Shown here: positions 1 to 64,000 of the stretch, piece after piece
How the letters are laid out: every line of letters starts with the position of its first letter
Position numbering within the stretch: the stretch's first letter is position 1
From: Desulforapulum autotrophicum
GTDB lineage: Bacteria; Desulfobacterota; Desulfobacteria; Desulfobacterales; Desulfolunaceae
Assembly (NCBI GenBank): GCA_020723285.1
Contig: DYJE01000002.1
Coordinates: forward strand, 248,001-312,000
Length of the DNA: 64,000 nt
Direction: 5' to 3'
Notes under the pieces: generated by a model
Databases searched by the model: none
Told to the model about the DNA's origin: nothing
What the model saw: only the letters and a program-made list of their open reading frames with translations
Translations under genes and position numbers: made by a program

Positions 1-405
1 TACGCACTGCCGGAAACTAAAATCGTTCAAAGCAGGATAACACTTGAGATTCTTTTCCAGATCCTTGCTGCGACGACGGCGGTGGGGGGCATTGTCTGGG
101 CTTTTTTTCTGTACAAACCCCAGCCAGAACCCGCACCTTCACGACTTCCAAAATCCATTGACCGTTTCCTTTTCAGTGGCTGGGGGTTTGATGGACTTTA
201 CGACCGTGTGTTTGTCCGGCCCTATCTGGCCCTGGCCCATCTGGATAAAAACGACATCATCGACCGGTTTTACCTTGCCCTGTCCCAAGCCAGTCTGGGC
301 TGTAACAGGATTTTCAGCCTGACCCAGAACGGCAGGCTGAGAACCTATGTCTGGGGAATGGGCATCGGAGCGGCGGTGGTGATCTTCATGGCGGTGACCT
401 TATGA
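1..405 (+). CDS. nuoL: NADH-quinone oxidoreductase subunit L, C-terminal part (cut by window edge)
   Basis: The frame is open from base 1 to the TGA at 403-405, so the 5' part lies outside the window. The visible part starts inside a hydrophobic helix, continues with the long amphipathic-helix type tail of NuoL and ends in a last membrane segment. NuoL is the distal proton-pumping antiporter-like subunit of respiratory complex I. The gene overlaps nuoM by an ATGA (402-405), which implies translational coupling. The identity rests mainly on the nuoL-nuoM-nuoN gene order plus the tail's character. Confidence 0.85.
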   Translation, partial: YALPETKIVQSRITLEILFQILAATTAVGGIVWAFFLYKPQPEPAPSRLPKSIDRFLFSGWGFDGLYDRVFVRPYLALAHLDKNDIIDRFYLALSQASLGCNRIFSLTQNGRLRTYVWGMGIGAAVVIFMAVTL

Positions 406-1964
406 TCATGGCATGGTTGATCCTGATCCCTATTTTCTGCGGAATCCTAGCGTGGATTCTTGATCGACGGATTACCGGATCTGCGCGCTGGACGGCCCTC
501 GTCGCCCTGTCGTCAAACCTGGGCGTCTTATGTTTCCTTGTCCGGTCCTTTACCGTTTCCGGAGTGACGCAGCAACCGTATCTCATGGATCTCGACATTC
601 CCTGGATTTCCTCGGCCGGCATCCATTTTCACCTGGCCATGGACGGTCTATCCCTGGTTCTGGTTCTGCTCACTCACCTCCTGGGGCTTGTGGCTGTTTT
701 GTCTTCATGGAAGGAAATCCGGGAAAAAGAGGGATTCTTTTACTTCAACCTTCTCTGGGTTCTGGGGGGCATCATCGGTGTTTTTCTGTCCATGGACCTG
801 TTCCTTTTCTATTTTTTCTGGGAAATGATGCTGATCCCCATGTTCTTCTTGATCAGTGTCTACGGCCATGAAAACAGGATTTACGCCTCGGTGAAATTTT
901 TTCTGTTCACCCAGGTGAGCGGGCTTCTTATGCTCCTTTCCATTCTGGGGCTTTACTTTGTCCACGCAGACATCACGGGAAACTACACTTTCAATTATTT
1001 TGAACTTCTGGGAACACCGGTTTCAGGTATCTTTGGCATCCTATTCATGCTGGGCTTCCTTGTTGCATTCGCCGTGAAACTTCCGGCGTTTCCTTTTCAC
1101 ACCTGGCTTCCCGATGCCCACACCGAAGCACCTACGGCGGGCAGCATCATCCTTGCGGGACTTTTATTGAAAACCGGGGCCTACGGAATGATCCGTTTCG
1201 TCATTCCCTTGTTTCCCGACGCCGCAGCCGCCGTATCGAAAACGGTGATGGTCCTGGCCGTTGCCGGTATCATCTACGGTGCTCTTCTCGCCCTGTCACA
1301 AACGGATTTCAAGCGACTTGTGGCTTACACCAGCGTAAGCCACATGGGTTTCGTCATGCTGGGGATCTTTGCCTGGAACACCCTGGCCCTTCAGGGCGTG
1401 GTCATTCAGCTGATCTGTCACGGACTTTCAACCGGTGCCTTGTTTTTCCTTGCCGGGGTTCTGAAAGACCGGCTTCACACCCGTGATTTGAATAAGATGG
1501 GGGGGCTGTGGGCCGCAGTTCCGAAGATGGCGGTCCTCACCTTGTTTTTTGCCCTGGCGTCTCTTGGACTTCCCGGACTTGGAAACTTCATCGCCGAATT
1601 CACCATTCTTCTCGGGGTTTTCAAGGCCGATAAAATCATGGCGGCTGCCGCATCGGCCGGCCTGGTGGGGGCTGCGGTCTATTCATTGTGGATCATCCAG
1701 TCCGCGTTCCACGGTCCGCTTACAATCAAAGAAACCATAGCCGACCTGTCGTTTCGTGAAACAACCGCCCTTGTTCTCATGCTTCTGGGTCTGGTGTGGC
1801 TCGGCATGAACCCCGGTCCGGTGTTCCGCATGGCCCAGCCGTCTCTGGATCACCTGACCCGTTCTGTTTCCTTTGAACATCCCGGCATGTGCGGCGTTTC
1901 ATCGAAACCCGTCACCTGCCTGCACCCTGAATATTCTGGAGGAACCGTCCATGCAGCGCCTTGA
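402..1964 (+). CDS. nuoM: NADH-quinone oxidoreductase subunit M
   Basis: A 520-residue polytopic membrane protein of the complex I antiporter-like family, the usual NuoM length. Family hallmarks are visible: Glu141 in the helix with FFFWEMMLIPMFF, Lys226 followed by PFHTWLPDAHTEAPT (231-245), and Lys257 in the next helix. These charged in-membrane residues form the proton path in NuoM. The start at 402 overlaps the nuoL stop (ATGA), and the 3' end overlaps nuoN by 14 bases. The last 30 or so residues form a non-conserved tail. It acts in the inner membrane arm of complex I, coupling quinone reduction to proton translocation. Confidence 0.96.
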   Translation: MIMAWLILIPIFCGILAWILDRRITGSARWTALVALSSNLGVLCFLVRSFTVSGVTQQPYLMDLDIPWISSAGIHFHLAMDGLSLVLVLLTHLLGLVAVLSSWKEIREKEGFFYFNLLWVLGGIIGVFLSMDLFLFYFFWEMMLIPMFFLISVYGHENRIYASVKFFLFTQVSGLLMLLSILGLYFVHADITGNYTFNYFELLGTPVSGIFGILFMLGFLVAFAVKLPAFPFHTWLPDAHTEAPTAGSIILAGLLLKTGAYGMIRFVIPLFPDAAAAVSKTVMVLAVAGIIYGALLALSQTDFKRLVAYTSVSHMGFVMLGIFAWNTLALQGVVIQLICHGLSTGALFFLAGVLKDRLHTRDLNKMGGLWAAVPKMAVLTLFFALASLGLPGLGNFIAEFTILLGVFKADKIMAAAASAGLVGAAVYSLWIIQSAFHGPLTIKETIADLSFRETTALVLMLLGLVWLGMNPGPVFRMAQPSLDHLTRSVSFEHPGMCGVSSKPVTCLHPEYSGGTVHAAP

Positions 1965-3393
1965 TTTCATCGCTTTGGGACCTCTTCTGATTGTGGCTGT
2001 GTTTATCGTCGCCGTGATGGTTATGATCGCCATAAAGCGACGTCACGCAAGCACACTGGCTCTGAGCGTTCTTGGACTTCTCTCGGCTTTGTTTAATCTC
2101 CCTTTTGCGGCACGTTATGCTCCACGGGTGGTGACGCCACTCCTTGTCATCGACGGTTACGCCTTGTTTTACATGGGTCTGATCCTGGCTTCGGCCCTTG
2201 CGACCGTCGCACTTTCCCATGGTTACCTCTCAAAAATGGATGATCCACCCGAGGAATTTTACCTTCTGACCCTCATCGCCACATTGGGTTCCATAGTCCT
2301 TGTGGCCAGCCGCCACATGGGATCGTTCTTTCTCGGTCTTGAGATATTGAGCGTGTCCCTGTACGCCCTGTCGGCCTATACACGGTCCCGGGACGAAAGC
2401 ATCGAAGCCGGTCTGAAATACCTCGTTCTTGCCGGGGTATCGGCGTCGTTTCTCCTTTTCGGCGTGGCCTTGATATACGCGGAAACAGGAACCATGGATT
2501 TTCCTTCCATGGGAGCCGTGTTTCAACAGGGATCAGCTTTCAGCCAGTCTGTTTATATCATGGCCGGTATGGGCTTTGTCATTGTGGCCATCGGTTTCAA
2601 ACTGGCCGTTGTCCCATTCCACATGTGGACGCCGGACATTTACCAGGGGGCTCCGGCTCCGGTGACGGCTTTTGTGGCCACGGCTTCCAAGGGTGCTGTG
2701 GCGGCTTTCCTCATCCGGCTTTTCGCTCCAGTGGATCTGACAGCTTTTCCAGGACTGTATGCCATATTCGGCTGCATGGCCGTGGGTTCCATGGTGGCGG
2801 GCAATGTTCTGGCCCTGATGCAGGACAATGTGAAACGACTTCTCGCCTATTCGTCCATCGCCCACATGGGGTATCTTCTGACGGCATTTCTCGCCGGGGG
2901 AAAAGATTCGATTGTGTTTGTTGCCTTTTACCTTGCCGCCTATTCCGCAAGCATCCTTGGATGTTTCGGTGTGATGACCCTTCTTTCGGAAAAAGAGCGT
3001 GATGCCGACGCCTTTTCCGATTTTCAGAATCTGTTTTACAAACGCCCATGGCTTGCCGGAGTGATGACCGCCATGCTTCTGTCCCTGGCCGGAATTCCTT
3101 TGACCGCCGGTTTCATCGGCAAGTTTTTCGTGGTTTCCGCCAGTGTCAAAACAGCACACTGGGGTCTCGCCCTTACCCTCGCCCTCACCAGCGGTGCCGG
3201 TCTTTTCTATTACCTCCGCCTGATCGTGACCATGTTCACCTCCGTACCTTCTGACAGGAGTGAATCTGTCATGCCGCAGAAGCGCCTGCCTGCACTGGAT
3301 GCATTGACTCTCACTGTTTTAACCACCCTTGTGGCGTGGCTTGGAATCACACCGGCCTGGTTCATGGGGATACTTGAGAGGATGATCCCGTAG
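1951..3393 (+). CDS. nuoN: NADH-quinone oxidoreductase subunit N
   Basis: 480-residue polytopic protein of the same antiporter-like family. The start is placed at ATG 1951 because a GGAGGA ribosome site (from 1938) precedes it and the protein then begins at a normal NuoN N-terminus. An in-frame upstream ATG at 1873 would only add residues coded inside nuoM. Visible hallmarks are Glu131 in the fifth helix, Lys217, and PFHMWTPDIYQGAP (222-235). It is the last nuo gene here: the next gene is unrelated and starts 130 bases downstream. No clear hairpin terminator is visible after it. Confidence 0.95.
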   Translation: MQRLDFIALGPLLIVAVFIVAVMVMIAIKRRHASTLALSVLGLLSALFNLPFAARYAPRVVTPLLVIDGYALFYMGLILASALATVALSHGYLSKMDDPPEEFYLLTLIATLGSIVLVASRHMGSFFLGLEILSVSLYALSAYTRSRDESIEAGLKYLVLAGVSASFLLFGVALIYAETGTMDFPSMGAVFQQGSAFSQSVYIMAGMGFVIVAIGFKLAVVPFHMWTPDIYQGAPAPVTAFVATASKGAVAAFLIRLFAPVDLTAFPGLYAIFGCMAVGSMVAGNVLALMQDNVKRLLAYSSIAHMGYLLTAFLAGGKDSIVFVAFYLAAYSASILGCFGVMTLLSEKERDADAFSDFQNLFYKRPWLAGVMTAMLLSLAGIPLTAGFIGKFFVVSASVKTAHWGLALTLALTSGAGLFYYLRLIVTMFTSVPSDRSESVMPQKRLPALDALTLTVLTTLVAWLGITPAWFMGILERMIP

Positions 3394-3523
3394 GGTCTTT
3401 CGATGGTCTTTCAGAGCCCCGATGGCCTGTTTCTCCTTGACAGTCCGCAGCAACCATTATACGCCTGTGTAACGTTTTCAAACCCATACAAAAAACTCTT
3501 GATCCGGCACAGGTATTGTCTTC

Positions 3524-4576
3524 ATGCCTTCAAACCATAGAACAAAGCTCCGTCATCATCTTGTCCAGAATATCCTCAAATCCCTGTGCATCCTGGCATC
3601 CATTCTTTTTTACAGGGACAGGCGTCACGGGGACTGGCTGTATGAAAAAATGAGACGTCCGGAATCTTACCTGTATCAGGCTTTGAACGTGTTCTGTCAT
3701 CTGATGGGCAAACCCAGGGTTTTCAAAATTGTTTCCCTTGTGGTCGAACCGGTCTACGGATGCAACCTCAGCTGTTCGTACTGCTGGCACAGCATCACTC
3801 ATTTTTTTGAACACAAAAGCAAGCGCCCCCGGTTTATGACATGGGATGTTTTCAAACGGATGGTGGATCAGGCCCCTCCTTCCGTGGAATCCCTGGCCTT
3901 CGCTCTGATCGGTGAACCCCTTCTTCATCCCGACATTTACAGCATGATCGATTACGCCCATGCCAAGGGATTGCGCACGGTTCTCTACACCAACGGCACA
4001 CTTCTTAGCGGTTCGGCACAAACCCGGCTGGCGGATTCCGCTCTTGACGTTCTGGTGATTTCCGTGGAACCGGACGAGCCCAATTCTCTGAAGCATCGGG
4101 GTGTCAGGCTTCAAACGCTTTTATCGAAGATCGACGGTTTTCTTTCCGTCAAACCCAAAACCATGGAGGTTAAACTGTCCATGGTTGTCCACGCTGACAA
4201 TGTGAATGCAATCCGCTCCATGGAAAGGCGCTACAAAGGCCGTATCGACCATATCAAACTCTCACCCATGATCCGTTACAACGGCACACATTCCGCTCAG
4301 CCGTGTATCGAGCCCTGGCGTGGAAGCCTGGGTGTTCTTACCAGCGGAGACGTGACCCCCTGCTGTGTTTCGGCGGGGTACTGGCCCATTACCATCGGAA
4401 ACATCATGGACATGGATCTTGAAAGTATCGCCAATGGACGTGAATTCGAAAATTTTCTCACTAGCATGATCACATCCGGCAGGCCTGAAATCTGCCACCG
4501 ATGCCGGGCATTCCAGACCAGAGGCATTCCGTTGAGGGTTCCGTCACTGTCCGGTGGATCCCATGTATCCCTGTGA
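3524..4576 (+). CDS. radical SAM protein with SPASM-like C-terminal domain
   Basis: 350-residue protein. Residues 75-90 hold the radical SAM cluster motif CNLSCSYC (Cys80, Cys84, Cys87), which binds the [4Fe-4S] cluster that cleaves S-adenosylmethionine. IGEPLLHP and YTNGTLL follow, as in the radical SAM barrel. The C-terminal third has clustered cysteines (PCIEP, PCCV, CHRC) in the order of a SPASM/twitch domain that carries extra Fe-S clusters. Family members modify peptides, sugars or lipids, and the substrate here is unknown. The gene begins a same-strand run with two more radical SAM genes and an MBL hydrolase. A weak promoter-like TTGACA (3437-3442) with TATACG 15 bases on lies upstream. 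Confidence 0.85.
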   Translation: MPSNHRTKLRHHLVQNILKSLCILASILFYRDRRHGDWLYEKMRRPESYLYQALNVFCHLMGKPRVFKIVSLVVEPVYGCNLSCSYCWHSITHFFEHKSKRPRFMTWDVFKRMVDQAPPSVESLAFALIGEPLLHPDIYSMIDYAHAKGLRTVLYTNGTLLSGSAQTRLADSALDVLVISVEPDEPNSLKHRGVRLQTLLSKIDGFLSVKPKTMEVKLSMVVHADNVNAIRSMERRYKGRIDHIKLSPMIRYNGTHSAQPCIEPWRGSLGVLTSGDVTPCCVSAGYWPITIGNIMDMDLESIANGREFENFLTSMITSGRPEICHRCRAFQTRGIPLRVPSLSGGSHVSL

Positions 4577-4648
4577 CATGAAACGCCCATGTCATTTTAA
4601 GCACATTGGAACACCATGAATGCTATCGTTTGAAAATACAGACAAACC

Positions 4649-6742
4649 ATGAAGATCACATCAAAAAACATGAGCCATATACAGTCGTTGATAAAAAAAA
4701 ACATCGCCAATGCGCGCTATCTTGCGGATATGGGCAAACCGTATGTGGCCCTCCGTTACCTTGACAAGCTTCTGAAAGCGAAGTGCCTGGGCCAGATCAC
4801 GCCTCGCCAGATCGATATCGCCCTCACCTTTGACTGCAACCTGTCCTGCGATCACTGTTTCACCGCCTCCATGCACAACCCCAATGAGAAGGAAATGGAC
4901 CGTGAAACGCTGAAACGTGTGGCCCGTGAATGCCGCCGCCTGGGCATCACCGTCATTCATTTCACCGGCGGGGAAATTCTTTTGAGAAAGGATCTTGAAG
5001 ACATCATCCGCCTCTTCGATCCCCAAAAACATGTGATCTACATTCAGAGTAACGGCACACTGGCCACGCGGGACCGGTTGAGATCCCTCAAAAAAGCGGG
5101 GCTTGATTTTTTCGGGGTCAGCCTAGAACATCCTGATAAATCAAGACAGGACGCCTTCCGGCATCATTCGGGATATTACGACAAAACCCTTAAATCCCTG
5201 GAACTGGCCCGCAGTGAAGGTCTCATGACCTCGGTGAATCTCACCCTGGACAGGCACCTGATCCGATCAGACACCCTCCCCGCCTGGATCGAGAGCCTTG
5301 GACGCATGGGGCATATCGTTTACGGTAACCTTCCGGTTCCCGTGGGCCGGTTCAAAAACAGAAAAGATTTGCTCTGGTTCGATAACGAAAGGGTTATTCT
5401 CGAAAACCTGACCCGGCGTTTTCCCTTTTTCCGTACCGAATTCGATTCCAATTTCGGTCCCAAAGGGTGTCCGGCCATGAAGGAGAAAATTTATCTCTGC
5501 GCTTACGGAGACGTTCTGGCCTGCCCTTACATCCATGTGTCGTTTGGAAACGTCAAAACGGACAATCTTTCGGATATTTACAAACGCTGTCTTTCTTTCG
5601 ATGTTTTCAAAACGTATCATGACCACTGCCTCGCCGCTGAAAACAAGGGGTTTATCCATCGTATCATTGATAAAACCCTTGATTTTTCTAGGCAGCCGGT
5701 TTTTTATAAATCACTTGAACACGAACTTTCGACGCATCCGATCACTCGAAATCCGGAACAGAAACCCATGCCGTCAGACAATCAAACACCCGATCCCCCT
5801 GTCCGCTTCGAAGAAGTGAATTGCCCGTCATGCGGTTCATCAGTCCGTCATCCGGTGATTTCGGCCCCGGACTTTGAAACCCGTTATGATTATATGTTCC
5901 ATGTGGTGCGCTGCGACGCATGCGATCTGTGTTACACATCGCCACGGCCTTCGACAAATGATCTTTTCACCTTGTTTTACCCCGACAATTACGTGTGTTA
6001 CACAAAATCCGGTGTCGCCGATTCCATTCGTGAAACATATCTCGGCAAATCCCGACTAAAAGCGCTGACACCTGTTTTCAAGCGTCTTCGTCCCGACGGT
6101 TCGGCCGGACGTTTCCTCGATGTGGGCTGCGCGTACGGTTATTTCCTTTCATACCTGAAGACCCATACAAACTGGGATGTCCTGGGATGCGAACCGAACA
6201 GGAACATGGCGGAAACCGCCTGCCTCAAAGGACTTGACGTCAAAGCGGAAACCCTGGTCAACGCCGGATATGAAGAGGACAGTTTCGATCTTGTCTACAT
6301 GTCCCATGTTTTGGAACATGTTCCGGATCTTAAGGAAACCGTGGCCGAAGTGTTCCGCATACTGAAACCCGGAGGAATCTTCATCACGGAAAACCCGGAT
6401 CTCGACGCCCCGATCCGCCACCGTTTCGGTGCCGCCTGGTGGGGGTATCACCTGCCCCGCCACCTGACCCATTTCTCCTTTGAAACCCTGTCCCGTGTTC
6501 TTGGAAACGCCGGTTTTCAGGTTGAGCGCATCACACCCTGCTTCAGGCCGGGACCCATTGCCTGGTCTGTTCAGAATTCCTTGAAAAGCAAAGGGTACCC
6601 CGATTTCCTCTGCTCATTGTTCGGTGTTCAGAATCCTGTGTTTGTCGCCATGTGCGGTATTCCCGCCTTATCATTCCTCAAAAAAGGCCATACGGACATG
6701 ATGGAAACCCTGGCTGTAAAACCCCGTGGGGTCAATGCATGA
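4649..6742 (+). CDS. fusion of radical SAM/SPASM domain with zinc-ribbon class I methyltransferase
   Basis: 697 residues in one uninterrupted frame with two halves. The N-terminal half has the radical SAM motif CNLSCDHC (Cys63, 67, 70), FTGGE (105-109) and later cysteines (274, 284, 292) resembling a SPASM region. A linker at about 350-385 leads to a zinc-ribbon (CPSC 392-395, CDACDLC 422-428), then a class I S-adenosylmethionine methyltransferase with motif I DVGCAYGYF (491-499), SHVLEHVPD (552-560) and LKPGG (572-576). Zinc-ribbon methyltransferases of this sort usually act on sugars or small molecules. Met374 at the linker could be an old separate start, but no ribosome site is seen there. 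The stop overlaps the next gene (ATGA 6739-6742). Confidence 0.85.
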   Translation: MKITSKNMSHIQSLIKKNIANARYLADMGKPYVALRYLDKLLKAKCLGQITPRQIDIALTFDCNLSCDHCFTASMHNPNEKEMDRETLKRVARECRRLGITVIHFTGGEILLRKDLEDIIRLFDPQKHVIYIQSNGTLATRDRLRSLKKAGLDFFGVSLEHPDKSRQDAFRHHSGYYDKTLKSLELARSEGLMTSVNLTLDRHLIRSDTLPAWIESLGRMGHIVYGNLPVPVGRFKNRKDLLWFDNERVILENLTRRFPFFRTEFDSNFGPKGCPAMKEKIYLCAYGDVLACPYIHVSFGNVKTDNLSDIYKRCLSFDVFKTYHDHCLAAENKGFIHRIIDKTLDFSRQPVFYKSLEHELSTHPITRNPEQKPMPSDNQTPDPPVRFEEVNCPSCGSSVRHPVISAPDFETRYDYMFHVVRCDACDLCYTSPRPSTNDLFTLFYPDNYVCYTKSGVADSIRETYLGKSRLKALTPVFKRLRPDGSAGRFLDVGCAYGYFLSYLKTHTNWDVLGCEPNRNMAETACLKGLDVKAETLVNAGYEEDSFDLVYMSHVLEHVPDLKETVAEVFRILKPGGIFITENPDLDAPIRHRFGAAWWGYHLPRHLTHFSFETLSRVLGNAGFQVERITPCFRPGPIAWSVQNSLKSKGYPDFLCSLFGVQNPVFVAMCGIPALSFLKKGHTDMMETLAVKPRGVNA

Positions 6743-8142
6743 CAGACCGCTTACGCATCCTTTTTGTCAAAACCTATGCCTACGCTCCGAACCAGGCCTT
6801 TGACGTACCCCTTGGAATCCTCTATCTGTCGGGCTATCTGAAAAAACATCTGGAAAACCGGGTGGCCATCTCCCTTCTCGATCTGAGAATCATCGACAAC
6901 AAAAAAGAGGCCCTGAAAGAACGGATACACCATTTCAACCCACAGATCATCGGCATCAGCACCCTGGCCTTTGAGCACGCCTTTCTTTCAGACAACGCCC
7001 AGTTCATCCGCCAGCACGCTCCGGACGCCCTTGTGGTCATCGGAGGTCCTTACGCCACGTCCAACGTAACAAGCGTCCTTATGGAAAACCCCATCGACGC
7101 GGCGGTTCTTGGAGAGGGCGAAGCAAGTTTCCTGAATCTGGTGAAGGCCTGTGCGGAAGGCCGTGATTTCCGTTCTGTCCGGGGGATCGCTTATAAAGAA
7201 AACGAGACCGTGGTGATCAACGAAAAGGAAGATTACATCGATAATCTCGACACCCTCCCCATTCCTGATTACGAGCTCATCGACTTCAACGACTACTGGG
7301 GCAACCGTCTCCAGTTCAACGGCATCCTCGCGGAAAAGAAACACGCCTCGGTGATCAGCTCAAGGGCCTGCCCTTACCGTTGCGTGTACTGCCACAGCAT
7401 GTTCGGAAAAAAACTGCGAAAACGGAGCCCGGAACATTTCGTGTCTGAAATCCGGCATCTGTACAACCGATACAAAATCCGGGAATTTCATATCATCGAC
7501 GACGTGTTCAACCTGGACCGACCCAGGATGCAGCGTATCCTCAACCTGATCATCGAAAGCGGAATGACAATCCGAATCGCCTTTCCCAACGGATTAAGGG
7601 GCGATGTGCTTGAAACGGAGGACATTCTCCTCCTCAAAAAAGCCGGGGCCTACATGCTGACACTGGCCATCGAAACAGGGTCTGTCCGGATGCAGACCCT
7701 GATCCGTAAAAATCTCGACATTGAAAAAGTCCTTGAAAACATTGCATACGCCGAAAACATCGGCCTGATTACCCGTGGTTTTTTCATGCTGGGTTTTCCC
7801 GGTGAAACTGTGGATGAAATGAAAAAAACCATCCGGACAGCCTCTCGTTCCAGACTCAGCATGGCCAGTTTTTTTATCGTGGTTCCTTTCGAAAACACCG
7901 AACTTTACGACATGGCCCGTCAACACCTTGAAGTGATGGACAAAGATCTGATTTCAAGCTATCAGGCCAGCACGTCGTTTTATGAAAAAGCCACGGGCTA
8001 CAAAGTGGGCAAACTTCAGAAACTCGCCTATCTTCGGTTTTACACCCCGCTCCGTCTGGTCCGGCTGTTCATGAAAATTCCGAGGAAATCCTACCAGATC
8101 ACCAAATGGTTTTCCTTTGCCTTCGATCTTTTGAGATTGTAA
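6739..8142 (+). CDS. B12-binding-domain radical SAM protein
   Basis: 467 residues from ATG 6739, which overlaps the previous stop. An upstream in-frame ATG at 6652 lies inside the preceding gene and is rejected. Residues 1-140 form a cobalamin-binding Rossmann-like domain (VPLGILYLSGYL, IIGISTLAFEH, VVIGGPYAT, VLGEGE). The base-off DxHxxG histidine motif is not seen, as in many class B radical SAM enzymes. The radical SAM motif CPYRCVYC follows (Cys211, 215, 218), with a GFFMLGFPGET stretch further on. Family members are methylases, ring-contraction enzymes or other radical catalysts that use cobalamin. The substrate is unknown. It is translationally coupled to the fusion protein, so the two likely act on one pathway. 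Confidence 0.87.
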   Translation: MTDRLRILFVKTYAYAPNQAFDVPLGILYLSGYLKKHLENRVAISLLDLRIIDNKKEALKERIHHFNPQIIGISTLAFEHAFLSDNAQFIRQHAPDALVVIGGPYATSNVTSVLMENPIDAAVLGEGEASFLNLVKACAEGRDFRSVRGIAYKENETVVINEKEDYIDNLDTLPIPDYELIDFNDYWGNRLQFNGILAEKKHASVISSRACPYRCVYCHSMFGKKLRKRSPEHFVSEIRHLYNRYKIREFHIIDDVFNLDRPRMQRILNLIIESGMTIRIAFPNGLRGDVLETEDILLLKKAGAYMLTLAIETGSVRMQTLIRKNLDIEKVLENIAYAENIGLITRGFFMLGFPGETVDEMKKTIRTASRSRLSMASFFIVVPFENTELYDMARQHLEVMDKDLISSYQASTSFYEKATGYKVGKLQKLAYLRFYTPLRLVRLFMKIPRKSYQITKWFSFAFDLLRL

Positions 8143-8172
8143 ACGGTTTCACGACGTAAAGGAGAAAAATCC

Positions 8173-8943
8173 ATGGAAATCCGCCTTATCCGAAACGCCT
8201 GTGTGATCATCCAGTCAGGAAACCACCGTATACTCGTGGACCCCTGCCTGGGACCCAAAGGAAGTCTTCCGCCTTATGCTTTTTTCCGCAAACCGCCCCG
8301 GCTCAATCCTGTGGTCGACCTTCCGCCAGACTCAAGCCCTGTTCTTGAACAGGTCACCTGTGGCCTTGTCACCCACTGCAGAAACGGTCATTTCGATCAT
8401 CTCGACCGTCCAGGGATGCGTCTTCTTTCACGGCTGAACATTCCGGTATACTGCAACCGGACAGATGATGCCTTTCTCAGACGGAGAAACATTCAAGCCT
8501 TTCCGCTTGACCTTCAGATACGGAGTCCATTCCTCGATGGATTCATCACATCGATCCCAACCCGGCACGGCCATGGCCTGACCGGTTTCCTCATGGGCAA
8601 GGGCGTGGGCTATTTCCTTGAACTCCCGGATGAAAAGACGGTCTATATCGCCGGTGACACCGTGATGACGCCTCATGTCAGAGACGTCCTTCAAAACCTC
8701 AAGCCGGAAATATGCATCATAAACGCCGGAACAGCGTCTCTCGATTTTGGCAAACCCATCCTGATGACCCTGGATGAGCAGATGGATTTCATAAGAATGG
8801 CTCCGGGAAAAGTCGTGGCCGTTCACCTCGACGCCTTCAACCACGGCCTGACCACCCGTGCCATGCTGAATGAACGCCTCATCAACGAAGACTTACACCG
8901 GAAAACCATAGTCCCTCAGGATGGAGAGGCGCTGGTTTGTTGA
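8173..8943 (+). CDS. MBL-fold metallo-hydrolase (UlaG-like)
   Basis: 256 residues with a metallo-beta-lactamase fold. The first metal motif reads THCRNGHFDHLD (His68, His73, Asp75, His76), with four residues rather than one between the first two histidines. Later ligands are likely in the RHGHG stretch, in the strand with YIAGD, and in AVHLDAFNH. Families of this kind hydrolyse lactones, phosphoesters or lipids, and the substrate is unknown. The ribosome site AGGAGA lies at 8159-8164. It follows the B12 radical SAM gene by 30 bases on the same strand and is likely the last gene of that operon. No signal peptide is seen, so it is probably cytoplasmic. Confidence 0.8.
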   Translation: MEIRLIRNACVIIQSGNHRILVDPCLGPKGSLPPYAFFRKPPRLNPVVDLPPDSSPVLEQVTCGLVTHCRNGHFDHLDRPGMRLLSRLNIPVYCNRTDDAFLRRRNIQAFPLDLQIRSPFLDGFITSIPTRHGHGLTGFLMGKGVGYFLELPDEKTVYIAGDTVMTPHVRDVLQNLKPEICIINAGTASLDFGKPILMTLDEQMDFIRMAPGKVVAVHLDAFNHGLTTRAMLNERLINEDLHRKTIVPQDGEALVC

Positions 8944-9127
8944 TGAATCAATTGATATTTCGTCCCTTAGTGCCAAATTCATAAGATAAGCACCCTGCCC
9001 ATCTTTTCAGAAATATCCCGAGTGGCCGAGCAAAGACTGAAGAACCCGGAAATCGGGAATACTGGTGACAGTTCAGGAATTCCATGAAATGAACCCGGTC
9101 TTCCCGCAATACCAAGGATTATAAAAA

Positions 9128-12034
9128 TTAGAAGCTGTAACCGATGGTGAAGTGGAGGTTTCCCGCCGCTTCGTTTTTCTTGGGGGAAGTTTTCCAGCCG
9201 TAGAGAAAACCCACGGGACCGATGGGCGTGACGTAGCGGAGGCCGGTGCCGACAGAGGATCTCAGGCCGTCGTCGCCTTCGTCGGTTTTGGTTTTTCCGA
9301 TGATACCTGCGTCGTAGAAGCAGGTGATTTCAAAGTTCAATCCCACATCAATACGGGTTTCAAAGCTGCCCATGTAGTACTCCCTTCCTCCCACAGAGTC
9401 TCCGCTATCGTTGTATCGAAGCATGTTTTCATCGAAGCCACGGACATCTGTGGCACCGCCGAGAAAGAAAAGCTGATCGTCGGGGATGTCCTCGTTCACG
9501 GATATGGGCTGGAGGTATCCGTACCGTCCGCGCAAAGCCAGCGTCAAAAAGGACAAGGGGGAATAGTAATACCTGGCCTGGACATGATACTTCAGAAAAT
9601 CATCGGGGGCGTCGCCGAGGGCGTTAGAGAGTTCCACGGAAAAAATCGTGTAAACGCCTTTTTTCGGTCGGATGAATGAATCGGTGGAGTTGTAGCTGAT
9701 GGACGGACTTGTGACAAACATGTGGCGTCCGTCATAGGAGTATTCATCGTCTTCGGTGGCCGTAGCCGGATCGATGAGGTAACTGTCTTTGAACTGATAG
9801 GAAAAAGTCAGGGCCGTAGTGACATGATTTTTAAATTCCCGGCTGAGATTAAAGGACGATCCGTATGTGAAGGTTCCGAAATCGTTGTTCAGCTCCTCAA
9901 TTTTTTCGGCGTACAGGTTCATCGTGGATGAAATGCGCGTACCCAGGAAACGGGGTTCTGTCACACCGGTTTCAGTCCTGTATCCGATGTCGCTGAGTTC
10001 CTGGGAAATCCAGGCTTCCTTGTTCAGGCCGAACAGATTCCGGTCCCCTATTTTGGCGTTCACATATCGGTTCTGGGTGGTGTCGTACCCCACGGCCGCT
10101 TCGAAATAATAGGGCTTTTTTTCTTCGACGGAGGTCAGGACATTGACCTTGCCCTCTTTTTCCTTGAGTCCGAACTCCTTGAATTCCACAGCGTTCAGCG
10201 CGTTGATGTCACGCATGTTCCGCTGGGCTTCAAGGTATTTGAGCAGCGAAAAATAATCCCCCTGCTTCAGATCGGTATCCCGCTGAAAAATCTCTTCCTT
10301 TGTGATGAAATTCCCCTGGTAGTAGATATTCCCCACTTCCACATATGGGCCTTCGACCACATCAAAGACAATGTATGCAAAACTCCTGTCGCTGTTAAAA
10401 CGAACCCTGCCTTTCACGGTGACGTGGGGGTAACCTTTTTCAGAAATGGCTGTCGAAAGTTTTTTTTCGTCTTCGTCAAGACCGGCCTGGGAAAAAACAC
10501 CGCCCTCTTTCTGGGACAGCAGCTGAAATGCATCTTCGTGATTCAAACCTGAAAGACCTTTGAAATACACGGAAGACACCACCGCTTTTTCACCTTCTTC
10601 CACATTGAAAAGGATACGGGCCTTTTTAATTTTTTTGTCCTTGTCTGTTTCCCATGTGATGGAATCCTTGATCTTTGCGTGGGCGTATCCTTTTTTTCTG
10701 TACAACTCAACAAGAGCCGATACATCGTCCGCCAGAGTTTTGGGTTCAAACGCTCCGCTGTTCAACAGGCTCGACGGCCGGGAAAGGACTTCTTCATTCA
10801 ATATCTTGGTGTGCAGTGCTTTGTTGCCCTTAAATGAAAGACCTGAAACCATGAACCGGTAGCCCTCATCCACGGTTATGGTGATGACCCTCTCATCTCT
10901 TTTTCCCTTCCTTATGATCTGTGAATCCATAGTTACCCAGGCATCGGGATAACCGGCAAGCCTGTATCTCTCCTTGATGGCTTTCAGTCCTCGTTTCAGC
11001 GTCATGTCACCGGCATTTCCCCTGGCAGAAAAGTCCAGATCCTTTTTCAGGGTGGAATCCCAGAACGCGTCATTCCCCTTGAATGTGATCACATATCTTG
11101 GGCCTTCCTCGACGATGAACCGGACATCGGTGCATTTGTCTTTCTCAAAGACTTCCGTTTCGGACGTGATACGGACTTCCGGGTAACCCCTGTGCCGGTA
11201 GAACCGTGTAAGATTATCAATGTCTTCGTCAAGTTTGTCCTGTATCAGCCTTCGTCCGTCTCCAAAAAGAAACGAAGCTTTGTAAAGATGGGTCCGAAGC
11301 TTGAGACGAAGGGATAAAAACGAATGATTCCCCTGAACATTGCACTCATTCACATAGTAAAAACGCCCTTTTGTGATTTTCACCAGAACGACGACGCCCT
11401 TCTCAGGTTCACCCAGGTCCGCTGTCACACGGACTTCCGGTTGTGGATAGCCTTCTTTCCTGTACACATCCCGGATCCTGTTTTCCTGGTTTTTCAGGAC
11501 CGAGGGCACAAAGGCATCACCAACGAAGATGCTCATGGTGGTCAGAAGTTTCTTTTCGAGCAAAGGGAAAGCGCCCTGAATACGGATATCCCTTATTCTG
11601 TAAAAGGCGGTCAGATGAAAAACCAGATGATAACCCGATTCGTCAGAAACCGGGTCGGGCACATGAATATCCCTGAAAAGACGCGTCTGTTTCAAAGCGT
11701 CAATGGCATGTTCCAGTTTATCCGTGGAAAACATCTCTTTTTCCCTGATGTTGATCACGCTCCGGGCAAAACGCTCAAGTTCATCCTTTCTTTCACCGCC
11801 TCCATCAATGCGGATTTCGACGCTGGCGATCCTTGCGGTTTCCTCGGATGTTTTTTTCTGATCCGCTTCCAAGGCAAAAACCTTCATGGACATGGAGAAA
11901 AAAAAAGCAAAAAAGAACATCATAAGCAACGCGCTGCGTTTCGATATTTTTTGGATCACGTATCTTTGCGATGCTGTTTGTTTTTCGTTCATCATTCCTG
12001 TCAATTTATACAGCGTCATCATGCCCGGAATCAC
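9128..12034 (-). CDS. Omp85-family outer membrane assembly protein with seven POTRA repeats (TamA/BamA-like)
   Basis: 968 residues from GTG 12034, which overlaps the tamB stop (GTGA). ATG 11992 just before the signal peptide is an alternative start. A hydrophobic signal segment (about 34-54) is followed by seven POTRA-type units starting near residues 70, 145, 226, 313, 393, 484 and 566, several with the typical GNxxF or GNKAL loop. The C-terminal 330 residues form a bacterial surface antigen beta-barrel containing VRGF and ending in Phe, the outer-membrane beta-signal. TamA normally has three POTRAs and BamA five. Coupling to a tamB-like gene argues for a TamA-type role in outer membrane protein or lipid transport. 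Confidence 0.88.
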   Translation of the reverse strand: MIPGMMTLYKLTGMMNEKQTASQRYVIQKISKRSALLMMFFFAFFFSMSMKVFALEADQKKTSEETARIASVEIRIDGGGERKDELERFARSVINIREKEMFSTDKLEHAIDALKQTRLFRDIHVPDPVSDESGYHLVFHLTAFYRIRDIRIQGAFPLLEKKLLTTMSIFVGDAFVPSVLKNQENRIRDVYRKEGYPQPEVRVTADLGEPEKGVVVLVKITKGRFYYVNECNVQGNHSFLSLRLKLRTHLYKASFLFGDGRRLIQDKLDEDIDNLTRFYRHRGYPEVRITSETEVFEKDKCTDVRFIVEEGPRYVITFKGNDAFWDSTLKKDLDFSARGNAGDMTLKRGLKAIKERYRLAGYPDAWVTMDSQIIRKGKRDERVITITVDEGYRFMVSGLSFKGNKALHTKILNEEVLSRPSSLLNSGAFEPKTLADDVSALVELYRKKGYAHAKIKDSITWETDKDKKIKKARILFNVEEGEKAVVSSVYFKGLSGLNHEDAFQLLSQKEGGVFSQAGLDEDEKKLSTAISEKGYPHVTVKGRVRFNSDRSFAYIVFDVVEGPYVEVGNIYYQGNFITKEEIFQRDTDLKQGDYFSLLKYLEAQRNMRDINALNAVEFKEFGLKEKEGKVNVLTSVEEKKPYYFEAAVGYDTTQNRYVNAKIGDRNLFGLNKEAWISQELSDIGYRTETGVTEPRFLGTRISSTMNLYAEKIEELNNDFGTFTYGSSFNLSREFKNHVTTALTFSYQFKDSYLIDPATATEDDEYSYDGRHMFVTSPSISYNSTDSFIRPKKGVYTIFSVELSNALGDAPDDFLKYHVQARYYYSPLSFLTLALRGRYGYLQPISVNEDIPDDQLFFLGGATDVRGFDENMLRYNDSGDSVGGREYYMGSFETRIDVGLNFEITCFYDAGIIGKTKTDEGDDGLRSSVGTGLRYVTPIGPVGFLYGWKTSPKKNEAAGNLHFTIGYSF

Positions 12035-15000
12035 CTGAACTCGATCCGGTAAACCAGTTCAGCCCCATACTTGTTTTCCGTGTCCTGGTACGCGTTCATC
12101 AGCAGGTTTTCAAGAAAGCGGTATTCGGACACGGCCTGATGGATGGTGGCCCCTCCTTTTGTTTCCACTCCGTATTTCAACGTCAGCCTTTCGGACAGTT
12201 CTTTTCCCAACGTCACCTTCACGCTGTTTTCAATGGTATTGTCCGTTTCAGTTTCATCGCTGTCCGAACCGGTTCCGTTGCTGGTGTTGGTGGTGGAAAC
12301 ATACTCCACTTCCACGGTGTCGATGCCCGTGGCGTCCTTGATGTTCTTTTCAATGCTGCTGCTGACGATACCGGCGAGAAGTTTCGCTGCCGACTGTGTT
12401 TTGTCTCCGTTACCTTCGAGTATTTCGTCGGTTGTCTTTCCGAGAACAAGAAGGGAAAGAATATCCGCATCCTCTCTTACCGGATTGGATGTCAAAGAAA
12501 ATTTGAGATTATCCGGTGTTCCGGAAATCAGGAGATAGATGATCCAGTCCCTGATTTCCGTCTGGCATTGAACGTCCAGGGTCGGCTCGATGATATAGGG
12601 ATTGATGAAATCCACGCGTCCTTTGGTCACGTCAAACACTTTACCCTGGTAACTGATAAAACTTTTGTCCACATCCACTTCCGCGCGTCCGCTGAGTTTG
12701 GGATTGTTGAGGGTTCCAAGCACTCGCAGGTCAGGTTTCAGCGGGAGATACGCGACATTGTTATCAACTTCAAAGGGATTTTTGTGGGTCAGTCTCAAAT
12801 TGAGCCCCATGGATTTCAGATACGGTTCATTGAACCTTTTCACCGTCGGAGTGTCAGACCGGTTTTTTGTTTTGACCACGTTGACCAGGTCCAGCGAAAC
12901 ATCTTTGTAGTATTTCCCTCCCAGGATCACCAGATCACCCTCGATCAGGCTGTCATCGGGTTTTCCTTTCACCGTGATACGTGTATTCATCGTCACGTCA
13001 AGCATATCCGGAACAGTGACGGGCAAGGATTCCGCTGAAATATTGAGTGATAACGCTCCCGGCCTGTAATTATCCAGGTTAAGCCGCCCTCCGATGGAAA
13101 ACTGCCCGGTATCAAGTTTCCCCTTGAGCCTGTCTATGATGACAGCGCGGGATGTGACGCTGACATGGCCGTTGACATCATGGATGCTCTGCATGAGCTC
13201 GGGGATCATGAATGAAACAGCACGAATATCGAGCCCGGCCTGAATATCTGGCTTGGTGAAGGTTCCGGAAATTTTTCCGTCCACAACCACATCTCCGGTG
13301 ATCCCGTTCAGCTCGTCACTGAAAAGATCCACCACCGTCAGCGGCACATTGCCATTAAGATAAAGATCGAGTTCACCGTGGTGCGTGCCAGTTCCACCCA
13401 GAACTATATACCCCTTGTCAAGAAGCTGGATCTTGGCGCTTTCCATCTGGAACACACTGTTTTCATAAGCAACGTCAAGATCATTGTTCTGTATGATGGT
13501 CATGGAGTCATTCTTGATCAGAAGATCCGAAACGGAAGCCTGGGCTTTAATGTCCTCCAACCGTTTCACATTTCCGGATGCGCTGACGACTCCGGTTATC
13601 TCTCCGCCCATGTTTCCGATTCCCGCCATGTGGAAAAACGGTGTAAGAGGTGTATCGTCAAACAGAATCTTCGCTGAATAATCCAGGCTCCGGATATCCA
13701 TGCGACCCTTAATATCCGCCATGGCTTTTCCATCAATGGTAAGAATCCCGTCGGAAAGATCGAGAGCGAGATCCGCGTTTTCAAAAGACTCGTTATTCAC
13801 CTTCATGTCATGAATGGAAACATTGCCTGATAATTCGGGTTCATCAAAAGAGCCCTCCCCCTTAAGCTCCAGAGATACCCTGCCCTCGCAAAGGTTTTGA
13901 CGACCCAGCGCGTTGATATGATTCAAGGGAATTCCGTTCGCAGTCAGGGCAAAATCGTAGTTTTCGTTCAGCACGGAAAGCCTTCCGGATCCCTCGATGA
14001 TATCATTTTCTTTGATTTCAGCCCGAATTTTCTCAACCTCGATATCCTCTCCTTTGAGAAGGGCTGAACAATCCAGCCGGTTAAATGACTGCCTGATCAA
14101 ATCCAGGGCTTCCCCATGAAGTTCCACAAAACCCTTTGGTTTGGAAACAGGGCCCGTGGCTTGTACGGAAAGAGAGACAAGACCCTTCATGGGCTGATAA
14201 AAATCCTCGATCCGAAGGAATTGCCCTGAAACAGCAAGATCAATTACGGGATCATCGAAAAATGAAGTCGTTTTTACATCGAACACCCGGGCTGTTCCCT
14301 GGAGGCCGACAGCCGACTGACGATTGGTGAGAACGAGATCGTGAACTGTGACAATACCCTTGCTGTAACGTGCCGAACCGCTGATCCGGCCAAGGCTGAT
14401 ACGATCAAAGGCAAGGTTTCTGCCCTGTAGTATCAAATCGCCCACCGGATCGTCAATTTTTCCGTGAAGATAGAGACGGCCGTCAAACACACCGTTCAGT
14501 TTTTTTTCAGACAGGACATAACCCGCATCGATATGGTTGAAGGTCACGTCAAGAGCCATAGCTTGACGCGCGTCAAACAGCCCCACATCACCCCTGGCAT
14601 GAACGGTGACCATGGGATGATCGAGGTCTGCGCGCTCAATGGAGAAAACGCCGGACGGCTTAAGAAAGCCTTCAACAGAGGCCTCGCCCAGATGAACGCC
14701 ATCCCAGACCAGAGACTCTCCATCGGCCCTGACTTTTCCTGAAAACCTGTCCCATGTTCCGGACCATGCGGACACCATATTCATCCGTCCTTTAAAATCT
14801 CCGTAAGGCGATATAAAGGTCGAACATGAAAGATCGTCGGAACGTATGGTCACATCAGCTTTCCACAGGTCATTCGACGTGTTGTAGATTCCCGTAAGGT
14901 CGGCGCTGGATTTTAAGTCTTCAAGCCTGAAACGGTTCACGGACATTTTGGAATGATCCATATTCAAGGACGTTTCAAGGCGGTAGTCAGCCGGAACCTG

Positions 15001-16302
15001 ACCTTTAAAAAAATTCAATCCACGGGCTGTCGCCTGAAGCTTCGATTCGGTTTTCATGGATTCAAAGAAAAAACCCTTTCCCTTGAGGGTCCATGTCGAC
15101 GTGACATGCCCCTCCATGAACGCGGGAATACCGGGAATCCGGCCGGGCCGGGTCCAGGCCTGGTCAGCCCTGAGGTCGTATGCAAATTCCGGTTCTATAA
15201 AATCCGAAGTGAAAAATCCCTCTTTGAAAGCCTTCTGAAAATAAACAAAGCCCTTGATGGTTCCGGTTCCGCCGGGAGCCTTGACGAACAGTCTCCGGAT
15301 ATCGATGACGCGGTTTTTCATGGTTGCTTCGAGATCAAGATCACCGACAACAGCCCCAAGAACCATACCTCCGTCACAATGAAGAACCGTCTGGATTTCA
15401 GGGTCATCCCAGTGTCCCTTGATTTTCCCGCCGCCGCGGACCCGTCCTTTCAGTTCGCACTCCACGTCAAAAACCCGGTCAATGCCTGAAAGGTCCGCGT
15501 CCAGACTGGCGTCCAGATCATATCGGGGGCCTTTCCAGAGATCCGATATCGTCCCCTTGAGATCGCAGCGCCCCATGTCTGAATCCAGGTACAGACTGTA
15601 AAGGGTGAGAAGGTCTTTCTTGAGGCTGCATTCAACTGCGAGTGACGAGACTCTGGAATTCATGTCTTCCAGACGGATGTCGCAGGGACCCAGAGCCAGC
15701 ATCATCCGCCCTGACCGCCTGTTGATGTTTCCATGGGACGCCTTGACGGATAGATTTTTTATGATGATCTCTTCATCCTGTTCCTTGGGAGCCCCGATAT
15801 CCTTGTAATGAAACATCCCGTTGTTGATTTCTACCTGACTGAAAGTCACGTCCACTGGAAGTTCAAACGTCGATGAAATTTCTTCGTCCTTTTTTGCAGG
15901 GTATTCCCCGAAGGCCTTTACAATGTTGATGTTTCCATGGATGTCGGTTTCAAGATAAACGTGGGGAGCATCCAGGATGAGTGTGTCGATATGCACGTTT
16001 TTACGGATCAGGGAAAGCCAGGATAGGTTCAGGTGAGCTTGATCCGCCGTGATAAGAGGACGGCCGCTGAAATCGTCGAGCCTCATCCGGGACACTGTGA
16101 CCGATCCACGAAACAAAGAAAAATCAAAGGATTCATAAGTGATTCGGCCGGGCATCAGACCGTTGATATACGACTGTAATGACTTTGAGAACTGCTGTGT
16201 TTGAAGAACAAAGGAAAGCACGAGGATCAGGGCGGTCATGACCAGCCCGAAACCCGCAAACCATCCCGCGGCTTTTTTTATGAACCCGGACATCCTAAAC
16301 AA
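12031..16302 (-). CDS. tamB: TamB-like inner membrane/periplasmic translocation protein
   Basis: 1423 residues. One N-terminal membrane helix (about 10-33) is followed by a very long stretch of short beta-strand repeats typical of AsmA/TamB bridge proteins. The C-terminal domain of the TamB (former DUF490) family holds LLISGTPDNLKFSL, PVREDADILSLLVLGK and an ending that contains YRIEF. Such proteins span the periplasm as a hydrophobic groove and move phospholipid or help outer-membrane protein assembly. It is the first gene of a two-gene minus-strand operon with the Omp85 gene (4-base overlap). A Ser/Thr/Asp-rich linker lies about 110 residues from the end. Confidence 0.9.
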   Translation of the reverse strand: MFRMSGFIKKAAGWFAGFGLVMTALILVLSFVLQTQQFSKSLQSYINGLMPGRITYESFDFSLFRGSVTVSRMRLDDFSGRPLITADQAHLNLSWLSLIRKNVHIDTLILDAPHVYLETDIHGNINIVKAFGEYPAKKDEEISSTFELPVDVTFSQVEINNGMFHYKDIGAPKEQDEEIIIKNLSVKASHGNINRRSGRMMLALGPCDIRLEDMNSRVSSLAVECSLKKDLLTLYSLYLDSDMGRCDLKGTISDLWKGPRYDLDASLDADLSGIDRVFDVECELKGRVRGGGKIKGHWDDPEIQTVLHCDGGMVLGAVVGDLDLEATMKNRVIDIRRLFVKAPGGTGTIKGFVYFQKAFKEGFFTSDFIEPEFAYDLRADQAWTRPGRIPGIPAFMEGHVTSTWTLKGKGFFFESMKTESKLQATARGLNFFKGQVPADYRLETSLNMDHSKMSVNRFRLEDLKSSADLTGIYNTSNDLWKADVTIRSDDLSCSTFISPYGDFKGRMNMVSAWSGTWDRFSGKVRADGESLVWDGVHLGEASVEGFLKPSGVFSIERADLDHPMVTVHARGDVGLFDARQAMALDVTFNHIDAGYVLSEKKLNGVFDGRLYLHGKIDDPVGDLILQGRNLAFDRISLGRISGSARYSKGIVTVHDLVLTNRQSAVGLQGTARVFDVKTTSFFDDPVIDLAVSGQFLRIEDFYQPMKGLVSLSVQATGPVSKPKGFVELHGEALDLIRQSFNRLDCSALLKGEDIEVEKIRAEIKENDIIEGSGRLSVLNENYDFALTANGIPLNHINALGRQNLCEGRVSLELKGEGSFDEPELSGNVSIHDMKVNNESFENADLALDLSDGILTIDGKAMADIKGRMDIRSLDYSAKILFDDTPLTPFFHMAGIGNMGGEITGVVSASGNVKRLEDIKAQASVSDLLIKNDSMTIIQNNDLDVAYENSVFQMESAKIQLLDKGYIVLGGTGTHHGELDLYLNGNVPLTVVDLFSDELNGITGDVVVDGKISGTFTKPDIQAGLDIRAVSFMIPELMQSIHDVNGHVSVTSRAVIIDRLKGKLDTGQFSIGGRLNLDNYRPGALSLNISAESLPVTVPDMLDVTMNTRITVKGKPDDSLIEGDLVILGGKYYKDVSLDLVNVVKTKNRSDTPTVKRFNEPYLKSMGLNLRLTHKNPFEVDNNVAYLPLKPDLRVLGTLNNPKLSGRAEVDVDKSFISYQGKVFDVTKGRVDFINPYIIEPTLDVQCQTEIRDWIIYLLISGTPDNLKFSLTSNPVREDADILSLLVLGKTTDEILEGNGDKTQSAAKLLAGIVSSSIEKNIKDATGIDTVEVEYVSTTNTSNGTGSDSDETETDNTIENSVKVTLGKELSERLTLKYGVETKGGATIHQAVSEYRFLENLLMNAYQDTENKYGAELVYRIEFR

Positions 16303-16489
16303 TACGTATCAGCTCCAGAGCCAGCAATGCCACCCGTATGCGGGTGACAGCATGATTATCATAGCCGTCTTGAGATCCAAGAACCTGAATGCATGATCAA
16401 CCACAGATCAGACTTTCTGCATGTATCACAGAGCCAATGTTTTCTCCAGATTATTGTCGACAATGGTGCTTCAGAAGATGAGACATTGA

Positions 16490-18670
16490 TCACTGATCCG
16501 GCTCCGAATCGAGAACCATTCGAATTTTTCTGGACAAGGTCCTGATGGAGAACGGTTTCTGGACAAAATGCACGCCTTTGTCCAGAACACCCCGATGAAC
16601 AATGGCGTTTGCCGTGTATCCTGACATGTATAGGCAGCGAATGGACGGATTAAGGGCGATGATTTTTTCAGATAATTCCTTGCCGTTCATTTCAGGCATC
16701 ACCACGTCAGTCATCAGCAGATCGATGTCGGCTGCATGTTCGCCGGCGATTTTTAGAGCATCGGAAGGTGAGCCGGCTGCAAGGACTTTATAGTTCATTT
16801 TTTCCAGCATAATTTTACCCATGGAAAGAATCACAGGCTCATCTTCCACAATCAGAACGACTTCACCGCACCCCACAAGGGCTGTCAACGGCTCGGATGT
16901 CAGAGGTTCGGAGATCTCCTCCGCAGATTTGGGCAAATAAAGTCTTAGTGTGGTCCCTTTGCCCGGTTCGCTGTAAGCGTTTACGAAACCGTTGTTCTGC
17001 TTGACAATGCCGAACAGTGTGGCAAGGCCGAGCCCTGTCCCCTTCCCCTTGTCTTTTGTGGTAAAAAACGGTTCGAAAATATGAGAGAGCTGTTCCCGTG
17101 TCATGCCGCAACCATCATCGCTGACGGCCAGCATCACGTAAGAACCTTCGATAAATCCGAAATGTTCTTCACAATAGGTTTTGTCAAAAACCACGTTCAG
17201 GGTTTCAATGACAATTTTCCCGACGCCGGAAATAGCGTCACGGGCGTTGACACACAGGTTGACAAGAATCTGGTCGACCTGTGACGGATCCATGCACACA
17301 GGCCAGAGAGCATCGCCCGGCATCCAGGCCAGATCGATATCTTCACCGATCAGTCTCCTCAGCATGGAAATCAGACCCGCAACCGTCAGGTTCAAGTCAA
17401 GCACCCGGGGATCGATGGTCTGTTTCCTGGCAAACGCCAGCAACTGCCCGGTCAGGTCGGCCGATCGCCTTGCCGCTTTTTTGATTTCCTCAAGATCGGC
17501 CGCCACGTCTTCCGTGATCTGTTCCGACATGGCGGCGATTTCCGAATGACCGATGATCACCGTAAGCATGTTGTTGAAATCATGGGCCACCCCACCTGCC
17601 AGACGGCCCACAGCCTCCATTTTCTGGGATTGGAGCAGTTGGGACTGTAGATGGTCACGTTGTTCGTCGGATCTTTTCCGTTCATCGATCTCAAAACCCA
17701 GGGTGACAAACGTGGCCAGGGTATGAGCGATGCGTTCATCTTCCGCCGTCCAAACCCGTTCACGGCCTGTAAATTCAAACGACAGAAGGCCACGGATCCG
17801 TTCACCCATCCAGATGGGAACGTCAAGGAGCGATCGGATATCATGACCTTTCAGGTACGCTTCCGGAATATCCTTTGTCCGGGGATCTGAATAGACATCG
17901 GACACGGTGATGGCGATGCCCTGACGGTGGGCATCGGTGTAGGCAGGAAAATCGGAAGACTGAAGTTCCTCACCTGAACTGTGGGTGTCTGTCACGCTGT
18001 TGTACACATCGATGCACCGTATGACCTGGAAGTCATCGGAATAGATCCAGACGCTCACACGGGGGGTTTCAAGAAGCTGGCTTCCCGTTCGGGTGATTTG
18101 TTCAACCGCCCCGCTGAAATTATTAAGAAAAAGAGCACCGTTCTTCAGAAGATTCTGAAGACGTTCGTTTTGAACAATGAGTTTTTGCTCACGTTCCAAA
18201 AGGTGACGTTCAACATTTTTTCTGTCAGAAATATCCACGGTCATGGACAAAAATACGTTTTCTCCGTTGTACTCTATGATTCTGCTTGAAAAGAGAGAAT
18301 GAATGATCTGACCGTTATTCTGAGTCAACTGGATTTCGACATTGAACACTTCCCCCTTTTCCATCAGCTGCTGCCTGATCTTCTGGACTGCATTCTCGTC
18401 AATGACCGTTCCCATTTCCGCCATGGTTTTTCCTATGACCTCAGCGGGTGTCACACCCATTCGATCACAGTACGACTGATTGACTTTGAGATAACGCCCG
18501 TCCAAACTGTTCAACACGCAGCTGTAAGGTGCAAGCTCGAACATATCTTTGAAAAGAGTGGCATTTTGACGTTCGATCAGGGATCGTTTTCTTTTTTTTA
18601 AGATGTACATGAAGGAAATAAGAAGAGAGACACTTTCAATGAAAATGACAATCCATAAAAAAAACATCAT
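16490..18670 (-). CDS. hybrid sensor histidine kinase (TM-PAS-GAF-HisKA-HATPase-REC)
   Basis: 726 residues. A single membrane helix (3-24) is followed by a PAS domain (about 38-160), a GAF domain (about 175-330), and HisKA with [12 protein letters not shown] (phospho-His363). The ATPase has [10 protein letters not shown] (N box, 471-480), DDGCGM (518-523) and GKGTGLGLA (542-550). A C-terminal receiver with VEDE (608-611) carries phospho-acceptor Asp655 and Lys705. HDFNN-type kinases with a fused receiver usually relay to a separate output protein, and none is adjacent. It has no periplasmic loop, so the signal is probably sensed in the cytoplasm or membrane. Confidence 0.93.
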
Positions 18671-19005
18671 GCGTTAAGTCCCGAACACCCATAGGCGAAT
18701 CAGTCGTCTGTCAACACCATGGCATTCTCTGTGTATGTGTAGAAAATCAATGTCAAAGCAGTTATTTTGCTGTAAAACGTTTATCTTTCATATTCTGACC
18801 GGCGTCAGGATGGTATGCCCTGACACTAAGTTATAAACTTGAAAAGAAACGGTAAACAGATGGCCACCATCGTCGCGGAGGATGAATCGAAGGGGCCTTT
18901 GGAGTTTTTTGGCATTATCACCCAATCAAGTTCAATAATCAACACAAAATAATGTCTTTAAAAACCACGTAAACACCCATATGAAATCAGTTAAAGAATG
19001 CCGTG

Positions 19006-19034
19006 TTGACATTCAGCGCGCACTTTGGAATAAG
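19006..19034 (+). promoter_or_regulatory. candidate sigma-70 promoter in the 18671-19105 gap
   Basis: TTGACA at 19006-19011, a 17-base spacer and AATAAG at 19029-19034, about 70 bases before the next plus-strand start. The rest of the 435-base gap between the divergent genes is A+T-rich, and I see no gene or strong hairpin in it. Confidence 0.4.
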
Positions 19035-19105
19035 TATTTATCATTTTTTAGAACCATCTTTTCATTGGCGCGTTATACATTCGTACATCCATAATTTTCT
19101 TTCAT

Positions 19106-19903
19106 ATGAAAATCCGGGGTTCAAACATGACCGACATCACTTTCAGCCATAGAAGTACGCCATCAGACGGTTTTCGCCTGACCAGAACCTGGATCGTTTT
19201 TTTCATTCTGATGTCCGGCATGGCGTTCGCTCCTGACACTTCATACTCCGATGCCGGAAATAAAGCGGCGCAACTGGGCTCATTTATCAGTTCCATGATC
19301 AACGGAACGGCAAAGTTTCCAACACGATTCGGCGTCAACAGGCAGCCGGTCATCAAAAATTCCGATGTCAGCCTTTCATTCAGAAAAGACTATTTGAACA
19401 AGGTCATTGCCGCGTATCTGAAAAACCCCATCGCGCTGGACAAGGCCCAGAAAAATCCCAAAAGCTTCATTACGGTCCATCGTATCGTCACTTCATTAGA
19501 CCCCAAACGGAATATCCTGATCGTCAAAGGCGATGGGGGCGTGCTCACTCTGGGCACGTCACTATCCGGGCTGCGAGGTAGGCTTGTTCTGAAACGTGCG
19601 GAATTTGAAATTTCCCCCGTCTTCACCAAGGACAAAAACGGACGTTTTTTTCTGGAACTGGTTCCCCGATGCGTTTACCTCGATATCGATCAGACAGCGC
19701 CGTTTATCGACATCAGCATCGCCCACGCACTTCAGGAACTGTATTTCAACAGAAAACCCATCAATCCCGTGAATGTTTCGGAACTGTTGAACTCGGACAT
19801 CAAAGGCGGTAAAAAACCGCTGATCATCAACAGGATCGCCCAGGCCGCGTGTGTTGTATCGAACAGCGGCATCGAAATACGGACGGCCTGGGCTGTGGAA
19901 TGA
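19106..19903 (+). CDS. exported protein of unknown function
   Basis: 265 residues. A short positive N-terminus and a hydrophobic segment (about 28-45, ending AFAPDTSYS) form a likely signal peptide, possibly cleaved before Asp. The mature part alternates strand-like segments (SLDPKRNILIVKG, RLVLKRAEFEISPVF, FFLELVPRCVYLDIDQ) and resembles a lipid-binding or beta-rich periplasmic domain, but I do not recognise the family. Two starts are possible: ATG 19106 and ATG 19127, the second with GGGG upstream. It is a single plus-strand gene between minus-strand regulatory genes, and its stop is 12 bases from the convergent regulator gene. Confidence 0.7.
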   Translation: MKIRGSNMTDITFSHRSTPSDGFRLTRTWIVFFILMSGMAFAPDTSYSDAGNKAAQLGSFISSMINGTAKFPTRFGVNRQPVIKNSDVSLSFRKDYLNKVIAAYLKNPIALDKAQKNPKSFITVHRIVTSLDPKRNILIVKGDGGVLTLGTSLSGLRGRLVLKRAEFEISPVFTKDKNGRFFLELVPRCVYLDIDQTAPFIDISIAHALQELYFNRKPINPVNVSELLNSDIKGGKKPLIINRIAQAACVVSNSGIEIRTAWAVE

Positions 19904-19914
19904 TTTTGTAAGCC

Positions 19915-21333
19915 TCACAGGTCAATTTCATAGGCCTTCATCTTGCTTAAAAGTGACGGGTGGCTGATTTCAAGGAGACGGGCTGCGTGGGTCCTGTTGC
20001 CTTTGGTTTCGACAAGAGCCTTGATGATCATTTTCCGTTCCAGTTCTTCCCGTGCTATTTTTAAAGAAAACGACGGCCCCTCAGATTCTTGATTTTCGAA
20101 TAAACCGGATGAATGACCGTTCCTGCTCACCGTCGGTGAAAGTCCCGGAAAGTGTTCCGGCAACAGCTCGTCTTCATCGGCAAGGACAATGGCCCGTTCG
20201 ATGGCGTTTTCAAGTTCACGTATGTTTCCCGGCCAGTCGTGCCTGAAAAAAAGATCCATGGCCGAAGGAGAAATGGACCGGACATGACGGCCGAACCGGC
20301 TGTTGTACATATCCATGAACCGTTCGCACAGAACAGGAATATCCTCGGTGCGGTCTTTCAATGGTGGAAGCTTGATGGCGAGGACGTTCAGCCTGTAAAA
20401 CAGATCCTCCCTGAACCGGCCTTTTTTCACCTCGTCTTCCAGGTTCCTGGCCGTGGCTGCGATAATCCGCACATCGATTTTCCGTGTTTTCACATCGCCA
20501 ACGGCGCGCACTTCATTTTCCTGAAGAACCCGAAGCAGCTTCACCTGCATGGACACCGGCAGTTCACCGATTTCATCCAGAAACAGGGTGCCGCCGTCCG
20601 CTTCCTCGAAAAGCCCTTTTTTATCGGTCTTGGCGTCGGTGAACGCCCCTTTTTTATACCCGAAAAATTCGCTTTCCATCAAAGCTTCAGGAATTCCGCC
20701 ACAGTTCACGGGAACCATGGGCTTTTCAGCACGACTGCTCATTCGGTGAACACCCCGTGCGATGAGTTCCTTCCCTGTTCCGCTGCCTCCGGTGATAAGA
20801 ACGGTGGTGGCGAATTTCGCTGCTTTTTCAGCCAGCTTGAACACCTCCTGCATGGACCTGCTTTTAGCGGTGATGTCATGAAAACTGTAACAGGTTTCTA
20901 TGGTCTGAATTCGGTTCCTTAAGTACAGGTTTTCCGTTTTCAGCATGTCCCGCTCACTGGCTTTTTCAAGGACAAGCTTGATTTCATCGGCTTTGAAAGG
21001 TTTTGATATGTAATCGTAAGCCCCGAGTTTCATGGCTTCCACAGCGGAATCGATGGTGCCGTATGCCGACATCACAATGACCGTGGTGCCGGAAAGCTTT
21101 TCTTTTCCCTCTTTCAGGAATTCCATGCCGTCCATCCTGGGCATTTTGATGTCGCAAAGGATAAAATCAAAATGCCGCCCGTCGTTTTTTGCCCTGTCGA
21201 TGATCTCAAGACCGTCGATACCGTCTTTCGCTGTTTCTACGTCATAGCCGGTGTGAGACATCATGGAAGAGAGCATGTGGCGCATGTTTTCTTCGTCATC
21301 GATAACGAGAAGACGCTTTTTTTCATCAGTCAT
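19915..21333 (-). CDS. sigma-54-dependent response regulator (NtrC/AtoC family)
   Basis: 472 residues in the canonical three-part layout: receiver (1-120) with phospho-Asp61 and Lys111, AAA+ sigma-54 activation domain with Walker A GGSGTGKE (182-189) and Walker B GTLFLDEIGE (248-257), and a Fis-type helix-turn-helix at the end (GNRTHAARLLEISHPSLLSKM). The sigma-54 contact loop reads GAFTDA (229-234) instead of GAFTGA. It lies 38 bases downstream of a histidine kinase gene on the same strand and is very likely its partner. It would turn on -24/-12 promoters on phosphorylation. Its target genes cannot be told from sequence. Confidence 0.95.
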   Translation of the reverse strand: MTDEKKRLLVIDDEENMRHMLSSMMSHTGYDVETAKDGIDGLEIIDRAKNDGRHFDFILCDIKMPRMDGMEFLKEGKEKLSGTTVIVMSAYGTIDSAVEAMKLGAYDYISKPFKADEIKLVLEKASERDMLKTENLYLRNRIQTIETCYSFHDITAKSRSMQEVFKLAEKAAKFATTVLITGGSGTGKELIARGVHRMSSRAEKPMVPVNCGGIPEALMESEFFGYKKGAFTDAKTDKKGLFEEADGGTLFLDEIGELPVSMQVKLLRVLQENEVRAVGDVKTRKIDVRIIAATARNLEDEVKKGRFREDLFYRLNVLAIKLPPLKDRTEDIPVLCERFMDMYNSRFGRHVRSISPSAMDLFFRHDWPGNIRELENAIERAIVLADEDELLPEHFPGLSPTVSRNGHSSGLFENQESEGPSFSLKIAREELERKMIIKALVETKGNRTHAARLLEISHPSLLSKMKAYEIDL

Positions 21334-21371
21334 AAAAAAGAATGTCCTTGAATATTCACAGAGTGTTTCGT

Positions 21372-22937
21372 TTAACCGATTGAATCAGAACTGTTTTGAA
21401 CCAGGGGAAACACCAGGGCCATCTCCGTCCCCTGCCCTTCTTCACTTGTCACCTCAATGACGCCGCCCATGTCGCGAACCATGGTATAGCAGACCGACAA
21501 CCCAAGCCCGGTTCCTTTTCCAGGTTCCTTGGTTGTAAAGAAGGGATCGAAAATATTCCCGAGGTTTTCCTTGGGTATTCCGACGCCGTTGTCACGGATG
21601 GCGATTTTAAGGCATTTCCCCGATTCATTCGTACCATCATCATTTTCTACGATCCGCGTTTCTATCCTGAGAACGCGCTGACGGTCTTCCGCCATGTCCG
21701 CCAGGGCGTCCCTTGCGTTGATGGTAAGATTGAGCAGGATCTGCCGAAGCTGGTCTCCGTCGCCGAAAATGGAATCGTTTGACGTTTCAAGCTTCATGTC
21801 AAGATCGATACCCGACATCAGGGGCTGAACCTTCATCATCTCCACCACATCCTTTACCGCTTCATGAACGGATATTGTGGTGTATTTAGAAGGTCTGGTC
21901 CTGGCGTAGTTCAGCAGCTGTTTGATGATCCGGTCAATGCGGCCCAGCTCTTTTTCAGCTCGGGCTATGAAATCCTGTTTCTGGTCACCAGGGATATCCT
22001 GATTTTTTAAAAGCTCCAGGTAACCGCTGACGATCCCCAGGGGGTTTCCGATTTCATGAGCGATACCCGAAGACAGACGGCCCACGGATGCCATCTTTTC
22101 AGCACGGATAATGTCCGCCTGCGCTTTTTTCAGCTCGGTGTTCGTGATTTCAAGGGACTTCACCGTGCGCTCAAGCTCGTTTTTATGAATGGAAATCCGT
22201 CCGAGCATGTTGTTCAGTGCAGTGGAAAGTTTATTGAATTCATTGCCTGTTTTTTCCTCGAACGCAAAATCCCCCATTTCGCCTTTGAAGGCCTCGGCTC
22301 TTTTTAAAAGCCTCTGAAGCGGTTTGACAGACACTTTGGCGATCTGGTGCACAGCAGCCCAGGTCATCAGGAGACTGTTGATCAGGATATAAATGAAAAT
22401 CAGACTCTGGGCCTTTCTGATTTTATGGTACATGGGGGCAAGGGGAATATGGAGACCGACGCCGATCCGCGATCCGGGTTTATGGTTCAAAGGGGCCGCA
22501 AACAAAAGGGATTGATACTGGGTCCAGAACAGACCGAAACCATGTCCGGCCTGATTTTCCACCACCCGTCGTAAAACAGCCGCTTCACGGGTCATGGAAT
22601 CCAGTGTGTCATCCTGATCGAAAGAATCACCGATCACAGCTTTTTTTCCTGTTTCCGGCTCCATAATGAGAACCTGGGCCACGCCGGATTCACCCATGAT
22701 TTTTTTTAAAGACCCTTGGTAATCCGGGATTTCAAGCGATGCATCATGATTTGAAAAAGCGTCAGGATCCCATTTTTCAAGAACTGCAACCAGCATTCGT
22801 CCTTTGGCCACCTGCTCCATGACCAACAGCCGTTCAACGAGGTTGATGGTGACAAAGGCCGTGAGAGCCATGGCAAAAAACAACAGGAGTGCCACATTTA
22901 CAGCGATGTTTGTTTTCAGACCATAGGTCGACATCAT
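21372..22937 (-). CDS. membrane sensor histidine kinase paired with the NtrC-type regulator
   Basis: 521 residues. Two membrane helices (about 11-33 and 176-198) enclose a periplasmic sensor domain of about 140 residues. A HAMP segment (about 200-255) is followed by a coiled coil, HisKA with [13 protein letters not shown] (phospho-His294), and an ATPase domain containing [17 protein letters not shown] and [10 protein letters not shown]. The HEIGNPLG box is the NtrB/ZraS type that partners sigma-54 regulators. It is the first gene of the kinase-regulator pair. The signal is unknown; the sensor domain contains no recognisable ligand motif. Confidence 0.93.
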
Positions 22938-23067
22938 AAGACAACCCCTTCCAACCGGAGCGGACCTTTTGTTTATTGGGTATTATCAGAACATTCAGGC
23001 GTCGTGATTTTATATATCAGATATCACTGCATTTTGAACATCAGGAAAACCGGGGGATTGATAAAAT

Positions 23068-23104
23068 AAAAAAAGCGGCATTGATGGCCTCGTCAATGCC
23101 GCCC
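23068..23104 (-). terminator. Rho-independent terminator of the small 156-residue gene
   Basis: Stem GCGGCATTGA (23075-23084) with TCAATGCCGC (23093-23102), an 8-base loop, and on the minus strand a run of T after the stem (positions 23068-23074). It sits 26 bases past the stop of the minus-strand gene at 23128. Confidence 0.85.
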
Positions 23105-23127
23105 CATATCAACGATCCTATGTCAGA

Positions 23128-23598
23128 TCAGATGTAATCTCCCCGCATGAATTTCATGTATTCCACGTTGGCGAGAACGGCGCTCTCCTTGGCCAGAGAT
23201 TTCAATGCTGAATCAGCCTGGGTGTCGTTTTTAACCGATTCTTCAAGAACATCGGCACCCTCCTTGATCCCCTGCACCAGAGGTTCGATGTCTTTCAGTG
23301 ATTTTCCGGGATCTCCCAGCTCTTTCGCGTATTGATCCAGCATGGTGAGAAGGCTGTCCGTGTTTTTTTCAATGGCTCCGACACTGTCGTCGTCGATCCG
23401 CAAACCAAAAGAACTGATTTCTCCCAGACCCTGCACGGCCGTCACCTGTGATCCTGTGTTATCCGTTTTTTCTGACAGAATCCTGTCAAAGGTTTGTTTG
23501 AACAGGTCTCCATCGGCACCGCCATCGACCTGGTTCTGAGTTCCCTGCCCCAAAGGCCGGACCTGCCCAACTTTGTCTAATCCGTCGATTCCTTTCAT
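23128..23598 (-). CDS. small hypothetical protein, 156 residues
   Basis: A soluble, acidic protein with no signal peptide or membrane helix. The first 45 residues are Gly/Asp/Gln-rich and probably flexible. The rest looks like long helices (SLLTMLDQYAKELG, IEPLVQGIKEGADVLEESV, ALKSLAKESAVLANVEYMKF), as in small helical chaperone or secretion-related proteins. I do not recognise a family. GGAG lies seven bases before the ATG. It has its own candidate promoter and a strong terminator, so it appears to be a single-gene unit rather than part of the kinase operon. Confidence 0.75.
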   Translation of the reverse strand: MKGIDGLDKVGQVRPLGQGTQNQVDGGADGDLFKQTFDRILSEKTDNTGSQVTAVQGLGEISSFGLRIDDDSVGAIEKNTDSLLTMLDQYAKELGDPGKSLKDIEPLVQGIKEGADVLEESVKNDTQADSALKSLAKESAVLANVEYMKFMRGDYI

Positions 23599-23731
23599 GA
23601 ACGATCTCCTAATCCCTGGAATGGGCGTTCGCCCGTTGTTTCACCTCAATCCCGCGAGGCGTCATGCGGCAATTTTTTCCTGTCTGAAATCCCATAACAC
23701 ACCCCCATGCGGAAAAAATGACCTGTTTTTC

Positions 23732-23760
23732 ATCATGTTGTCCATTGAACGTCATGTCAA
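23732..23760 (-). promoter_or_regulatory. candidate sigma-70 promoter for the 156-residue gene
   Basis: On the minus strand TTGACA (23755-23760), a 17-base spacer and CATGAT (23732-23737), about 134 bases before the start codon at 23598. The gap 23599-23924 otherwise shows no gene I can support. Confidence 0.4.
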
Positions 23761-23924
23761 TCGGAGAGACTGCAACATGAAGGCCAGAATGATTTCCTTT
23801 ATGATTTTTTAAAAACCCTACATCCATGCTTGAACCTTTTGATTCCGGATATTATGATGTTTCCCTAAAAACACCGCACAGAACCATCCGTCACTGTCAA
23901 CGGAATGAATTGGAGAAAACATAC

Positions 23925-25079
23925 ATGGCTGAACATCCTCACCCTCTTGCAATCAGGAATCCCCTGTCCATTACCTCTTTTTTTATATTTCTTCTTTTTG
24001 TTATGGCCTGCGGCACAAAACACATGACCGGATCTCCCATGGCCGACATGGAAAAAGCAGAAGCTGCCGGAGCCTACCGGATGATGGATTCCTATGCTGA
24101 AATGGCACCCGCCCCCATGAAATCCATGAAATTATCGGATACAAGAAACGAGCCCAAACCGGCCAAACGCATGGTCCATTACAACGGATACGGTAAAATG
24201 AAGTCCCCAAGACCCGTGGAGCTTATCGCTCAGGCCAAGGACATTGTCATTGCCTCCGGCGGTTACGTGGAACATATCCGTGAAAACAGCGCGGGATTCC
24301 GGGTGCCTGTCAAAACATTTTCGGAAACCTTCAAAAAAATTCTGAGCCTGGGCACCGTAATTTCAAAAAACATCTCCGCCAGCGACGTGACGGATTCCTT
24401 CAACGACATGGATCTGAAACTAAAAATCGCAAAAGCGTCGAGAAACCGTTATCTTGAACTATTGAACAAAACCGATGACGAAGCCGAAAAACTGGCTCTG
24501 TTAAAAGAAATCGGACGATTGAACGAAAGCATCGAAGCCATGGAAAGCATGCTGAAAACCCTGGGCACGCTGGCTGATTTCTCGCGCATCAGCCTGGATG
24601 TCACGGGTATCAGCACGGATCCCGTTTCCGATGAAACAAAGGATATCTTTGAATTCCAATGGATTCACGACCTGTCGCCTTTCTCCAGGTCCAGCCTTGA
24701 AAACGGATCACGAATCGCTTTTGAAACTCCAAGGGACATGGTGCATCTTGGCGGAAAAAACTGGATCACGGAAAGCGCCGACGGTGTGGTTTTCTTCGCT
24801 TACAGACGGCCCAACCATCCTTCGGGCGACTCCCGATTCTGGGCAGACGCCATAAAGACAAGGATCGGCAAAGCCTTTAAATCTTCGGGCGAATTTTCAG
24901 AAGGTGCCTTCACCTGTCTGAGATGGGAAAGCCTTTCGGACAAACCCTATGTTTACGTGCTGGGTCTTTATGCCCATGACGGTTATCTGGATCTTGTTGA
25001 AATGTATTTCCCAACCCTTGATCATGAAAAACAGTTCAAAGATCGGATTGCGGATGTTCTGAAAAAAGGCTCGAAGTAA
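23925..25079 (+). CDS. lipoprotein with DUF4349-like domain
   Basis: 384 residues from ATG 23925, chosen for the GGAG site at 23912-23915. An in-frame ATG at 23826 lacks one. The signal peptide ends in the lipobox LLFVMAC (Cys at about 25), so it is probably a lipoprotein. The core (about 100-245) has the layout of DUF4349 proteins: a strand block (IVIASGGYVEHI, FRVPVKTF), a coiled-coil hairpin (LELLNKTDDEAEKLALLKEIGRL) and closing strands (FSRISLDVTG). About 130 further C-terminal residues form a separate domain of unknown kind. It is the first of three closely spaced genes for envelope proteins. The molecular role is unknown. Confidence 0.75.
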   Translation: MAEHPHPLAIRNPLSITSFFIFLLFVMACGTKHMTGSPMADMEKAEAAGAYRMMDSYAEMAPAPMKSMKLSDTRNEPKPAKRMVHYNGYGKMKSPRPVELIAQAKDIVIASGGYVEHIRENSAGFRVPVKTFSETFKKILSLGTVISKNISASDVTDSFNDMDLKLKIAKASRNRYLELLNKTDDEAEKLALLKEIGRLNESIEAMESMLKTLGTLADFSRISLDVTGISTDPVSDETKDIFEFQWIHDLSPFSRSSLENGSRIAFETPRDMVHLGGKNWITESADGVVFFAYRRPNHPSGDSRFWADAIKTRIGKAFKSSGEFSEGAFTCLRWESLSDKPYVYVLGLYAHDGYLDLVEMYFPTLDHEKQFKDRIADVLKKGSK

Positions 25080-25093
25080 ACGGCGAAGGGAGA

Positions 25094-25747
25094 ATGAAAA
25101 CGATGAAGCTGAAATCCATGAAAACCACCCGGTTCCAATTGAAATACGCGGCCGCTGCCGCCGTGTTCATCGTCCTGATATGTCAGCCGATCTGGGCATC
25201 CCCAGGGCCATCCCTTTTCCAGCAGATAACCCTGACTCTGTCGGTCAGTGACGCAGACAAAACAGCCGACCATCTGATACAGCAGGCCCAGTCCCTGGGC
25301 GGTTATTTCACAGCGTACTCCGATCAGGGTGTGACGCTCAGGATTCCGTCATCGGGTCATGCCGGTTTCCTCTCTTTCTGTGAATCCCAGGGCATCGTCC
25401 TTGAAAAACAGATTGAAACCACAGGATTTGATGAAATCCTCAGCCAGAAAAGGACCAGCCTCAAAGCGAAACAGGACATCCTCGAACGCTACCTCGCCGT
25501 ACTGAAAGACGCCGGGAAAAAATCCATTGTCAGTGTTGAACGCGCCGTACAGGAAGTGGTCACGGACATCGAAACCCTCAAAGGCTCCATCACTTATATG
25601 GAACACGAACTGGCCTATGCCAGGGTCGATATCCGTTTCCGGTTCAAGGACAGGACTGCTCCGGCTTATTCCGGGCGTTCTTCCTTTCCCTGGCTCAACA
25701 CCTTCTCCCTTCAATCCATGATCGAGGATTTCAACCATGAAAAATAG
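25094..25747 (+). CDS. exported DUF4349-like protein
   Basis: 217 residues with a signal peptide (hydrophobic 18-35, WAS cleavage region). It repeats the plan of the upstream lipoprotein in short form: strands with ITLTLSVSDADKTADHL, GGYFTAYSDQGVTLRIPS, a coiled-coil hairpin (LKAKQDILERYLAVLKDAGK, VVTDIETLKGSITYMEHEL) and a final strand ARVDIRFRF. It starts 14 bases after the first gene and overlaps the third by 11 bases, so all three are likely made together. Function is unknown, and the pair looks like an old duplication with loss of the extra C-terminal domain. Confidence 0.72.
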   Translation: MKTMKLKSMKTTRFQLKYAAAAAVFIVLICQPIWASPGPSLFQQITLTLSVSDADKTADHLIQQAQSLGGYFTAYSDQGVTLRIPSSGHAGFLSFCESQGIVLEKQIETTGFDEILSQKRTSLKAKQDILERYLAVLKDAGKKSIVSVERAVQEVVTDIETLKGSITYMEHELAYARVDIRFRFKDRTAPAYSGRSSFPWLNTFSLQSMIEDFNHEK

Positions 25748-26210
25748 GCGGCATTTCATTCAGTTTTCTTTTATCGTGACAACGCTGCTGCTTGTAATTT
25801 CTGGCTGCAAAACCACGACATTTTTAGCCCCTTCAGGTTTTGCGGCTTACAAGGGAGAACATCCCTTCAGGGCGGTCAGCCCGGAGGGTGTCATGTTCAG
25901 AATCCGCACAGAAAAGAACGAACCCGTCGCTGAACTTTCATTCTGGAAAACAGCCCTCAAAAAACACATGACCGATTCCGGTTACCGGTATATTTCAGAA
26001 AACGACGTTGTGTCCGGGAATCTCAAAGGATACTGCCTTGAACTGTCAGCCCCTTCAGGAGACAAGGACTTCATCTATCTGATCACTGTTTTTGTCGAGG
26101 GTGATTCCCTCATCATCGCCGAAGCGTCCGGGGAAGTTACCCTTTTTAAAAAACGTCAGCCTGACATTATAGAAGCGTTCAATCAAATCGGGTCATCCAC
26201 TTCCCCGTAA
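25737..26210 (+). CDS. putative lipoprotein, unknown function
   Basis: 157 residues. The signal peptide ends in a lipobox LLLVISGC (Cys about 24), followed by KTTTF. The mature part is a small alpha/beta domain (FRAVSPEGVMFRIRTE, WKTALKKHMTDSGYRYI, YLITVFVEGDSLIIAEASGE). I do not recognise a named family. The start overlaps the upstream stop by 11 bases, suggesting coupled translation with the two DUF4349-like proteins and a shared envelope role. Confidence 0.7.
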   Translation: MKNRRHFIQFSFIVTTLLLVISGCKTTTFLAPSGFAAYKGEHPFRAVSPEGVMFRIRTEKNEPVAELSFWKTALKKHMTDSGYRYISENDVVSGNLKGYCLELSAPSGDKDFIYLITVFVEGDSLIIAEASGEVTLFKKRQPDIIEAFNQIGSSTSP

Positions 26211-26257
26211 AGTCATGCCTTTCACGGATTGGTTACAGCTGTTTATGCCTGACAGGA

Positions 26258-26526
26258 TTATACGTAGGAATGGTTTTTTTTCAATAACAGGTGCCGGTCA
26301 CAAGGTTCGGACTTTTCTGATGATTCATGATCATCTCCATTCTCCACAGGCAGACAGTGTGCGCAAAAATAAGCCAGATCTTTGCACCGTCCTTTCTGGA
26401 CCACATAAACCACGTCATGGGATCCGCACCTGCATTTCTTTTTTTTATGCATAAAAAAACCGTATGAGGGGCTTTCACCCCCTTCAAAGGATTGACCAAA
26501 CGTTTAATATTTATTTCGGATTCCAC
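26258..26526 (-). pseudogene. small zinc-ribbon-like gene, apparently frameshifted
   Basis: An ATG at 26526 follows AGGGG and opens a frame beginning MESEINIKRLVNPLKGVK. The likely rest of the protein, with paired cysteines (KCRCGSH, GRCKDLAYFCAHC), lies in another frame that starts at ATG 26452 without a ribosome site and ends at 26258. Runs of seven T and eight A lie at the join, so an assembly slip or programmed frameshifting is possible. Read across, it would be about 90 residues with a CxC...CxxC metal-binding look. The 26211-26817 gap holds this and a weak promoter only. Confidence 0.4.
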
Positions 26527-26682
26527 ATACTACCCCTTACAACCAATAATTCAAGGGTTTTTTTAATTCATGTCAATTTTTATGAACAAAGTCCACACTC
26601 CAAACATCATCGTTCTGTATTGAATGATCCTCGACGAAAACAAGACAAAGCCCGACCTCTTCATCCAAATTCAAATGTCTGC

Positions 26683-26709
26683 TTGACAGCAGGCTTCCTT
26701 ATATATAAA
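26683..26709 (+). promoter_or_regulatory. weak candidate promoter upstream of argJ
   Basis: TTGACA at 26683-26688 and TATAAA at 26704-26709, only 15 bases apart, about 109 bases before the argJ start. The short spacer lowers confidence, although a similar TTGACG-15-TATAAA arrangement precedes the cobalamin riboswitch. Confidence 0.3.
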
Positions 26710-26817
26710 GGGGATGCATGTGCAACCTGACCTTTCTCTCACGCGACAAGAAAAATTCAGAAGCATGAGTTAACGAAAACAACCTTGACCCAAACAACCA
26801 CGAACCAGGATAAAACC

Positions 26818-27984
26818 ATGGAATTACATTCTCAACCCGTCATGCCGCGAGGTTTTCAATGCGCCAGCGTCAACTGCGGCCTTAAGGAATCGGGAACAGA
26901 CCTCTCTCTCTTTTTATCGGAGGTCACGTGCAGCGCTGCGGCTGTGTTCACGCTTAACCAGTTTCCCGGAGCCCCGGTCATCGTGGGCCGGGAAATCATG
27001 AAAAACGGCAGACTCCGCGCCATTGTGGTGAACAGCAAGGTGAGTAACGTGGGCACAGGCGAAACAGGCATTGAAAATGCCCGCAGAATGGGACTTGCTG
27101 TAGCCCGAGAGTTTTCCGTCGATGCCGGAGAAGTTCTGATGAGCTCCACCGGGGTCATTGCCAAACCCCTTCCCATTGAAAAAATCGAAGGCGGTATCGG
27201 AGATCTGAAACAGCATCTTTCATCCGATCCCCTGGTAGGGGCGCAAGGCATCATGACCACGGATACTTACCCCAAAGCTTTGTCACTTTCCGTGGGATCA
27301 GCCACCCTTACCATGGTGGCCAAAGGTGCGGGGATGATCGAACCCAACATGGCCACCATGCTGGTTTACGCTTTCACAGACGCCAAAATCGAATCAAAAA
27401 ACCTGGACGCCATGCTCAGGAAAGCCGTGGATACGTCGTTCAACATGCTGTCCGTGGACACCGACACCAGCACGTCCGACACCTGTGTCATCATGGCCAA
27501 CGGTCTTCAAGGGACTGTGGATGAAGACGCATTTTCCGAAGCCCTTCAATTCATCTGCACGGAAATGACAAAAAAAATCGCCCGTGACGGTGAAGGGGCC
27601 ACCAAACTTCTCCTGACCGAAGCCGTGAACGCGTTTTCACGCGAAGAAGCGCGGATCATCGCCAAATCCCTGGTCAATTCACCCCTCATTAAAACCATGG
27701 CATTCGGTGCGGATCCCAACATCGGACGGGTGCTCATGGCTGTTGGAAAATGCTTTTCCTGCCATGTCCGTCCCGAACGTGTGGAGGTTTTCATCAACGA
27801 AACCCTGGTTTACAAAAACCAGGCCCGCGTGGATTTTGACGAAGATAAAGTCCGCAAGCTGCTGAGCGGTGACAAGGTTCACATCAAGGTCAATCTGAAC
27901 GAAGGATCAGGGGAAGCCCTTGCCTACGGATGCGACTTCACCCACGGATATATCGATGAAAACGCGGCGTATTATTCGTCGTGA
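26818..27984 (+). CDS. argJ: bifunctional ornithine acetyltransferase / N-acetylglutamate synthase ArgJ
   Basis: 388 residues from ATG 26818, chosen because AGGA lies seven bases before it. A TTG at 26785 is a poorer start. ArgJ recycles the acetyl group from N-acetylornithine to glutamate in cyclic arginine synthesis. The self-cleavage site is clear: KGAGMIEPNMATML, where the chain is cut before Thr180, which becomes the catalytic N-terminal nucleophile of the beta subunit. The oxyanion motif STGVIA is at 110-115. Length is normal for the family. ygiQ follows after 12 bases on the same strand, and no other arg gene is nearby. Confidence 0.95.
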   Translation: MELHSQPVMPRGFQCASVNCGLKESGTDLSLFLSEVTCSAAAVFTLNQFPGAPVIVGREIMKNGRLRAIVVNSKVSNVGTGETGIENARRMGLAVAREFSVDAGEVLMSSTGVIAKPLPIEKIEGGIGDLKQHLSSDPLVGAQGIMTTDTYPKALSLSVGSATLTMVAKGAGMIEPNMATMLVYAFTDAKIESKNLDAMLRKAVDTSFNMLSVDTDTSTSDTCVIMANGLQGTVDEDAFSEALQFICTEMTKKIARDGEGATKLLLTEAVNAFSREEARIIAKSLVNSPLIKTMAFGADPNIGRVLMAVGKCFSCHVRPERVEVFINETLVYKNQARVDFDEDKVRKLLSGDKVHIKVNLNEGSGEALAYGCDFTHGYIDENAAYYSS

Positions 27985-27996
27985 CAGGATGTGGCC

Positions 27997-29730
27997 GTGT
28001 TTCTCCCCTGCACAAAAAAAGAAATGGATGCACTTGGCTGGGACAGGGCCGATATCATTCTTGTTTCCGGTGACGGATACATCGACAGTCCATATATCGG
28101 TGTGGCCGTTATCGGCAATGTCCTCGCCCGTGAAGGTTACAGGGTCGCCGTCATTGCCCAGCCCGATGTGAATTCCCCAGCGGATATCACCCGACTTGGC
28201 GAACCTCTTCTGTTCTGGGGTGTTTCTGCCGGTTCCGTGGATTCCATGGTGGCCAACAGGACGGCATCGGGCAAAAAACGAAAGCACGATGACTACACGC
28301 CCGGAGGTCTGAACAACCGAAGACCGGACCGGGCCCTGATCAAGTACAGCAATCTGATCCGTCAGTACTTCAAGAACACCGTCCCCATCGTCCTTGGAGG
28401 TGTAGAAGCGAGCCTTCGAAGGATCAGCCATTACGATGCTTGGTCCAACAGCATCAGAAAATCCGTTCTTTTCGACGCCAAAGGAGATTATCTGATCTAC
28501 GGCATGGGAGAAAAAGCCGTCACAGAGCTGGCCTTTACGCTGAAAAACAACCGGAACCCGTCGGAAATCCGTGGACTCTGCTACATCAGTCGGGAACCAC
28601 GGGAAGATTACACTGAACTGCCCTGCCACGATGACGTTGTTTCGAACAACCAGTCCTTCATCACCATGTTCAGAACATTCTACACCAACAACGACCCCCT
28701 GACAGCCCAGGGACTTTACCAGAAGCAGGACGCCCGGTATCTTGTGGCCAATCCCCCGGCTTTAAGACTCACCACGCAAGAACTGGATTCCATCCATGAC
28801 CTTCCATACGAGCGTGAACTTCATCCCTTCGATCAGGCCAAAGGTTCTGTCACAGCCCTTGACACCATCCAGTTCTCCATTCCCATCCACCGGGGATGTT
28901 ACGGAGAATGCAGATTCTGCGCCATTGCCGTTCACCAGGGCCGCACCGTCTCATGGCGAAGTGAAGATTCCATTTTAAAAGAAGCGAAAATCATGACACG
29001 GCATCCCCGATTTAAAGGCATCATCACTGATGCCGGTGGGCCCACAGCCAACATGTATGGCTTTGAATGTGAAAAAAAATTGAAAAAAGGGGTCTGCTCA
29101 TCCAAAAGCTGTCTTTACCCAGCGGTCTGCCCATCGCTCAATCCCGACCACCTGCCCCTTATCCGTCTTTTGAAAAAACTCCGCAAAATTCCAGGCATTC
29201 GTCACGTGTTCTCCGCTTCGGGGATCCGCTACGATCTGCTGTTTGCAGATAGAAAAAAAGGGCTTGAATACCTTGGTGAAATCGTTAACCATCATGTGTC
29301 CGGCCAGCTTAAAATCGCTCCGGAACATACGGAACAGGAAATTCTTGATATCATGGGGAAACCCGGTCCCGAATCCCTTCTCCGCTTCAAAAAAACCTTT
29401 GAGGAACTGAACAGAAAATCGAATAAAAAACAGTTTCTCACCTACTACCTTATCGCGGCCCATCCGGGATGCCATCTTTCTCACATGCTCCGGCTTAAAA
29501 CCTTTGCCCATGATAAACTGAAATCCCGGCCCGAGCAGATCCAGATTTTCACCCCGACCCCGTCAACATGGTCCACCCTGATGTATGCCACACACATCAA
29601 CCCCTTCAACGGCAAATCCATATTCGTTGAAAAAGACCCGCATCAGAAAGAAAAGCAAAAGACTGTCGTCATCGGTGATAAAAACACCTCTCCAAAAAAA
29701 CATCACAAAAAAGACTTTTCCGGAAAGTAG
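27997..29730 (+). CDS. ygiQ: YgiQ-family radical SAM protein
   Basis: 577 residues from GTG 27997, seven bases after AGGA. GTG 27991, two codons earlier, is also possible but too close to that site. The N-terminus FLPCTKKEMDALGWD matches the start of the YgiQ core. The radical SAM motif is CYGECRFC, followed by VSWRS. A CSSKSC/CPSL region and a C-terminal part with KIAPEH and PTPSTWSTLMY are also typical. The C-terminal Lys/His-rich tail is not conserved. YgiQ proteins are widespread [4Fe-4S] proteins whose reaction is not established. The gene probably shares a transcript with argJ. Confidence 0.92.
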   Translation: MFLPCTKKEMDALGWDRADIILVSGDGYIDSPYIGVAVIGNVLAREGYRVAVIAQPDVNSPADITRLGEPLLFWGVSAGSVDSMVANRTASGKKRKHDDYTPGGLNNRRPDRALIKYSNLIRQYFKNTVPIVLGGVEASLRRISHYDAWSNSIRKSVLFDAKGDYLIYGMGEKAVTELAFTLKNNRNPSEIRGLCYISREPREDYTELPCHDDVVSNNQSFITMFRTFYTNNDPLTAQGLYQKQDARYLVANPPALRLTTQELDSIHDLPYERELHPFDQAKGSVTALDTIQFSIPIHRGCYGECRFCAIAVHQGRTVSWRSEDSILKEAKIMTRHPRFKGIITDAGGPTANMYGFECEKKLKKGVCSSKSCLYPAVCPSLNPDHLPLIRLLKKLRKIPGIRHVFSASGIRYDLLFADRKKGLEYLGEIVNHHVSGQLKIAPEHTEQEILDIMGKPGPESLLRFKKTFEELNRKSNKKQFLTYYLIAAHPGCHLSHMLRLKTFAHDKLKSRPEQIQIFTPTPSTWSTLMYATHINPFNGKSIFVEKDPHQKEKQKTVVIGDKNTSPKKHHKKDFSGK

Positions 29731-29980
29731 GAGGATGTGTCGGGCTTGCGCCCTGCTAATTCTCAATAAGTTTTTGCAGGGCTAAATAGTCTCGTTTTTG
29801 TCATTCCGGGCGGCTGGAGTTGGTGTGACGATGTTTGCGTCGTGAATAAACGCTGCCGTGCCTTTCAGGTCGAAAAGCAAGCCGACCCGGAATCCATGGT
29901 GTTATAAAGACAGAGGGCGTTCAAAAAACAGTCGTTGAAGAAACAGCATGGTGCATCATCTTGATAGCGAATTTGAACCA

Positions 29981-31039
29981 TCAATTGGCGTTATGAATCC
30001 CCACCTCTTCAAACGTCTTTATCTCAGAAAGCACCCGTGTGGACGCATCAAGAATTTCCATGGCAAGTGCAGCCCCGGTCCCCTCGCCCAGACGCAATCC
30101 CAGATCAAGAATGGGCGACAGTTTCAATCGATCGTGCATATAGGCATGCCCTGCTTCCACCGATTTGTGACTGACAAAAAGGTATTGTTTCGCGGATGGA
30201 ACAAGTTCGCAGGCCACAAGGGCACCTGCTGTTGAAATCAGTCCATCGCAGACCACCGGAATGCCGTGTTTCGCGGCACCGATCACAAGACCCGCAAGTC
30301 CTCCTATTTCAAACCCGCCAACCTTTGAAAGAACATCCAGAGCATCTGCGGGATCGGGTTGATGAAGTGCAAGAGCCTCTTCGATGACCCTGATTTTATT
30401 CCTTAACGCATCATCCCCGATGCCTGTCCCACGACCCGTAAGATTCTCCACAGGAATCCCTGAAAATGCTGCGATAATGGCCGAAGAGGGCGTGGTGTTT
30501 CCGATCCCCATATCCCCGGTCCCCAACATGTCAAGCCCCTTATCCTTAACCAGCGCATCCACGATGTCAATTCCGGCTTCAATGGACGCAACAGCCTGAT
30601 CACGAGTCATGGCCGGTTCTTTTGCAAAATTCCGTGTTCCTTTGGCAACCTTCTTATGAAAAATCGGCAGATCAGCGTCAAAATCCGCATTCACCCCAAG
30701 ATCCGCCACACGGACTTCCGCCCCGGCATGGCGAGCCAATACACTGATAGACGCCCCGCCGTTCACAAAGTTATAAACCATCTGAGCCGTAACCTCCTGA
30801 GGAAAAAGGCTCACACCTTCCGCCACAACTCCATGATCTCCGGCACATGTCACGATGACTTTCCTGTCAAGCCTCACATCCATACATCCCTTGATCGCCG
30901 CAAGCCTCGCGGACAAAGGCTCAAGAACCCCCAGACTGCCCGCAGGTCTTGCCTGATTGGCCAGCCTCTCAAGAGCGCGCGCATGCATTTCCATATCCGG
31001 AGACTTGATAGCCTCCATAGCCTCATTCAAAATTTTCAT
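29981..31039 (-). CDS. cobT: nicotinate-nucleotide--dimethylbenzimidazole phosphoribosyltransferase CobT
   Basis: 352 residues, normal for CobT. The enzyme moves phosphoribose from nicotinate mononucleotide onto a benzimidazole, activating the lower ligand for cobamide assembly. Visible family blocks are RPAGSLG (31-37), CAGDHGV (65-71), NGGASISVLA, GTGDMGIGNTTPSSA and the C-terminal LRLGEGTGAALA, whose Glu319 corresponds to the catalytic base. GGGG precedes the ATG. It lies downstream of the bzaF-like gene on the same strand, 194 bases away, and may be read from the same riboswitch-controlled transcript. Together they would make and activate 5-hydroxybenzimidazole. Confidence 0.95.
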   Translation of the reverse strand: MKILNEAMEAIKSPDMEMHARALERLANQARPAGSLGVLEPLSARLAAIKGCMDVRLDRKVIVTCAGDHGVVAEGVSLFPQEVTAQMVYNFVNGGASISVLARHAGAEVRVADLGVNADFDADLPIFHKKVAKGTRNFAKEPAMTRDQAVASIEAGIDIVDALVKDKGLDMLGTGDMGIGNTTPSSAIIAAFSGIPVENLTGRGTGIGDDALRNKIRVIEEALALHQPDPADALDVLSKVGGFEIGGLAGLVIGAAKHGIPVVCDGLISTAGALVACELVPSAKQYLFVSHKSVEAGHAYMHDRLKLSPILDLGLRLGEGTGAALAMEILDASTRVLSEIKTFEEVGIHNAN

Positions 31040-31119
31040 TTTTCATTCCCCTTTTCCAACAGATTCCACCTGCGTCAAACGATATCTACACCCTATAATC
31101 CCGCGTCAATCTATCGTTG

Positions 31120-31145
31120 GTCGGGTTCTCGAAACGAAACCCGAC
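31120..31145. repeat. inverted repeat between cobT and the bzaF-like gene
   Basis: GTCGGGTT (31120-31127) and AACCCGAC (31138-31145) with a 10-base loop. There is no T run after it on the minus strand, so it is more likely an mRNA hairpin or processing site than a terminator. The surrounding 31040-31233 has no gene. Confidence 0.45.
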
Positions 31146-31233
31146 AAATGACCCCATCCTTTTAACAATCGACCCGCGCAAAAAAAACCCAAAAACACCT
31201 TTTTTATTCATAACCGCAAAATTCCAATCCCCC

Positions 31234-32547
31234 TTACACCGCCACCTTCTCCACCCCAATATCCTCCTTAAAAACCTGCATCCCTTTTTTCATGGCACAA
31301 AAATCACCACACATCGTACAGGTTTTCTCCTCTTCCGGCATCCGGCTTGCCCGGATACTGCGAGCAATTTCAGGAAACATAAGATATTTCTCAAGGTCAT
31401 CCCAGCGCATGTCACGCCGCGCCATGGCCGCCAGTTTTTCATTTTCCCTCCGGTCAGGATACTTGGCCACATCGCCAATTCGTACAGCAAGGCGCGTGGT
31501 CCTCACTCCTTCACGTACATCCGCCTCATTGGGCAGTGCCAGGTGTTCAGAAGGCGTGATGTAACACACCAGATCAGCACCGTATCTGGCCGAATTGGCC
31601 GCCCCGATGGCAGAAACCACATGGTCATACCCCGCCCCCGAATCCAGAGGAAGCGGCCCCAGTACATAATAAGGTGCGTTTCCGCTCATCCGTTTTTCAA
31701 GCATGATATTGCCTTCGATTTCATCCAAAGGCACATGTCCCGGTCCTTCCACCATCATCTGGCATCCCATGTTCCTGCCCAATTCAGCCAATTCACAATT
31801 TATGATCATCTCCGCCATCTGAGCCCTGTCATGGCTGTCGTGAATGGCCCCTGCACGGATTCCGTTCCCCAGGGACAGCACGGAATCGTATTTTTTCATC
31901 AATGCGCAAACCCGGTCAAACTGCTCGTACAGGGGATTCTCTTTTTTGTGATAATCCATCCAGGCCACCATAAACGTGCCACCCTTGGAAACAAGACCGC
32001 CATACCTGTAACCCTGTTTTCTCAACCGCTCAATGGTGTAAAGATTGATCCCGCAATGGATGGCCATGAAACTCAGGCCATCCGCAAGCTGACGCTCGAT
32101 AAGTTCAAACAGGTATTCGGGATCCAGCATCGAAGGATTTTTGTATTTCTTCGCCGCCTCACTGAACGCCTGATACAGCGGAACATTTCCAACCGGCAGG
32201 CCCGATGCGGCAATCACCGCCCGGCGAATGGCATCCAGATCCCCACCTGCAGAAAGCTCCATAAGTGTATCCGCGCCCTCTTCTTCCGCTGCTATGGCCT
32301 TACGAACCTCCGCATCCACATCACAGATATCCGAAGAAGTTCCGATAGATGCATTGACCTTGGTTCGAAGCCCCGTTCCAATCCCCACCACTTTCTGAAG
32401 TTTGCGATTGGGATTGTTGGGAATCACGATTTCTCCAAGAGCCACCTTGTTCCTGACATATTCCGCCAAAACCCCTTCATCCAGGGCAACCCTCTCCATC
32501 TGTGAACTGACAACACCCTCTCTGGCAAGCTCGATCTGTGTTTTCAT
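31234..32547 (-). CDS. bzaF: 5-hydroxybenzimidazole synthase BzaF-like (ThiC paralogue)
   Basis: 437 residues from ATG 32547, with GGAG seven bases upstream. A TTG at 32580 is less likely. The protein belongs to the ThiC/BzaF radical SAM family (IGTSSDI, GPGHVPLDEI, YITPSEHL). The C-terminal cluster motif is CTMCGDFC, that is CX2CX3C, one residue shorter than the usual ThiC CX2CX4C. ThiC makes the thiamin pyrimidine, while BzaF turns the same substrate, aminoimidazole ribotide, into 5-hydroxybenzimidazole for anaerobic cobamides. I favour BzaF because a cobalamin riboswitch precedes the gene, cobT follows it, and no thiamin element or gene is nearby. A true ThiC cannot be excluded. Confidence 0.85.
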   Translation of the reverse strand: MKTQIELAREGVVSSQMERVALDEGVLAEYVRNKVALGEIVIPNNPNRKLQKVVGIGTGLRTKVNASIGTSSDICDVDAEVRKAIAAEEEGADTLMELSAGGDLDAIRRAVIAASGLPVGNVPLYQAFSEAAKKYKNPSMLDPEYLFELIERQLADGLSFMAIHCGINLYTIERLRKQGYRYGGLVSKGGTFMVAWMDYHKKENPLYEQFDRVCALMKKYDSVLSLGNGIRAGAIHDSHDRAQMAEMIINCELAELGRNMGCQMMVEGPGHVPLDEIEGNIMLEKRMSGNAPYYVLGPLPLDSGAGYDHVVSAIGAANSARYGADLVCYITPSEHLALPNEADVREGVRTTRLAVRIGDVAKYPDRRENEKLAAMARRDMRWDDLEKYLMFPEIARSIRASRMPEEEKTCTMCGDFCAMKKGMQVFKEDIGVEKVAV

Positions 32548-32594
32548 AAAGCCGCTCCATGCATCAAAAACGTTATTCAAGGGCCTTCCAAAAC

Positions 32595-32636
32595 AAAAAA
32601 GGGTTCAGGAAGGTCAACAAACCTCCCAGAACCCTT
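32595..32636 (-). terminator. riboswitch expression-platform terminator
   Basis: On the minus strand AAAGGGTTC-T-GGGAGGT pairs with ACCTTCC-T-GAACCCTTT (one mismatch, 6-base loop) and runs into a T tract (32595-32600). It lies between the riboswitch aptamer and the bzaF-like start, so transcription would stop here when cobalamin is bound. Confidence 0.88.
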
Positions 32637-32659
32637 TGCCATCAAGCTCCAGCATTCCT

Positions 32660-32805
32660 GTTCTGCACGTCTTCTGACTTCCGGTCATCCATGCCCCGCA
32701 CCTTCCCAATGTCATCCATCAGTGGCCGCCTCCTAAGAGGCTCGCAGGTCACAACCCGGTTACAGCGGCGGGTCCGTCACGGAATTTCACCGTGTTCCGT
32801 TTACA
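32660..32805 (-). promoter_or_regulatory. cobalamin riboswitch
   Basis: Minus-strand sequence has the conserved blocks in order: GGTGAAATTCCGTGACGG, CCCGCCGCTGTAACC, GCCACTGATGG, TTGGGAAGGTGCGGG and finally AAGTCAGAAGACGTGC (B12-box region). These match the adenosylcobalamin-type aptamer. It is followed by a strong terminator and the bzaF-like gene. The ends are approximate (a few bases either way). Confidence 0.93.
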
Positions 32806-32834
32806 AAACAGTCATTCTTTATAGTTAATACACC

Positions 32835-32861
32835 TTTATATAATACACATAATGCCGTCAA
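32835..32861 (-). promoter_or_regulatory. candidate promoter of the riboswitch transcript
   Basis: On the minus strand TTGACG (32856-32861), 15-base spacer and TATAAA (32835-32840), about 30 bases upstream of the aptamer. An imperfect palindrome with core CGTCATGACG flanked by ACAG and CTGT (32906-32926) lies farther upstream and could be an operator. Confidence 0.4.
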
Positions 32862-32998
32862 TATTTTTATCGCATCACTCTCCTACATTCATTTACCATA
32901 TCCCTACAGCGTCATGACGTCACTGTGGAATTATTTTCACAAGCGCTTCGTCTATTTGATTGACAATTCACATCATTTTAATTAAATACAGCCTCAAT

Positions 32999-33085
32999 GC
33001 CGGAGTGGTGAAATTGGTAAACGCAGTGGACTCAAAATCCACCGGAGGCGACTCCTTGTCGGTTCGATTCCGACCTCCGGTACCA
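32999..33085 (+). tRNA. tRNA-Leu (anticodon CAA)
   Basis: Cloverleaf: acceptor GCCGGAG with CTCCGGT (one G-U pair), D arm GTGGTGAAATTGGTAAAC, anticodon stem GTGGA/TCCAC with loop CTCAAAA giving CAA, a long variable arm as in class II tRNAs, and T arm GTCGGTTCGATTCCGAC. Discriminator A and CCA are encoded. It reads leucine codon UUG. Confidence 0.96.
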
Positions 33086-33100
33086 AATAAAAAAAACAAG

Positions 33101-33139
33101 GTCCTCTTATTCAAACCAAATAATGAGGACTTTTTTTTT
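33101..33139 (+). terminator. Rho-independent terminator after tRNA-Leu
   Basis: GTCCTC-TTATT pairs with AATAA-T-GAGGAC (one bulge) and is followed by nine T. It lies 15 bases past the tRNA 3' end. Base composition becomes strongly A+T-rich after this point. Confidence 0.85.
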
Positions 33140-33376
33140 ACCAAGCTTTTGAAGTTCATTTTTTATTTAGTGAACATCTAATTATTGTATCAACCTTTTT
33201 TTCTTAATTCCCTTCATCCATATGAATACTATATTACACAATGTTCTTACTTATTTTTCATATTTGCTCCAACATACACAAAGAGAAGAACACATCCCAA
33301 CGAAAACAGTGCCGTATCATTCTGTTTTATTTGAATATTATTTCTTATCAATAAATACTCCATAACTATTCATCAA

Positions 33377-33393
33377 TGGCACGCTCAATGCAT
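33377..33393 (+). promoter_or_regulatory. sigma-54 (-24/-12) promoter upstream of first PEP-CTERM gene
   Basis: TGGCACGCTCAATGCAT: GG at 33378-33379 and GC at 33390-33391 with the required 10 bases between, and TGGCAC identical to the consensus -24 block. The predicted transcription start is near 33403, leaving a leader of about 100 bases. Confidence 0.75.
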
Positions 33394-33418
33394 AAAGAAA
33401 TTAAACAATAATAATTTA

Positions 33419-33427
33419 AAAGGAGGT
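33419..33427 (+). other. orphan perfect Shine-Dalgarno in the leader of the PEP-CTERM gene
   Basis: AAGGAGGTG, with no ATG, GTG or TTG at a usable distance. Seven bases after AGGAGG an ATA opens a 14-codon frame ending TAA. It may be an mRNA-stabilising ribosome site or chance. The rest of the 33140-33505 gap is A+T-rich and otherwise holds only the sigma-54 site. Confidence 0.3.
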
Positions 33428-33505
33428 GTCTCGATAGAATCAATTAAATTTAATGAAAATTTATTATTTGAAATATAAACCATAATCATAAAAAGAGGTT
33501 AAATC

Positions 33506-34234
33506 ATGAAAAAAATTTTGTTGTTAGTTGTTATGTCTGTTTTTTTAATTTGCCCGACTGTATTCGCCCTTCCCGTTGGTACAGCACTTGAAGGTGTATT
33601 CAACTTTATCGCTTCTGACGGTACAAATGATGTAGACGTGTATAATGATCATCTTAGTGATTCATCCGATTCATATTGGAACATTACGGCATCTGGTGGT
33701 TCAGTAGCATCTTTTATCATCGAAATTGCAGGTTATGCTGACTCCAACACTTTTGGTATTTACGACTTGGCCAATAGCAATAATAGACTTGAAGTATTTT
33801 CAGGCTCTGCAACGACTGGAAAAAAAGTATTTATTACAGTTGATGGTACAAATACATTTGAAGTTAATGGAAACAGTGCTGTCTTTTCAAGCTCCAGCTT
33901 TGGTTATTACATCAATGTTGCAGCCACTGGCAACACATACTTCAGCGACACTTCATTGAACGTAGACAATTACGATCACATGCTTGCATACGCAGGTATT
34001 GGTGAACTTGTTGACCTTGACGGTGTTGCAGGAACAAAATTTACCAAGGGTGCATGGACAGCAAACGAATACATTCTCGCCTTCGAAGATCTCTTGGGCG
34101 GTGGCGATCAGGATTTCACTGACCTTGTTGTCATGGTTGAATCCGTACAGCCCGTACCCGAGCCCGCAACCATGTTCCTCCTTGGAACTGGTATAATCGG
34201 CCTTGCAGGTGCACGGAAAAAGATGAGAAAATAG
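33506..34234 (+). CDS. PEP-CTERM surface protein with DUF4114-like domain
   Basis: 242 residues. A signal peptide (1-21, ending FA) leads to a Ser/Thr/Gly/Asn-rich beta-strand-like body, and the block with YILAFEDLLGGGDQDFTDLVV resembles the DUF4114 domain. The C-terminus is a textbook PEP-CTERM sorting signal: VPEPATMFLLGTG, a hydrophobic helix, then RKKMRK. Exosortase is expected to cut at this signal and pass the protein to the outside, often with glycosylation. GAGG precedes the ATG, a sigma-54 promoter-like site lies 113 bases upstream, and a strong terminator follows, so it is a single-gene unit. Binding role unknown. Confidence 0.92.
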   Translation: MKKILLLVVMSVFLICPTVFALPVGTALEGVFNFIASDGTNDVDVYNDHLSDSSDSYWNITASGGSVASFIIEIAGYADSNTFGIYDLANSNNRLEVFSGSATTGKKVFITVDGTNTFEVNGNSAVFSSSSFGYYINVAATGNTYFSDTSLNVDNYDHMLAYAGIGELVDLDGVAGTKFTKGAWTANEYILAFEDLLGGGDQDFTDLVVMVESVQPVPEPATMFLLGTGIIGLAGARKKMRK

Positions 34235-34269
34235 CTTAACAATTATTTTGTTTAAAGCATAAAAACAAC

Positions 34270-34300
34270 AAAGGCGGTAATTGAATTACCGCCTTTATTG
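34270..34300 (+). terminator. terminator of the first PEP-CTERM gene
   Basis: Perfect stem AAAGGCGGTAA (34270-34280) with TTACCGCCTTT (34286-34296), 5-base loop, then TTATTG-TTT. It starts 36 bases after the stop codon. The stem is symmetric, so it could act on both strands. Confidence 0.85.
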
Positions 34301-34377
34301 TTTATGTAACTCACACTCATGTTGTCTGCTGATGAATGGGCGCACTTCGTCTCGAAAAATCAAAGCCGGTTTTGGCA

Positions 34378-34727
34378 CCTTTATAACGAGGCTTCTTGAA
34401 AAATCCGCTATCACCGTTCCCAAGTACGTATTGGGTAAAGCCATAGCCTACACCTTTGCCCATTGGGACCGGCTGGTTTGATACATGTATGATTTGATCG
34501 TCACACTCGACAACAACCAAGCCGAAAACGCCATCCGCCCCATTTTCCTTGGCCGGTAATACTGGTTATTCTCCGACAACCCCAAAGGTGCCAGGGCCAG
34601 TGCCGTTTTTTACAGCCTCATCGAAACCGCCAATGCCAACAAATTTGATCCCTCTTCATACCTGAAATACATCTTTACCAAACTGCTTCATAACAAAACC
34701 GATGACATCTACAAAATGTACGTATAA
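34378..34727 (+). pseudogene. IS66-family transposase remnant (C-terminal part)
   Basis: One reading frame codes for the end of an IS66 TnpC-type transposase: VLGKAIAYTFAHWDRLV, then after an in-frame TGA the segment LDNNQAENAIRP, after an in-frame TAA YWLFSDNPKGARASA, then FYSLIETANANKFDPSSYL and a stop at 34725-34727. These blocks match the conserved DDE-domain end (KxxLGKAIAY, NxAENAIRP, NWLFS, GARASA). Two internal stops and loss of the N-terminal part make it a decayed copy. No terminal inverted repeats were identified. Confidence 0.85.
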
Positions 34728-34758
34728 ATATAATGAGCACATTGTAAAAAGGCAAAAA

Positions 34759-34789
34759 AAAGCACGGTTTTTCTATAAAACCGTGCTTT
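34759..34789. terminator. strong perfect hairpin downstream of the IS66 remnant
   Basis: 13-base perfect stem AAAGCACGGTTTT (34759-34771) and AAAACCGTGCTTT (34777-34789) with a 5-base loop. The plus side has few T after it, and the minus side runs into TTTTT. Probably a terminator. The remaining sequence to 35100 is A+T-rich and holds one promoter-like site. Confidence 0.6.
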
Positions 34790-34992
34790 AGGGGTCGTTT
34801 TCTTGGCTTAAAGTGTGCGCTTTATATGATTTTCAGGGTAAGTAAAGACCCATATTAAGAAGTATTTTCCATAACAAATAATACATAGTACATAACGCAT
34901 ACCCATCAATAAATTTTTAAATATTACACAGCAACCCGGATTTACATTGCATTTATTGTAAAAATTTTTTCATCAATATCTGAAAAGTAATT

Positions 34993-35008
34993 TGGCATAA
35001 TAAATGTA
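34993..35008 (+). promoter_or_regulatory. sigma-54-like promoter upstream of second PEP-CTERM gene
   Basis: TGGCATAATAAATGTA: GG at 34994-34995 and GT (consensus GC) at 35006-35007 with 10 bases between. The predicted start is about 82 bases before the ATG. It has one mismatch in the -12 element, and the second independent occurrence before a PEP-CTERM gene supports it. Confidence 0.5.
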
Positions 35009-35100
35009 TTAAAACGTCACTCAATAACAGAAAATATTGTAAATAAAGATCTTTTTTTTTATCATTTTTTTAAAACAATAAATACCTATGGAGGTTCATA

Positions 35101-35655
35101 ATGAAAAGCCTTGTTTTCGGGATATGCTTGGCTTTATTTTCTTGTAATCAAGCTTTGGCCTCACTGATAAATTACGAATTCATATTGACTTTGGATTCAA
35201 TTCCCAGAACTTCCCCATGTTTCGAACTGGAGTTAGGTGATTCAATTATTGGAAACTATTCATTTGATCCTGACCTATTTCCCGATGATGCTTCTGGAGG
35301 GGATGCAGCCACGAATTATGGCTTTACAGGTCATGTTCAAATTGAAAATTTCGATAACTATTTCAGTTCATTTAGCATTCAACCAAATAAACAAATTGCG
35401 TCATTGTGCTTTTATGATGGCTTGGACTATATGCTTTTTGTCAATCTCATTGACTATACATTTATATTTTCTGGTGAAGATTTTATAACGCCTATATTCC
35501 ATTATAACGGTCATTTTGAATATTTAACAGACTCAAACCATAGCGAACCCATGCCTTCAACACCAGAGCCGGCAACGTTTATACTTTTGGGACTTGGCCT
35601 ATCAGGGTTCGCGGGCTATAAAAAGAAATCAAAAAAGCCTTTTCAAAATATATGA
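35101..35655 (+). CDS. PEP-CTERM protein with a roughly 115-residue repeat-type domain
   Basis: 184 residues. Signal peptide (1-20, ending ALA), a domain from NYEFILTLDS to FHYNGHFEYL, and a C-terminal PEP-CTERM signal (TPEPATFILLGLG, hydrophobic helix, KKKSKK). The domain pattern is Y-F-L strand, GDSIIGNYSFDP, YGFTG, FSI, LDYML, FSGEDF. Two further copies form the next gene. GGAGG lies six bases before the ATG. The domain family is unknown to me; its strand-rich layout suggests a small beta-sandwich. It is expected to be exported and processed by exosortase. Confidence 0.88.
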   Translation: MKSLVFGICLALFSCNQALASLINYEFILTLDSIPRTSPCFELELGDSIIGNYSFDPDLFPDDASGGDAATNYGFTGHVQIENFDNYFSSFSIQPNKQIASLCFYDGLDYMLFVNLIDYTFIFSGEDFITPIFHYNGHFEYLTDSNHSEPMPSTPEPATFILLGLGLSGFAGYKKKSKKPFQNI

Positions 35656-35687
35656 AACGACTTTAACAATCTGAAAGGAACGGGGTT

Positions 35688-36482
35688 ATGGTCAATTATG
35701 AATTTTTATTAACTGTAAAAGCAGTCAACAAACAACCATCACCGTCTTCACCAATTTCATTAAATATCGGTGACACGATTTCTGGAGATTTCTCTCTTGA
35801 CGTAAACCATCCGAACATCCCACCAAATTTCAGTGGGTGTGAAAGTGCTTATAATTTCGGATTTACAGGCAAAAGCGTCATTTGCAAAACTGTTTTTAAT
35901 TTACACAGTTTTTGCGTTGAATCCCGGATTCTTAAATTTTTTAAATTTATAGGTGATTTAGAGTATATGCTCGAATTAGATTTTAGCAGTAACTCATTTT
36001 TTCTTCAAGGTAGCGACGTTGTTTCTTTCGAATATTCTGGAGAGATTAACCAATTTCATGTTAAACCCCAATACAGCTTTTTATTAAGAATCACTGAAAT
36101 CGTTATCCCCCCATCAACCCCGTCTATCAACCTGAAAATCAACGATACTATAACAGGAAATTATTTCTTTGACCCAGGCGCTGTTCCAGCAGGCTATACC
36201 GGATCAGACAGTGGTTCCCCCTTCGGATTTGATGGAAAAACGTCTATCTGTAATGTACTTTTTCAATTTCACACTTTCTCAATTCAAAATTCCCAAAAAA
36301 TTAAATCCATAGTTTTTCTTGGTGACTTATCTTACCTGCTCACACTTGATTTTGACAGTCATACATTTGTATTATCTGGAGATGATATAGTCAGATTTAA
36401 TTATAGAGGGGTCATCGAAAACTTATCTCCGACGTCTGAAAAACCTAATAAACCGACTGGCCTTAAGGTTGCCGTTAACTAA
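35688..36482 (+). CDS. two-copy repeat-domain protein without signal peptide or sorting signal
   Basis: 264 residues made of two tandem copies (about 1-125 and 126-250) of the domain in the preceding PEP-CTERM protein. Shared landmarks are GDTISGDFSLD / NDTITGNYFFDP, FGFTGKS / FGFDGKT, a central HSF or HTFSI strand, GDLEYMLELDF / GDLSYLLTLDF, LQGSD / LSGDD and FEYSG / FNYRG. Translation starts right at the first domain strand (MVNYEFLL), so there is no signal peptide, and the C-terminus ends without PEP-CTERM. AGGA precedes the ATG. It lies 32 bases after its relative and is probably co-transcribed. Either it is a degenerating duplicate or it works inside the cell. Confidence 0.75.
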   Translation: MVNYEFLLTVKAVNKQPSPSSPISLNIGDTISGDFSLDVNHPNIPPNFSGCESAYNFGFTGKSVICKTVFNLHSFCVESRILKFFKFIGDLEYMLELDFSSNSFFLQGSDVVSFEYSGEINQFHVKPQYSFLLRITEIVIPPSTPSINLKINDTITGNYFFDPGAVPAGYTGSDSGSPFGFDGKTSICNVLFQFHTFSIQNSQKIKSIVFLGDLSYLLTLDFDSHTFVLSGDDIVRFNYRGVIENLSPTSEKPNKPTGLKVAVN

Positions 36483-36523
36483 ACAACCACGGACTTAAAA
36501 AAGACGTTGGGTTTAAGGACTAC

Positions 36524-36582
36524 GGGGTACAAGGGGCCAAAGCCAGTTTCACAAGCGTTTCGTGCCCATGTCAATGTACCCC
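36524..36582. repeat. interrupted inverted repeat in the 36483-36757 gap
   Basis: GGGGTACA (36524-36531) and TGTACCCC (36575-36582) with 43 bases between. No T run follows. It lies between convergent genes. It may be a decayed mobile-element end or a bidirectional structure, and nothing else is seen in the gap. Confidence 0.35.
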
Positions 36583-36757
36583 AAAAGAGATACAGGTGAA
36601 CACGAATCTAAAGTTACCTATATCCCTGGTTTTTTGAAAGAACCGTTTATGATCAAAGCCCTTCAGTAAAATTTTTCGAGCAAATATTCATAAAAGAATA
36701 ATTTAAGTTATCCACCTTGGGTGAAATTAATATAATCAATTCAAATTACTCATGATA

Positions 36758-37849
36758 TCATTTCAATAGAATATCAACAATTCTTTCAGCAGAGCGACCA
36801 TCCCAAAATTCAGGACGTCTACCCACTTTTTTGTTACCGGACATCAATTTCTGAAACGAAGACACGATGGCGTCTCCTTTAGTTCCGATAAGTGTATTGG
36901 TGCCTTCATCCACAGTCACAGGTCGTTCAGTATTTTCTCGGATGGTAAAGCACGGCACGCCAAGACCTGTCGTTTCTTCTTGCAATCCCCCGCTATCTGT
37001 ATAAACACAGAAAGCATCCTTCCATAAATAAAGGGATTCCTTGAATCCAAGGGGCTCAAGCAAAATAATTCGTTCAGAAAGTTTAATTTTATATTTTTCT
37101 ATCATTTTTTTTGTTCTTGGATGTACTGGAAATACAATTGATATTTCTAAAGCAATAGTATTAATAGCATCGATGATTTCTTCCAACTTCTCCTTATTAT
37201 CGACATTTGAAGGACGGTGGAGTGTTAAAAAAATATATTTATCCAATTCGTTTTTCAAATTGTGGACGCTGAACTGCGCACCATCCATTTCAGCAATACG
37301 TTCATGCTGGTAAAGAAGGTTGTCGATCATAACATGACCGACAAAATGAATATGACTCAAAGACTTGCCTTCTTTAATAAGATTGTCGTTGGCTGCTTTT
37401 TCCGTTGTAAAAAAATAATCTGTAATCGCGTCAGTCACCATGCGATTGATTTCTTCAGGCATATCCAAATCAAAGCTTCTCAACCCGGCTTCGACATGGG
37501 CTACTTTGATTTTCATTTTTTTTGCTACGATACTGCACGCAAGAGTCGAATTAACATCACCCACAACAAGAACAACATCAGGCTTTTCTTTACCGCAAAT
37601 CTCCTCGAATGCGATCATAATTTTAGCTGTCTGCTCAGCATGGGACCCGCCCCCCACATTAAGATGATAATCTGGCTTCGGAATTCCAAGCTCGTCGAAA
37701 AAAGTCTCGGACATATTGAAATCATAATGTTGTCCCGTATGAATTAGTATATATTCTAAATCATTATTTTTTCTTTTATTAAGTTCTCGTATAATCGGGG
37801 CAATTTTCATAAAATTGGGCCTCGCTCCAGCCACCAGTAATATTTTCAT
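36758..37849 (-). CDS. wecB: UDP-N-acetylglucosamine 2-epimerase (non-hydrolysing)
   Basis: 363 residues from ATG 37849, chosen because GAGGG sits four bases upstream. An in-frame ATG at 37861 lies before that site. The enzyme interconverts UDP-GlcNAc and UDP-ManNAc, supplying ManNAc for surface polysaccharide. Visible blocks: GARPNFMKIAPI, HTGQHYD, VVGDVNST, HVEAGLRSFD, PEEINR, TLHRPSN, and the GT-B style TDSGGLQEE with TERPVT near the end. Length is normal. It is the last gene of the minus-strand exopolysaccharide locus, after the PcRGLX-like gene. Confidence 0.94.
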   Translation of the reverse strand: MKILLVAGARPNFMKIAPIIRELNKRKNNDLEYILIHTGQHYDFNMSETFFDELGIPKPDYHLNVGGGSHAEQTAKIMIAFEEICGKEKPDVVLVVGDVNSTLACSIVAKKMKIKVAHVEAGLRSFDLDMPEEINRMVTDAITDYFFTTEKAANDNLIKEGKSLSHIHFVGHVMIDNLLYQHERIAEMDGAQFSVHNLKNELDKYIFLTLHRPSNVDNKEKLEEIIDAINTIALEISIVFPVHPRTKKMIEKYKIKLSERIILLEPLGFKESLYLWKDAFCVYTDSGGLQEETTGLGVPCFTIRENTERPVTVDEGTNTLIGTKGDAIVSSFQKLMSGNKKVGRRPEFWDGRSAERIVDILLK

Positions 37850-37891
37850 TTTCCCTCTCATTTATAGTACAAGTGAAAAATATAATAACAA

Positions 37892-40519
37892 CTATAATCG
37901 TGATTTTATCCAACTGATTTCTTTACTTAAAGAAGTCTTACGTAATATTTCGATAACCTTTGAAATTCTTTCCAATAAAAAGGTTAAAAAGCTATTTGAA
38001 CGAGTATATGTTAAATCCGTAGATGATACATTATAAGATTTTTTTTGAGCGTCGTTCACGAGGGTCTGCATGTGGTAGAATCCGTTGGTCATCATGATGA
38101 CAAGGGGGCGAGTCAAGTAAGCACTGTCGCCAAACATTTTTATATGCTCTATGCTTATCTGAAAAAAATACCGGCTTTTCTCAGTGAACAACTGACGCTC
38201 ATCATCTTTTCCATAACAGGATGCCAAGGCTAAAATATCGGCTTTTCTGATTTCCTGGGCCGCCCAAGTCTCATTGGGAAATTCCAGAATCTCTTTGTGA
38301 TCCAGATATGGTCTCTCATTTTCGAGCATCCATCGGGCATAAGACATAAAAGAAGATTTAGCGTAAGAGAAAGCATCCGAAAAACCATCCAGTTTAGCGG
38401 TTGTGTCCATAAATCGTCCTAATGCTTGTAGAAACACCGTGTACATCCACCGAACTTCCGGATTTAAAAGATCCCGGGAAGCAATATCATCATGCGGAGA
38501 AATACAGCTCCGAATCAACTCGGCAGCCCGCCCAAGATAAACCTTTTCAGCCGTGAGCAGATAACCGTCAATCATGGAGTTCAAAGCATTCCCGCTTCCT
38601 CTGCCAGGGCCATTGAAACCATAGGGCGTCAACCTGTCGGCTCCCTTGATACGTCTCATTGTCTTCTTAACTAATTCATAGCCATACTCTGCAATTGTGT
38701 CTGGTCCTTGGATACCCCGTTCTGCGAAACGGATCATATGCAACGCTGCATCCTTGAAAAGAGGTTCTCCCGTCATCCAGTAATAATAGCAGAATCCCGA
38801 GCTGTAATTGTGATCATAAGCTGGACCCCCGCCGAAAAAACCGGGGGGCTTTAATTCTTTATGCTTGATAGATACGGTTCTATGGGTTGCCGTTTCTGCG
38901 TCGAGATGATGATCCGTATGCCAAAAGAGACCGCTATTGTACTGATATCTGTCCTTCACTGTTCTGTATATGTCTATTTCAGCAACATGCCATGCCATTT
39001 CCCTGGCGAGTTTCGACCATGCATAATCACCAGTTCTCATGTATTGTAAAAGAGCCCCTTTAATTCCGTCGTACTGATTGTTATAATGAGAAATAAATTC
39101 ACGATCTCCTTTATGAAAGACCGCTTCATGATCCGCATAAAGATCACCGAAATGTCTCCATCCATATTCATCTATAATTTCTCTTCGACTGATAAAGGTC
39201 CGGTCACCTTTTACAGCACGAGTAATATAATCCTGGTAAGTCTGATAAAGAGGGTCAGACATGACAAAGTCAAAGGGAACAACACAAGGAGAAAAACCTG
39301 CAAAACAGTACTGTTCTTGCGAAAGACGAACTTCCAGAGGAGAATGACTCCATGAAGGTATTTTTATTCCATTTCCATCATTGACATCCGATATATTGAA
39401 ATAAACAGTGTGGGTCTTTCTTTCTCCTGCCTGAATTTCATGAATGTCTCCAAACTGTTCAGGAAACAGCTCAATGGACATGACATTGTCCTTGAATGTC
39501 ATTGATTTTGGAAAATTCTGCCAAAAATGAATCATCGAAAATGATTTAACAGTATCTCCATCTGTGACACTGACAGAAGGGGTGCACCGATCTCCTCTTT
39601 CTGAAGTTGACCCGTCTGCCACAACTTCGTACCCGGAAAAACGAAGAGGAATATCACCATGTCTGTTTAGATGGTTTCTGGACTTCCAGTTCTTTCCACC
39701 GCTTGAATCTTGATATATATTCAACTGTTCATCGAAGATATGCTCTGGGCCATCCGGCAAAAGTGCGTAACGTCTTTCAACCGTTTCATTTTCAAAATGA
39801 AATTTAAGTTCAAGTTTTTTTATATATTGCGATCCTGCGTCCCCTAAATCCCAGGCACCCCCGGGGTGTTTTGAGGCACCTGGATTCCATATTCCGAAAT
39901 CCATACGAACTGTCCCGGAACCCGGATAAAAATGGAATCGGCAATCAAATTGAAGGTCATGGATATTTCCTTCTATAGTAAAACAACCTTTACAAAAAAG
40001 AACACAGGATAAAGGATTGTTTCTTTCAATTTCTACAGTATCAACACGAGAAGTCCAGATGACACCATCGTCAGTTGTAATATGGGTAACCATGGGGTGA
40101 CCGGAAGACATAACTGAATCATTTCTTTTTCCCTGAAATGAAAATAACCCGCATTTTGAAATGATATATGAAAACAATCCTGACTTAATACTGATACTTT
40201 TCGCATCTTCGTATACTGTCAGGGGCTCTTTATGATTCACATGCTTATGTGAACCAGAGGTTTGAACCATGTGATACTTTCTATTCTCTCTAACACCTGA
40301 ATCAACATTGAAATTAAGTAGCAGCCATTTAACACTACCGTCTTCCCATCGTGCAAGAGGTGTGGACGCCATGGGGATGCTGTTCTTCCAATCATCTATT
40401 AAGACGAAACTATTTTCATCAAAAACTGAACCTTTTGCAAAAGGAACTCCGATAGTCAAGGGTTCATTCTCACGGCAGAGACCATCGTGTTCGATAACAT
40501 CAATTACTACAGACTTCAT
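37892..40519 (-). CDS. PcRGLX/YetA-like polysaccharide-active protein
   Basis: 875 residues without a signal peptide. The first 100 residues (PLTIGVPFAKGSVFDENSF, ARWEDGSVKWLLLNF) resemble the N-terminal domain of the PcRGLX/YetA-like family, which includes an exo-rhamnogalacturonan lyase. A strand-rich middle region follows, then from about 500 a helical region with Trp/His/Tyr-rich motifs (YNNQYDGIKGALLQYMRTGDYAW, YDHNYSSGFCYYYWMTGEPL) that looks like an (alpha/alpha) toroid. I infer a lyase or hydrolase acting on uronate-containing chains. Its location inside a synthesis operon suggests trimming or quality control of the exopolysaccharide. Catalytic residues cannot be assigned. Confidence 0.6.
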   Translation of the reverse strand: MKSVVIDVIEHDGLCRENEPLTIGVPFAKGSVFDENSFVLIDDWKNSIPMASTPLARWEDGSVKWLLLNFNVDSGVRENRKYHMVQTSGSHKHVNHKEPLTVYEDAKSISIKSGLFSYIISKCGLFSFQGKRNDSVMSSGHPMVTHITTDDGVIWTSRVDTVEIERNNPLSCVLFCKGCFTIEGNIHDLQFDCRFHFYPGSGTVRMDFGIWNPGASKHPGGAWDLGDAGSQYIKKLELKFHFENETVERRYALLPDGPEHIFDEQLNIYQDSSGGKNWKSRNHLNRHGDIPLRFSGYEVVADGSTSERGDRCTPSVSVTDGDTVKSFSMIHFWQNFPKSMTFKDNVMSIELFPEQFGDIHEIQAGERKTHTVYFNISDVNDGNGIKIPSWSHSPLEVRLSQEQYCFAGFSPCVVPFDFVMSDPLYQTYQDYITRAVKGDRTFISRREIIDEYGWRHFGDLYADHEAVFHKGDREFISHYNNQYDGIKGALLQYMRTGDYAWSKLAREMAWHVAEIDIYRTVKDRYQYNSGLFWHTDHHLDAETATHRTVSIKHKELKPPGFFGGGPAYDHNYSSGFCYYYWMTGEPLFKDAALHMIRFAERGIQGPDTIAEYGYELVKKTMRRIKGADRLTPYGFNGPGRGSGNALNSMIDGYLLTAEKVYLGRAAELIRSCISPHDDIASRDLLNPEVRWMYTVFLQALGRFMDTTAKLDGFSDAFSYAKSSFMSYARWMLENERPYLDHKEILEFPNETWAAQEIRKADILALASCYGKDDERQLFTEKSRYFFQISIEHIKMFGDSAYLTRPLVIMMTNGFYHMQTLVNDAQKKSYNVSSTDLTYTRSNSFLTFLLERISKVIEILRKTSLSKEISWIKSRL

Positions 40520-40524
40520 TAATT

Positions 40525-41838
40525 TTATAAATCCTTTTTATATTGAAGCTCAACCCAACTCTCTACACCCTCCACACCAAACGTGTTTACAGGTTTAACA
40601 GTCAAACGGTTGATTCCATCGTTTAATAACCATGTATAAAACGATGAATTCCATTTTATACTTTTTTTATTGTCAACAATAACAAAATGGCTGAAATTAG
40701 GAGTCACTGATTTTATAGTGAAATTAATCTTTCCGCTCTCATATTTTTTTTCATCAACATAAATCTCGGCTTGATTGAGTGTCCAGTACATATCCGCTGG
40801 ATTTTCCGTTCGAGGATAAAGTGACCAGAATCTCTCTTCTCTCTTATCCTCAAAAAATAAAGTAGAAAGATCGCTCCGTTTCGGGTGACCTTTAAAATAC
40901 GTATTGGTAAGCCAATCGTTCCGAAGATCAGCCAATCTTATATATTTGTGATAATTGATCATACCCTTTGCTGATTCCACAGGCTGAACCCCAGGTTCCA
41001 CAATGATTTGGTGAACAACAAGCCCAGGCTTACTCATATATCGAAGTAAATGAACCTCCATCATATTCAAAGGAATGTCGTTTTTCGTATAATAAAGGTT
41101 AAGGTCCGGATCCATGCTCACCCATTTGCCGTACTGATTTGACCAGACTTCCGTAAAGCCATGAGGCGTTCCGTATAAACGGTCATATATACCCACTATT
41201 CTTACATTAAATCCCATGGAAAGTAGTATCTGTGAATAGAAAAGAGGAAAAAAATGACATGGATAATATTCATCCTGCGATTTATTCCGTTTTTTAGGAT
41301 TCCTTTGATGTTTTAACCATATGGTAAGCGAGTTAAACGGATCGATTTTCTTTTGAAAATCCTTTCTATTAAATTGTGTTCTGGCCCAATTCCTCAACCG
41401 GATCATTATATCGATTTCACTCTGGGCTCCTTTTACAATATCATCCAAGCCCATTTTATTTCTTATGTCTCTTAACTCGGATGTATCAGGCTGATAGTAA
41501 AATGAAAATGGGCTTTCAATAATTTTTTCATTATGCACATTTTTCACAGTGATTTTCTTATCCTTGTTTTGTAAAAGGAACTCTTCCAAAGTAATTCCAA
41601 CATGGTTTCCTGACAACTTATCAGTAGGCCCTGTTATCGACTCTACTGTTACAGACCCGCAAGGATCATACACATGAACAAATACTGAAATCCCTGAAAG
41701 AACCCAATGTCTGGCCGTGAGAATAACAACCTCATTAAAAGGCAAGCCACTTCTGATAGAAGAGTAGAAAAGAAAAAGAAAAAAAATCAAAATTATTGAT
41801 AGAAAAGCAAAAACACATCTTTTTATGATAGTAAGCAT
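40525..41838 (-). CDS. membrane-anchored transglutaminase-like protein
   Basis: 437 residues. One N-terminal membrane helix (about 7-27), then a periplasmic part. A transglutaminase/protease-like core holds the triad order Cys194 (YYPCHFF), His226 (GTPHGFTEVW) and Asp243 (KWVSMDPDLN). The C-terminal 150 residues are strand-rich and may bind carbohydrate. Proteins of this superfamily act as peptidases or amide-bond enzymes and are often found in exopolysaccharide loci. Substrate unknown. It ends six bases before the start of the PcRGLX-like gene, so the two are likely co-translated. Confidence 0.75.
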   Translation of the reverse strand: MLTIIKRCVFAFLSIILIFFLFLFYSSIRSGLPFNEVVILTARHWVLSGISVFVHVYDPCGSVTVESITGPTDKLSGNHVGITLEEFLLQNKDKKITVKNVHNEKIIESPFSFYYQPDTSELRDIRNKMGLDDIVKGAQSEIDIMIRLRNWARTQFNRKDFQKKIDPFNSLTIWLKHQRNPKKRNKSQDEYYPCHFFPLFYSQILLSMGFNVRIVGIYDRLYGTPHGFTEVWSNQYGKWVSMDPDLNLYYTKNDIPLNMMEVHLLRYMSKPGLVVHQIIVEPGVQPVESAKGMINYHKYIRLADLRNDWLTNTYFKGHPKRSDLSTLFFEDKREERFWSLYPRTENPADMYWTLNQAEIYVDEKKYESGKINFTIKSVTPNFSHFVIVDNKKSIKWNSSFYTWLLNDGINRLTVKPVNTFGVEGVESWVELQYKKDL

Positions 41839-41982
41839 TTGATTATTGTTAAATTCCTTTTTATAAATTTATTATAAATATTGAATGATTAATGACACCT
41901 GACAAAAATACTTATAAAAATTCTAAATGTGAGACGAAAAATAAAAACCTTCCGTATCATCGAACTTCATTATACCTTGCAT

Positions 41983-43836
41983 CTAATCAACAAATAACCT
42001 GTGCCACAGCTCCAAAGCAACTGATGTTCCGAGGAAATGTGCATAATCATTTCTTCCTTCCACATGATTAAGAAAAATTGTATTCAATCCCTCTTTCCGG
42101 TAATACCCCCTATCGAGGCATCGTTCGCTGAAAAGAATCTCCTTCGTCACATCGCTGAAATATTTCCGTTGCCATTTCTGAAATTCCGTATAGTGGCGAA
42201 AGCCTTTGACCCCTAACTTCTTTAGAGCCGAATTAACTTTATCAGTTATCAACAGCCTTACTGGCCCTGCATCAAGCGGCGCCCCTGTGTTCGAATCCGG
42301 AATTTTTTCCAGATGAGGGGCCATGTGATGGATAAAATATCTGTGGAATTCTCCTGCCCAACGTTTATCTGTAGGTAGTCGTAATAGTGTATTGACAAAA
42401 TCCCTGTCAAGAAAAGGAAGCCTTATTCCCACCCTGCTTCTGAAAAGGGCCAGAGACGCCACAACTTGCCGGCGTATCCATTGATCAATGTATAAATAAA
42501 TGCAAAGATCCGTACCAACAACTCCTTCGTCAACAGCTGGCTCAACCGCTTTCTTGAACATGTCCCAGGAGGATTCTTTTATCCTATCATGAATATCTTT
42601 CCCAAGAACGGCCTTTATATCTATATCTTTTCTCGCCAGGGAGGATTTTCTGTAAAGTGTTTCGATAATATTCCAGGCGTTCATACCGCGCATAGATGGC
42701 TCAGCCTGAAATGGATAGGCAAGAGCAGCCTTGGCGATCTCACCTCCATGCCCCCGTAGCATCACATCAAAAGGCAATGTGGCAAGATAGTCCAGCGCTA
42801 CTTTTTCCGTGGATTCATGGGGATGATACAAACCGTCTGACATAACCACAAGGGTTTCAGCCAGTGACCTGAAATCCGTAAGCTCCGACTCGCAGATGGG
42901 AATAAAATCCTGATGGCAGCCGCATGCCATGGCCAGACGACCGGCCAGCTTCTCATCGGCACAACCCTTCAGGCCAAGAGTGTATGTTCTCACATGTTTT
43001 GCCCTGTCTTTCAGTCCCCCAAGAATCAGACGCGAATCAAGCCCTCCGGAAAGCGACAAACCTAATCTCATGGTTTCAGTATCATCGCTCCTTCGGTCAA
43101 CCGACATTTGAAATGCTCTCACCACGTCCATCCATTCGGAATTCAAGATATCTGTTTTTCTACCCTTGAACATCCGTGCTAAAGAATCATAACCTTTAAC
43201 TTCCATTTTCCAGTTTTTTAAATCAAAGGTCAGAATGGATCTCGGGGGGAGTAAACGGACACTTTTGAAAGGGGTATGGTCAAGCATGGCACAACCAAGA
43301 TTCCAGAAACTGGCCAGTGTATCCTCATCCACAGATTTATCGATTCCTGGAATTACCAGCAGGTTTCTTATCTGTGAAGAAAAAGCGAAAATATTTTTAT
43401 GAAAAGTGTAGAAAAGGGGTTCAAGTCCAAAAAAATCAGAAAAGACAAAAAGGGTCTCCCTTGGGTCATCATACAATAATCCAGTAAAAGCACCGTCCAC
43501 ACAAGTCAGATCGACACTTAGAGAAGTCCGTTCGTTTACGTAGCCGGTCACAAGGGTTGAAGCGTCTTTGCCGTACATTTCCCCATGGATGAAACAGAAA
43601 CATTCATGATCATAAGCAAAAGACTCGGAATTTTTTCCTCCATAAGGACTGCACAACAATCCGATTCCACCCAAGTGCCCAATTAATTTTTTTTGAAGTC
43701 TATTTTCAGAAGATACATTATCAAGCGACCTGTTCAGAACATTGTCGAATATTTCCTGGCTGTTCATACCCTGATCACGGCATAAGAATCCTGATATCCC
43801 TGTCATCATGTCAATCTTTTCCCTTTTTTTAGGCAT
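41983..43836 (-). CDS. asparagine synthase-related amidotransferase lacking the N-terminal Cys
   Basis: 617 residues of class II amidotransferase plus asparagine-synthetase layout. The ATP pyrophosphatase loop SLSGGLDSR (SGGLDS at 263-268) is intact. The glutaminase nucleophile is not: where the family has MCGI the protein reads MTGISGF (Thr12 from the first ATG). Starts at 43836 (overlapping the previous stop by eight bases), 43809 or 43806 are all possible, and the last would expose the Thr. So it likely uses ammonia or another amine, or forms an amide, lactam or ester-like product. Such proteins are common in exosortase-linked exopolysaccharide loci, where their substrate is not known. Confidence 0.88.
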   Translation of the reverse strand: MPKKREKIDMMTGISGFLCRDQGMNSQEIFDNVLNRSLDNVSSENRLQKKLIGHLGGIGLLCSPYGGKNSESFAYDHECFCFIHGEMYGKDASTLVTGYVNERTSLSVDLTCVDGAFTGLLYDDPRETLFVFSDFFGLEPLFYTFHKNIFAFSSQIRNLLVIPGIDKSVDEDTLASFWNLGCAMLDHTPFKSVRLLPPRSILTFDLKNWKMEVKGYDSLARMFKGRKTDILNSEWMDVVRAFQMSVDRRSDDTETMRLGLSLSGGLDSRLILGGLKDRAKHVRTYTLGLKGCADEKLAGRLAMACGCHQDFIPICESELTDFRSLAETLVVMSDGLYHPHESTEKVALDYLATLPFDVMLRGHGGEIAKAALAYPFQAEPSMRGMNAWNIIETLYRKSSLARKDIDIKAVLGKDIHDRIKESSWDMFKKAVEPAVDEGVVGTDLCIYLYIDQWIRRQVVASLALFRSRVGIRLPFLDRDFVNTLLRLPTDKRWAGEFHRYFIHHMAPHLEKIPDSNTGAPLDAGPVRLLITDKVNSALKKLGVKGFRHYTEFQKWQRKYFSDVTKEILFSERCLDRGYYRKEGLNTIFLNHVEGRNDYAHFLGTSVALELWHRLFVD

Positions 43837-45115
43837 TACCGCCTTGATGTTTTATCACGTAAACGTTTGCATAAACGGCTATAAGCGTTGGTATCATATA
43901 CATGGGTTCAGAATAGAAACGGTTGATGAATGTTGAAGATACAAGAAATGCGATAAAAGACGATTCCAAAGCTGTAATCTGTAAAAAACGGAACTGTTGT
44001 CCTTGATCTTTGAGGTATTTTTTTACTCTGTGCGAAAGAAGAAATGTGGATATAATAAATCCGAGAAAAACAAACAACCCATGATACCCGAATGAAGACA
44101 ACACCTCAAACCATGTTGAATGTACAGCTCTCATCCCACCTGTCAACCATTCAGCAGGAAGGTATAAGGGGCTAGCCCACATATAACCATCCCCTCCAAG
44201 ACCCAGAGGATGATCTTTCAACATATCGAATGTTTTAAGCCAGTACAGTGTTCTATGAGCACCCCCTGTTTCTGCATCGGTGTTTTTAAGGGTTGACATT
44301 CTTTCCCAGAACACCGCATCAGATAAATACAAAAAGAGAAGGGCACCCCCTAAAAGCCCAAGGCAAAGTCGCCACTTTTCCTTTTTTATCCCTTTTTCAC
44401 GGAAAATCGTAAACGAAAACCATAAGGTTGAAGCGACAATTCCAAGAAAAGCCCCCCTGCTGTTCAAAAGAATCAAAGCGTTGAGAACAAATGCCGATGC
44501 AACAAGTGCCAGGCCTTTGCCCCATTTCGTTTTAATAAAAAGAACGGAATACATTAATAAAGGTACGGCTGTGACCACCAGAGCTGCCGTGGAGTTCACT
44601 TCGATGCCGTCGCTGGCACCGATTCCTTCCAATCGTGCGCCACCACCTCTGCCTGTCGTCCATGCAACCCAGCTGATATAAAAAACCCCGATGATGTAAA
44701 CAGCAAAAGCAGCGTCCAGTTCTTTTTCAGTGTTGATGATTTTGAAAAATAGAAAGTATACAACAATGTATTTGATGTAACGAATTGTGAGGTCATGGTG
44801 GGATACGAAGTTAAAGCACCAGAAATAGGAAAAAACGATAATTACCGTCAAGATGGCAAGCCATTTATATGGAGTGATATCAGAAAGTCTGTTATCAGAA
44901 AATGACCTGTAGCGAATAAAAAAGCCCACCATCATAACCATCGAAACCAGATAGGCCCATCTGAAATCCGGAAGTTCCCCGTACCACCAGCGCACAGGAG
45001 GATCGAAAAAATAATTCAACTCATAAAGTAATACTCCGTAAAACGGGCTTTTGAACAGGCAAAGGGCCGTCCCAGTAAAAAAAATAATCAGAAACAGGAT
45101 GGCGCTGAGGGACAT
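43829..45115 (-). CDS. O-antigen ligase / exopolysaccharide polymerase-like membrane protein (exosortase-associated O-glycosylation ligase type)
   Basis: 428 residues with about ten to twelve hydrophobic segments and a large loop near 285-330 (GGAHRTLYWLKTFDMLKDHPLGLGGDGY), the hallmark of Wzy/WaaL-type proteins. The N-terminus (FKSPFYGVLLYELNYFFDPPVRWWYGELPDFRWAYLV) resembles the probable O-glycosylation ligase associated with exosortase A. It would join or transfer glycan chains on the outer side of the inner membrane. The stop overlaps the next gene start (ATGCCTAA). A polymerase and a ligase cannot be told apart from sequence. Confidence 0.8.
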   Translation of the reverse strand: MSLSAILFLIIFFTGTALCLFKSPFYGVLLYELNYFFDPPVRWWYGELPDFRWAYLVSMVMMVGFFIRYRSFSDNRLSDITPYKWLAILTVIIVFSYFWCFNFVSHHDLTIRYIKYIVVYFLFFKIINTEKELDAAFAVYIIGVFYISWVAWTTGRGGGARLEGIGASDGIEVNSTAALVVTAVPLLMYSVLFIKTKWGKGLALVASAFVLNALILLNSRGAFLGIVASTLWFSFTIFREKGIKKEKWRLCLGLLGGALLFLYLSDAVFWERMSTLKNTDAETGGAHRTLYWLKTFDMLKDHPLGLGGDGYMWASPLYLPAEWLTGGMRAVHSTWFEVLSSFGYHGLFVFLGFIISTFLLSHRVKKYLKDQGQQFRFLQITALESSFIAFLVSSTFINRFYSEPMYMIPTLIAVYANVYVIKHQGGNA

Positions 45116-45126
45116 GGGGCACCTTT

Positions 45127-46524
45127 CTATCTATTAACAATATCCGCCATTTTGTTTTCCAGAAGACGGACAATATGACGGACATCAAAAGCGTCCCTGT
45201 GTGGATAATCCGCGATTATCGGAAGTCCGTTTTTTTTCATTTCAACAAGTTCAGTAAGACAGACTGCCATGGCGTCCTTGTCTTGGGGGTCAAACAGGAA
45301 ACCGAGCCGATTCTCACGGATCATCCGTCCAAGTGCTCCATCATGGGGTGTTATTGAGATAATGGGTTTGTTGATGCAAAGATAGTCATACAATTTGGAA
45401 GGCACCTGTGTTCGTGTACCAGGCTGAATCACTGCAAGCACATCCGATCGGACGAGCATATTAAGACAGGTTTTATAAGGCATCTGTGGAAATAACACAA
45501 GGTTCCCCTTTTTCACGAGAAAATCAAAACGTGAGGCCATATCGTAATTGAGAGACACATCCCCTATTTGCTGAAAAACAATACGGCTGGCAATATCAGG
45601 TTTTTTTTTGTGGAGTTCCTCGATAACCGAAAGAAGCGGGCCAGGATCCCTTTTCCCATAAAGAAAACCTGCGTGTGCAATAATAACCTTTTCAGAATCG
45701 ATAACATCTGGCTGACCGCGATCCATATCCTCAAGGCCATCAAAATCTGAAGGATCGAATCCGTTTGGAAGGGTTATGATTTTTTCAGGATTCAACCACG
45801 GGTACCTTTCCAGAAATTCGTCCCGCAAAGGGTCGGTATTGACCGTAACAAGTGCGGCATCAGCCACAATGCTCCATTCGGTTTTTGACTCTCTTTTATC
45901 AAGAAAAATCCCCTTGCTTTTAAAAAATGGATTCCCAATCCAGGGATCCCTGAAATCAGCAATATAAGGAATTCCTGTCTTTAACGCTATTTTTCGCCCG
46001 GCAACAAGAGAAGACCAGGGAGAACCCGTGGCAAAAATAATGTTGATTCTGTTCTTTTCCACAAGATCAACCCCTTTTTTTACAGCACCAGGTATCCACG
46101 GAGCCATCATATCCGGGGAGTAGTATGCATGATGAATGAAGTCCTTGATTTTCATACCCAGGGACACCCGATTTTTTATATCTGATTCTTGATTGACCGT
46201 ATGTGAGGTCTGTTTTTTTCCTGTCGATCCCTGCCCAAGCCCCCCCTGGAGACGATTCTTCACACGGTGGCGTAAAACCATAGCCCTATCAAACAGGTCC
46301 ACAGACCCGGTTCGGATAAGGATTTCTTCATTTATAGGAAGAGGTAGGTCAAAATCAAGCCGTATCGTATCAGGGTAAAATGCAGGGTTGATACTGAGAA
46401 CATGAAGAGACTCGGCCATTTCAAAATAGCGGATAAACTTCACAGACCTCTGCGAACCCGGAAGTCCTGCACCACCTGCTGGCGGATAATAATAAGCGAC
46501 GAATATTGGACGTATATTTTTCAT
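45127..46524 (-). CDS. family 4-type glycosyltransferase
   Basis: 465 residues from ATG 46524, which follows CCAGG. An in-frame start at 46560 lies inside a terminator hairpin and is unlikely. The N-terminal half begins IRPIFVAYYYPPAGGAG and contains ATGSPWSSLVAGRKIA and IADFRDPW, as in GT4 enzymes of WbuB/ExoL type. The C-terminal half has the GT-B nucleotide-sugar fold (AHAGFLYGKRDPGPLL, PSKLYDYLCINKPIISI). A basic loop with Gln/Gly (about 95-135) is unusual. It is the first gene after the internal terminator and is followed 11 bases later by the ligase-like gene. The sugar is unknown. Confidence 0.85.
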   Translation of the reverse strand: MKNIRPIFVAYYYPPAGGAGLPGSQRSVKFIRYFEMAESLHVLSINPAFYPDTIRLDFDLPLPINEEILIRTGSVDLFDRAMVLRHRVKNRLQGGLGQGSTGKKQTSHTVNQESDIKNRVSLGMKIKDFIHHAYYSPDMMAPWIPGAVKKGVDLVEKNRINIIFATGSPWSSLVAGRKIALKTGIPYIADFRDPWIGNPFFKSKGIFLDKRESKTEWSIVADAALVTVNTDPLRDEFLERYPWLNPEKIITLPNGFDPSDFDGLEDMDRGQPDVIDSEKVIIAHAGFLYGKRDPGPLLSVIEELHKKKPDIASRIVFQQIGDVSLNYDMASRFDFLVKKGNLVLFPQMPYKTCLNMLVRSDVLAVIQPGTRTQVPSKLYDYLCINKPIISITPHDGALGRMIRENRLGFLFDPQDKDAMAVCLTELVEMKKNGLPIIADYPHRDAFDVRHIVRLLENKMADIVNR

Positions 46525-46534
46525 TGGGCCTGGA

Positions 46535-46579
46535 CCTAAAAAAGATTCCCGAATCCGCAAAGCGAAACCGGGAATCTTT
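46535..46579 (-). terminator. Rho-independent terminator inside the exopolysaccharide locus
   Basis: Perfect 11-base stem AAAGATTCCCG (46541-46551) with CGGGAATCTTT (46569-46579) and a 17-base loop. On the minus strand it is followed by TTTTTT. It lies between the secreted-protein gene (stop at 46627) and the glycosyltransferase start at 46524, so it ends or attenuates the transcript coming from the right. Confidence 0.88.
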
Positions 46580-46626
46580 GAATTAATGAAATACGATTAT
46601 GCAAAAAAATGCCTGCTGGCGGCCAA

Positions 46627-47787
46627 TCAATTGGCCTTCTTGACTCCCTGCACCTTATTTAGTTTTACACCTGGAACACATTCACCTGAACACATTTTAA
46701 AATATTTTTCAGCTATTGGTTGATCATCAATAATAAAATCATCGATATAGAATCTGTTTTCAGGAGTTGCACTTCCTCCTGAAAGGTTCATATTACCACC
46801 AATAGTGATTTTGTTGTAATAATGGTCGAATTGAACGAGTCGTGCCTGATTCGTCCGTGACTCCGTACCAATCAATTTACCAGTATCACTATAGATATTG
46901 ATAGTTAATGAACCATCAGAATTATTTAATGTTCCGATGTCTTCGATTACCTCAACACCAACCCATTTATTGTTAATAAACTCATTGGCAATATTTGCAC
47001 CACGATATTCAGTAATTTTTTGTGCATAATGATAACAACTATTTGTTGTGTATGAAGCAGTTAGACTTGTATCTAAGTAACATAAAAGTGATTTAAGAGA
47101 CAATCCACCTCCAGTAATATTTAAAACTGTTGCATTTGGTCCATATTCAGAACGAACTTGAGGATTGTCACACACTAATGCCCTGTCAGACATACTACCC
47201 CATGTCCTAATGCCAGTAAATCCTGAACATATTTCTAAGGTTTTCAAATATCCGTTTACATATTCCCATCCATCATTGGCAGTATTCCGTGCGAAAAATC
47301 CATCTCTAAATCTGATCATATAAAAGATGTGAATTTTTTTATAACCACTTTTACCACTGACCCCATTCCCAAAAAAAGTACTCATTCTGGAAGGCCCGTA
47401 ACCTAATACTTCATTTGAGTCTGAAATACTAGATGATAAATTATTGTAATTTATACACAATGACTTGGTACCATTCCAAACATAACCCGTTCCATGATTT
47501 CTAATCCAATCAGCTTTCGGGGTTTCCCAATTGGAATACATATGCCATATTGAAGGGCTGCCATCTAATTTCTTTGGCATTTGCGAAGGAGTGGTAACAT
47601 AATCAGTTGCGGTGCCATGCCAGTCTTGAAGTTGATCAAACGTTTCAACAATATCAAACATTGTTTCCAAATCACTTTGCCAACCAGCACTACATTCAAC
47701 ATTATTGTAGAATAAGCAAATCAATGCGACTACGATAATAATTAATTGTTTTCTTAAAGATTGACTTATTTTTTTTTTGTTAATCAT
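46627..47787 (-). CDS. secreted protein of unknown function in the exopolysaccharide locus
   Basis: 386 residues. Signal peptide at about 12-34 (LIIIVVALICLFY, SAGW). The mature part is rich in Asn/Ser/Tyr/Gly with strand-like segments and seven or more Cys. The end holds RFYIDDFIIDDQPIAEKYF, a phrase often seen in concanavalin-like lectin or polysaccharide-lyase folds. No PEP-CTERM or lipobox. GGGAGG sits six bases before the ATG. The strong terminator behind it suggests it is the last gene of its transcript. Function unknown; glycan binding or cleavage is plausible. Confidence 0.7.
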   Translation of the reverse strand: MINKKKISQSLRKQLIIIVVALICLFYNNVECSAGWQSDLETMFDIVETFDQLQDWHGTATDYVTTPSQMPKKLDGSPSIWHMYSNWETPKADWIRNHGTGYVWNGTKSLCINYNNLSSSISDSNEVLGYGPSRMSTFFGNGVSGKSGYKKIHIFYMIRFRDGFFARNTANDGWEYVNGYLKTLEICSGFTGIRTWGSMSDRALVCDNPQVRSEYGPNATVLNITGGGLSLKSLLCYLDTSLTASYTTNSCYHYAQKITEYRGANIANEFINNKWVGVEVIEDIGTLNNSDGSLTINIYSDTGKLIGTESRTNQARLVQFDHYYNKITIGGNMNLSGGSATPENRFYIDDFIIDDQPIAEKYFKMCSGECVPGVKLNKVQGVKKAN

Positions 47788-47839
47788 TACAAACCTCCCA
47801 AGAAAATGTCATTCCACAGCTATATCAGCCTCATTTTAT

Positions 47840-47859
47840 TTATTAACGAAAGTTAATAA
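47840..47859 (-). terminator. weak hairpin after the GT2 gene
   Basis: Perfect 8-base stem TTATTAAC / GTTAATAA around GAAA, directly after the stop of the glycosyltransferase gene. The T content after it is low, so it may be partial termination or mRNA end protection. Confidence 0.35.
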
Positions 47860-47861
47860 AA

Positions 47862-48800
47862 TCATGAATGTTTAATTAATCGTTTAATTTCGAAAATCTG
47901 TGCACAACTTCTTGAAGTAAGATAAATAAAAGCAACAATATAATATTGAAAGAATGCACTAAATTCTAACTTTTTCCTTTTTTTAAAAATTAATACAACT
48001 GGAATCAATAAATAAAATATAAAATATATTATATATGAGGAATTAAAAGTAAATATAAACAATATAGAAAGCAATAATAAAAGATAGTTAACAAATGGCA
48101 ATATAATACTTGGAAGCTCACTCATATCGTAATTGCTTTTTTTAAAAACTATTATACTATGGGAACCTCGCCAGAATTCTCGCTTAAAAAGATCATACAA
48201 TGTCTTTGACTCTCTCAAATGAATCGTAAAAATTCTTTTTTCCAAAAAAAACAAAAAATTTTTGTTTATTTTTTTACATAAATGAACATCTTCACCGGTA
48301 ATCAAATTTTCGTCAAATCCACCGAAAGATATGAAAATATTTTTTTTAATCAACAAATTAGAGGTCCCAAGCCACTTTACATAATCAGGACGTTCTGCAT
48401 CAGCCATAAGGGATGCTACACTTCTTTCAACCCATGTGGAGTTTCTGTAATCTGGAATAGCCCTAGTTCCGACACCCGCCACCTTTGGATTGTCTATAGT
48501 TGATATGCAGTATTCTACCCATTCTATTGGAATAAGGCAGTCGGCATCAATAAACGCCAAGTATTTGCCACTTGCATTTTCAGCACCGACATTTCTAAGA
48601 TGGGCGATAGTTCCATCTTTAACTTTTATAACTTTCGCACCCATTGTCAATGCAATCTCAGCTGTCTTGTCAGTAGAACCGTTATCGACCAATATGATTT
48701 CAGAACTTTTACCCCAACGATCTATTGCCTTGATAATATTACCAATACAATTATTAATAAATTTCTCTTCATTCTTCGCTGGAATTATAAAACTTATCAT
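47862..48800 (-). CDS. family 2 glycosyltransferase
   Basis: 312 residues. The N-terminal GT-A domain is clear: SFIIPAKNEEKFINNCI, LVDNGSTDKTAEIA, LRNVGAENASGKYLAFIDADC (DxD-like DAD) and TGEDVHLCKKI. The last 90 residues contain two or three membrane helices. It resembles the GT2 enzyme at 60264-61187 closely in order of motifs, and the two are probably paralogues. Start overlaps the adenylate-forming gene by four bases. It acts at the inner face of the membrane on the lipid-linked glycan. The sugar is unknown. Confidence 0.9.
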   Translation of the reverse strand: MISFIIPAKNEEKFINNCIGNIIKAIDRWGKSSEIILVDNGSTDKTAEIALTMGAKVIKVKDGTIAHLRNVGAENASGKYLAFIDADCLIPIEWVEYCISTIDNPKVAGVGTRAIPDYRNSTWVERSVASLMADAERPDYVKWLGTSNLLIKKNIFISFGGFDENLITGEDVHLCKKINKNFLFFLEKRIFTIHLRESKTLYDLFKREFWRGSHSIIVFKKSNYDMSELPSIILPFVNYLLLLLSILFIFTFNSSYIIYFIFYLLIPVVLIFKKRKKLEFSAFFQYYIVAFIYLTSRSCAQIFEIKRLIKHS

Positions 48801-50233
48801 AAACTATCTTTTATATTTTTTGGAATTGATAGACTTTTTTCATTAAATTGGGGGGCAATTGATGACACCACCCATTTAAATTTTCCGTTTTTTGTTCTCG
48901 GAATAACCTCACAGTATTCAATTGTTATTCTGATTTCACCCAACCTTTGTTTAAAAGCAGCTAACAGCATCCGCTCATCTTCCTGTGAATATCGTTCGTT
49001 CTTTACAATTTTCACCGTCAACTCTTCAATCGTGTCCTGAATGATCTGGGACTCGATGATGTTTACCATGGGCTTGAACGGATGGGTTAAAACCGATGGT
49101 GAAATCAGTCGTCCATCCGGCAGAGAAACAATGCTTTCGTTTTTCGTCGCCACATCGTCCATCAGAGCAAAAGTCCTGCCACATCTGCATTTTATTGCTT
49201 TAAGGCTGCATGAATCGTTTGTCTTGTACCTTATCAAAGGCATGGCCTGGTTATAAAGACTTGTGGCAACGATGTGACCCAAATGGCCTGGATCAACGGG
49301 TTCATTTCTATCGTCGAGAAATTCCGTAATTCCGTAATCTTCGTTCAAATGATGACCGATATGCTGTTCACATTCTGAAGCAAAAACAGCACGTTCAGCC
49401 ATACCGTAAAAATCGAAAATTTTGCAGCAGAAACTTTTTTCGATGATTTCCCTTTGAGATCCAAAAAGAGTTTCGGAAGAAGTCAGGACCGCCTTTAACG
49501 GAAATGTCATACCGTTTTTATTCAGCCAGAGGGCAAGGATGGATACGGTAGATGGATATCCCTCAAGAAACTGGATATTATTTCTTTTCAATTCATCGAA
49601 ATATCTTGGTATGTTTTCATTTGTAAGATGAAACGAAGAAAGAAATAACTGGTTGTTGATGTGGTTTTTTCGCCAAAAAGGTGGCTTTTTTTGTTTTACG
49701 GGGACAACCACTCTTCCCTGAATCGAAGCGAATGCAGTGCCGTATGTTAGACCAGCCCAGTTTTTCTGGCGCCAATCTGCCGCATGATGTGCGACACAGG
49801 TTTCGATATCGTAAACAAGGTCAAGGGGCGAGCCTGTTGTTCCACTCGTGTGTCCATGTCGGAGTTTCCATCTGGGTAGTTTTGTTGATATCATCTTTGA
49901 GTAGTTTTGTTTGATGACATCCTTCGTTAAAACAGGAATTTTTGAAATATCATCAAGTGACTTAATATCATCAGGAGTAAGTCTGTTTTCTTTAAAAATC
50001 TGGTGATAAAATGGCACATGATTGTAGGCTTCCCTGATTAAACGTTTTAACTGATCAGTTTGCCATTCTTTCAAATCACCAGAAGAACGCCACTGATTTT
50101 TTTCAAATTGTTCAGCCATGTCCCAAAATTTCTTTCCATACCTCTCCACATAAAGTTCAATAGCTTTGGCATTCAACATCATTGTCTGTAAAGGGACTGG
50201 TGATTTCGAATATATTTTCTCCAAAAATCCCAT
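48797..50233 (-). CDS. CapK/PaaK-type adenylate-forming protein
   Basis: 478 residues related to phenylacetate-CoA ligase. The AMP-binding loop HTSGTTGSPLDL, the FYGMAERAVFASEC block and LIRYKTNDSC are visible. The CRCGRTFALMDD segment is the metal-binding-like turn of CapK relatives. In capsule loci, CapK-like enzymes are thought to activate an acid that is then attached to the polysaccharide. It lies between an acyltransferase gene and a GT2 gene, which fits a substituent-adding role. The acid is unknown. Confidence 0.85.
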   Translation of the reverse strand: MGFLEKIYSKSPVPLQTMMLNAKAIELYVERYGKKFWDMAEQFEKNQWRSSGDLKEWQTDQLKRLIREAYNHVPFYHQIFKENRLTPDDIKSLDDISKIPVLTKDVIKQNYSKMISTKLPRWKLRHGHTSGTTGSPLDLVYDIETCVAHHAADWRQKNWAGLTYGTAFASIQGRVVVPVKQKKPPFWRKNHINNQLFLSSFHLTNENIPRYFDELKRNNIQFLEGYPSTVSILALWLNKNGMTFPLKAVLTSSETLFGSQREIIEKSFCCKIFDFYGMAERAVFASECEQHIGHHLNEDYGITEFLDDRNEPVDPGHLGHIVATSLYNQAMPLIRYKTNDSCSLKAIKCRCGRTFALMDDVATKNESIVSLPDGRLISPSVLTHPFKPMVNIIESQIIQDTIEELTVKIVKNERYSQEDERMLLAAFKQRLGEIRITIEYCEVIPRTKNGKFKWVVSSIAPQFNEKSLSIPKNIKDSL

Positions 50234-50276
50234 AAATCAACCTCAAACTTTTATCTAAAAAAATAGATGAATACGA

Positions 50277-51338
50277 TTATCTTGAAAATAATCTTTTTAA
50301 AAACGATGGCATTGTTTTATAAGTTAAAAATGAAATCAATGTTATAATATAAGTACTAACAAACCAAGGAAATATAAAATAATTTGTATTTAATATCTTT
50401 TCATAAAAACGATGAAATATATACGGTAGTGGGTATATAAAATAAGGATGAATAAAAAATATCCACAAAGACTGTTCGCCAAACTTGTTCACATATGTTT
50501 TTTCTGAAATGATTTTAACTATATTAATCGAATCTATTGTTATGATTAAAAATATAAAAAAATAAATACTCAAAATCAAACGATAAATCGATGGTGGTGT
50601 TGTGAAAACATGGATATTTTCAAAGTTACGCATAATCAAAACAAGAAATCCTGTATAGACAACACACGAAAAAAAAATAGTGACCAATACACATTTTTTT
50701 TTGTCCTCTTCAAATTCTGATATTTTTTTTAAAAAAAAATAAATAGGAAAGCCCACAATAAAATAAACTATATATGTAAGCGAGGAACAAACTGTATTTA
50801 ATGGGAAAATTTTTAAAAGTTGAAATGATACAGGAAAAAATACAAGGCTCATTAAAGGTAAATATATATAAATTAGGTATTTATTATTAATTTTAAAAAT
50901 AAAAATAGATATATACAAAGAAAATAGTGAAAAACAATATGCATAGATATACAGCTGAATAAAATATAAACCATGTGTGTTGGCGTCGTATAAAAAAAAC
51001 AACGGCAAAATATCCAATGATCTTCCGGTTGAATAGCGAAATATGATCAATATAAAGACAAATATATAATATGGTAAAAGAATTCTTTTCAACATCCTGA
51101 TAAACATTTGTTTTAAAGCATTTTTATCCTTTATATTTATCAGTTTTGGGGCAAGAAAAAAGCCACCAATCATCATAAAAAGAGGAACTGAAAAACCAAT
51201 GATATAATTTACTGCCTCAACTAAAGGTGGCTTATTTTTAGAATGAAATCGATATAGAATATGGATAGCCACAACAAGTATTATTGATATACCCTTGAAT
51301 ATATTGTATATTTTTTCATTTTCAAACAATCTGTTCAT
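50277..51338 (-). CDS. acyltransferase-3 family membrane protein
   Basis: 353 residues, ten or so membrane helices and very A+T-rich. The N-terminus carries FKGISIILVVAIHILYR, the family block with the catalytic His (I-V-A-I-H), and PLFMMIGGFF follows. Such proteins (OafA/WecH-like) O-acetylate sugars from cytoplasmic acyl donors. It lies ten bases after the glycosyltransferase gene at 51348 and upstream of the CapK-like gene. Possibly the pair decorates the exopolysaccharide. Base use is more A+T-rich than that of the GT4 genes to its right. Confidence 0.88.
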   Translation of the reverse strand: MNRLFENEKIYNIFKGISIILVVAIHILYRFHSKNKPPLVEAVNYIIGFSVPLFMMIGGFFLAPKLINIKDKNALKQMFIRMLKRILLPYYIFVFILIIFRYSTGRSLDILPLFFLYDANTHGLYFIQLYIYAYCFSLFSLYISIFIFKINNKYLIYIYLPLMSLVFFPVSFQLLKIFPLNTVCSSLTYIVYFIVGFPIYFFLKKISEFEEDKKKCVLVTIFFSCVVYTGFLVLIMRNFENIHVFTTPPSIYRLILSIYFFIFLIITIDSINIVKIISEKTYVNKFGEQSLWIFFIHPYFIYPLPYIFHRFYEKILNTNYFIFPWFVSTYIITLISFLTYKTMPSFLKRLFSR

Positions 51339-51347
51339 TCGTTTTTT

Positions 51348-52526
51348 TTATTTTTTCAAGAATTCGTAATAATCTTCAAGAAATGTGACCCTTTTTTTAA
51401 AATTAAAACAATCGCCAATTATCTTTCTGGCATTGAACGCCATTTTCTTTCTTTCATCTTCCTTTTCGAGAAATAATAAGACGCCTTCACTTAATGAAAA
51501 AACATCGCCAATATCGCAAAGAATCCCTGTTGTCCCGTTTTCAATTATTTCCGGGACACCGGCAACCCGTGTCGAAACAACTGGAACTTCCATTGCCATG
51601 GCCTCTAAAACAGTATTGGGTAAGCCTTCGGTTCTTGAGGTCATTAAAAAAATATCAAAAGAAGAATAGATATTCAGCAGATCCGTTCTATGCCCTGTAA
51701 AAAAAACAATGTCCTTCAACCCCAAATCGGAAACCATTTTTTTTGCTTCATCAATCAGTTTCCCATGACCGTCTCCAACAATGACAAACCGGACATCAGG
51801 CAGTTTTCGAATGACGGTAGCAGCGACACGGTAAAACGTTGGAAGATCTTTGTGTTTTTGGTCAATTCTTGCAACAGTTCCCACAATGAGAGCATGGTCT
51901 GAAAAATTGAGCTCATTCCTTAAAACAGGTTTTCCATTTTTTCTTTGCCACCAGTCCGTATCGATTCCGTTATGCAGTACATGGACATCGCTTTCGCACA
52001 ATCCATCTTCCACAAGAATTTTTTTTGTGAACCCAGATACTGAAAGAACTGGTTTCCTGTATTGTTTCATTAAAAAGATCTGGATTTTCTTTCGTACCAC
52101 GAAAGCCAGATAGCGTCTGAAAGAATCGAAGTCTTTCCGTGAATAATCTGAATGAAGATGGCATGTGTACATAATTCGTACTTCAGGCCGTAATATCTTC
52201 AGTATCCAGCCATAAAGAAGGGTCTTGTCGTCATGGGAATGAATCAGTTCAATGCCGTGCCTGTCTATTAGTTTCAAAAGCATGGTAAGACACGTGATGT
52301 CCACAAGCCTTCTGTCATGAACATCCACATATCTAATCCCGAGACTTTTCGCCCATGAATCAATGGAATAATCTTTGTCTTCCGGGTCTCTGAGATAAAC
52401 AACAAGAACATTTACCCTGGTTTTATCATGTTGGGCCGCAGAGTTGAGAATGGTTTTATCAGGTCCGCCCCCCCCCTTGTAAGTTCCCCTGAAATCCATA
52501 ACCTGAACAGGCTTTTTCCGCTTCAC
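51348..52526 (-). CDS. family 4 glycosyltransferase
   Basis: 392 residues, two Rossmann-like lobes. The N-terminal lobe starts VQVMDFRGTYKGGGGPDKTIL and holds IELIHSHDDKTLLYGW. The C-terminal lobe has VGTVARIDQKHKDLPTF, VIVGDGHGKLIDE, FFTGHRTDLLNIYSSFDIFLM and the E-x7-E motif EGLPNTVLEAMAMEVPVVS with GVPEIIENGTTG. These are typical GT4 donor-binding features. Likely adds a hexose or amino sugar to the repeat unit. The start follows AGGAGG (52534-52539). Confidence 0.92.
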   Translation of the reverse strand: MKRKKPVQVMDFRGTYKGGGGPDKTILNSAAQHDKTRVNVLVVYLRDPEDKDYSIDSWAKSLGIRYVDVHDRRLVDITCLTMLLKLIDRHGIELIHSHDDKTLLYGWILKILRPEVRIMYTCHLHSDYSRKDFDSFRRYLAFVVRKKIQIFLMKQYRKPVLSVSGFTKKILVEDGLCESDVHVLHNGIDTDWWQRKNGKPVLRNELNFSDHALIVGTVARIDQKHKDLPTFYRVAATVIRKLPDVRFVIVGDGHGKLIDEAKKMVSDLGLKDIVFFTGHRTDLLNIYSSFDIFLMTSRTEGLPNTVLEAMAMEVPVVSTRVAGVPEIIENGTTGILCDIGDVFSLSEGVLLFLEKEDERKKMAFNARKIIGDCFNFKKRVTFLEDYYEFLKK

Positions 52527-52537
52527 ACTAAAACCTC

Positions 52538-53698
52538 CTAAACCGTGAGTTCATCAAATAGGGCGATGTACTTTTTAACCATGTTCTCAACTGAAAACAT
52601 AGCCCTCACTTTCAGTCTTCCATTTTCCGCAGTTTTCATCCTGATATCCGGATTTTGGTAAAGTAAACCAATGGTTACAGCAATTTTTTCCATATCTGAT
52701 GGCTGAAAAAGAAATCCCGTTTCACCGTGAGTTATGATTTCAGGGGTGCCACCCACAAGGGTGGAGATAACAGGAAGCCCCGACGCCATGGCTTCGAGAA
52801 TGGTGTTGGAATGCCCCTCGTAAAACGACGGCTGAACAAACACATCCATGGCTGAAAGACATGATCCTACATCTGGTCTCATTCCTGTGAAAATAATTTT
52901 GTTATCAATATCCAATCTTTTTGAAAAGTCTTTGAGCCGAAGAAGTTCCGGTCCGTCACCCACTACAAGCAACGTAGCCATGTCCGAATTCTCAGATAGT
53001 GGAGATATCTCAAGACTCCTTTTAAAAGCTTTTAACAAAACGTCAAGATTCTTGACCGGATCGAGCCGTCCTACATACCCCACAACAAATGCATTATCTT
53101 TTATGCCCATATTCTTTCTGACGCTACCACGGTTCCCGCTGTAGCATTTAAGATCTATGCCGTTGTAAATCACCCGGATCAGTGAACGCGGGATCTGCAT
53201 TTCTGAAGCGTAATCATTCGCCATATGCTCTGACGGTGCCACAATGGCATCATCGAATCGGCTTATGATTCTTTGCATCACACGCCGTCTGAAAGGAATG
53301 CCGTTTATAACATCATCCATGGTTTTTCCGTGAAACGCGTATATAAATTTCCGGCTCACTCCGGTTGCCATTCGAGTTGCCAGAAAGCCCTCCACATACG
53401 TAGCCCAGCCTTGGGCGTGAACGATGTGAATATCTCTCTCCTTGATGATTTTTGAAAGACGGAGAACCGCGCCTATATCGTTTCCTGGTTTTTTTTCGAG
53501 GAAGACGATCTCACCGGGTGTTTCCTTATACCAGCTTGACTGTAATCCCTCTGGCTTTAAAAAACTACAAACGGTATGTCGATAATTTTTCGGTGTATGC
53601 TTGCACAGGTAGTGAACGACCTTTTCAGCACCTCCCACACCATAGGAATGAACAAGATGAAGTATGTTTTGTGTCTTACTATGCCCCATCGCCGGCAT
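52538..53698 (-). CDS. family 4 glycosyltransferase (PEP-CTERM/exosortase-linked type)
   Basis: 386 residues. NILHLVHSYGVGGAEKVVHYL, IHIVHAQGWATYVEG, APSEHMANDYA, VIYNGIDLKCY, VGYVGRLDPVKNLDVLL, VVGDGPELLRL and EGHSNTILEAMASGLPVIST are standard GT4 elements. The N-terminal VGGAE motif is shared with the sugar transferases of exosortase loci. The start could be ATG 53698 or 53689. It overlaps the acetyltransferase gene by 20 bases, so coupled translation is likely. Confidence 0.91.
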   Translation of the reverse strand: MPAMGHSKTQNILHLVHSYGVGGAEKVVHYLCKHTPKNYRHTVCSFLKPEGLQSSWYKETPGEIVFLEKKPGNDIGAVLRLSKIIKERDIHIVHAQGWATYVEGFLATRMATGVSRKFIYAFHGKTMDDVINGIPFRRRVMQRIISRFDDAIVAPSEHMANDYASEMQIPRSLIRVIYNGIDLKCYSGNRGSVRKNMGIKDNAFVVGYVGRLDPVKNLDVLLKAFKRSLEISPLSENSDMATLLVVGDGPELLRLKDFSKRLDIDNKIIFTGMRPDVGSCLSAMDVFVQPSFYEGHSNTILEAMASGLPVISTLVGGTPEIITHGETGFLFQPSDMEKIAVTIGLLYQNPDIRMKTAENGRLKVRAMFSVENMVKKYIALFDELTV

Positions 53699-54227
53699 CT
53701 CCCTGTTTGTTTACACCGGCACGTATTTCAGTTGGAACAAACGCTATGGAATGGTCCGGCATGTCTTTGGTCACCACGGCGTTGGCACCAATCCGGCAAT
53801 GATGACCGATATGGATTCCACCGATAATCTTAGCTCCGGCACCAATGATGACGCTGTCACCTATGGCAGCTGCTCCCCCGGAACCCCCTCGGTCTCCTAT
53901 GGTAACACCCTGATGCAGAGTACAGTTTTTTCCTATTCTGGTTGAAGGATGAAGGATAATCCCACCGAAATGATGTATCCGCAACCCTTTCTGAATAACA
54001 CACTCAGCAGGGATTGATATCCCTGTCATGATCTCAACAAGTCTTTCTACGATAAAACGAAACGGTTGAGATGGTATGCCCCACGTTTTCATCCAATGGA
54101 AAAACCGATAGGTAAGAACGGCCTGAAAACCTTGGGAAAGGAGCCCACGCACTATGCTTCGGAAAGTAATGCTTCCCTCTGTCAATCTTTCCAGGTCTGC
54201 CTTGATATTATCAAACATAGGTTTCAT
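53679..54227 (-). CDS. serine acetyltransferase-like hexapeptide protein
   Basis: 182 residues. Helical N-terminus (about 1-60), then left-handed beta-helix repeats with RIHHFGGIILHP, IGKNCTLHQGVTIGD, DSVIIGAGAKIIGGIHIGHHCRIGANAVVTKD. The arrangement matches CysE-type O-acetyltransferases. In this locus it likely acetylates a sugar rather than serine, but cysteine synthesis cannot be excluded. It sits between GT2 and GT4 genes. Confidence 0.88.
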   Translation of the reverse strand: MKPMFDNIKADLERLTEGSITFRSIVRGLLSQGFQAVLTYRFFHWMKTWGIPSQPFRFIVERLVEIMTGISIPAECVIQKGLRIHHFGGIILHPSTRIGKNCTLHQGVTIGDRGGSGGAAAIGDSVIIGAGAKIIGGIHIGHHCRIGANAVVTKDMPDHSIAFVPTEIRAGVNKQGDAGDGA

Positions 54228-54234
54228 CCACTTG

Positions 54235-55389
54235 TCATACCCGAGATGTGGGTGCCCATTTCTCGATTTTTTTCCCCATGGCGAAATTCAACCAGCTCAT
54301 TAGGATTCCCACGTTCAGCATGATCCACATGGCTGGAAGCTTGAGAAGTTTGTTGCCGTTCCCTGTGTGATAAACAAGGATATATGAAAAAATGGCCATA
54401 ACATAAAAAATCGTTTGGATATATAATAGCGAAGCATAAAATGTAGAGCCTCCGCCCCAAAAAAGACCGAAATTCGAAATGAAAATGACCATGCTAAAAA
54501 TTGGTATCAGCCAGCGCATCAGTTTGTGGCTGAACAACTGAACGGCAACGAAACCGTTCCGGTATGGATTCATGAGTTCAATATTCGAGAACAGCGCCCA
54601 CATTCCCCTGGTAATTGTCCTTATTTTGCGGCGTAATTCCTCGTGGCCCGAGCTGGGTGTTGAATAGTGTGCTGGCACCCTTTCGTCCTCGATAACCCGG
54701 TAGCCCATTTGAATTGATTTTAAAGCTGCAAAAAAATCCGGCGGAAAGGAGGGGGGCCACCCGTTTCCTGCTATAGCGCGTCGCACAGCGTAAAAACCGC
54801 CTGTCACACCGATCAGCGTTGTTGTTTTCGTCGTAAACCTCCTGACAAGCATATCGTAGTTGATGTACAACGAATCACCGATATCACCCCCATCAAGCCT
54901 GGTGATATGGTCCCGGCAGCTGACAGCCCCAACATTAGACCCCGCAAAGTTGGAGACGATTTTTTTTAGTGCGTCTTTTTCAACAAGAATGGATACATCC
55001 GTAAAAACAATGATTTCACCGGTGCACGATGGCAAAGCGGCATTTTGTGCTGCGACTTTGCCCATTCTTTCAGGCAAGTCAATGCATCGTACCCCCCTTT
55101 GGATAAAATGGCCGACAATATCAACTGTTCTGTCAGCTGATCCGTCGGATACAACCGTGATGGTCAACGCTGATTGGGGATAATCCAGTTCAAGGCAGTT
55201 CAACAGTTTCTTTTCGATTTCCTTTTCTCCGTCACAGACAGGAATGATGATATCCACTCGCCGCAGCTTTTCGTCTCTCATAACAGGTTTAGGCGAGACT
55301 TTACCAAGGACTACCAGGACCACTGGGTATATAACGACTGTATAAAGAACGGCTATTACGGAAAGCCAAAAAAAAATAAACGATATCAT
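54235..55389 (-). CDS. membrane-bound family 2 glycosyltransferase
   Basis: 384 residues. A first membrane helix, then a GT-A domain (DIIIPVCDGEKEIEKKLLNCL, VVSDGSADRTVDIV, VAAQNAALPSC, VFTDVSILVEKDAL), a Q/R-rich acceptor region (GHEELRRKIRTITRGMW) and three more helices. This matches the NodC/cellulose synthase-like processive group, as does the protein at 61184. The R-W of KLMRWLIP is in the expected place. Probably adds a sugar to the lipid-linked chain or elongates it. Confidence 0.9.
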   Translation of the reverse strand: MISFIFFWLSVIAVLYTVVIYPVVLVVLGKVSPKPVMRDEKLRRVDIIIPVCDGEKEIEKKLLNCLELDYPQSALTITVVSDGSADRTVDIVGHFIQRGVRCIDLPERMGKVAAQNAALPSCTGEIIVFTDVSILVEKDALKKIVSNFAGSNVGAVSCRDHITRLDGGDIGDSLYINYDMLVRRFTTKTTTLIGVTGGFYAVRRAIAGNGWPPSFPPDFFAALKSIQMGYRVIEDERVPAHYSTPSSGHEELRRKIRTITRGMWALFSNIELMNPYRNGFVAVQLFSHKLMRWLIPIFSMVIFISNFGLFWGGGSTFYASLLYIQTIFYVMAIFSYILVYHTGNGNKLLKLPAMWIMLNVGILMSWLNFAMGKKIEKWAPTSRV

Positions 55390-55425
55390 GACAACACCAT
55401 TACGATTAATAGAATCATCTTTAAA

Positions 55426-56274
55426 TCACCTTTTAAAAGGGTATGCCTTGTACAGTTTTTTCCTTAGATAGCCGTAAGTCTCAAGTCCAACTGTATGTTT
55501 AAAAGATCTTCTCATAAAATCAATTGCGGAATAAAAACCTATGAAAGACGGTTTCAAGGCGTTAAGAAAATCTTTTTCAATTACTCCACGCCTTATCTCA
55601 ACACGTTTAAGCAGAAAGTCGTCTGAAACTGATATTCTGTTCGTCCCCAATAGACATGATGCTGCATTAAGATAGCCTGCTTTTTGAACGGATTTAACGA
55701 TGGAACGTGTATAGTGGCCTCCCGGATAGGCAAATCCCGATATTTTACGGCTTAAACATTTCTCAAGAATACATTTTGATTTGATGAGTTCAGCATTAAC
55801 ATCGTTATTATTTAATAACGGGAGATACGCATGCGTCAGCCCGTGCGAGCCTATTTCCATGCCATTTTCAACCAATTCCCTGAGCTGAAATCTGTCCATA
55901 TGCCATGGCTTCCCGATTCGTTCAGCCACAATATAAAATGTAGCTGTGAACCCGAATTTTTTTAAAACTGGAAAAGCCAGGTCATAATTGGATATATGGC
56001 CGTCGTCGAATGTCAAAACGACTGTCTTCTCAGAAAAACTTTCATTTTTTTTGCAATCGAAATATTTCTCTACGGAAATAACACAATATCCTCTGTCGTA
56101 CAAGCATCTCATATGATGATAAAAATCGTCGAAAGCGACAACCGTGTTCAGTGTGGCTGTTTCTTTTTTTTCAGAAGGACAAATTTCAGTATCAATATCA
56201 TGATACAAAAGAAAAACAATATCTTGTTTCATATTACCAGTAATGTTCAATGTCATAGTTTTACGAAAGTTCAT
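55426..56274 (-). CDS. polysaccharide deacetylase (NodB family)
   Basis: 282 residues. Metal and catalytic blocks of carbohydrate esterase family 4 are present: TFDDGH (Asp-Asp base/metal), SHGLTH (the two metal His) and FAYPGGHY. The N-terminus has a YHD motif. Family members remove N-acetyl groups from GlcNAc-type sugars. There is no signal peptide, so it may act in the cytoplasm on a precursor or be exported otherwise. It overlaps the flippase gene by four bases (ATGA). Confidence 0.92.
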   Translation of the reverse strand: MNFRKTMTLNITGNMKQDIVFLLYHDIDTEICPSEKKETATLNTVVAFDDFYHHMRCLYDRGYCVISVEKYFDCKKNESFSEKTVVLTFDDGHISNYDLAFPVLKKFGFTATFYIVAERIGKPWHMDRFQLRELVENGMEIGSHGLTHAYLPLLNNNDVNAELIKSKCILEKCLSRKISGFAYPGGHYTRSIVKSVQKAGYLNAASCLLGTNRISVSDDFLLKRVEIRRGVIEKDFLNALKPSFIGFYSAIDFMRRSFKHTVGLETYGYLRKKLYKAYPFKR

Positions 56275-57725
56275 CCGAAAAGGATTTTTTTGATCCGATC
56301 TCGAATGGATTCAGTGCTTTTATATCTGATTCCAAAAAAAAGAAGGACATACACAAATACACCTATTAGCACTTTGATCACTAAAACCTCGATATCGGAA
56401 GTTACTTCAAGAACACCAGATCTTTCAGTCAAAAACACCGCCAAAATCATGATAAGAGTGTTTGCGGTGGCAGGCGTCAGTGATGCTATATAGCTTGTTA
56501 TCTCCATGCCTTCAATGGTTCTTTTTGAAATGTAAACAGAGGCTATAAATAACAGGAAATTCGTTACAGCTATAACTACACAGATGTATTCAATTCCGAA
56601 ATTAACAACAGGAAAATATGTAATAATCGCCATAAAAAAAATGATAAGTTGAACTTTGATATACCTTTTATAATCACCTGCGGCCATGATCAGACTGCTC
56701 ATCATTCCGATGGGAACCCGCATCGAAAATCCGAGAGACAGAATCATTAGTGAGACCACCATGGGCATCCATTTATCTCCGAAAGCGATCATAACAAAAT
56801 CATCCGCAACGGAAATAAGCCCACCTAATATTGGAAAACATATAATGGAACTGAAAGTAGAAACTGTATAAAACGCCTTACACAATTCCTTACTATTTTT
56901 TTTATATTGGTTGAAAGAGGAAAACATCACACCGTTGATCTTCATGGATATGCTGTCAACAGGCATATACGCGATAGAAAAAGCCTTGTCGTAAATTCCA
57001 AGGGTTGAAGCCCCTAAATATTTTCCAACAATTGCTTTTTCTGCATATGTGTACAACGTCGCAAACTGGGCGATGACGAAATTCCACAGACCGTATGAAA
57101 AAATACTTTTAAATGCACTTTTACTGAAATCAATTCGAGGCTTCATCGAAGCACTGAAATACAAAAGAACTGAATTAAAAAATTCACCTGCGACCGTGCC
57201 AAGGATCAATGCCCAGTAACCGTAACCAAGCAAGGCGAGAATCAAGGTCACCGTAATCTGAAAAAACCCTTTCATGAAAGAAATAATGGTATATCTTTTG
57301 TATTCAAGTTCACGCCGCAACAACGTGATGGAAATCTGTGAAAAAGCAGTAAGTATAAAAACAAATGACAACACCCTCAATACACTGCCTAATTCCGGTA
57401 TACCAAAGAACCCTGCTATCAGATAAGAAAACAGACAGAAGATGATCATCAGAAAGAAAGAAATGCATAGATTGACTGTGAAAACAGTGTCTATATGTTT
57501 TTTTTCAATATCCGTTTTGTGAATCAGTGCGTTTGTGAAACCAAGTTCAGTCAATGAATTGGTATATAATATGATAACGGATGCAACCCCCATAATCCCG
57601 AAATCTTTTGGGTCAAGAATTCGTGCAATCCATATGGATAAAACAAAACGGACAACTTCCCATACAGGTTGTATGACCGTTTGCCAGAACAGGCTACTTT
57701 TCGTTTTTTCAGATATTGATTTCAT
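56271..57725 (-). CDS. Wzx/MOP-type polysaccharide flippase
   Basis: 484 residues with about 14 membrane helices. N-terminal WQTVIQPVWEVVRFVLSIWIARILDPKDFGIMGVASVI and later LRRELEYKRYTIISF are typical of the WzxC branch of polysaccharide biosynthesis transporters. It would flip the lipid-linked repeat unit to the periplasm. It lies between a deacetylase gene (4-base overlap) and an acetyltransferase gene (15-base gap). Confidence 0.9.
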   Translation of the reverse strand: MKSISEKTKSSLFWQTVIQPVWEVVRFVLSIWIARILDPKDFGIMGVASVIILYTNSLTELGFTNALIHKTDIEKKHIDTVFTVNLCISFFLMIIFCLFSYLIAGFFGIPELGSVLRVLSFVFILTAFSQISITLLRRELEYKRYTIISFMKGFFQITVTLILALLGYGYWALILGTVAGEFFNSVLLYFSASMKPRIDFSKSAFKSIFSYGLWNFVIAQFATLYTYAEKAIVGKYLGASTLGIYDKAFSIAYMPVDSISMKINGVMFSSFNQYKKNSKELCKAFYTVSTFSSIICFPILGGLISVADDFVMIAFGDKWMPMVVSLMILSLGFSMRVPIGMMSSLIMAAGDYKRYIKVQLIIFFMAIITYFPVVNFGIEYICVVIAVTNFLLFIASVYISKRTIEGMEITSYIASLTPATANTLIMILAVFLTERSGVLEVTSDIEVLVIKVLIGVFVYVLLFFGIRYKSTESIRDRIKKILFG

Positions 57726-57739
57726 TATTTCTATAACTA

Positions 57740-58282
57740 TCAGTAACGTTCCTTGATGACACGTGCTGGATGACCCGCAAGAACCATCCCTTTTTTATAT
57801 TCTTTAGCGCTTACTACCGATTGGGCTGAAATGATCATTTTATCAGCAATAACAGTACCTGGCATAATAAAAGCACCTGCCCCCACCCATACATCATCCC
57901 CAATAGTTACAGGCTTGTATTCACTCCCTTGTTTAATAATCGGGGTATCGATCAAATCAAAACGATGATTTTCAGTCCAAATTTTAGCATATGGGCCTGT
58001 AATCGTATTTGAACCGATTGATAATCCTCCCCCACCTTGTATAAAATTATAATCTCCGATAACAACATTGTCATTGATAATAATATTCTGAGGGTTAACA
58101 ATGACGGTACCCGGTAGAACTTTAAAATTTTTTCCAACCGACTTCAGGTATTTACCATAAATTTTTCCACGGAGAAGGGCTCCAAAATTACCAGGAATAT
58201 TTCTGATAAAAAAGAAAAGCATTTCGTATCTTCCGATCTTTGTATTTAATTGCCAGTACAACATTTTTAACAGTTCTCTCAT
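57740..58282 (-). CDS. hexapeptide-repeat acetyltransferase
   Basis: 180 residues with a left-handed beta-helix: VGKNFKVLPGTVIVNPQNIIINDNVVIGDYNFIQ, then TENHRFD with the catalytic-type His, and VTIGDDVWVGAGAFIMPGTVI, QSVVSA and AGHPARVI. This is the WbbJ/NodL/maltose O-acetyltransferase pattern. Likely O-acetylates a sugar of the repeat unit. It lies directly downstream of the intact amidotransferase gene. Confidence 0.9.
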   Translation of the reverse strand: MRELLKMLYWQLNTKIGRYEMLFFFIRNIPGNFGALLRGKIYGKYLKSVGKNFKVLPGTVIVNPQNIIINDNVVIGDYNFIQGGGGLSIGSNTITGPYAKIWTENHRFDLIDTPIIKQGSEYKPVTIGDDVWVGAGAFIMPGTVIADKMIISAQSVVSAKEYKKGMVLAGHPARVIKERY

Positions 58283-58308
58283 ATCTCCAATAACTCCATC
58301 TTAAAAAT

Positions 58309-60189
58309 TTAATTAATCATCAAATTATATGAGTCATTTTCCAACCAAAGACAAAAAATCAGACTTGTCCAAAGAAGGTTCCCATGATTGAATCCCATAT
58401 TCTGATGTTCATCCCATATTTTTTTTAAATATTCGTTATTGAAAAAATTACTCGACTCACGTCTGTGTAATAGAAATTCGGCTGTAATTTTTTTTAAGTC
58501 ATTTCTAATCCAGTTGTCCAAAGGAACATCAAAACCGTGTTTTTTTCTTTTAAGAACTTCAACCGGAAGGACTTTATTGAACGCTTCTTTTAGAATACGC
58601 TTTTTTATTCCATATTTAATCTTTAATCCGCTCGGTATTTTTGCGGCGAATTCGATCACTTTGTGATCAAGTAAGGGTGATCTTACTTCAAGTGAATTGG
58701 CCATACTCATCCGGTCAACCTTGACAAGTATATCTCCAGGGAGATACATTTTCAAATCTGAATATAAAATTTTTGACAGATGGTCGTTTGAGTTGCATGT
58801 ATTGTAATATTGTTTGATATGATCTGAAGCATCATAACCTTTGATGTTTTTTTTAATATCGTCGTTAAGTAGAAGGTTTAGCTGAAAATCAGATATGAAT
58901 GTGTTGGTTATGTAAAAAGCATGATCAGGTTGCTCAAGTACTGAGCTTGAAAAAGAATTGATTTTTTTTATTATTCCACCTTTAAATTCTTGCGTGTTTT
59001 GACTGACGAGCCTTAAAATACATGGTGGAATCATCCGCCTTGCCAGATTTTCCAGCATATCGATACTGTATTTTTCATAACCGGCGAAACTTTCGTCACC
59101 GCCGTCTCCGGATAAGGCAACCGTAACGTTTTTTCTGGCTAATTTTGTTACATAATATGTTGGAACCATAGATGAATCAGCAAAAGGTTCATCAAAATGC
59201 CATACAAGTTTTCGTATGATACTCGAGGGTTCGTTCTTTATATAATGTTCGTGGTGTATTGTTTTCAGTGTCTTTGAAAAGTTTTTTGCCTCAGAAGCTT
59301 CGTTATGTTTTTTTGAATCAAAACCTATTGTACATGTTGTGACATGATCATTTGAATTTTTTGCCATGAGGCTTACAATCCCTGAAGAATCTATCCCACC
59401 GCTCAAAAAAGCACCTAAAGGTACATCCGAAATCAAACGGCATTTAACAGAATCTTCAATAATTGTAAGAAGTTCTTCAGCCACATCATTTTCACTTCTT
59501 CCTTCATCCGCATGAAAATCAATATCCCAGTATTTTTTTATTATCAACTCACCATTTTTATATATCAGGTAATGACCAGGTTCTAGTTTATATATATCCT
59601 TATATATGGTTTTTGGATGTGGAATAAAAAGGTATTTCAGGTAATCGACAACAGAAGTCATATCGATATCTTTTTTTATACCATTCAATACCATGATTGA
59701 TTTTAATTCAGACGCAAAAGCGAATTCCCCTCCATTATTGTGGTAATAGAGAGGTTTTTTTCCGATTCGATCACGTGCAATAAACAATTTTTTTTTATAA
59801 CTGTCCCAAACTGCGAAAGCAAACATTCCACGGATAATTTTTAATAGGTTTTCACCTTGATCAATATACAATTTTAGAAGCACTTCCGTATCCGATGACG
59901 AGTTAAAAGAATAACCCTTACTTATCAGATCATTTTTTATCTCTATAAAATTGTATATTTCACCATTGAATACTATATGGTACCGCCTATCATCACTATG
60001 CATAGGCTGTCTTCCGTCTTCGCTTAGGTCAATAATTGAAAGCCTTCTGTGGCAAAGACCCATGTGCGCATCAAGATATATGTCACCCATGTCCGGGCCT
60101 CTGTGTTTCATGACGTCATTCATTTTTTTAAGTGATTCTTCAGGTTTTTCACCTAAAAGGTTTCGTGACGCGCCAGCTATACCACACAT
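58309..60189 (-). CDS. asnB: asparagine synthase (glutamine-hydrolysing) type amidotransferase
   Basis: 626 residues, full length. Starts MCGIAGAS, so Cys2 is the glutaminase nucleophile. HRGPD (29-33) and NGEIYN (75-80) are conserved glutamine-site elements, and the ATP loop is FLSGGIDSS (SGGIDS at 263-268). Makes an amide from an acid, ATP and glutamine; in surface-polysaccharide loci the acid is often a uronate or an amino acid substituent. A plain AsnB housekeeping role is possible, but the position between a GT2 gene and an acetyltransferase gene suggests a locus-specific one. Contrast with the gene at 41983. Confidence 0.93.
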   Translation of the reverse strand: MCGIAGASRNLLGEKPEESLKKMNDVMKHRGPDMGDIYLDAHMGLCHRRLSIIDLSEDGRQPMHSDDRRYHIVFNGEIYNFIEIKNDLISKGYSFNSSSDTEVLLKLYIDQGENLLKIIRGMFAFAVWDSYKKKLFIARDRIGKKPLYYHNNGGEFAFASELKSIMVLNGIKKDIDMTSVVDYLKYLFIPHPKTIYKDIYKLEPGHYLIYKNGELIIKKYWDIDFHADEGRSENDVAEELLTIIEDSVKCRLISDVPLGAFLSGGIDSSGIVSLMAKNSNDHVTTCTIGFDSKKHNEASEAKNFSKTLKTIHHEHYIKNEPSSIIRKLVWHFDEPFADSSMVPTYYVTKLARKNVTVALSGDGGDESFAGYEKYSIDMLENLARRMIPPCILRLVSQNTQEFKGGIIKKINSFSSSVLEQPDHAFYITNTFISDFQLNLLLNDDIKKNIKGYDASDHIKQYYNTCNSNDHLSKILYSDLKMYLPGDILVKVDRMSMANSLEVRSPLLDHKVIEFAAKIPSGLKIKYGIKKRILKEAFNKVLPVEVLKRKKHGFDVPLDNWIRNDLKKITAEFLLHRRESSNFFNNEYLKKIWDEHQNMGFNHGNLLWTSLIFCLWLENDSYNLMIN

Positions 60190-60263
60190 AATATATACCT
60201 TGGTTTATTAGTTTACTTAATTCTTTGCCTGTATTCCGAAAAAATACTTTGTTCATACCACAT

Positions 60264-61187
60264 CTATATAAAAAGTGATGTGAATCTTGCTGAATAATAT
60301 ATGTTGTAGATACAATATAGTTGAATATAACTGACTAATTCATCTTTTTTTCCACGCAATTTTAAGATGGTCATACTAAGTGGGGGTAATTGCCACAGAA
60401 GAAAAAAAGTTATCGAATTTAATAAAAGAGGTAAAAAAAAATTTGTGACAAATATTAAAAAAAATAATCCGTACCAAAGAGGCAGCACCAAACTCGGAAT
60501 TTCATCAATCTTCAAACCATGGACAAAAAGGCCTTTATAGTTGCTTTTCCCTCTCCATTTTTCTTTTCTGAAGAAAACAGAAACCCTATCCGCTTCACCG
60601 TGATGCACCACAGAAATCGAAGGATCTGATATGATTTTTCCGTATTTAGACAACCTGTATGAGATATCCACATCTTCGCATGTTACAAGTGATTCATCAA
60701 ATCCGTTGATCATTTGAAATATTTCTTTTCTCACAAACATATTCATGGACTCAAGCCATCTTACTTCAGAAACGCATTCCCCCCTTGTTCTGACCTTGAA
60801 CCATGTTTTTTGAACCCAAGTGGGTTTTTCAGGTATAACCGGGGCCGAACCAAAGCAAACAACATCACTTCGTTCAATGTATTTTCTGGCTGTTTTAAGC
60901 CAATCAGGATTGACGGTGCAATCAGCGTCAATAAATACAAGAATACTTCCTTTAGAGATGGAGGCACCAAAATTCCTTAAACCAGAAATCGTTAAACCGG
61001 GTTTTACAAATACAATCGCTCCTTCTGATTGTGCAATATCTACAGTATTATCAGAAGAACCGTTATCAACTATTATAATTTCGAAATCATTTTTCGGATA
61101 ATTGCTTTTGTCGTTTATTGATCTTATGCATTGTCCAATCATTCCGGCTTCATTTTTCGCTGGAATGATTACGGAAAACATAATCAT
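60264..61187 (-). CDS. family 2 glycosyltransferase
   Basis: 307 residues. FSVIIPAKNEAGMIGQCI, IIVDNGSSDNTVDIAQSEG, LRNFGASISKGSILVFIDADC and CEDVDISYRLSKYG define the GT-A domain with the DAD metal motif. One or two C-terminal membrane helices. Close in layout to the gene at 47862 (probable paralogue). Its start overlaps the upstream GT2 stop (ATGA, 61184-61187). ATG 61181, two codons later, is also possible. Confidence 0.9.
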   Translation of the reverse strand: MIMFSVIIPAKNEAGMIGQCIRSINDKSNYPKNDFEIIIVDNGSSDNTVDIAQSEGAIVFVKPGLTISGLRNFGASISKGSILVFIDADCTVNPDWLKTARKYIERSDVVCFGSAPVIPEKPTWVQKTWFKVRTRGECVSEVRWLESMNMFVRKEIFQMINGFDESLVTCEDVDISYRLSKYGKIISDPSISVVHHGEADRVSVFFRKEKWRGKSNYKGLFVHGLKIDEIPSLVLPLWYGLFFLIFVTNFFLPLLLNSITFFLLWQLPPLSMTILKLRGKKDELVSYIQLYCIYNIYYSARFTSLFI

Positions 61188-62455
61188 GCGATTGGCTCCT
61201 GTTTACGTTTAAAAACCTTCCATTTAGCTGATTGTTTGTTAAAGATTCCCTTGTACAGTCCGTAAAGCGCAGCCATATTAACAAGACAAAAATAAAATGG
61301 AATATGTATTAATGGGTTATTTATAGGTTCTTTGTAAATCAAGCCAATCCCAGCGAGTAAATAGAAAATAATTTGTAACATTGTGAATATGTTTAATAAT
61401 ATGGAGACATTATTATTCATAATCAATAAAACAGATGATATCAACAATCCCAATAGAAAAACGGGTGTAAGCCATCTTAATAATTTATGTGAGATATAGC
61501 TGAAAACCATAAATAGGTTGTCCATAGCTGGAAGGCCCTCTTTTTTTAGCAAAGCCTGAAATCCTCCAGCAATAACACGTGTTTTTTTCTCAAATTCTGT
61601 AAAATATGAATTTTCACTTTCCTCATAAGCTTTAACCTTTTCATCGTATATCAGTCGGTGACCTTTCTTGGTTGCATTCATTGAGATAACAAAATCATCA
61701 AGAACAGTATTAATTGAAGGTTCAACATACAGTTCTCTTCTGATAGCGTATAATCCACCATCGACACCAATAACTGAATTAATATGCGATTCTTTTTTTT
61801 GAATCCATCGTTCGTATTTGTAATATAAGGATTCGGATCGACCGTATGATGTTTTTTTATTCAAAACAACGACATCGGCACTTACTCCTCCGACCTTCGG
61901 ATCATAGAAATTTTTTACAATTCGTTTAATTGCCCCTTTTTCAATCATGGTGTTTGCGTCGGAAAAAACGATAATTTCTGAAGTGATCGTCGGTACGGTT
62001 TTTATAATAACCCCAATTTTTCCTTCTCTTTTACTATATAGAACAATTCTAAACTGTGAATCATTAAATAATGAAACAATTTCATTCGTTCTGTCCGTCG
62101 ATCCGTCTGAGGCCACAATAATTTCAAGTTTATCTTGTGGGTATTCAAGAGAAAGTGAATTTTTTATCTTTTCTTCTATGACATCTTCTTCGTTGTACAC
62201 ACATATTAATAAACAAACCGATGGATATATTTCTCTTTTATTTATCAAATCAACTTTTAGCATCGCAATAATTTGAAGAATCACTGGATACAATATATAA
62301 ATGTATGTGATAGATAAACAAGAAGTTATAAAAACAAACAAAATAAATAAATCAAAATAAAGAACAGCGATAAAGAATAATAAAATTACTGCACCAATTT
62401 TGAGGCTAATTTCATATTTAAAGCTTGAAATACTTTCTTTTTTCGACATATTCAC
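61184..62455 (-). CDS. membrane-bound family 2 glycosyltransferase
   Basis: 423 residues. Two N-terminal helices (about 18-60), a GT-A domain (SVCLLICVYNEEDVIEEKI, VASDGSTDRTNEIV, IIVFSDANTMIEKGAI, VLDDFVISMNATKKGHRL), a FEKKTRVIAGGFQALL acceptor-side block and more helices. Same type as the protein at 54235. It lies near the right end of the locus and may act early. Very A+T-rich. Confidence 0.9.
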   Translation of the reverse strand: MNMSKKESISSFKYEISLKIGAVILLFFIAVLYFDLFILFVFITSCLSITYIYILYPVILQIIAMLKVDLINKREIYPSVCLLICVYNEEDVIEEKIKNSLSLEYPQDKLEIIVASDGSTDRTNEIVSLFNDSQFRIVLYSKREGKIGVIIKTVPTITSEIIVFSDANTMIEKGAIKRIVKNFYDPKVGGVSADVVVLNKKTSYGRSESLYYKYERWIQKKESHINSVIGVDGGLYAIRRELYVEPSINTVLDDFVISMNATKKGHRLIYDEKVKAYEESENSYFTEFEKKTRVIAGGFQALLKKEGLPAMDNLFMVFSYISHKLLRWLTPVFLLGLLISSVLLIMNNNVSILLNIFTMLQIIFYLLAGIGLIYKEPINNPLIHIPFYFCLVNMAALYGLYKGIFNKQSAKWKVFKRKQEPIA

Positions 62456-62484
62456 CCAACCATTTTTCGCCTAATAAAATGCTT

Positions 62485-62508
62485 ACACGTTGGTTCCATT
62501 CAACGTGT
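62485..62508 (-). terminator. hairpin after the FemAB-like gene
   Basis: Perfect 8-base stem ACACGTTG (62485-62492) with CAACGTGT (62501-62508), 8-base loop. On the minus strand AAGCATTTTATT follows, only a weak T tract. May be a leaky terminator between this gene and the GT2 gene. Confidence 0.45.
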
Positions 62509-62514
62509 TTTCAA

Positions 62515-63501
62515 TTATAAACTGATATGTCCTCTGATTTCTGGTCCAATATGATTTGCAAGAAATAATGGAAGTTTTTTCCACATTCTTTCAATTAAAG
62601 GTCTACTATCGAAAGTCACACCAGTTTTTGTCTTTTTGCCTCTTTCTTTATTAAATACATTATACCAGTAGAGCTGTTCTTCATGTGAACCCCACTGTTT
62701 TTTAAACATATACGTCCCTTCTCCAGGATTAGACCTTCCAAAGTCGAATTTTTTATAACCATTTAATATTGCGAACTTCAACATAGCCCAATATAATAAC
62801 ATGTTAGGGCTTGAAGAACGGTATTCCCGCAGCGATGAAGCCCACGGGTTCGATAGGAAACGTCCTTGCCCAATAAGAACACCACCGGCAACAGGCTCTT
62901 TCTTTTTTGTATAAACCATGACAATTGAAGCACAATCAACAAAATCACTGAATATATTATAAAAGAGTTTTTTTGAATGAACCGGAGATCCTAAGTTTTT
63001 CATATTCTCTGAAAAAACGCGGTAAAAATCATGAAGCAATTCATTCTTTCCAAAACGATAACACATCCCCTCCTTAATCGGTCTTTTGATCTGGCTTCTC
63101 AGTTTCGATTTAAAACTATCTTCAAGCTCTCTTGTCGTGTCTGGTAGGTCAAGTAGCAATCTGACTTTATGTGTATTCAATTCGATAAGATTATTGTTTG
63201 TTTCATGTAACCATTTCAAAGGCCTATCCATTCTAAGTTCTAAGATATCAGCATTTGTATTATTCATAATATCCAAAGCCTTATTGAAAAGCGCCTTCTC
63301 AATATCAATATTATTACAATTAAAACCTCCAACATCGCAAAACGGCATAGAAACAAGTGAATGCCCAAAAAAAATATTCTTCATCTCAACTAATTCGAGA
63401 CATCCGTTTTCATGTCCAATTGATGAAGTGATTCTATAGCTTGGGTGCCCGTAAGTATCACATATAACAGAAGCCCATTGTCGAGTACGAGAGTAAGTCA
63501 T
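62515..63501 (-). CDS. FemAB-like acyltransferase (PEP-CTERM system-associated type)
   Basis: 328 residues with a GNAT-like/FemAB fold: FGHSLVSMPFCDVGGF near the N-terminus and KKEPVAGGVLIGQGRFLSNPWASS, LLYWAMLKFAILNGYKKFDFGRSNPGEGTYMFKKQWG near the end. These match FemAB-related proteins seen with exosortase/PEP-CTERM exopolysaccharide loci. An in-frame stop sits 21 bases upstream, so the N-terminus cannot extend. It is slightly short there compared with relatives. Likely adds an amino acid or acyl group; the target is unknown. First complete gene of the locus at the right edge. Confidence 0.8.
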   Translation of the reverse strand: MTYSRTRQWASVICDTYGHPSYRITSSIGHENGCLELVEMKNIFFGHSLVSMPFCDVGGFNCNNIDIEKALFNKALDIMNNTNADILELRMDRPLKWLHETNNNLIELNTHKVRLLLDLPDTTRELEDSFKSKLRSQIKRPIKEGMCYRFGKNELLHDFYRVFSENMKNLGSPVHSKKLFYNIFSDFVDCASIVMVYTKKKEPVAGGVLIGQGRFLSNPWASSLREYRSSSPNMLLYWAMLKFAILNGYKKFDFGRSNPGEGTYMFKKQWGSHEEQLYWYNVFNKERGKKTKTGVTFDSRPLIERMWKKLPLFLANHIGPEIRGHISL

Positions 63502-63867
63502 AAATATTATTATATAATTTAATTAAGACAGCAAAAAATATTCAATGTTAGCCAATCCCTATACAAAGGGAATAAACGTGAAACATTGGAACAATAAAAA
63601 AAACAATACATTACATATCGCTAATACATAGTATCCCATGATAATTATAATGGGCACTACATTACATTAACCAAATAAAACATAATTCTTCAACGACCTA
63701 TAATTAACCCACTTCGTCGATTAAACTTTTACCCTTTAGGAGGATTTTTTCAACAAGTCATTTACATTCCGTTTTTGGACAACAGTGAGGGATACTATTC
63801 ATTTTTCTTGTCCTACCAATAGTTTTACTTAAAGACTAATTAAATAATTTTCCATAAAAAGACAATA
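63502..63867. other. A+T-rich gap with no supported gene
   Basis: 366 bases with no coding frame, tRNA or strong hairpin that I can support. A promoter for the minus-strand locus could lie here, but no clear -35/-10 or -24/-12 pair stands out. Confidence 0.4.
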
Positions 63868-64000
63868 TTAATCGGACTTTGAAGTTACAACGACATTTTC
63901 AAGGAATGAAAAAGATATCCTCTTCGAAAGATCATTCAGTTTTACAATGGTCTTAACACCATGAATCAAAAGACCCTTAAAAAACGAGCCAAAAAAAACG
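63868..64000 (-). CDS. possible C-terminal end of a protein cut by the window edge
   Basis: On the minus strand one frame is open from the window edge to TAA at 63868-63870 (about 44 codons, ending VVVTSKSD). The other two minus-strand frames stop quickly. It has no recognisable domain. It may be the tail of the next exopolysaccharide gene or chance in A+T-rich DNA. Confidence 0.3.
   Translation of the reverse strand, partial: VFFGSFFKGLLIHGVKTIVKLNDLSKRISFSFLENVVVTSKSD

Follow-up and report, generated by a model that had tools for sequence, protein, structure and literature searches.

When a gene of the ThiC family stands between a cobalamin riboswitch and cobT, does its product make the pyrimidine of thiamin, as its ordinary name would imply, or does it make the lower ligand of a cobamide? 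The question is raised by a minus-strand locus in a 64,000-nucleotide stretch of Desulforapulum autotrophicum DNA (contig DYJE01000002.1, positions 248,001 to 312,000; hereafter the window), which an earlier note had read as an anaerobic route to a 5-hydroxybenzimidazole cobamide. As detailed below, it is very probable that the riboswitch, terminator, bzaF-type gene, and cobT act as a unit by which the organism produces the lower ligand for its own cobamide and joins it on, and that the ThiC-family protein encoded here (the window protein) is a BzaF-type 5-hydroxybenzimidazole synthase.

A cobalamin riboswitch and terminator precede a ThiC-family gene and cobT

Read along the minus strand, the unit begins with a cobalamin riboswitch aptamer (32823–32647), which in a covariance-model search matched RF00174 over its complete length (model positions 1–189) with 90.9 bits (E 3.2e-21), against a gathering score of 31.5 bits. 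The riboswitch leader proposed in the earlier note is thus confirmed by the search, and so is the terminator proposed behind it: at 32637–32590 (minus strand) a strong hairpin with one mismatch is followed by TTTTTTGTTTT, and the 66-nt stretch that holds it folds at −27.7 kcal/mol (z −3.85), a value equalled by none of 200 shuffles. The leader therefore combines a score above gathering with an expression platform in the form of an intrinsic terminator. This terminator was not among the three sites returned by a simple terminator scan (4.1 expected), perhaps because of the mismatch in its hairpin, and a sigma-70 promoter scan found four sites against 3.5 expected, none of them above chance. Of 37 leaders, the window's included, 36 have a terminator-like hairpin in the interval from aptamer to gene, versus 15 of 111 doublet-shuffled leaders. 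Scoring 150 of 372 candidates across the genome as a whole gave at least four cobalamin riboswitches.

The listed open reading frame behind the terminator opens with a TTG at 32580, 10 bases past the T-run, and would encode 448 residues. An ATG at 32547 has GGAG upstream and corresponds to the residue at which the homologous proteins of relatives start, and on these grounds we take it as the likely start of the bzaF-type gene (31234–32547, minus strand), which then encodes 437 residues; all residue numbers of the window protein refer to this form. Downstream on the same strand lies cobT (31039–29981), the gene for the lower-ligand phosphoribosyltransferase (TIGR03160, 433.3 bits against an NCBIfam cut-off of 319.3), as had been claimed. 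Since the gene past cobT (27991–29730) is on the opposite strand, the unit probably ends there. The outer end of the span first given for the finding, 31234–32861, lies 38 bases beyond the aptamer. Elsewhere in the window, two proteins (33506–34234 and 35101–35655) have C-termini that by eye resemble PEP-CTERM sorting signals, and the pair adjoins a stretch (36758–63501) whose translations read as a polysaccharide gene cluster.

The genome holds a separate thiC in a thiamin operon

The window protein matches the ThiC family PF01964 with 561.6 bits and passes the NCBIfam ThiC models (501 bits against a cut-off of 460, and 551 against 410), so that the gene would ordinarily be named thiC, just as the earlier note expected. 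These scores could be taken to mean that the locus encodes a second, B12-regulated ThiC making the thiamin pyrimidine, a reading that we consider very improbable in light of the evidence in this and the following sections. The annotated BzaF of T. lovleyi SZ (Trichlorobacter, or Geobacter, lovleyi) is likewise above the NCBIfam ThiC cut-offs, and the names given by such models therefore do not by themselves separate ThiC from BzaF.

Against a second ThiC stands, first of all, the presence of a genuine one. In the 5.44-Mb genome (97% complete) the ThiC family is represented by two genes, which share one contig (C25). The second is 41% identical to the window protein and is the last gene of a TPP-riboswitch thiamin operon, whose order reads thiG-thiH-thiF-thiE-thiC from the translations and whose ThiG matches its Pfam model. 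This copy is the true thiC and the window gene is a paralogue rather than a thiamin gene: the window gene lies outside any thiamin operon and has a cobalamin riboswitch for a leader, the TPP riboswitch belonging to the other copy. The possibility that the window gene is the only ThiC copy of its genome, which would have spoken against the BzaF reading, is thereby removed.

The same duality extends to relatives. Both forms occur in all eight genomes examined in the family, the window's own included, one being 80–100% and the other 41–44% identical to the window protein. Across the class, 36 of 147 sampled genomes have a copy of at least 63% identity (two of these are fragments), and all other matches listed are at or below 47%, leaving a clear gap; across the phylum, a copy of 60% identity or more is present in at least 61 of 297 sampled genomes (one a fragment), and the remaining matches among those listed are at or below 50%. 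In one genome (G278; locus L068, 4033–6817) a BzaF-type and a ThiC-type gene are adjacent and divergent, 215 bases apart.

A point in favour of a thiamin role comes from genomes with a single copy. Eight genomes of the window's order (G025, G036, G046, G048, G052, G127, G137, and G151; 85–99% complete) have the BzaF type as their only ThiC-family gene, and two of these, from one genus (G137, 98% complete, and G127, 87%), carry a TPP-riboswitch thiGHFE operon that lacks thiC (L202, 6234–9676, and L203, respectively), their sole ThiC-family gene standing under a cobalamin riboswitch. In another genus of the same family (G056; L204, 5559–10372), thiC occupies that position. On the other side, as a weaker point, six of the eight lack a strong ThiG match (nothing above about 30 bits, where a true ThiG exceeds 330). 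Such a match is also lacking in five (G012, G351, G373, G413, and G432) of the nine genomes in the same test that do hold a second ThiC-family gene, so its absence does not show that thiamin synthesis was lost, and we dropped it as a sign of such loss. These eight genomes also mark an annotation trap: because standard models name BzaF-type proteins ThiC, makers of cobamides can be missed and thiamin prototrophy over-predicted.

The window protein groups with BzaF, apart from ThiC and BzaB

To place the window protein we drew a tree of 81 rows (48 BzaF-like and 33 ThiC) from 169 distinct proteins, each labelled beforehand by whether the window protein or the genome's own ThiC gave the better tblastn score. 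The BzaF-like and ThiC proteins split with support of 100/100, and the split is present in all 200 bootstrap trees examined. The window protein stands apart from all 33 ThiC rows, in a group that contains T. lovleyi BzaF and Geobacteraceae loci; a firm grouping with ThiC, which the earlier note named as grounds for abandoning its reading, is thus contradicted. Within this tree, the bzaF genes of two Nitrospirota bins (L119, 3387–3871, and L143, 80–506) are nested among Geobacteraceae sequences and have two consecutive cobalamin riboswitches upstream, possibly reflecting transfer or a binning error.

The 81-row tree gave long-branch warnings (E. coli, Thermus, and others), and a second tree of 64 rows was made with six long ThiC rows dropped and two BzaA/BzaB-type pairs added. 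Here 30 BzaF-like rows form one group (100/100) and 30 ThiC rows another (99/96), with a warning persisting for a long-branch meeting of the presumed BzaA rows with the BzaF-like group. The named anchor in both trees is T. lovleyi BzaF, as annotated by NCBI; the BzaF enzymes known from biochemical work, those of G. sulfurreducens and Desulfuromonas acetoxidans, lie outside the trees, neither being among the best 80 of 580 relatives.

The trees also bear on whether the window gene could instead belong to the two-enzyme route, as BzaB or BzaA. The superfamily is shared, and the window protein scores 494.7 bits against the BzaB model TIGR04386; the cut-off of that model is 700, and the proteins that exceed it, found in only two of 395 genomes (L190 and L191), do so at about 750 bits each. 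In both cases the genes are tandem BzaA/BzaB-type pairs from the window's own phylum (L190, 1513–4084, and L191, 96–2748, in G508 and G437), a rare arrangement there, and these two pairs are our references, the partner of BzaB being presumed to be BzaA. In the 64-row tree BzaB and its partners fall outside both the BzaF-like and ThiC groups, and at the window locus there is no tandem partner: a single bzaF-type gene is present, the other ThiC-family gene sitting in the thiamin operon. With score, arrangement, tree, and (see below) residues all contradicting it, a BzaB or BzaA identity was rejected and has next to no probability. The available text of PMC10553843 describes certain Seep-SRB1a genomes as having kept 'BzaAB'; given how rare BzaB above the cut-off is in the phylum, some of these may be BzaF.

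Two residues at the substrate site distinguish BzaF-like proteins from ThiC

Twenty positions of Arabidopsis ThiC (AtThiC) with a contact, metal, cluster, or catalytic role were taken from the available portions of PMC4389238 and PMC11117688 (two of the cluster cysteines being placed by the CX2CX4C motif), carried over through a printed alignment to Caulobacter ThiC (CcThiC, whose numbers are nine lower), and mapped onto the 169 distinct proteins, 136 of them BzaF-like and 33 ThiC. Seventeen of the 20 positions are identical across all 169 proteins, among them the cluster cysteines, the second-metal histidines, the SAM ribose Glu, the phosphate ligands of aminoimidazole ribotide (AIR), Glu422, Tyr449, and the Cys that aligns with CcThiC C474. 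The window protein thus has the CX2CX4C motif as well as its place in the ThiC superfamily.

What differs is the contact with AIR. AtThiC Asn228, which contacts the AIR 3'-OH, is Ser67 in the window protein, and AtThiC Asp383, which contacts AIR N3, is Asn228 (window numbering); the first position is Ser in all 136 BzaF-like proteins and Asn in all 33 ThiC proteins, and the second is Asn in all 136 and Asp in all 33. The window protein thus lacks both of these ThiC residues, and the resulting Ser/Asn pair separates BzaF-like proteins from ThiC without exception. At the third variable position, AtThiC Arg343, BzaF-like proteins have Lys (132/136) or Arg (4/136) and ThiC proteins always Arg (33/33). 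Two further cysteines, Cys251 and Cys262 of the window protein, occur in every one of the 136 BzaF-like proteins and in none of the 33 ThiC proteins. With 17 sites kept and the swaps falling at AIR contacts, the machinery for the cofactors appears to be preserved, and it is the substrate side that seems altered.

Mutants of AtThiC, as described in the available text of PMC11117688, bear on the thiamin reading in both directions: D383N is partly active, as a ThiC-like function of the window protein would allow, but N228D, like D383A, yields no HMP-P, and that Asn is absent from every BzaF-like protein. The two BzaA/BzaB-type pairs give a further comparison, in that the Asn228 position is Leu in BzaB and Ser in the partner, and Asp383 is kept in both pairs; a BzaB with Leu and Asp at these two positions is unlike the window protein. 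The swapped residues are presumably what causes the changed product. We further entertain as a possibility, and a rather unlikely one, that loss of ThiC Asn228 is a shared switch from thiamin pyrimidine to benzimidazole, with Asp383 to Asn an extra change that lets BzaF act alone. If it were true, exchanging the two residues should shift the product between ThiC and BzaF. Of the leads from the analysis, the two-residue switch is the one of most use, as it makes the steering of the radical towards the B1 pyrimidine or the B12 base testable. The portions available of the literature that we searched by the BzaF name, which excludes the primary BzaF papers, contain no statement of the Ser/Asn signature, and it may already be known to others.

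Cobamide context of BzaF-like loci

A cobalamin riboswitch lies upstream of all 35 BzaF-like loci scanned within the order (the window not counted; genomes G034, G055, G008, G023, G110, and G086 contributed no scanned bzaF locus) and of one outside it (L050), versus none of the four ThiC loci scanned alongside the own-order set; three further ThiC loci (L003, L085, and L204) have a TPP riboswitch instead. Outside the order, a riboswitch before bzaF or its operon is not constant, occurring at 6/14, 5/14, and 0/5 loci (the last being L065–L069) in three locus sets.

At 51 of 140 BzaF-like loci, cobT lies on the same strand no more than 2 kb away (47/136 when four genes that were fetched twice are counted once), versus none of 34 ThiC loci, 15 of which have flanks of about 1.4 kb or more on both sides. 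It was not found within that distance and strand at the other 89 BzaF-like loci; at 28 of these, cobT stands 2.6–3.4 kb upstream of bzaF, and many of the remainder are short-flanked. Among own-order loci, the fetched stretch contains cobT in 24 of 35. The window gene, with its cobalamin riboswitch and cobT, stands in a cobamide context, and together with the family tree, the separate thiC, and the active site, this position makes BzaF the most likely identity of the encoded protein, as the earlier note had suggested.

A predicted 5-hydroxybenzimidazole cobamide

The genome has genes for anaerobic corrin synthesis. It encodes CobB/CbiA, CbiC, CbiL, CbiD, CbiE-CbiT, CbiF, CbiG, CbiH, and a CbiK-like protein (CbiC, CbiG, and the CbiK-like protein being below NCBIfam cut-offs), together with CobS and a single CobT, the one PF02277 match genome-wide. 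Genome-wide searches gave no BluB above the cut-off of 150 (best 49.8 bits) and no BzaD above the cut-off of 450 (18 weaker matches, best 124.3 bits), bearing out for BzaD-type genes the absence of methylation genes noted earlier, and both lower-ligand routes were dropped. One radical SAM protein in the window (6652–8142) matches the BzaD model weakly, with 109.9 bits against 450, and by that test is not BzaD. Lacking a BzaD match above cut-off, the genome is unlikely to make dimethylbenzimidazole by the known anaerobic route. BzaE was handled jointly with BzaD on account of their similarity (PMC6461909, available text), and it too is likely absent.

We propose that when adenosylcobamide is plentiful it would bind the leader RNA and cause transcription to end at the terminator, the riboswitch probably being an OFF switch, and that when adenosylcobamide is scarce the unit would be transcribed through bzaF and cobT. 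The radical SAM enzyme would then convert AIR to 5-hydroxybenzimidazole rather than to the thiamin pyrimidine, and CobT would activate this base. The predicted product follows G. sulfurreducens, whose BzaF gives 5-hydroxybenzimidazole and whose cobamide carries it (PMC7726332, available text).

We are less sure that 5-hydroxybenzimidazole, rather than 5-methoxybenzimidazole, is the final base. BzaF might make 5-hydroxybenzimidazole only for it to become a further product, such as 5-methoxybenzimidazole through an O-methyltransferase encoded elsewhere in the genome; PF00891 O-methyltransferase genes do lie near bzaF or cobT in T. lovleyi and at L050, L157, L049, L048, and L090, and a review lists Geobacter lovleyi as a provider of cobalamin to partners (PMC11321594, available text). 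However, the 4.3 kb around the window unit (L001) contain nothing that matches the T. lovleyi methyltransferase, and BzaD is without a match above cut-off genome-wide, and we regard such a further product as unlikely, though a good deal less so than a thiamin role for the gene. Among the PF00891 genes, those at L170 (10319–11353), L050 (1764–2750), L157 (5524–6513), and L049 (2936–3925) are BzaC-like candidates. Some sulfate reducers have been reported to contain 5-methylbenzimidazolyl cobamide. The available portions of PMC4230183 and PMC6389850 do not confirm that cobamide in sulfate reducers.

Comparison with known systems

Having settled on BzaF as the best reading of the window protein, we compare its locus with the systems closest to it. 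ThiC, the HMP-P synthase, shares with the window protein its family, the CX2CX4C motif, the second-metal His pair, the AIR phosphate site, and the Cys matching CcThiC C474, but the window protein has Asn228 and Asp383 replaced, and its gene has a cobalamin rather than a TPP riboswitch and cobT rather than thi neighbours. The two BzaA/BzaB pairs belong to the same superfamily, likewise lack the ThiC Asn228, and share Ala at window position 162; unlike the window gene, they are two tandem genes that keep Asp383, and the presumed BzaA has Lys for Glu422.

The nearest named relative is the BzaF of T. lovleyi SZ (WP_012471694.1, on plasmid pGLOV01), which is 68% identical to the window protein, lies in the same clade, and has the same Ser/Asn signature. 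Its gene also adjoins cobT, but there cobT is upstream and bzaF is followed by an O-methyltransferase gene, and the two cobalamin riboswitches of the fetched stretch are downstream of bzaF. The BzaF of G. sulfurreducens (GSU3005), from a different order and set beside the window protein by description only, is likewise a single ThiC-like enzyme for 5-hydroxybenzimidazole (PMC7726332, available text). BzaF and its occurrence in Geobacteraceae are already published (PMC7726332 and PMC13119186, available text), and the window locus is a further example of this known enzyme type.
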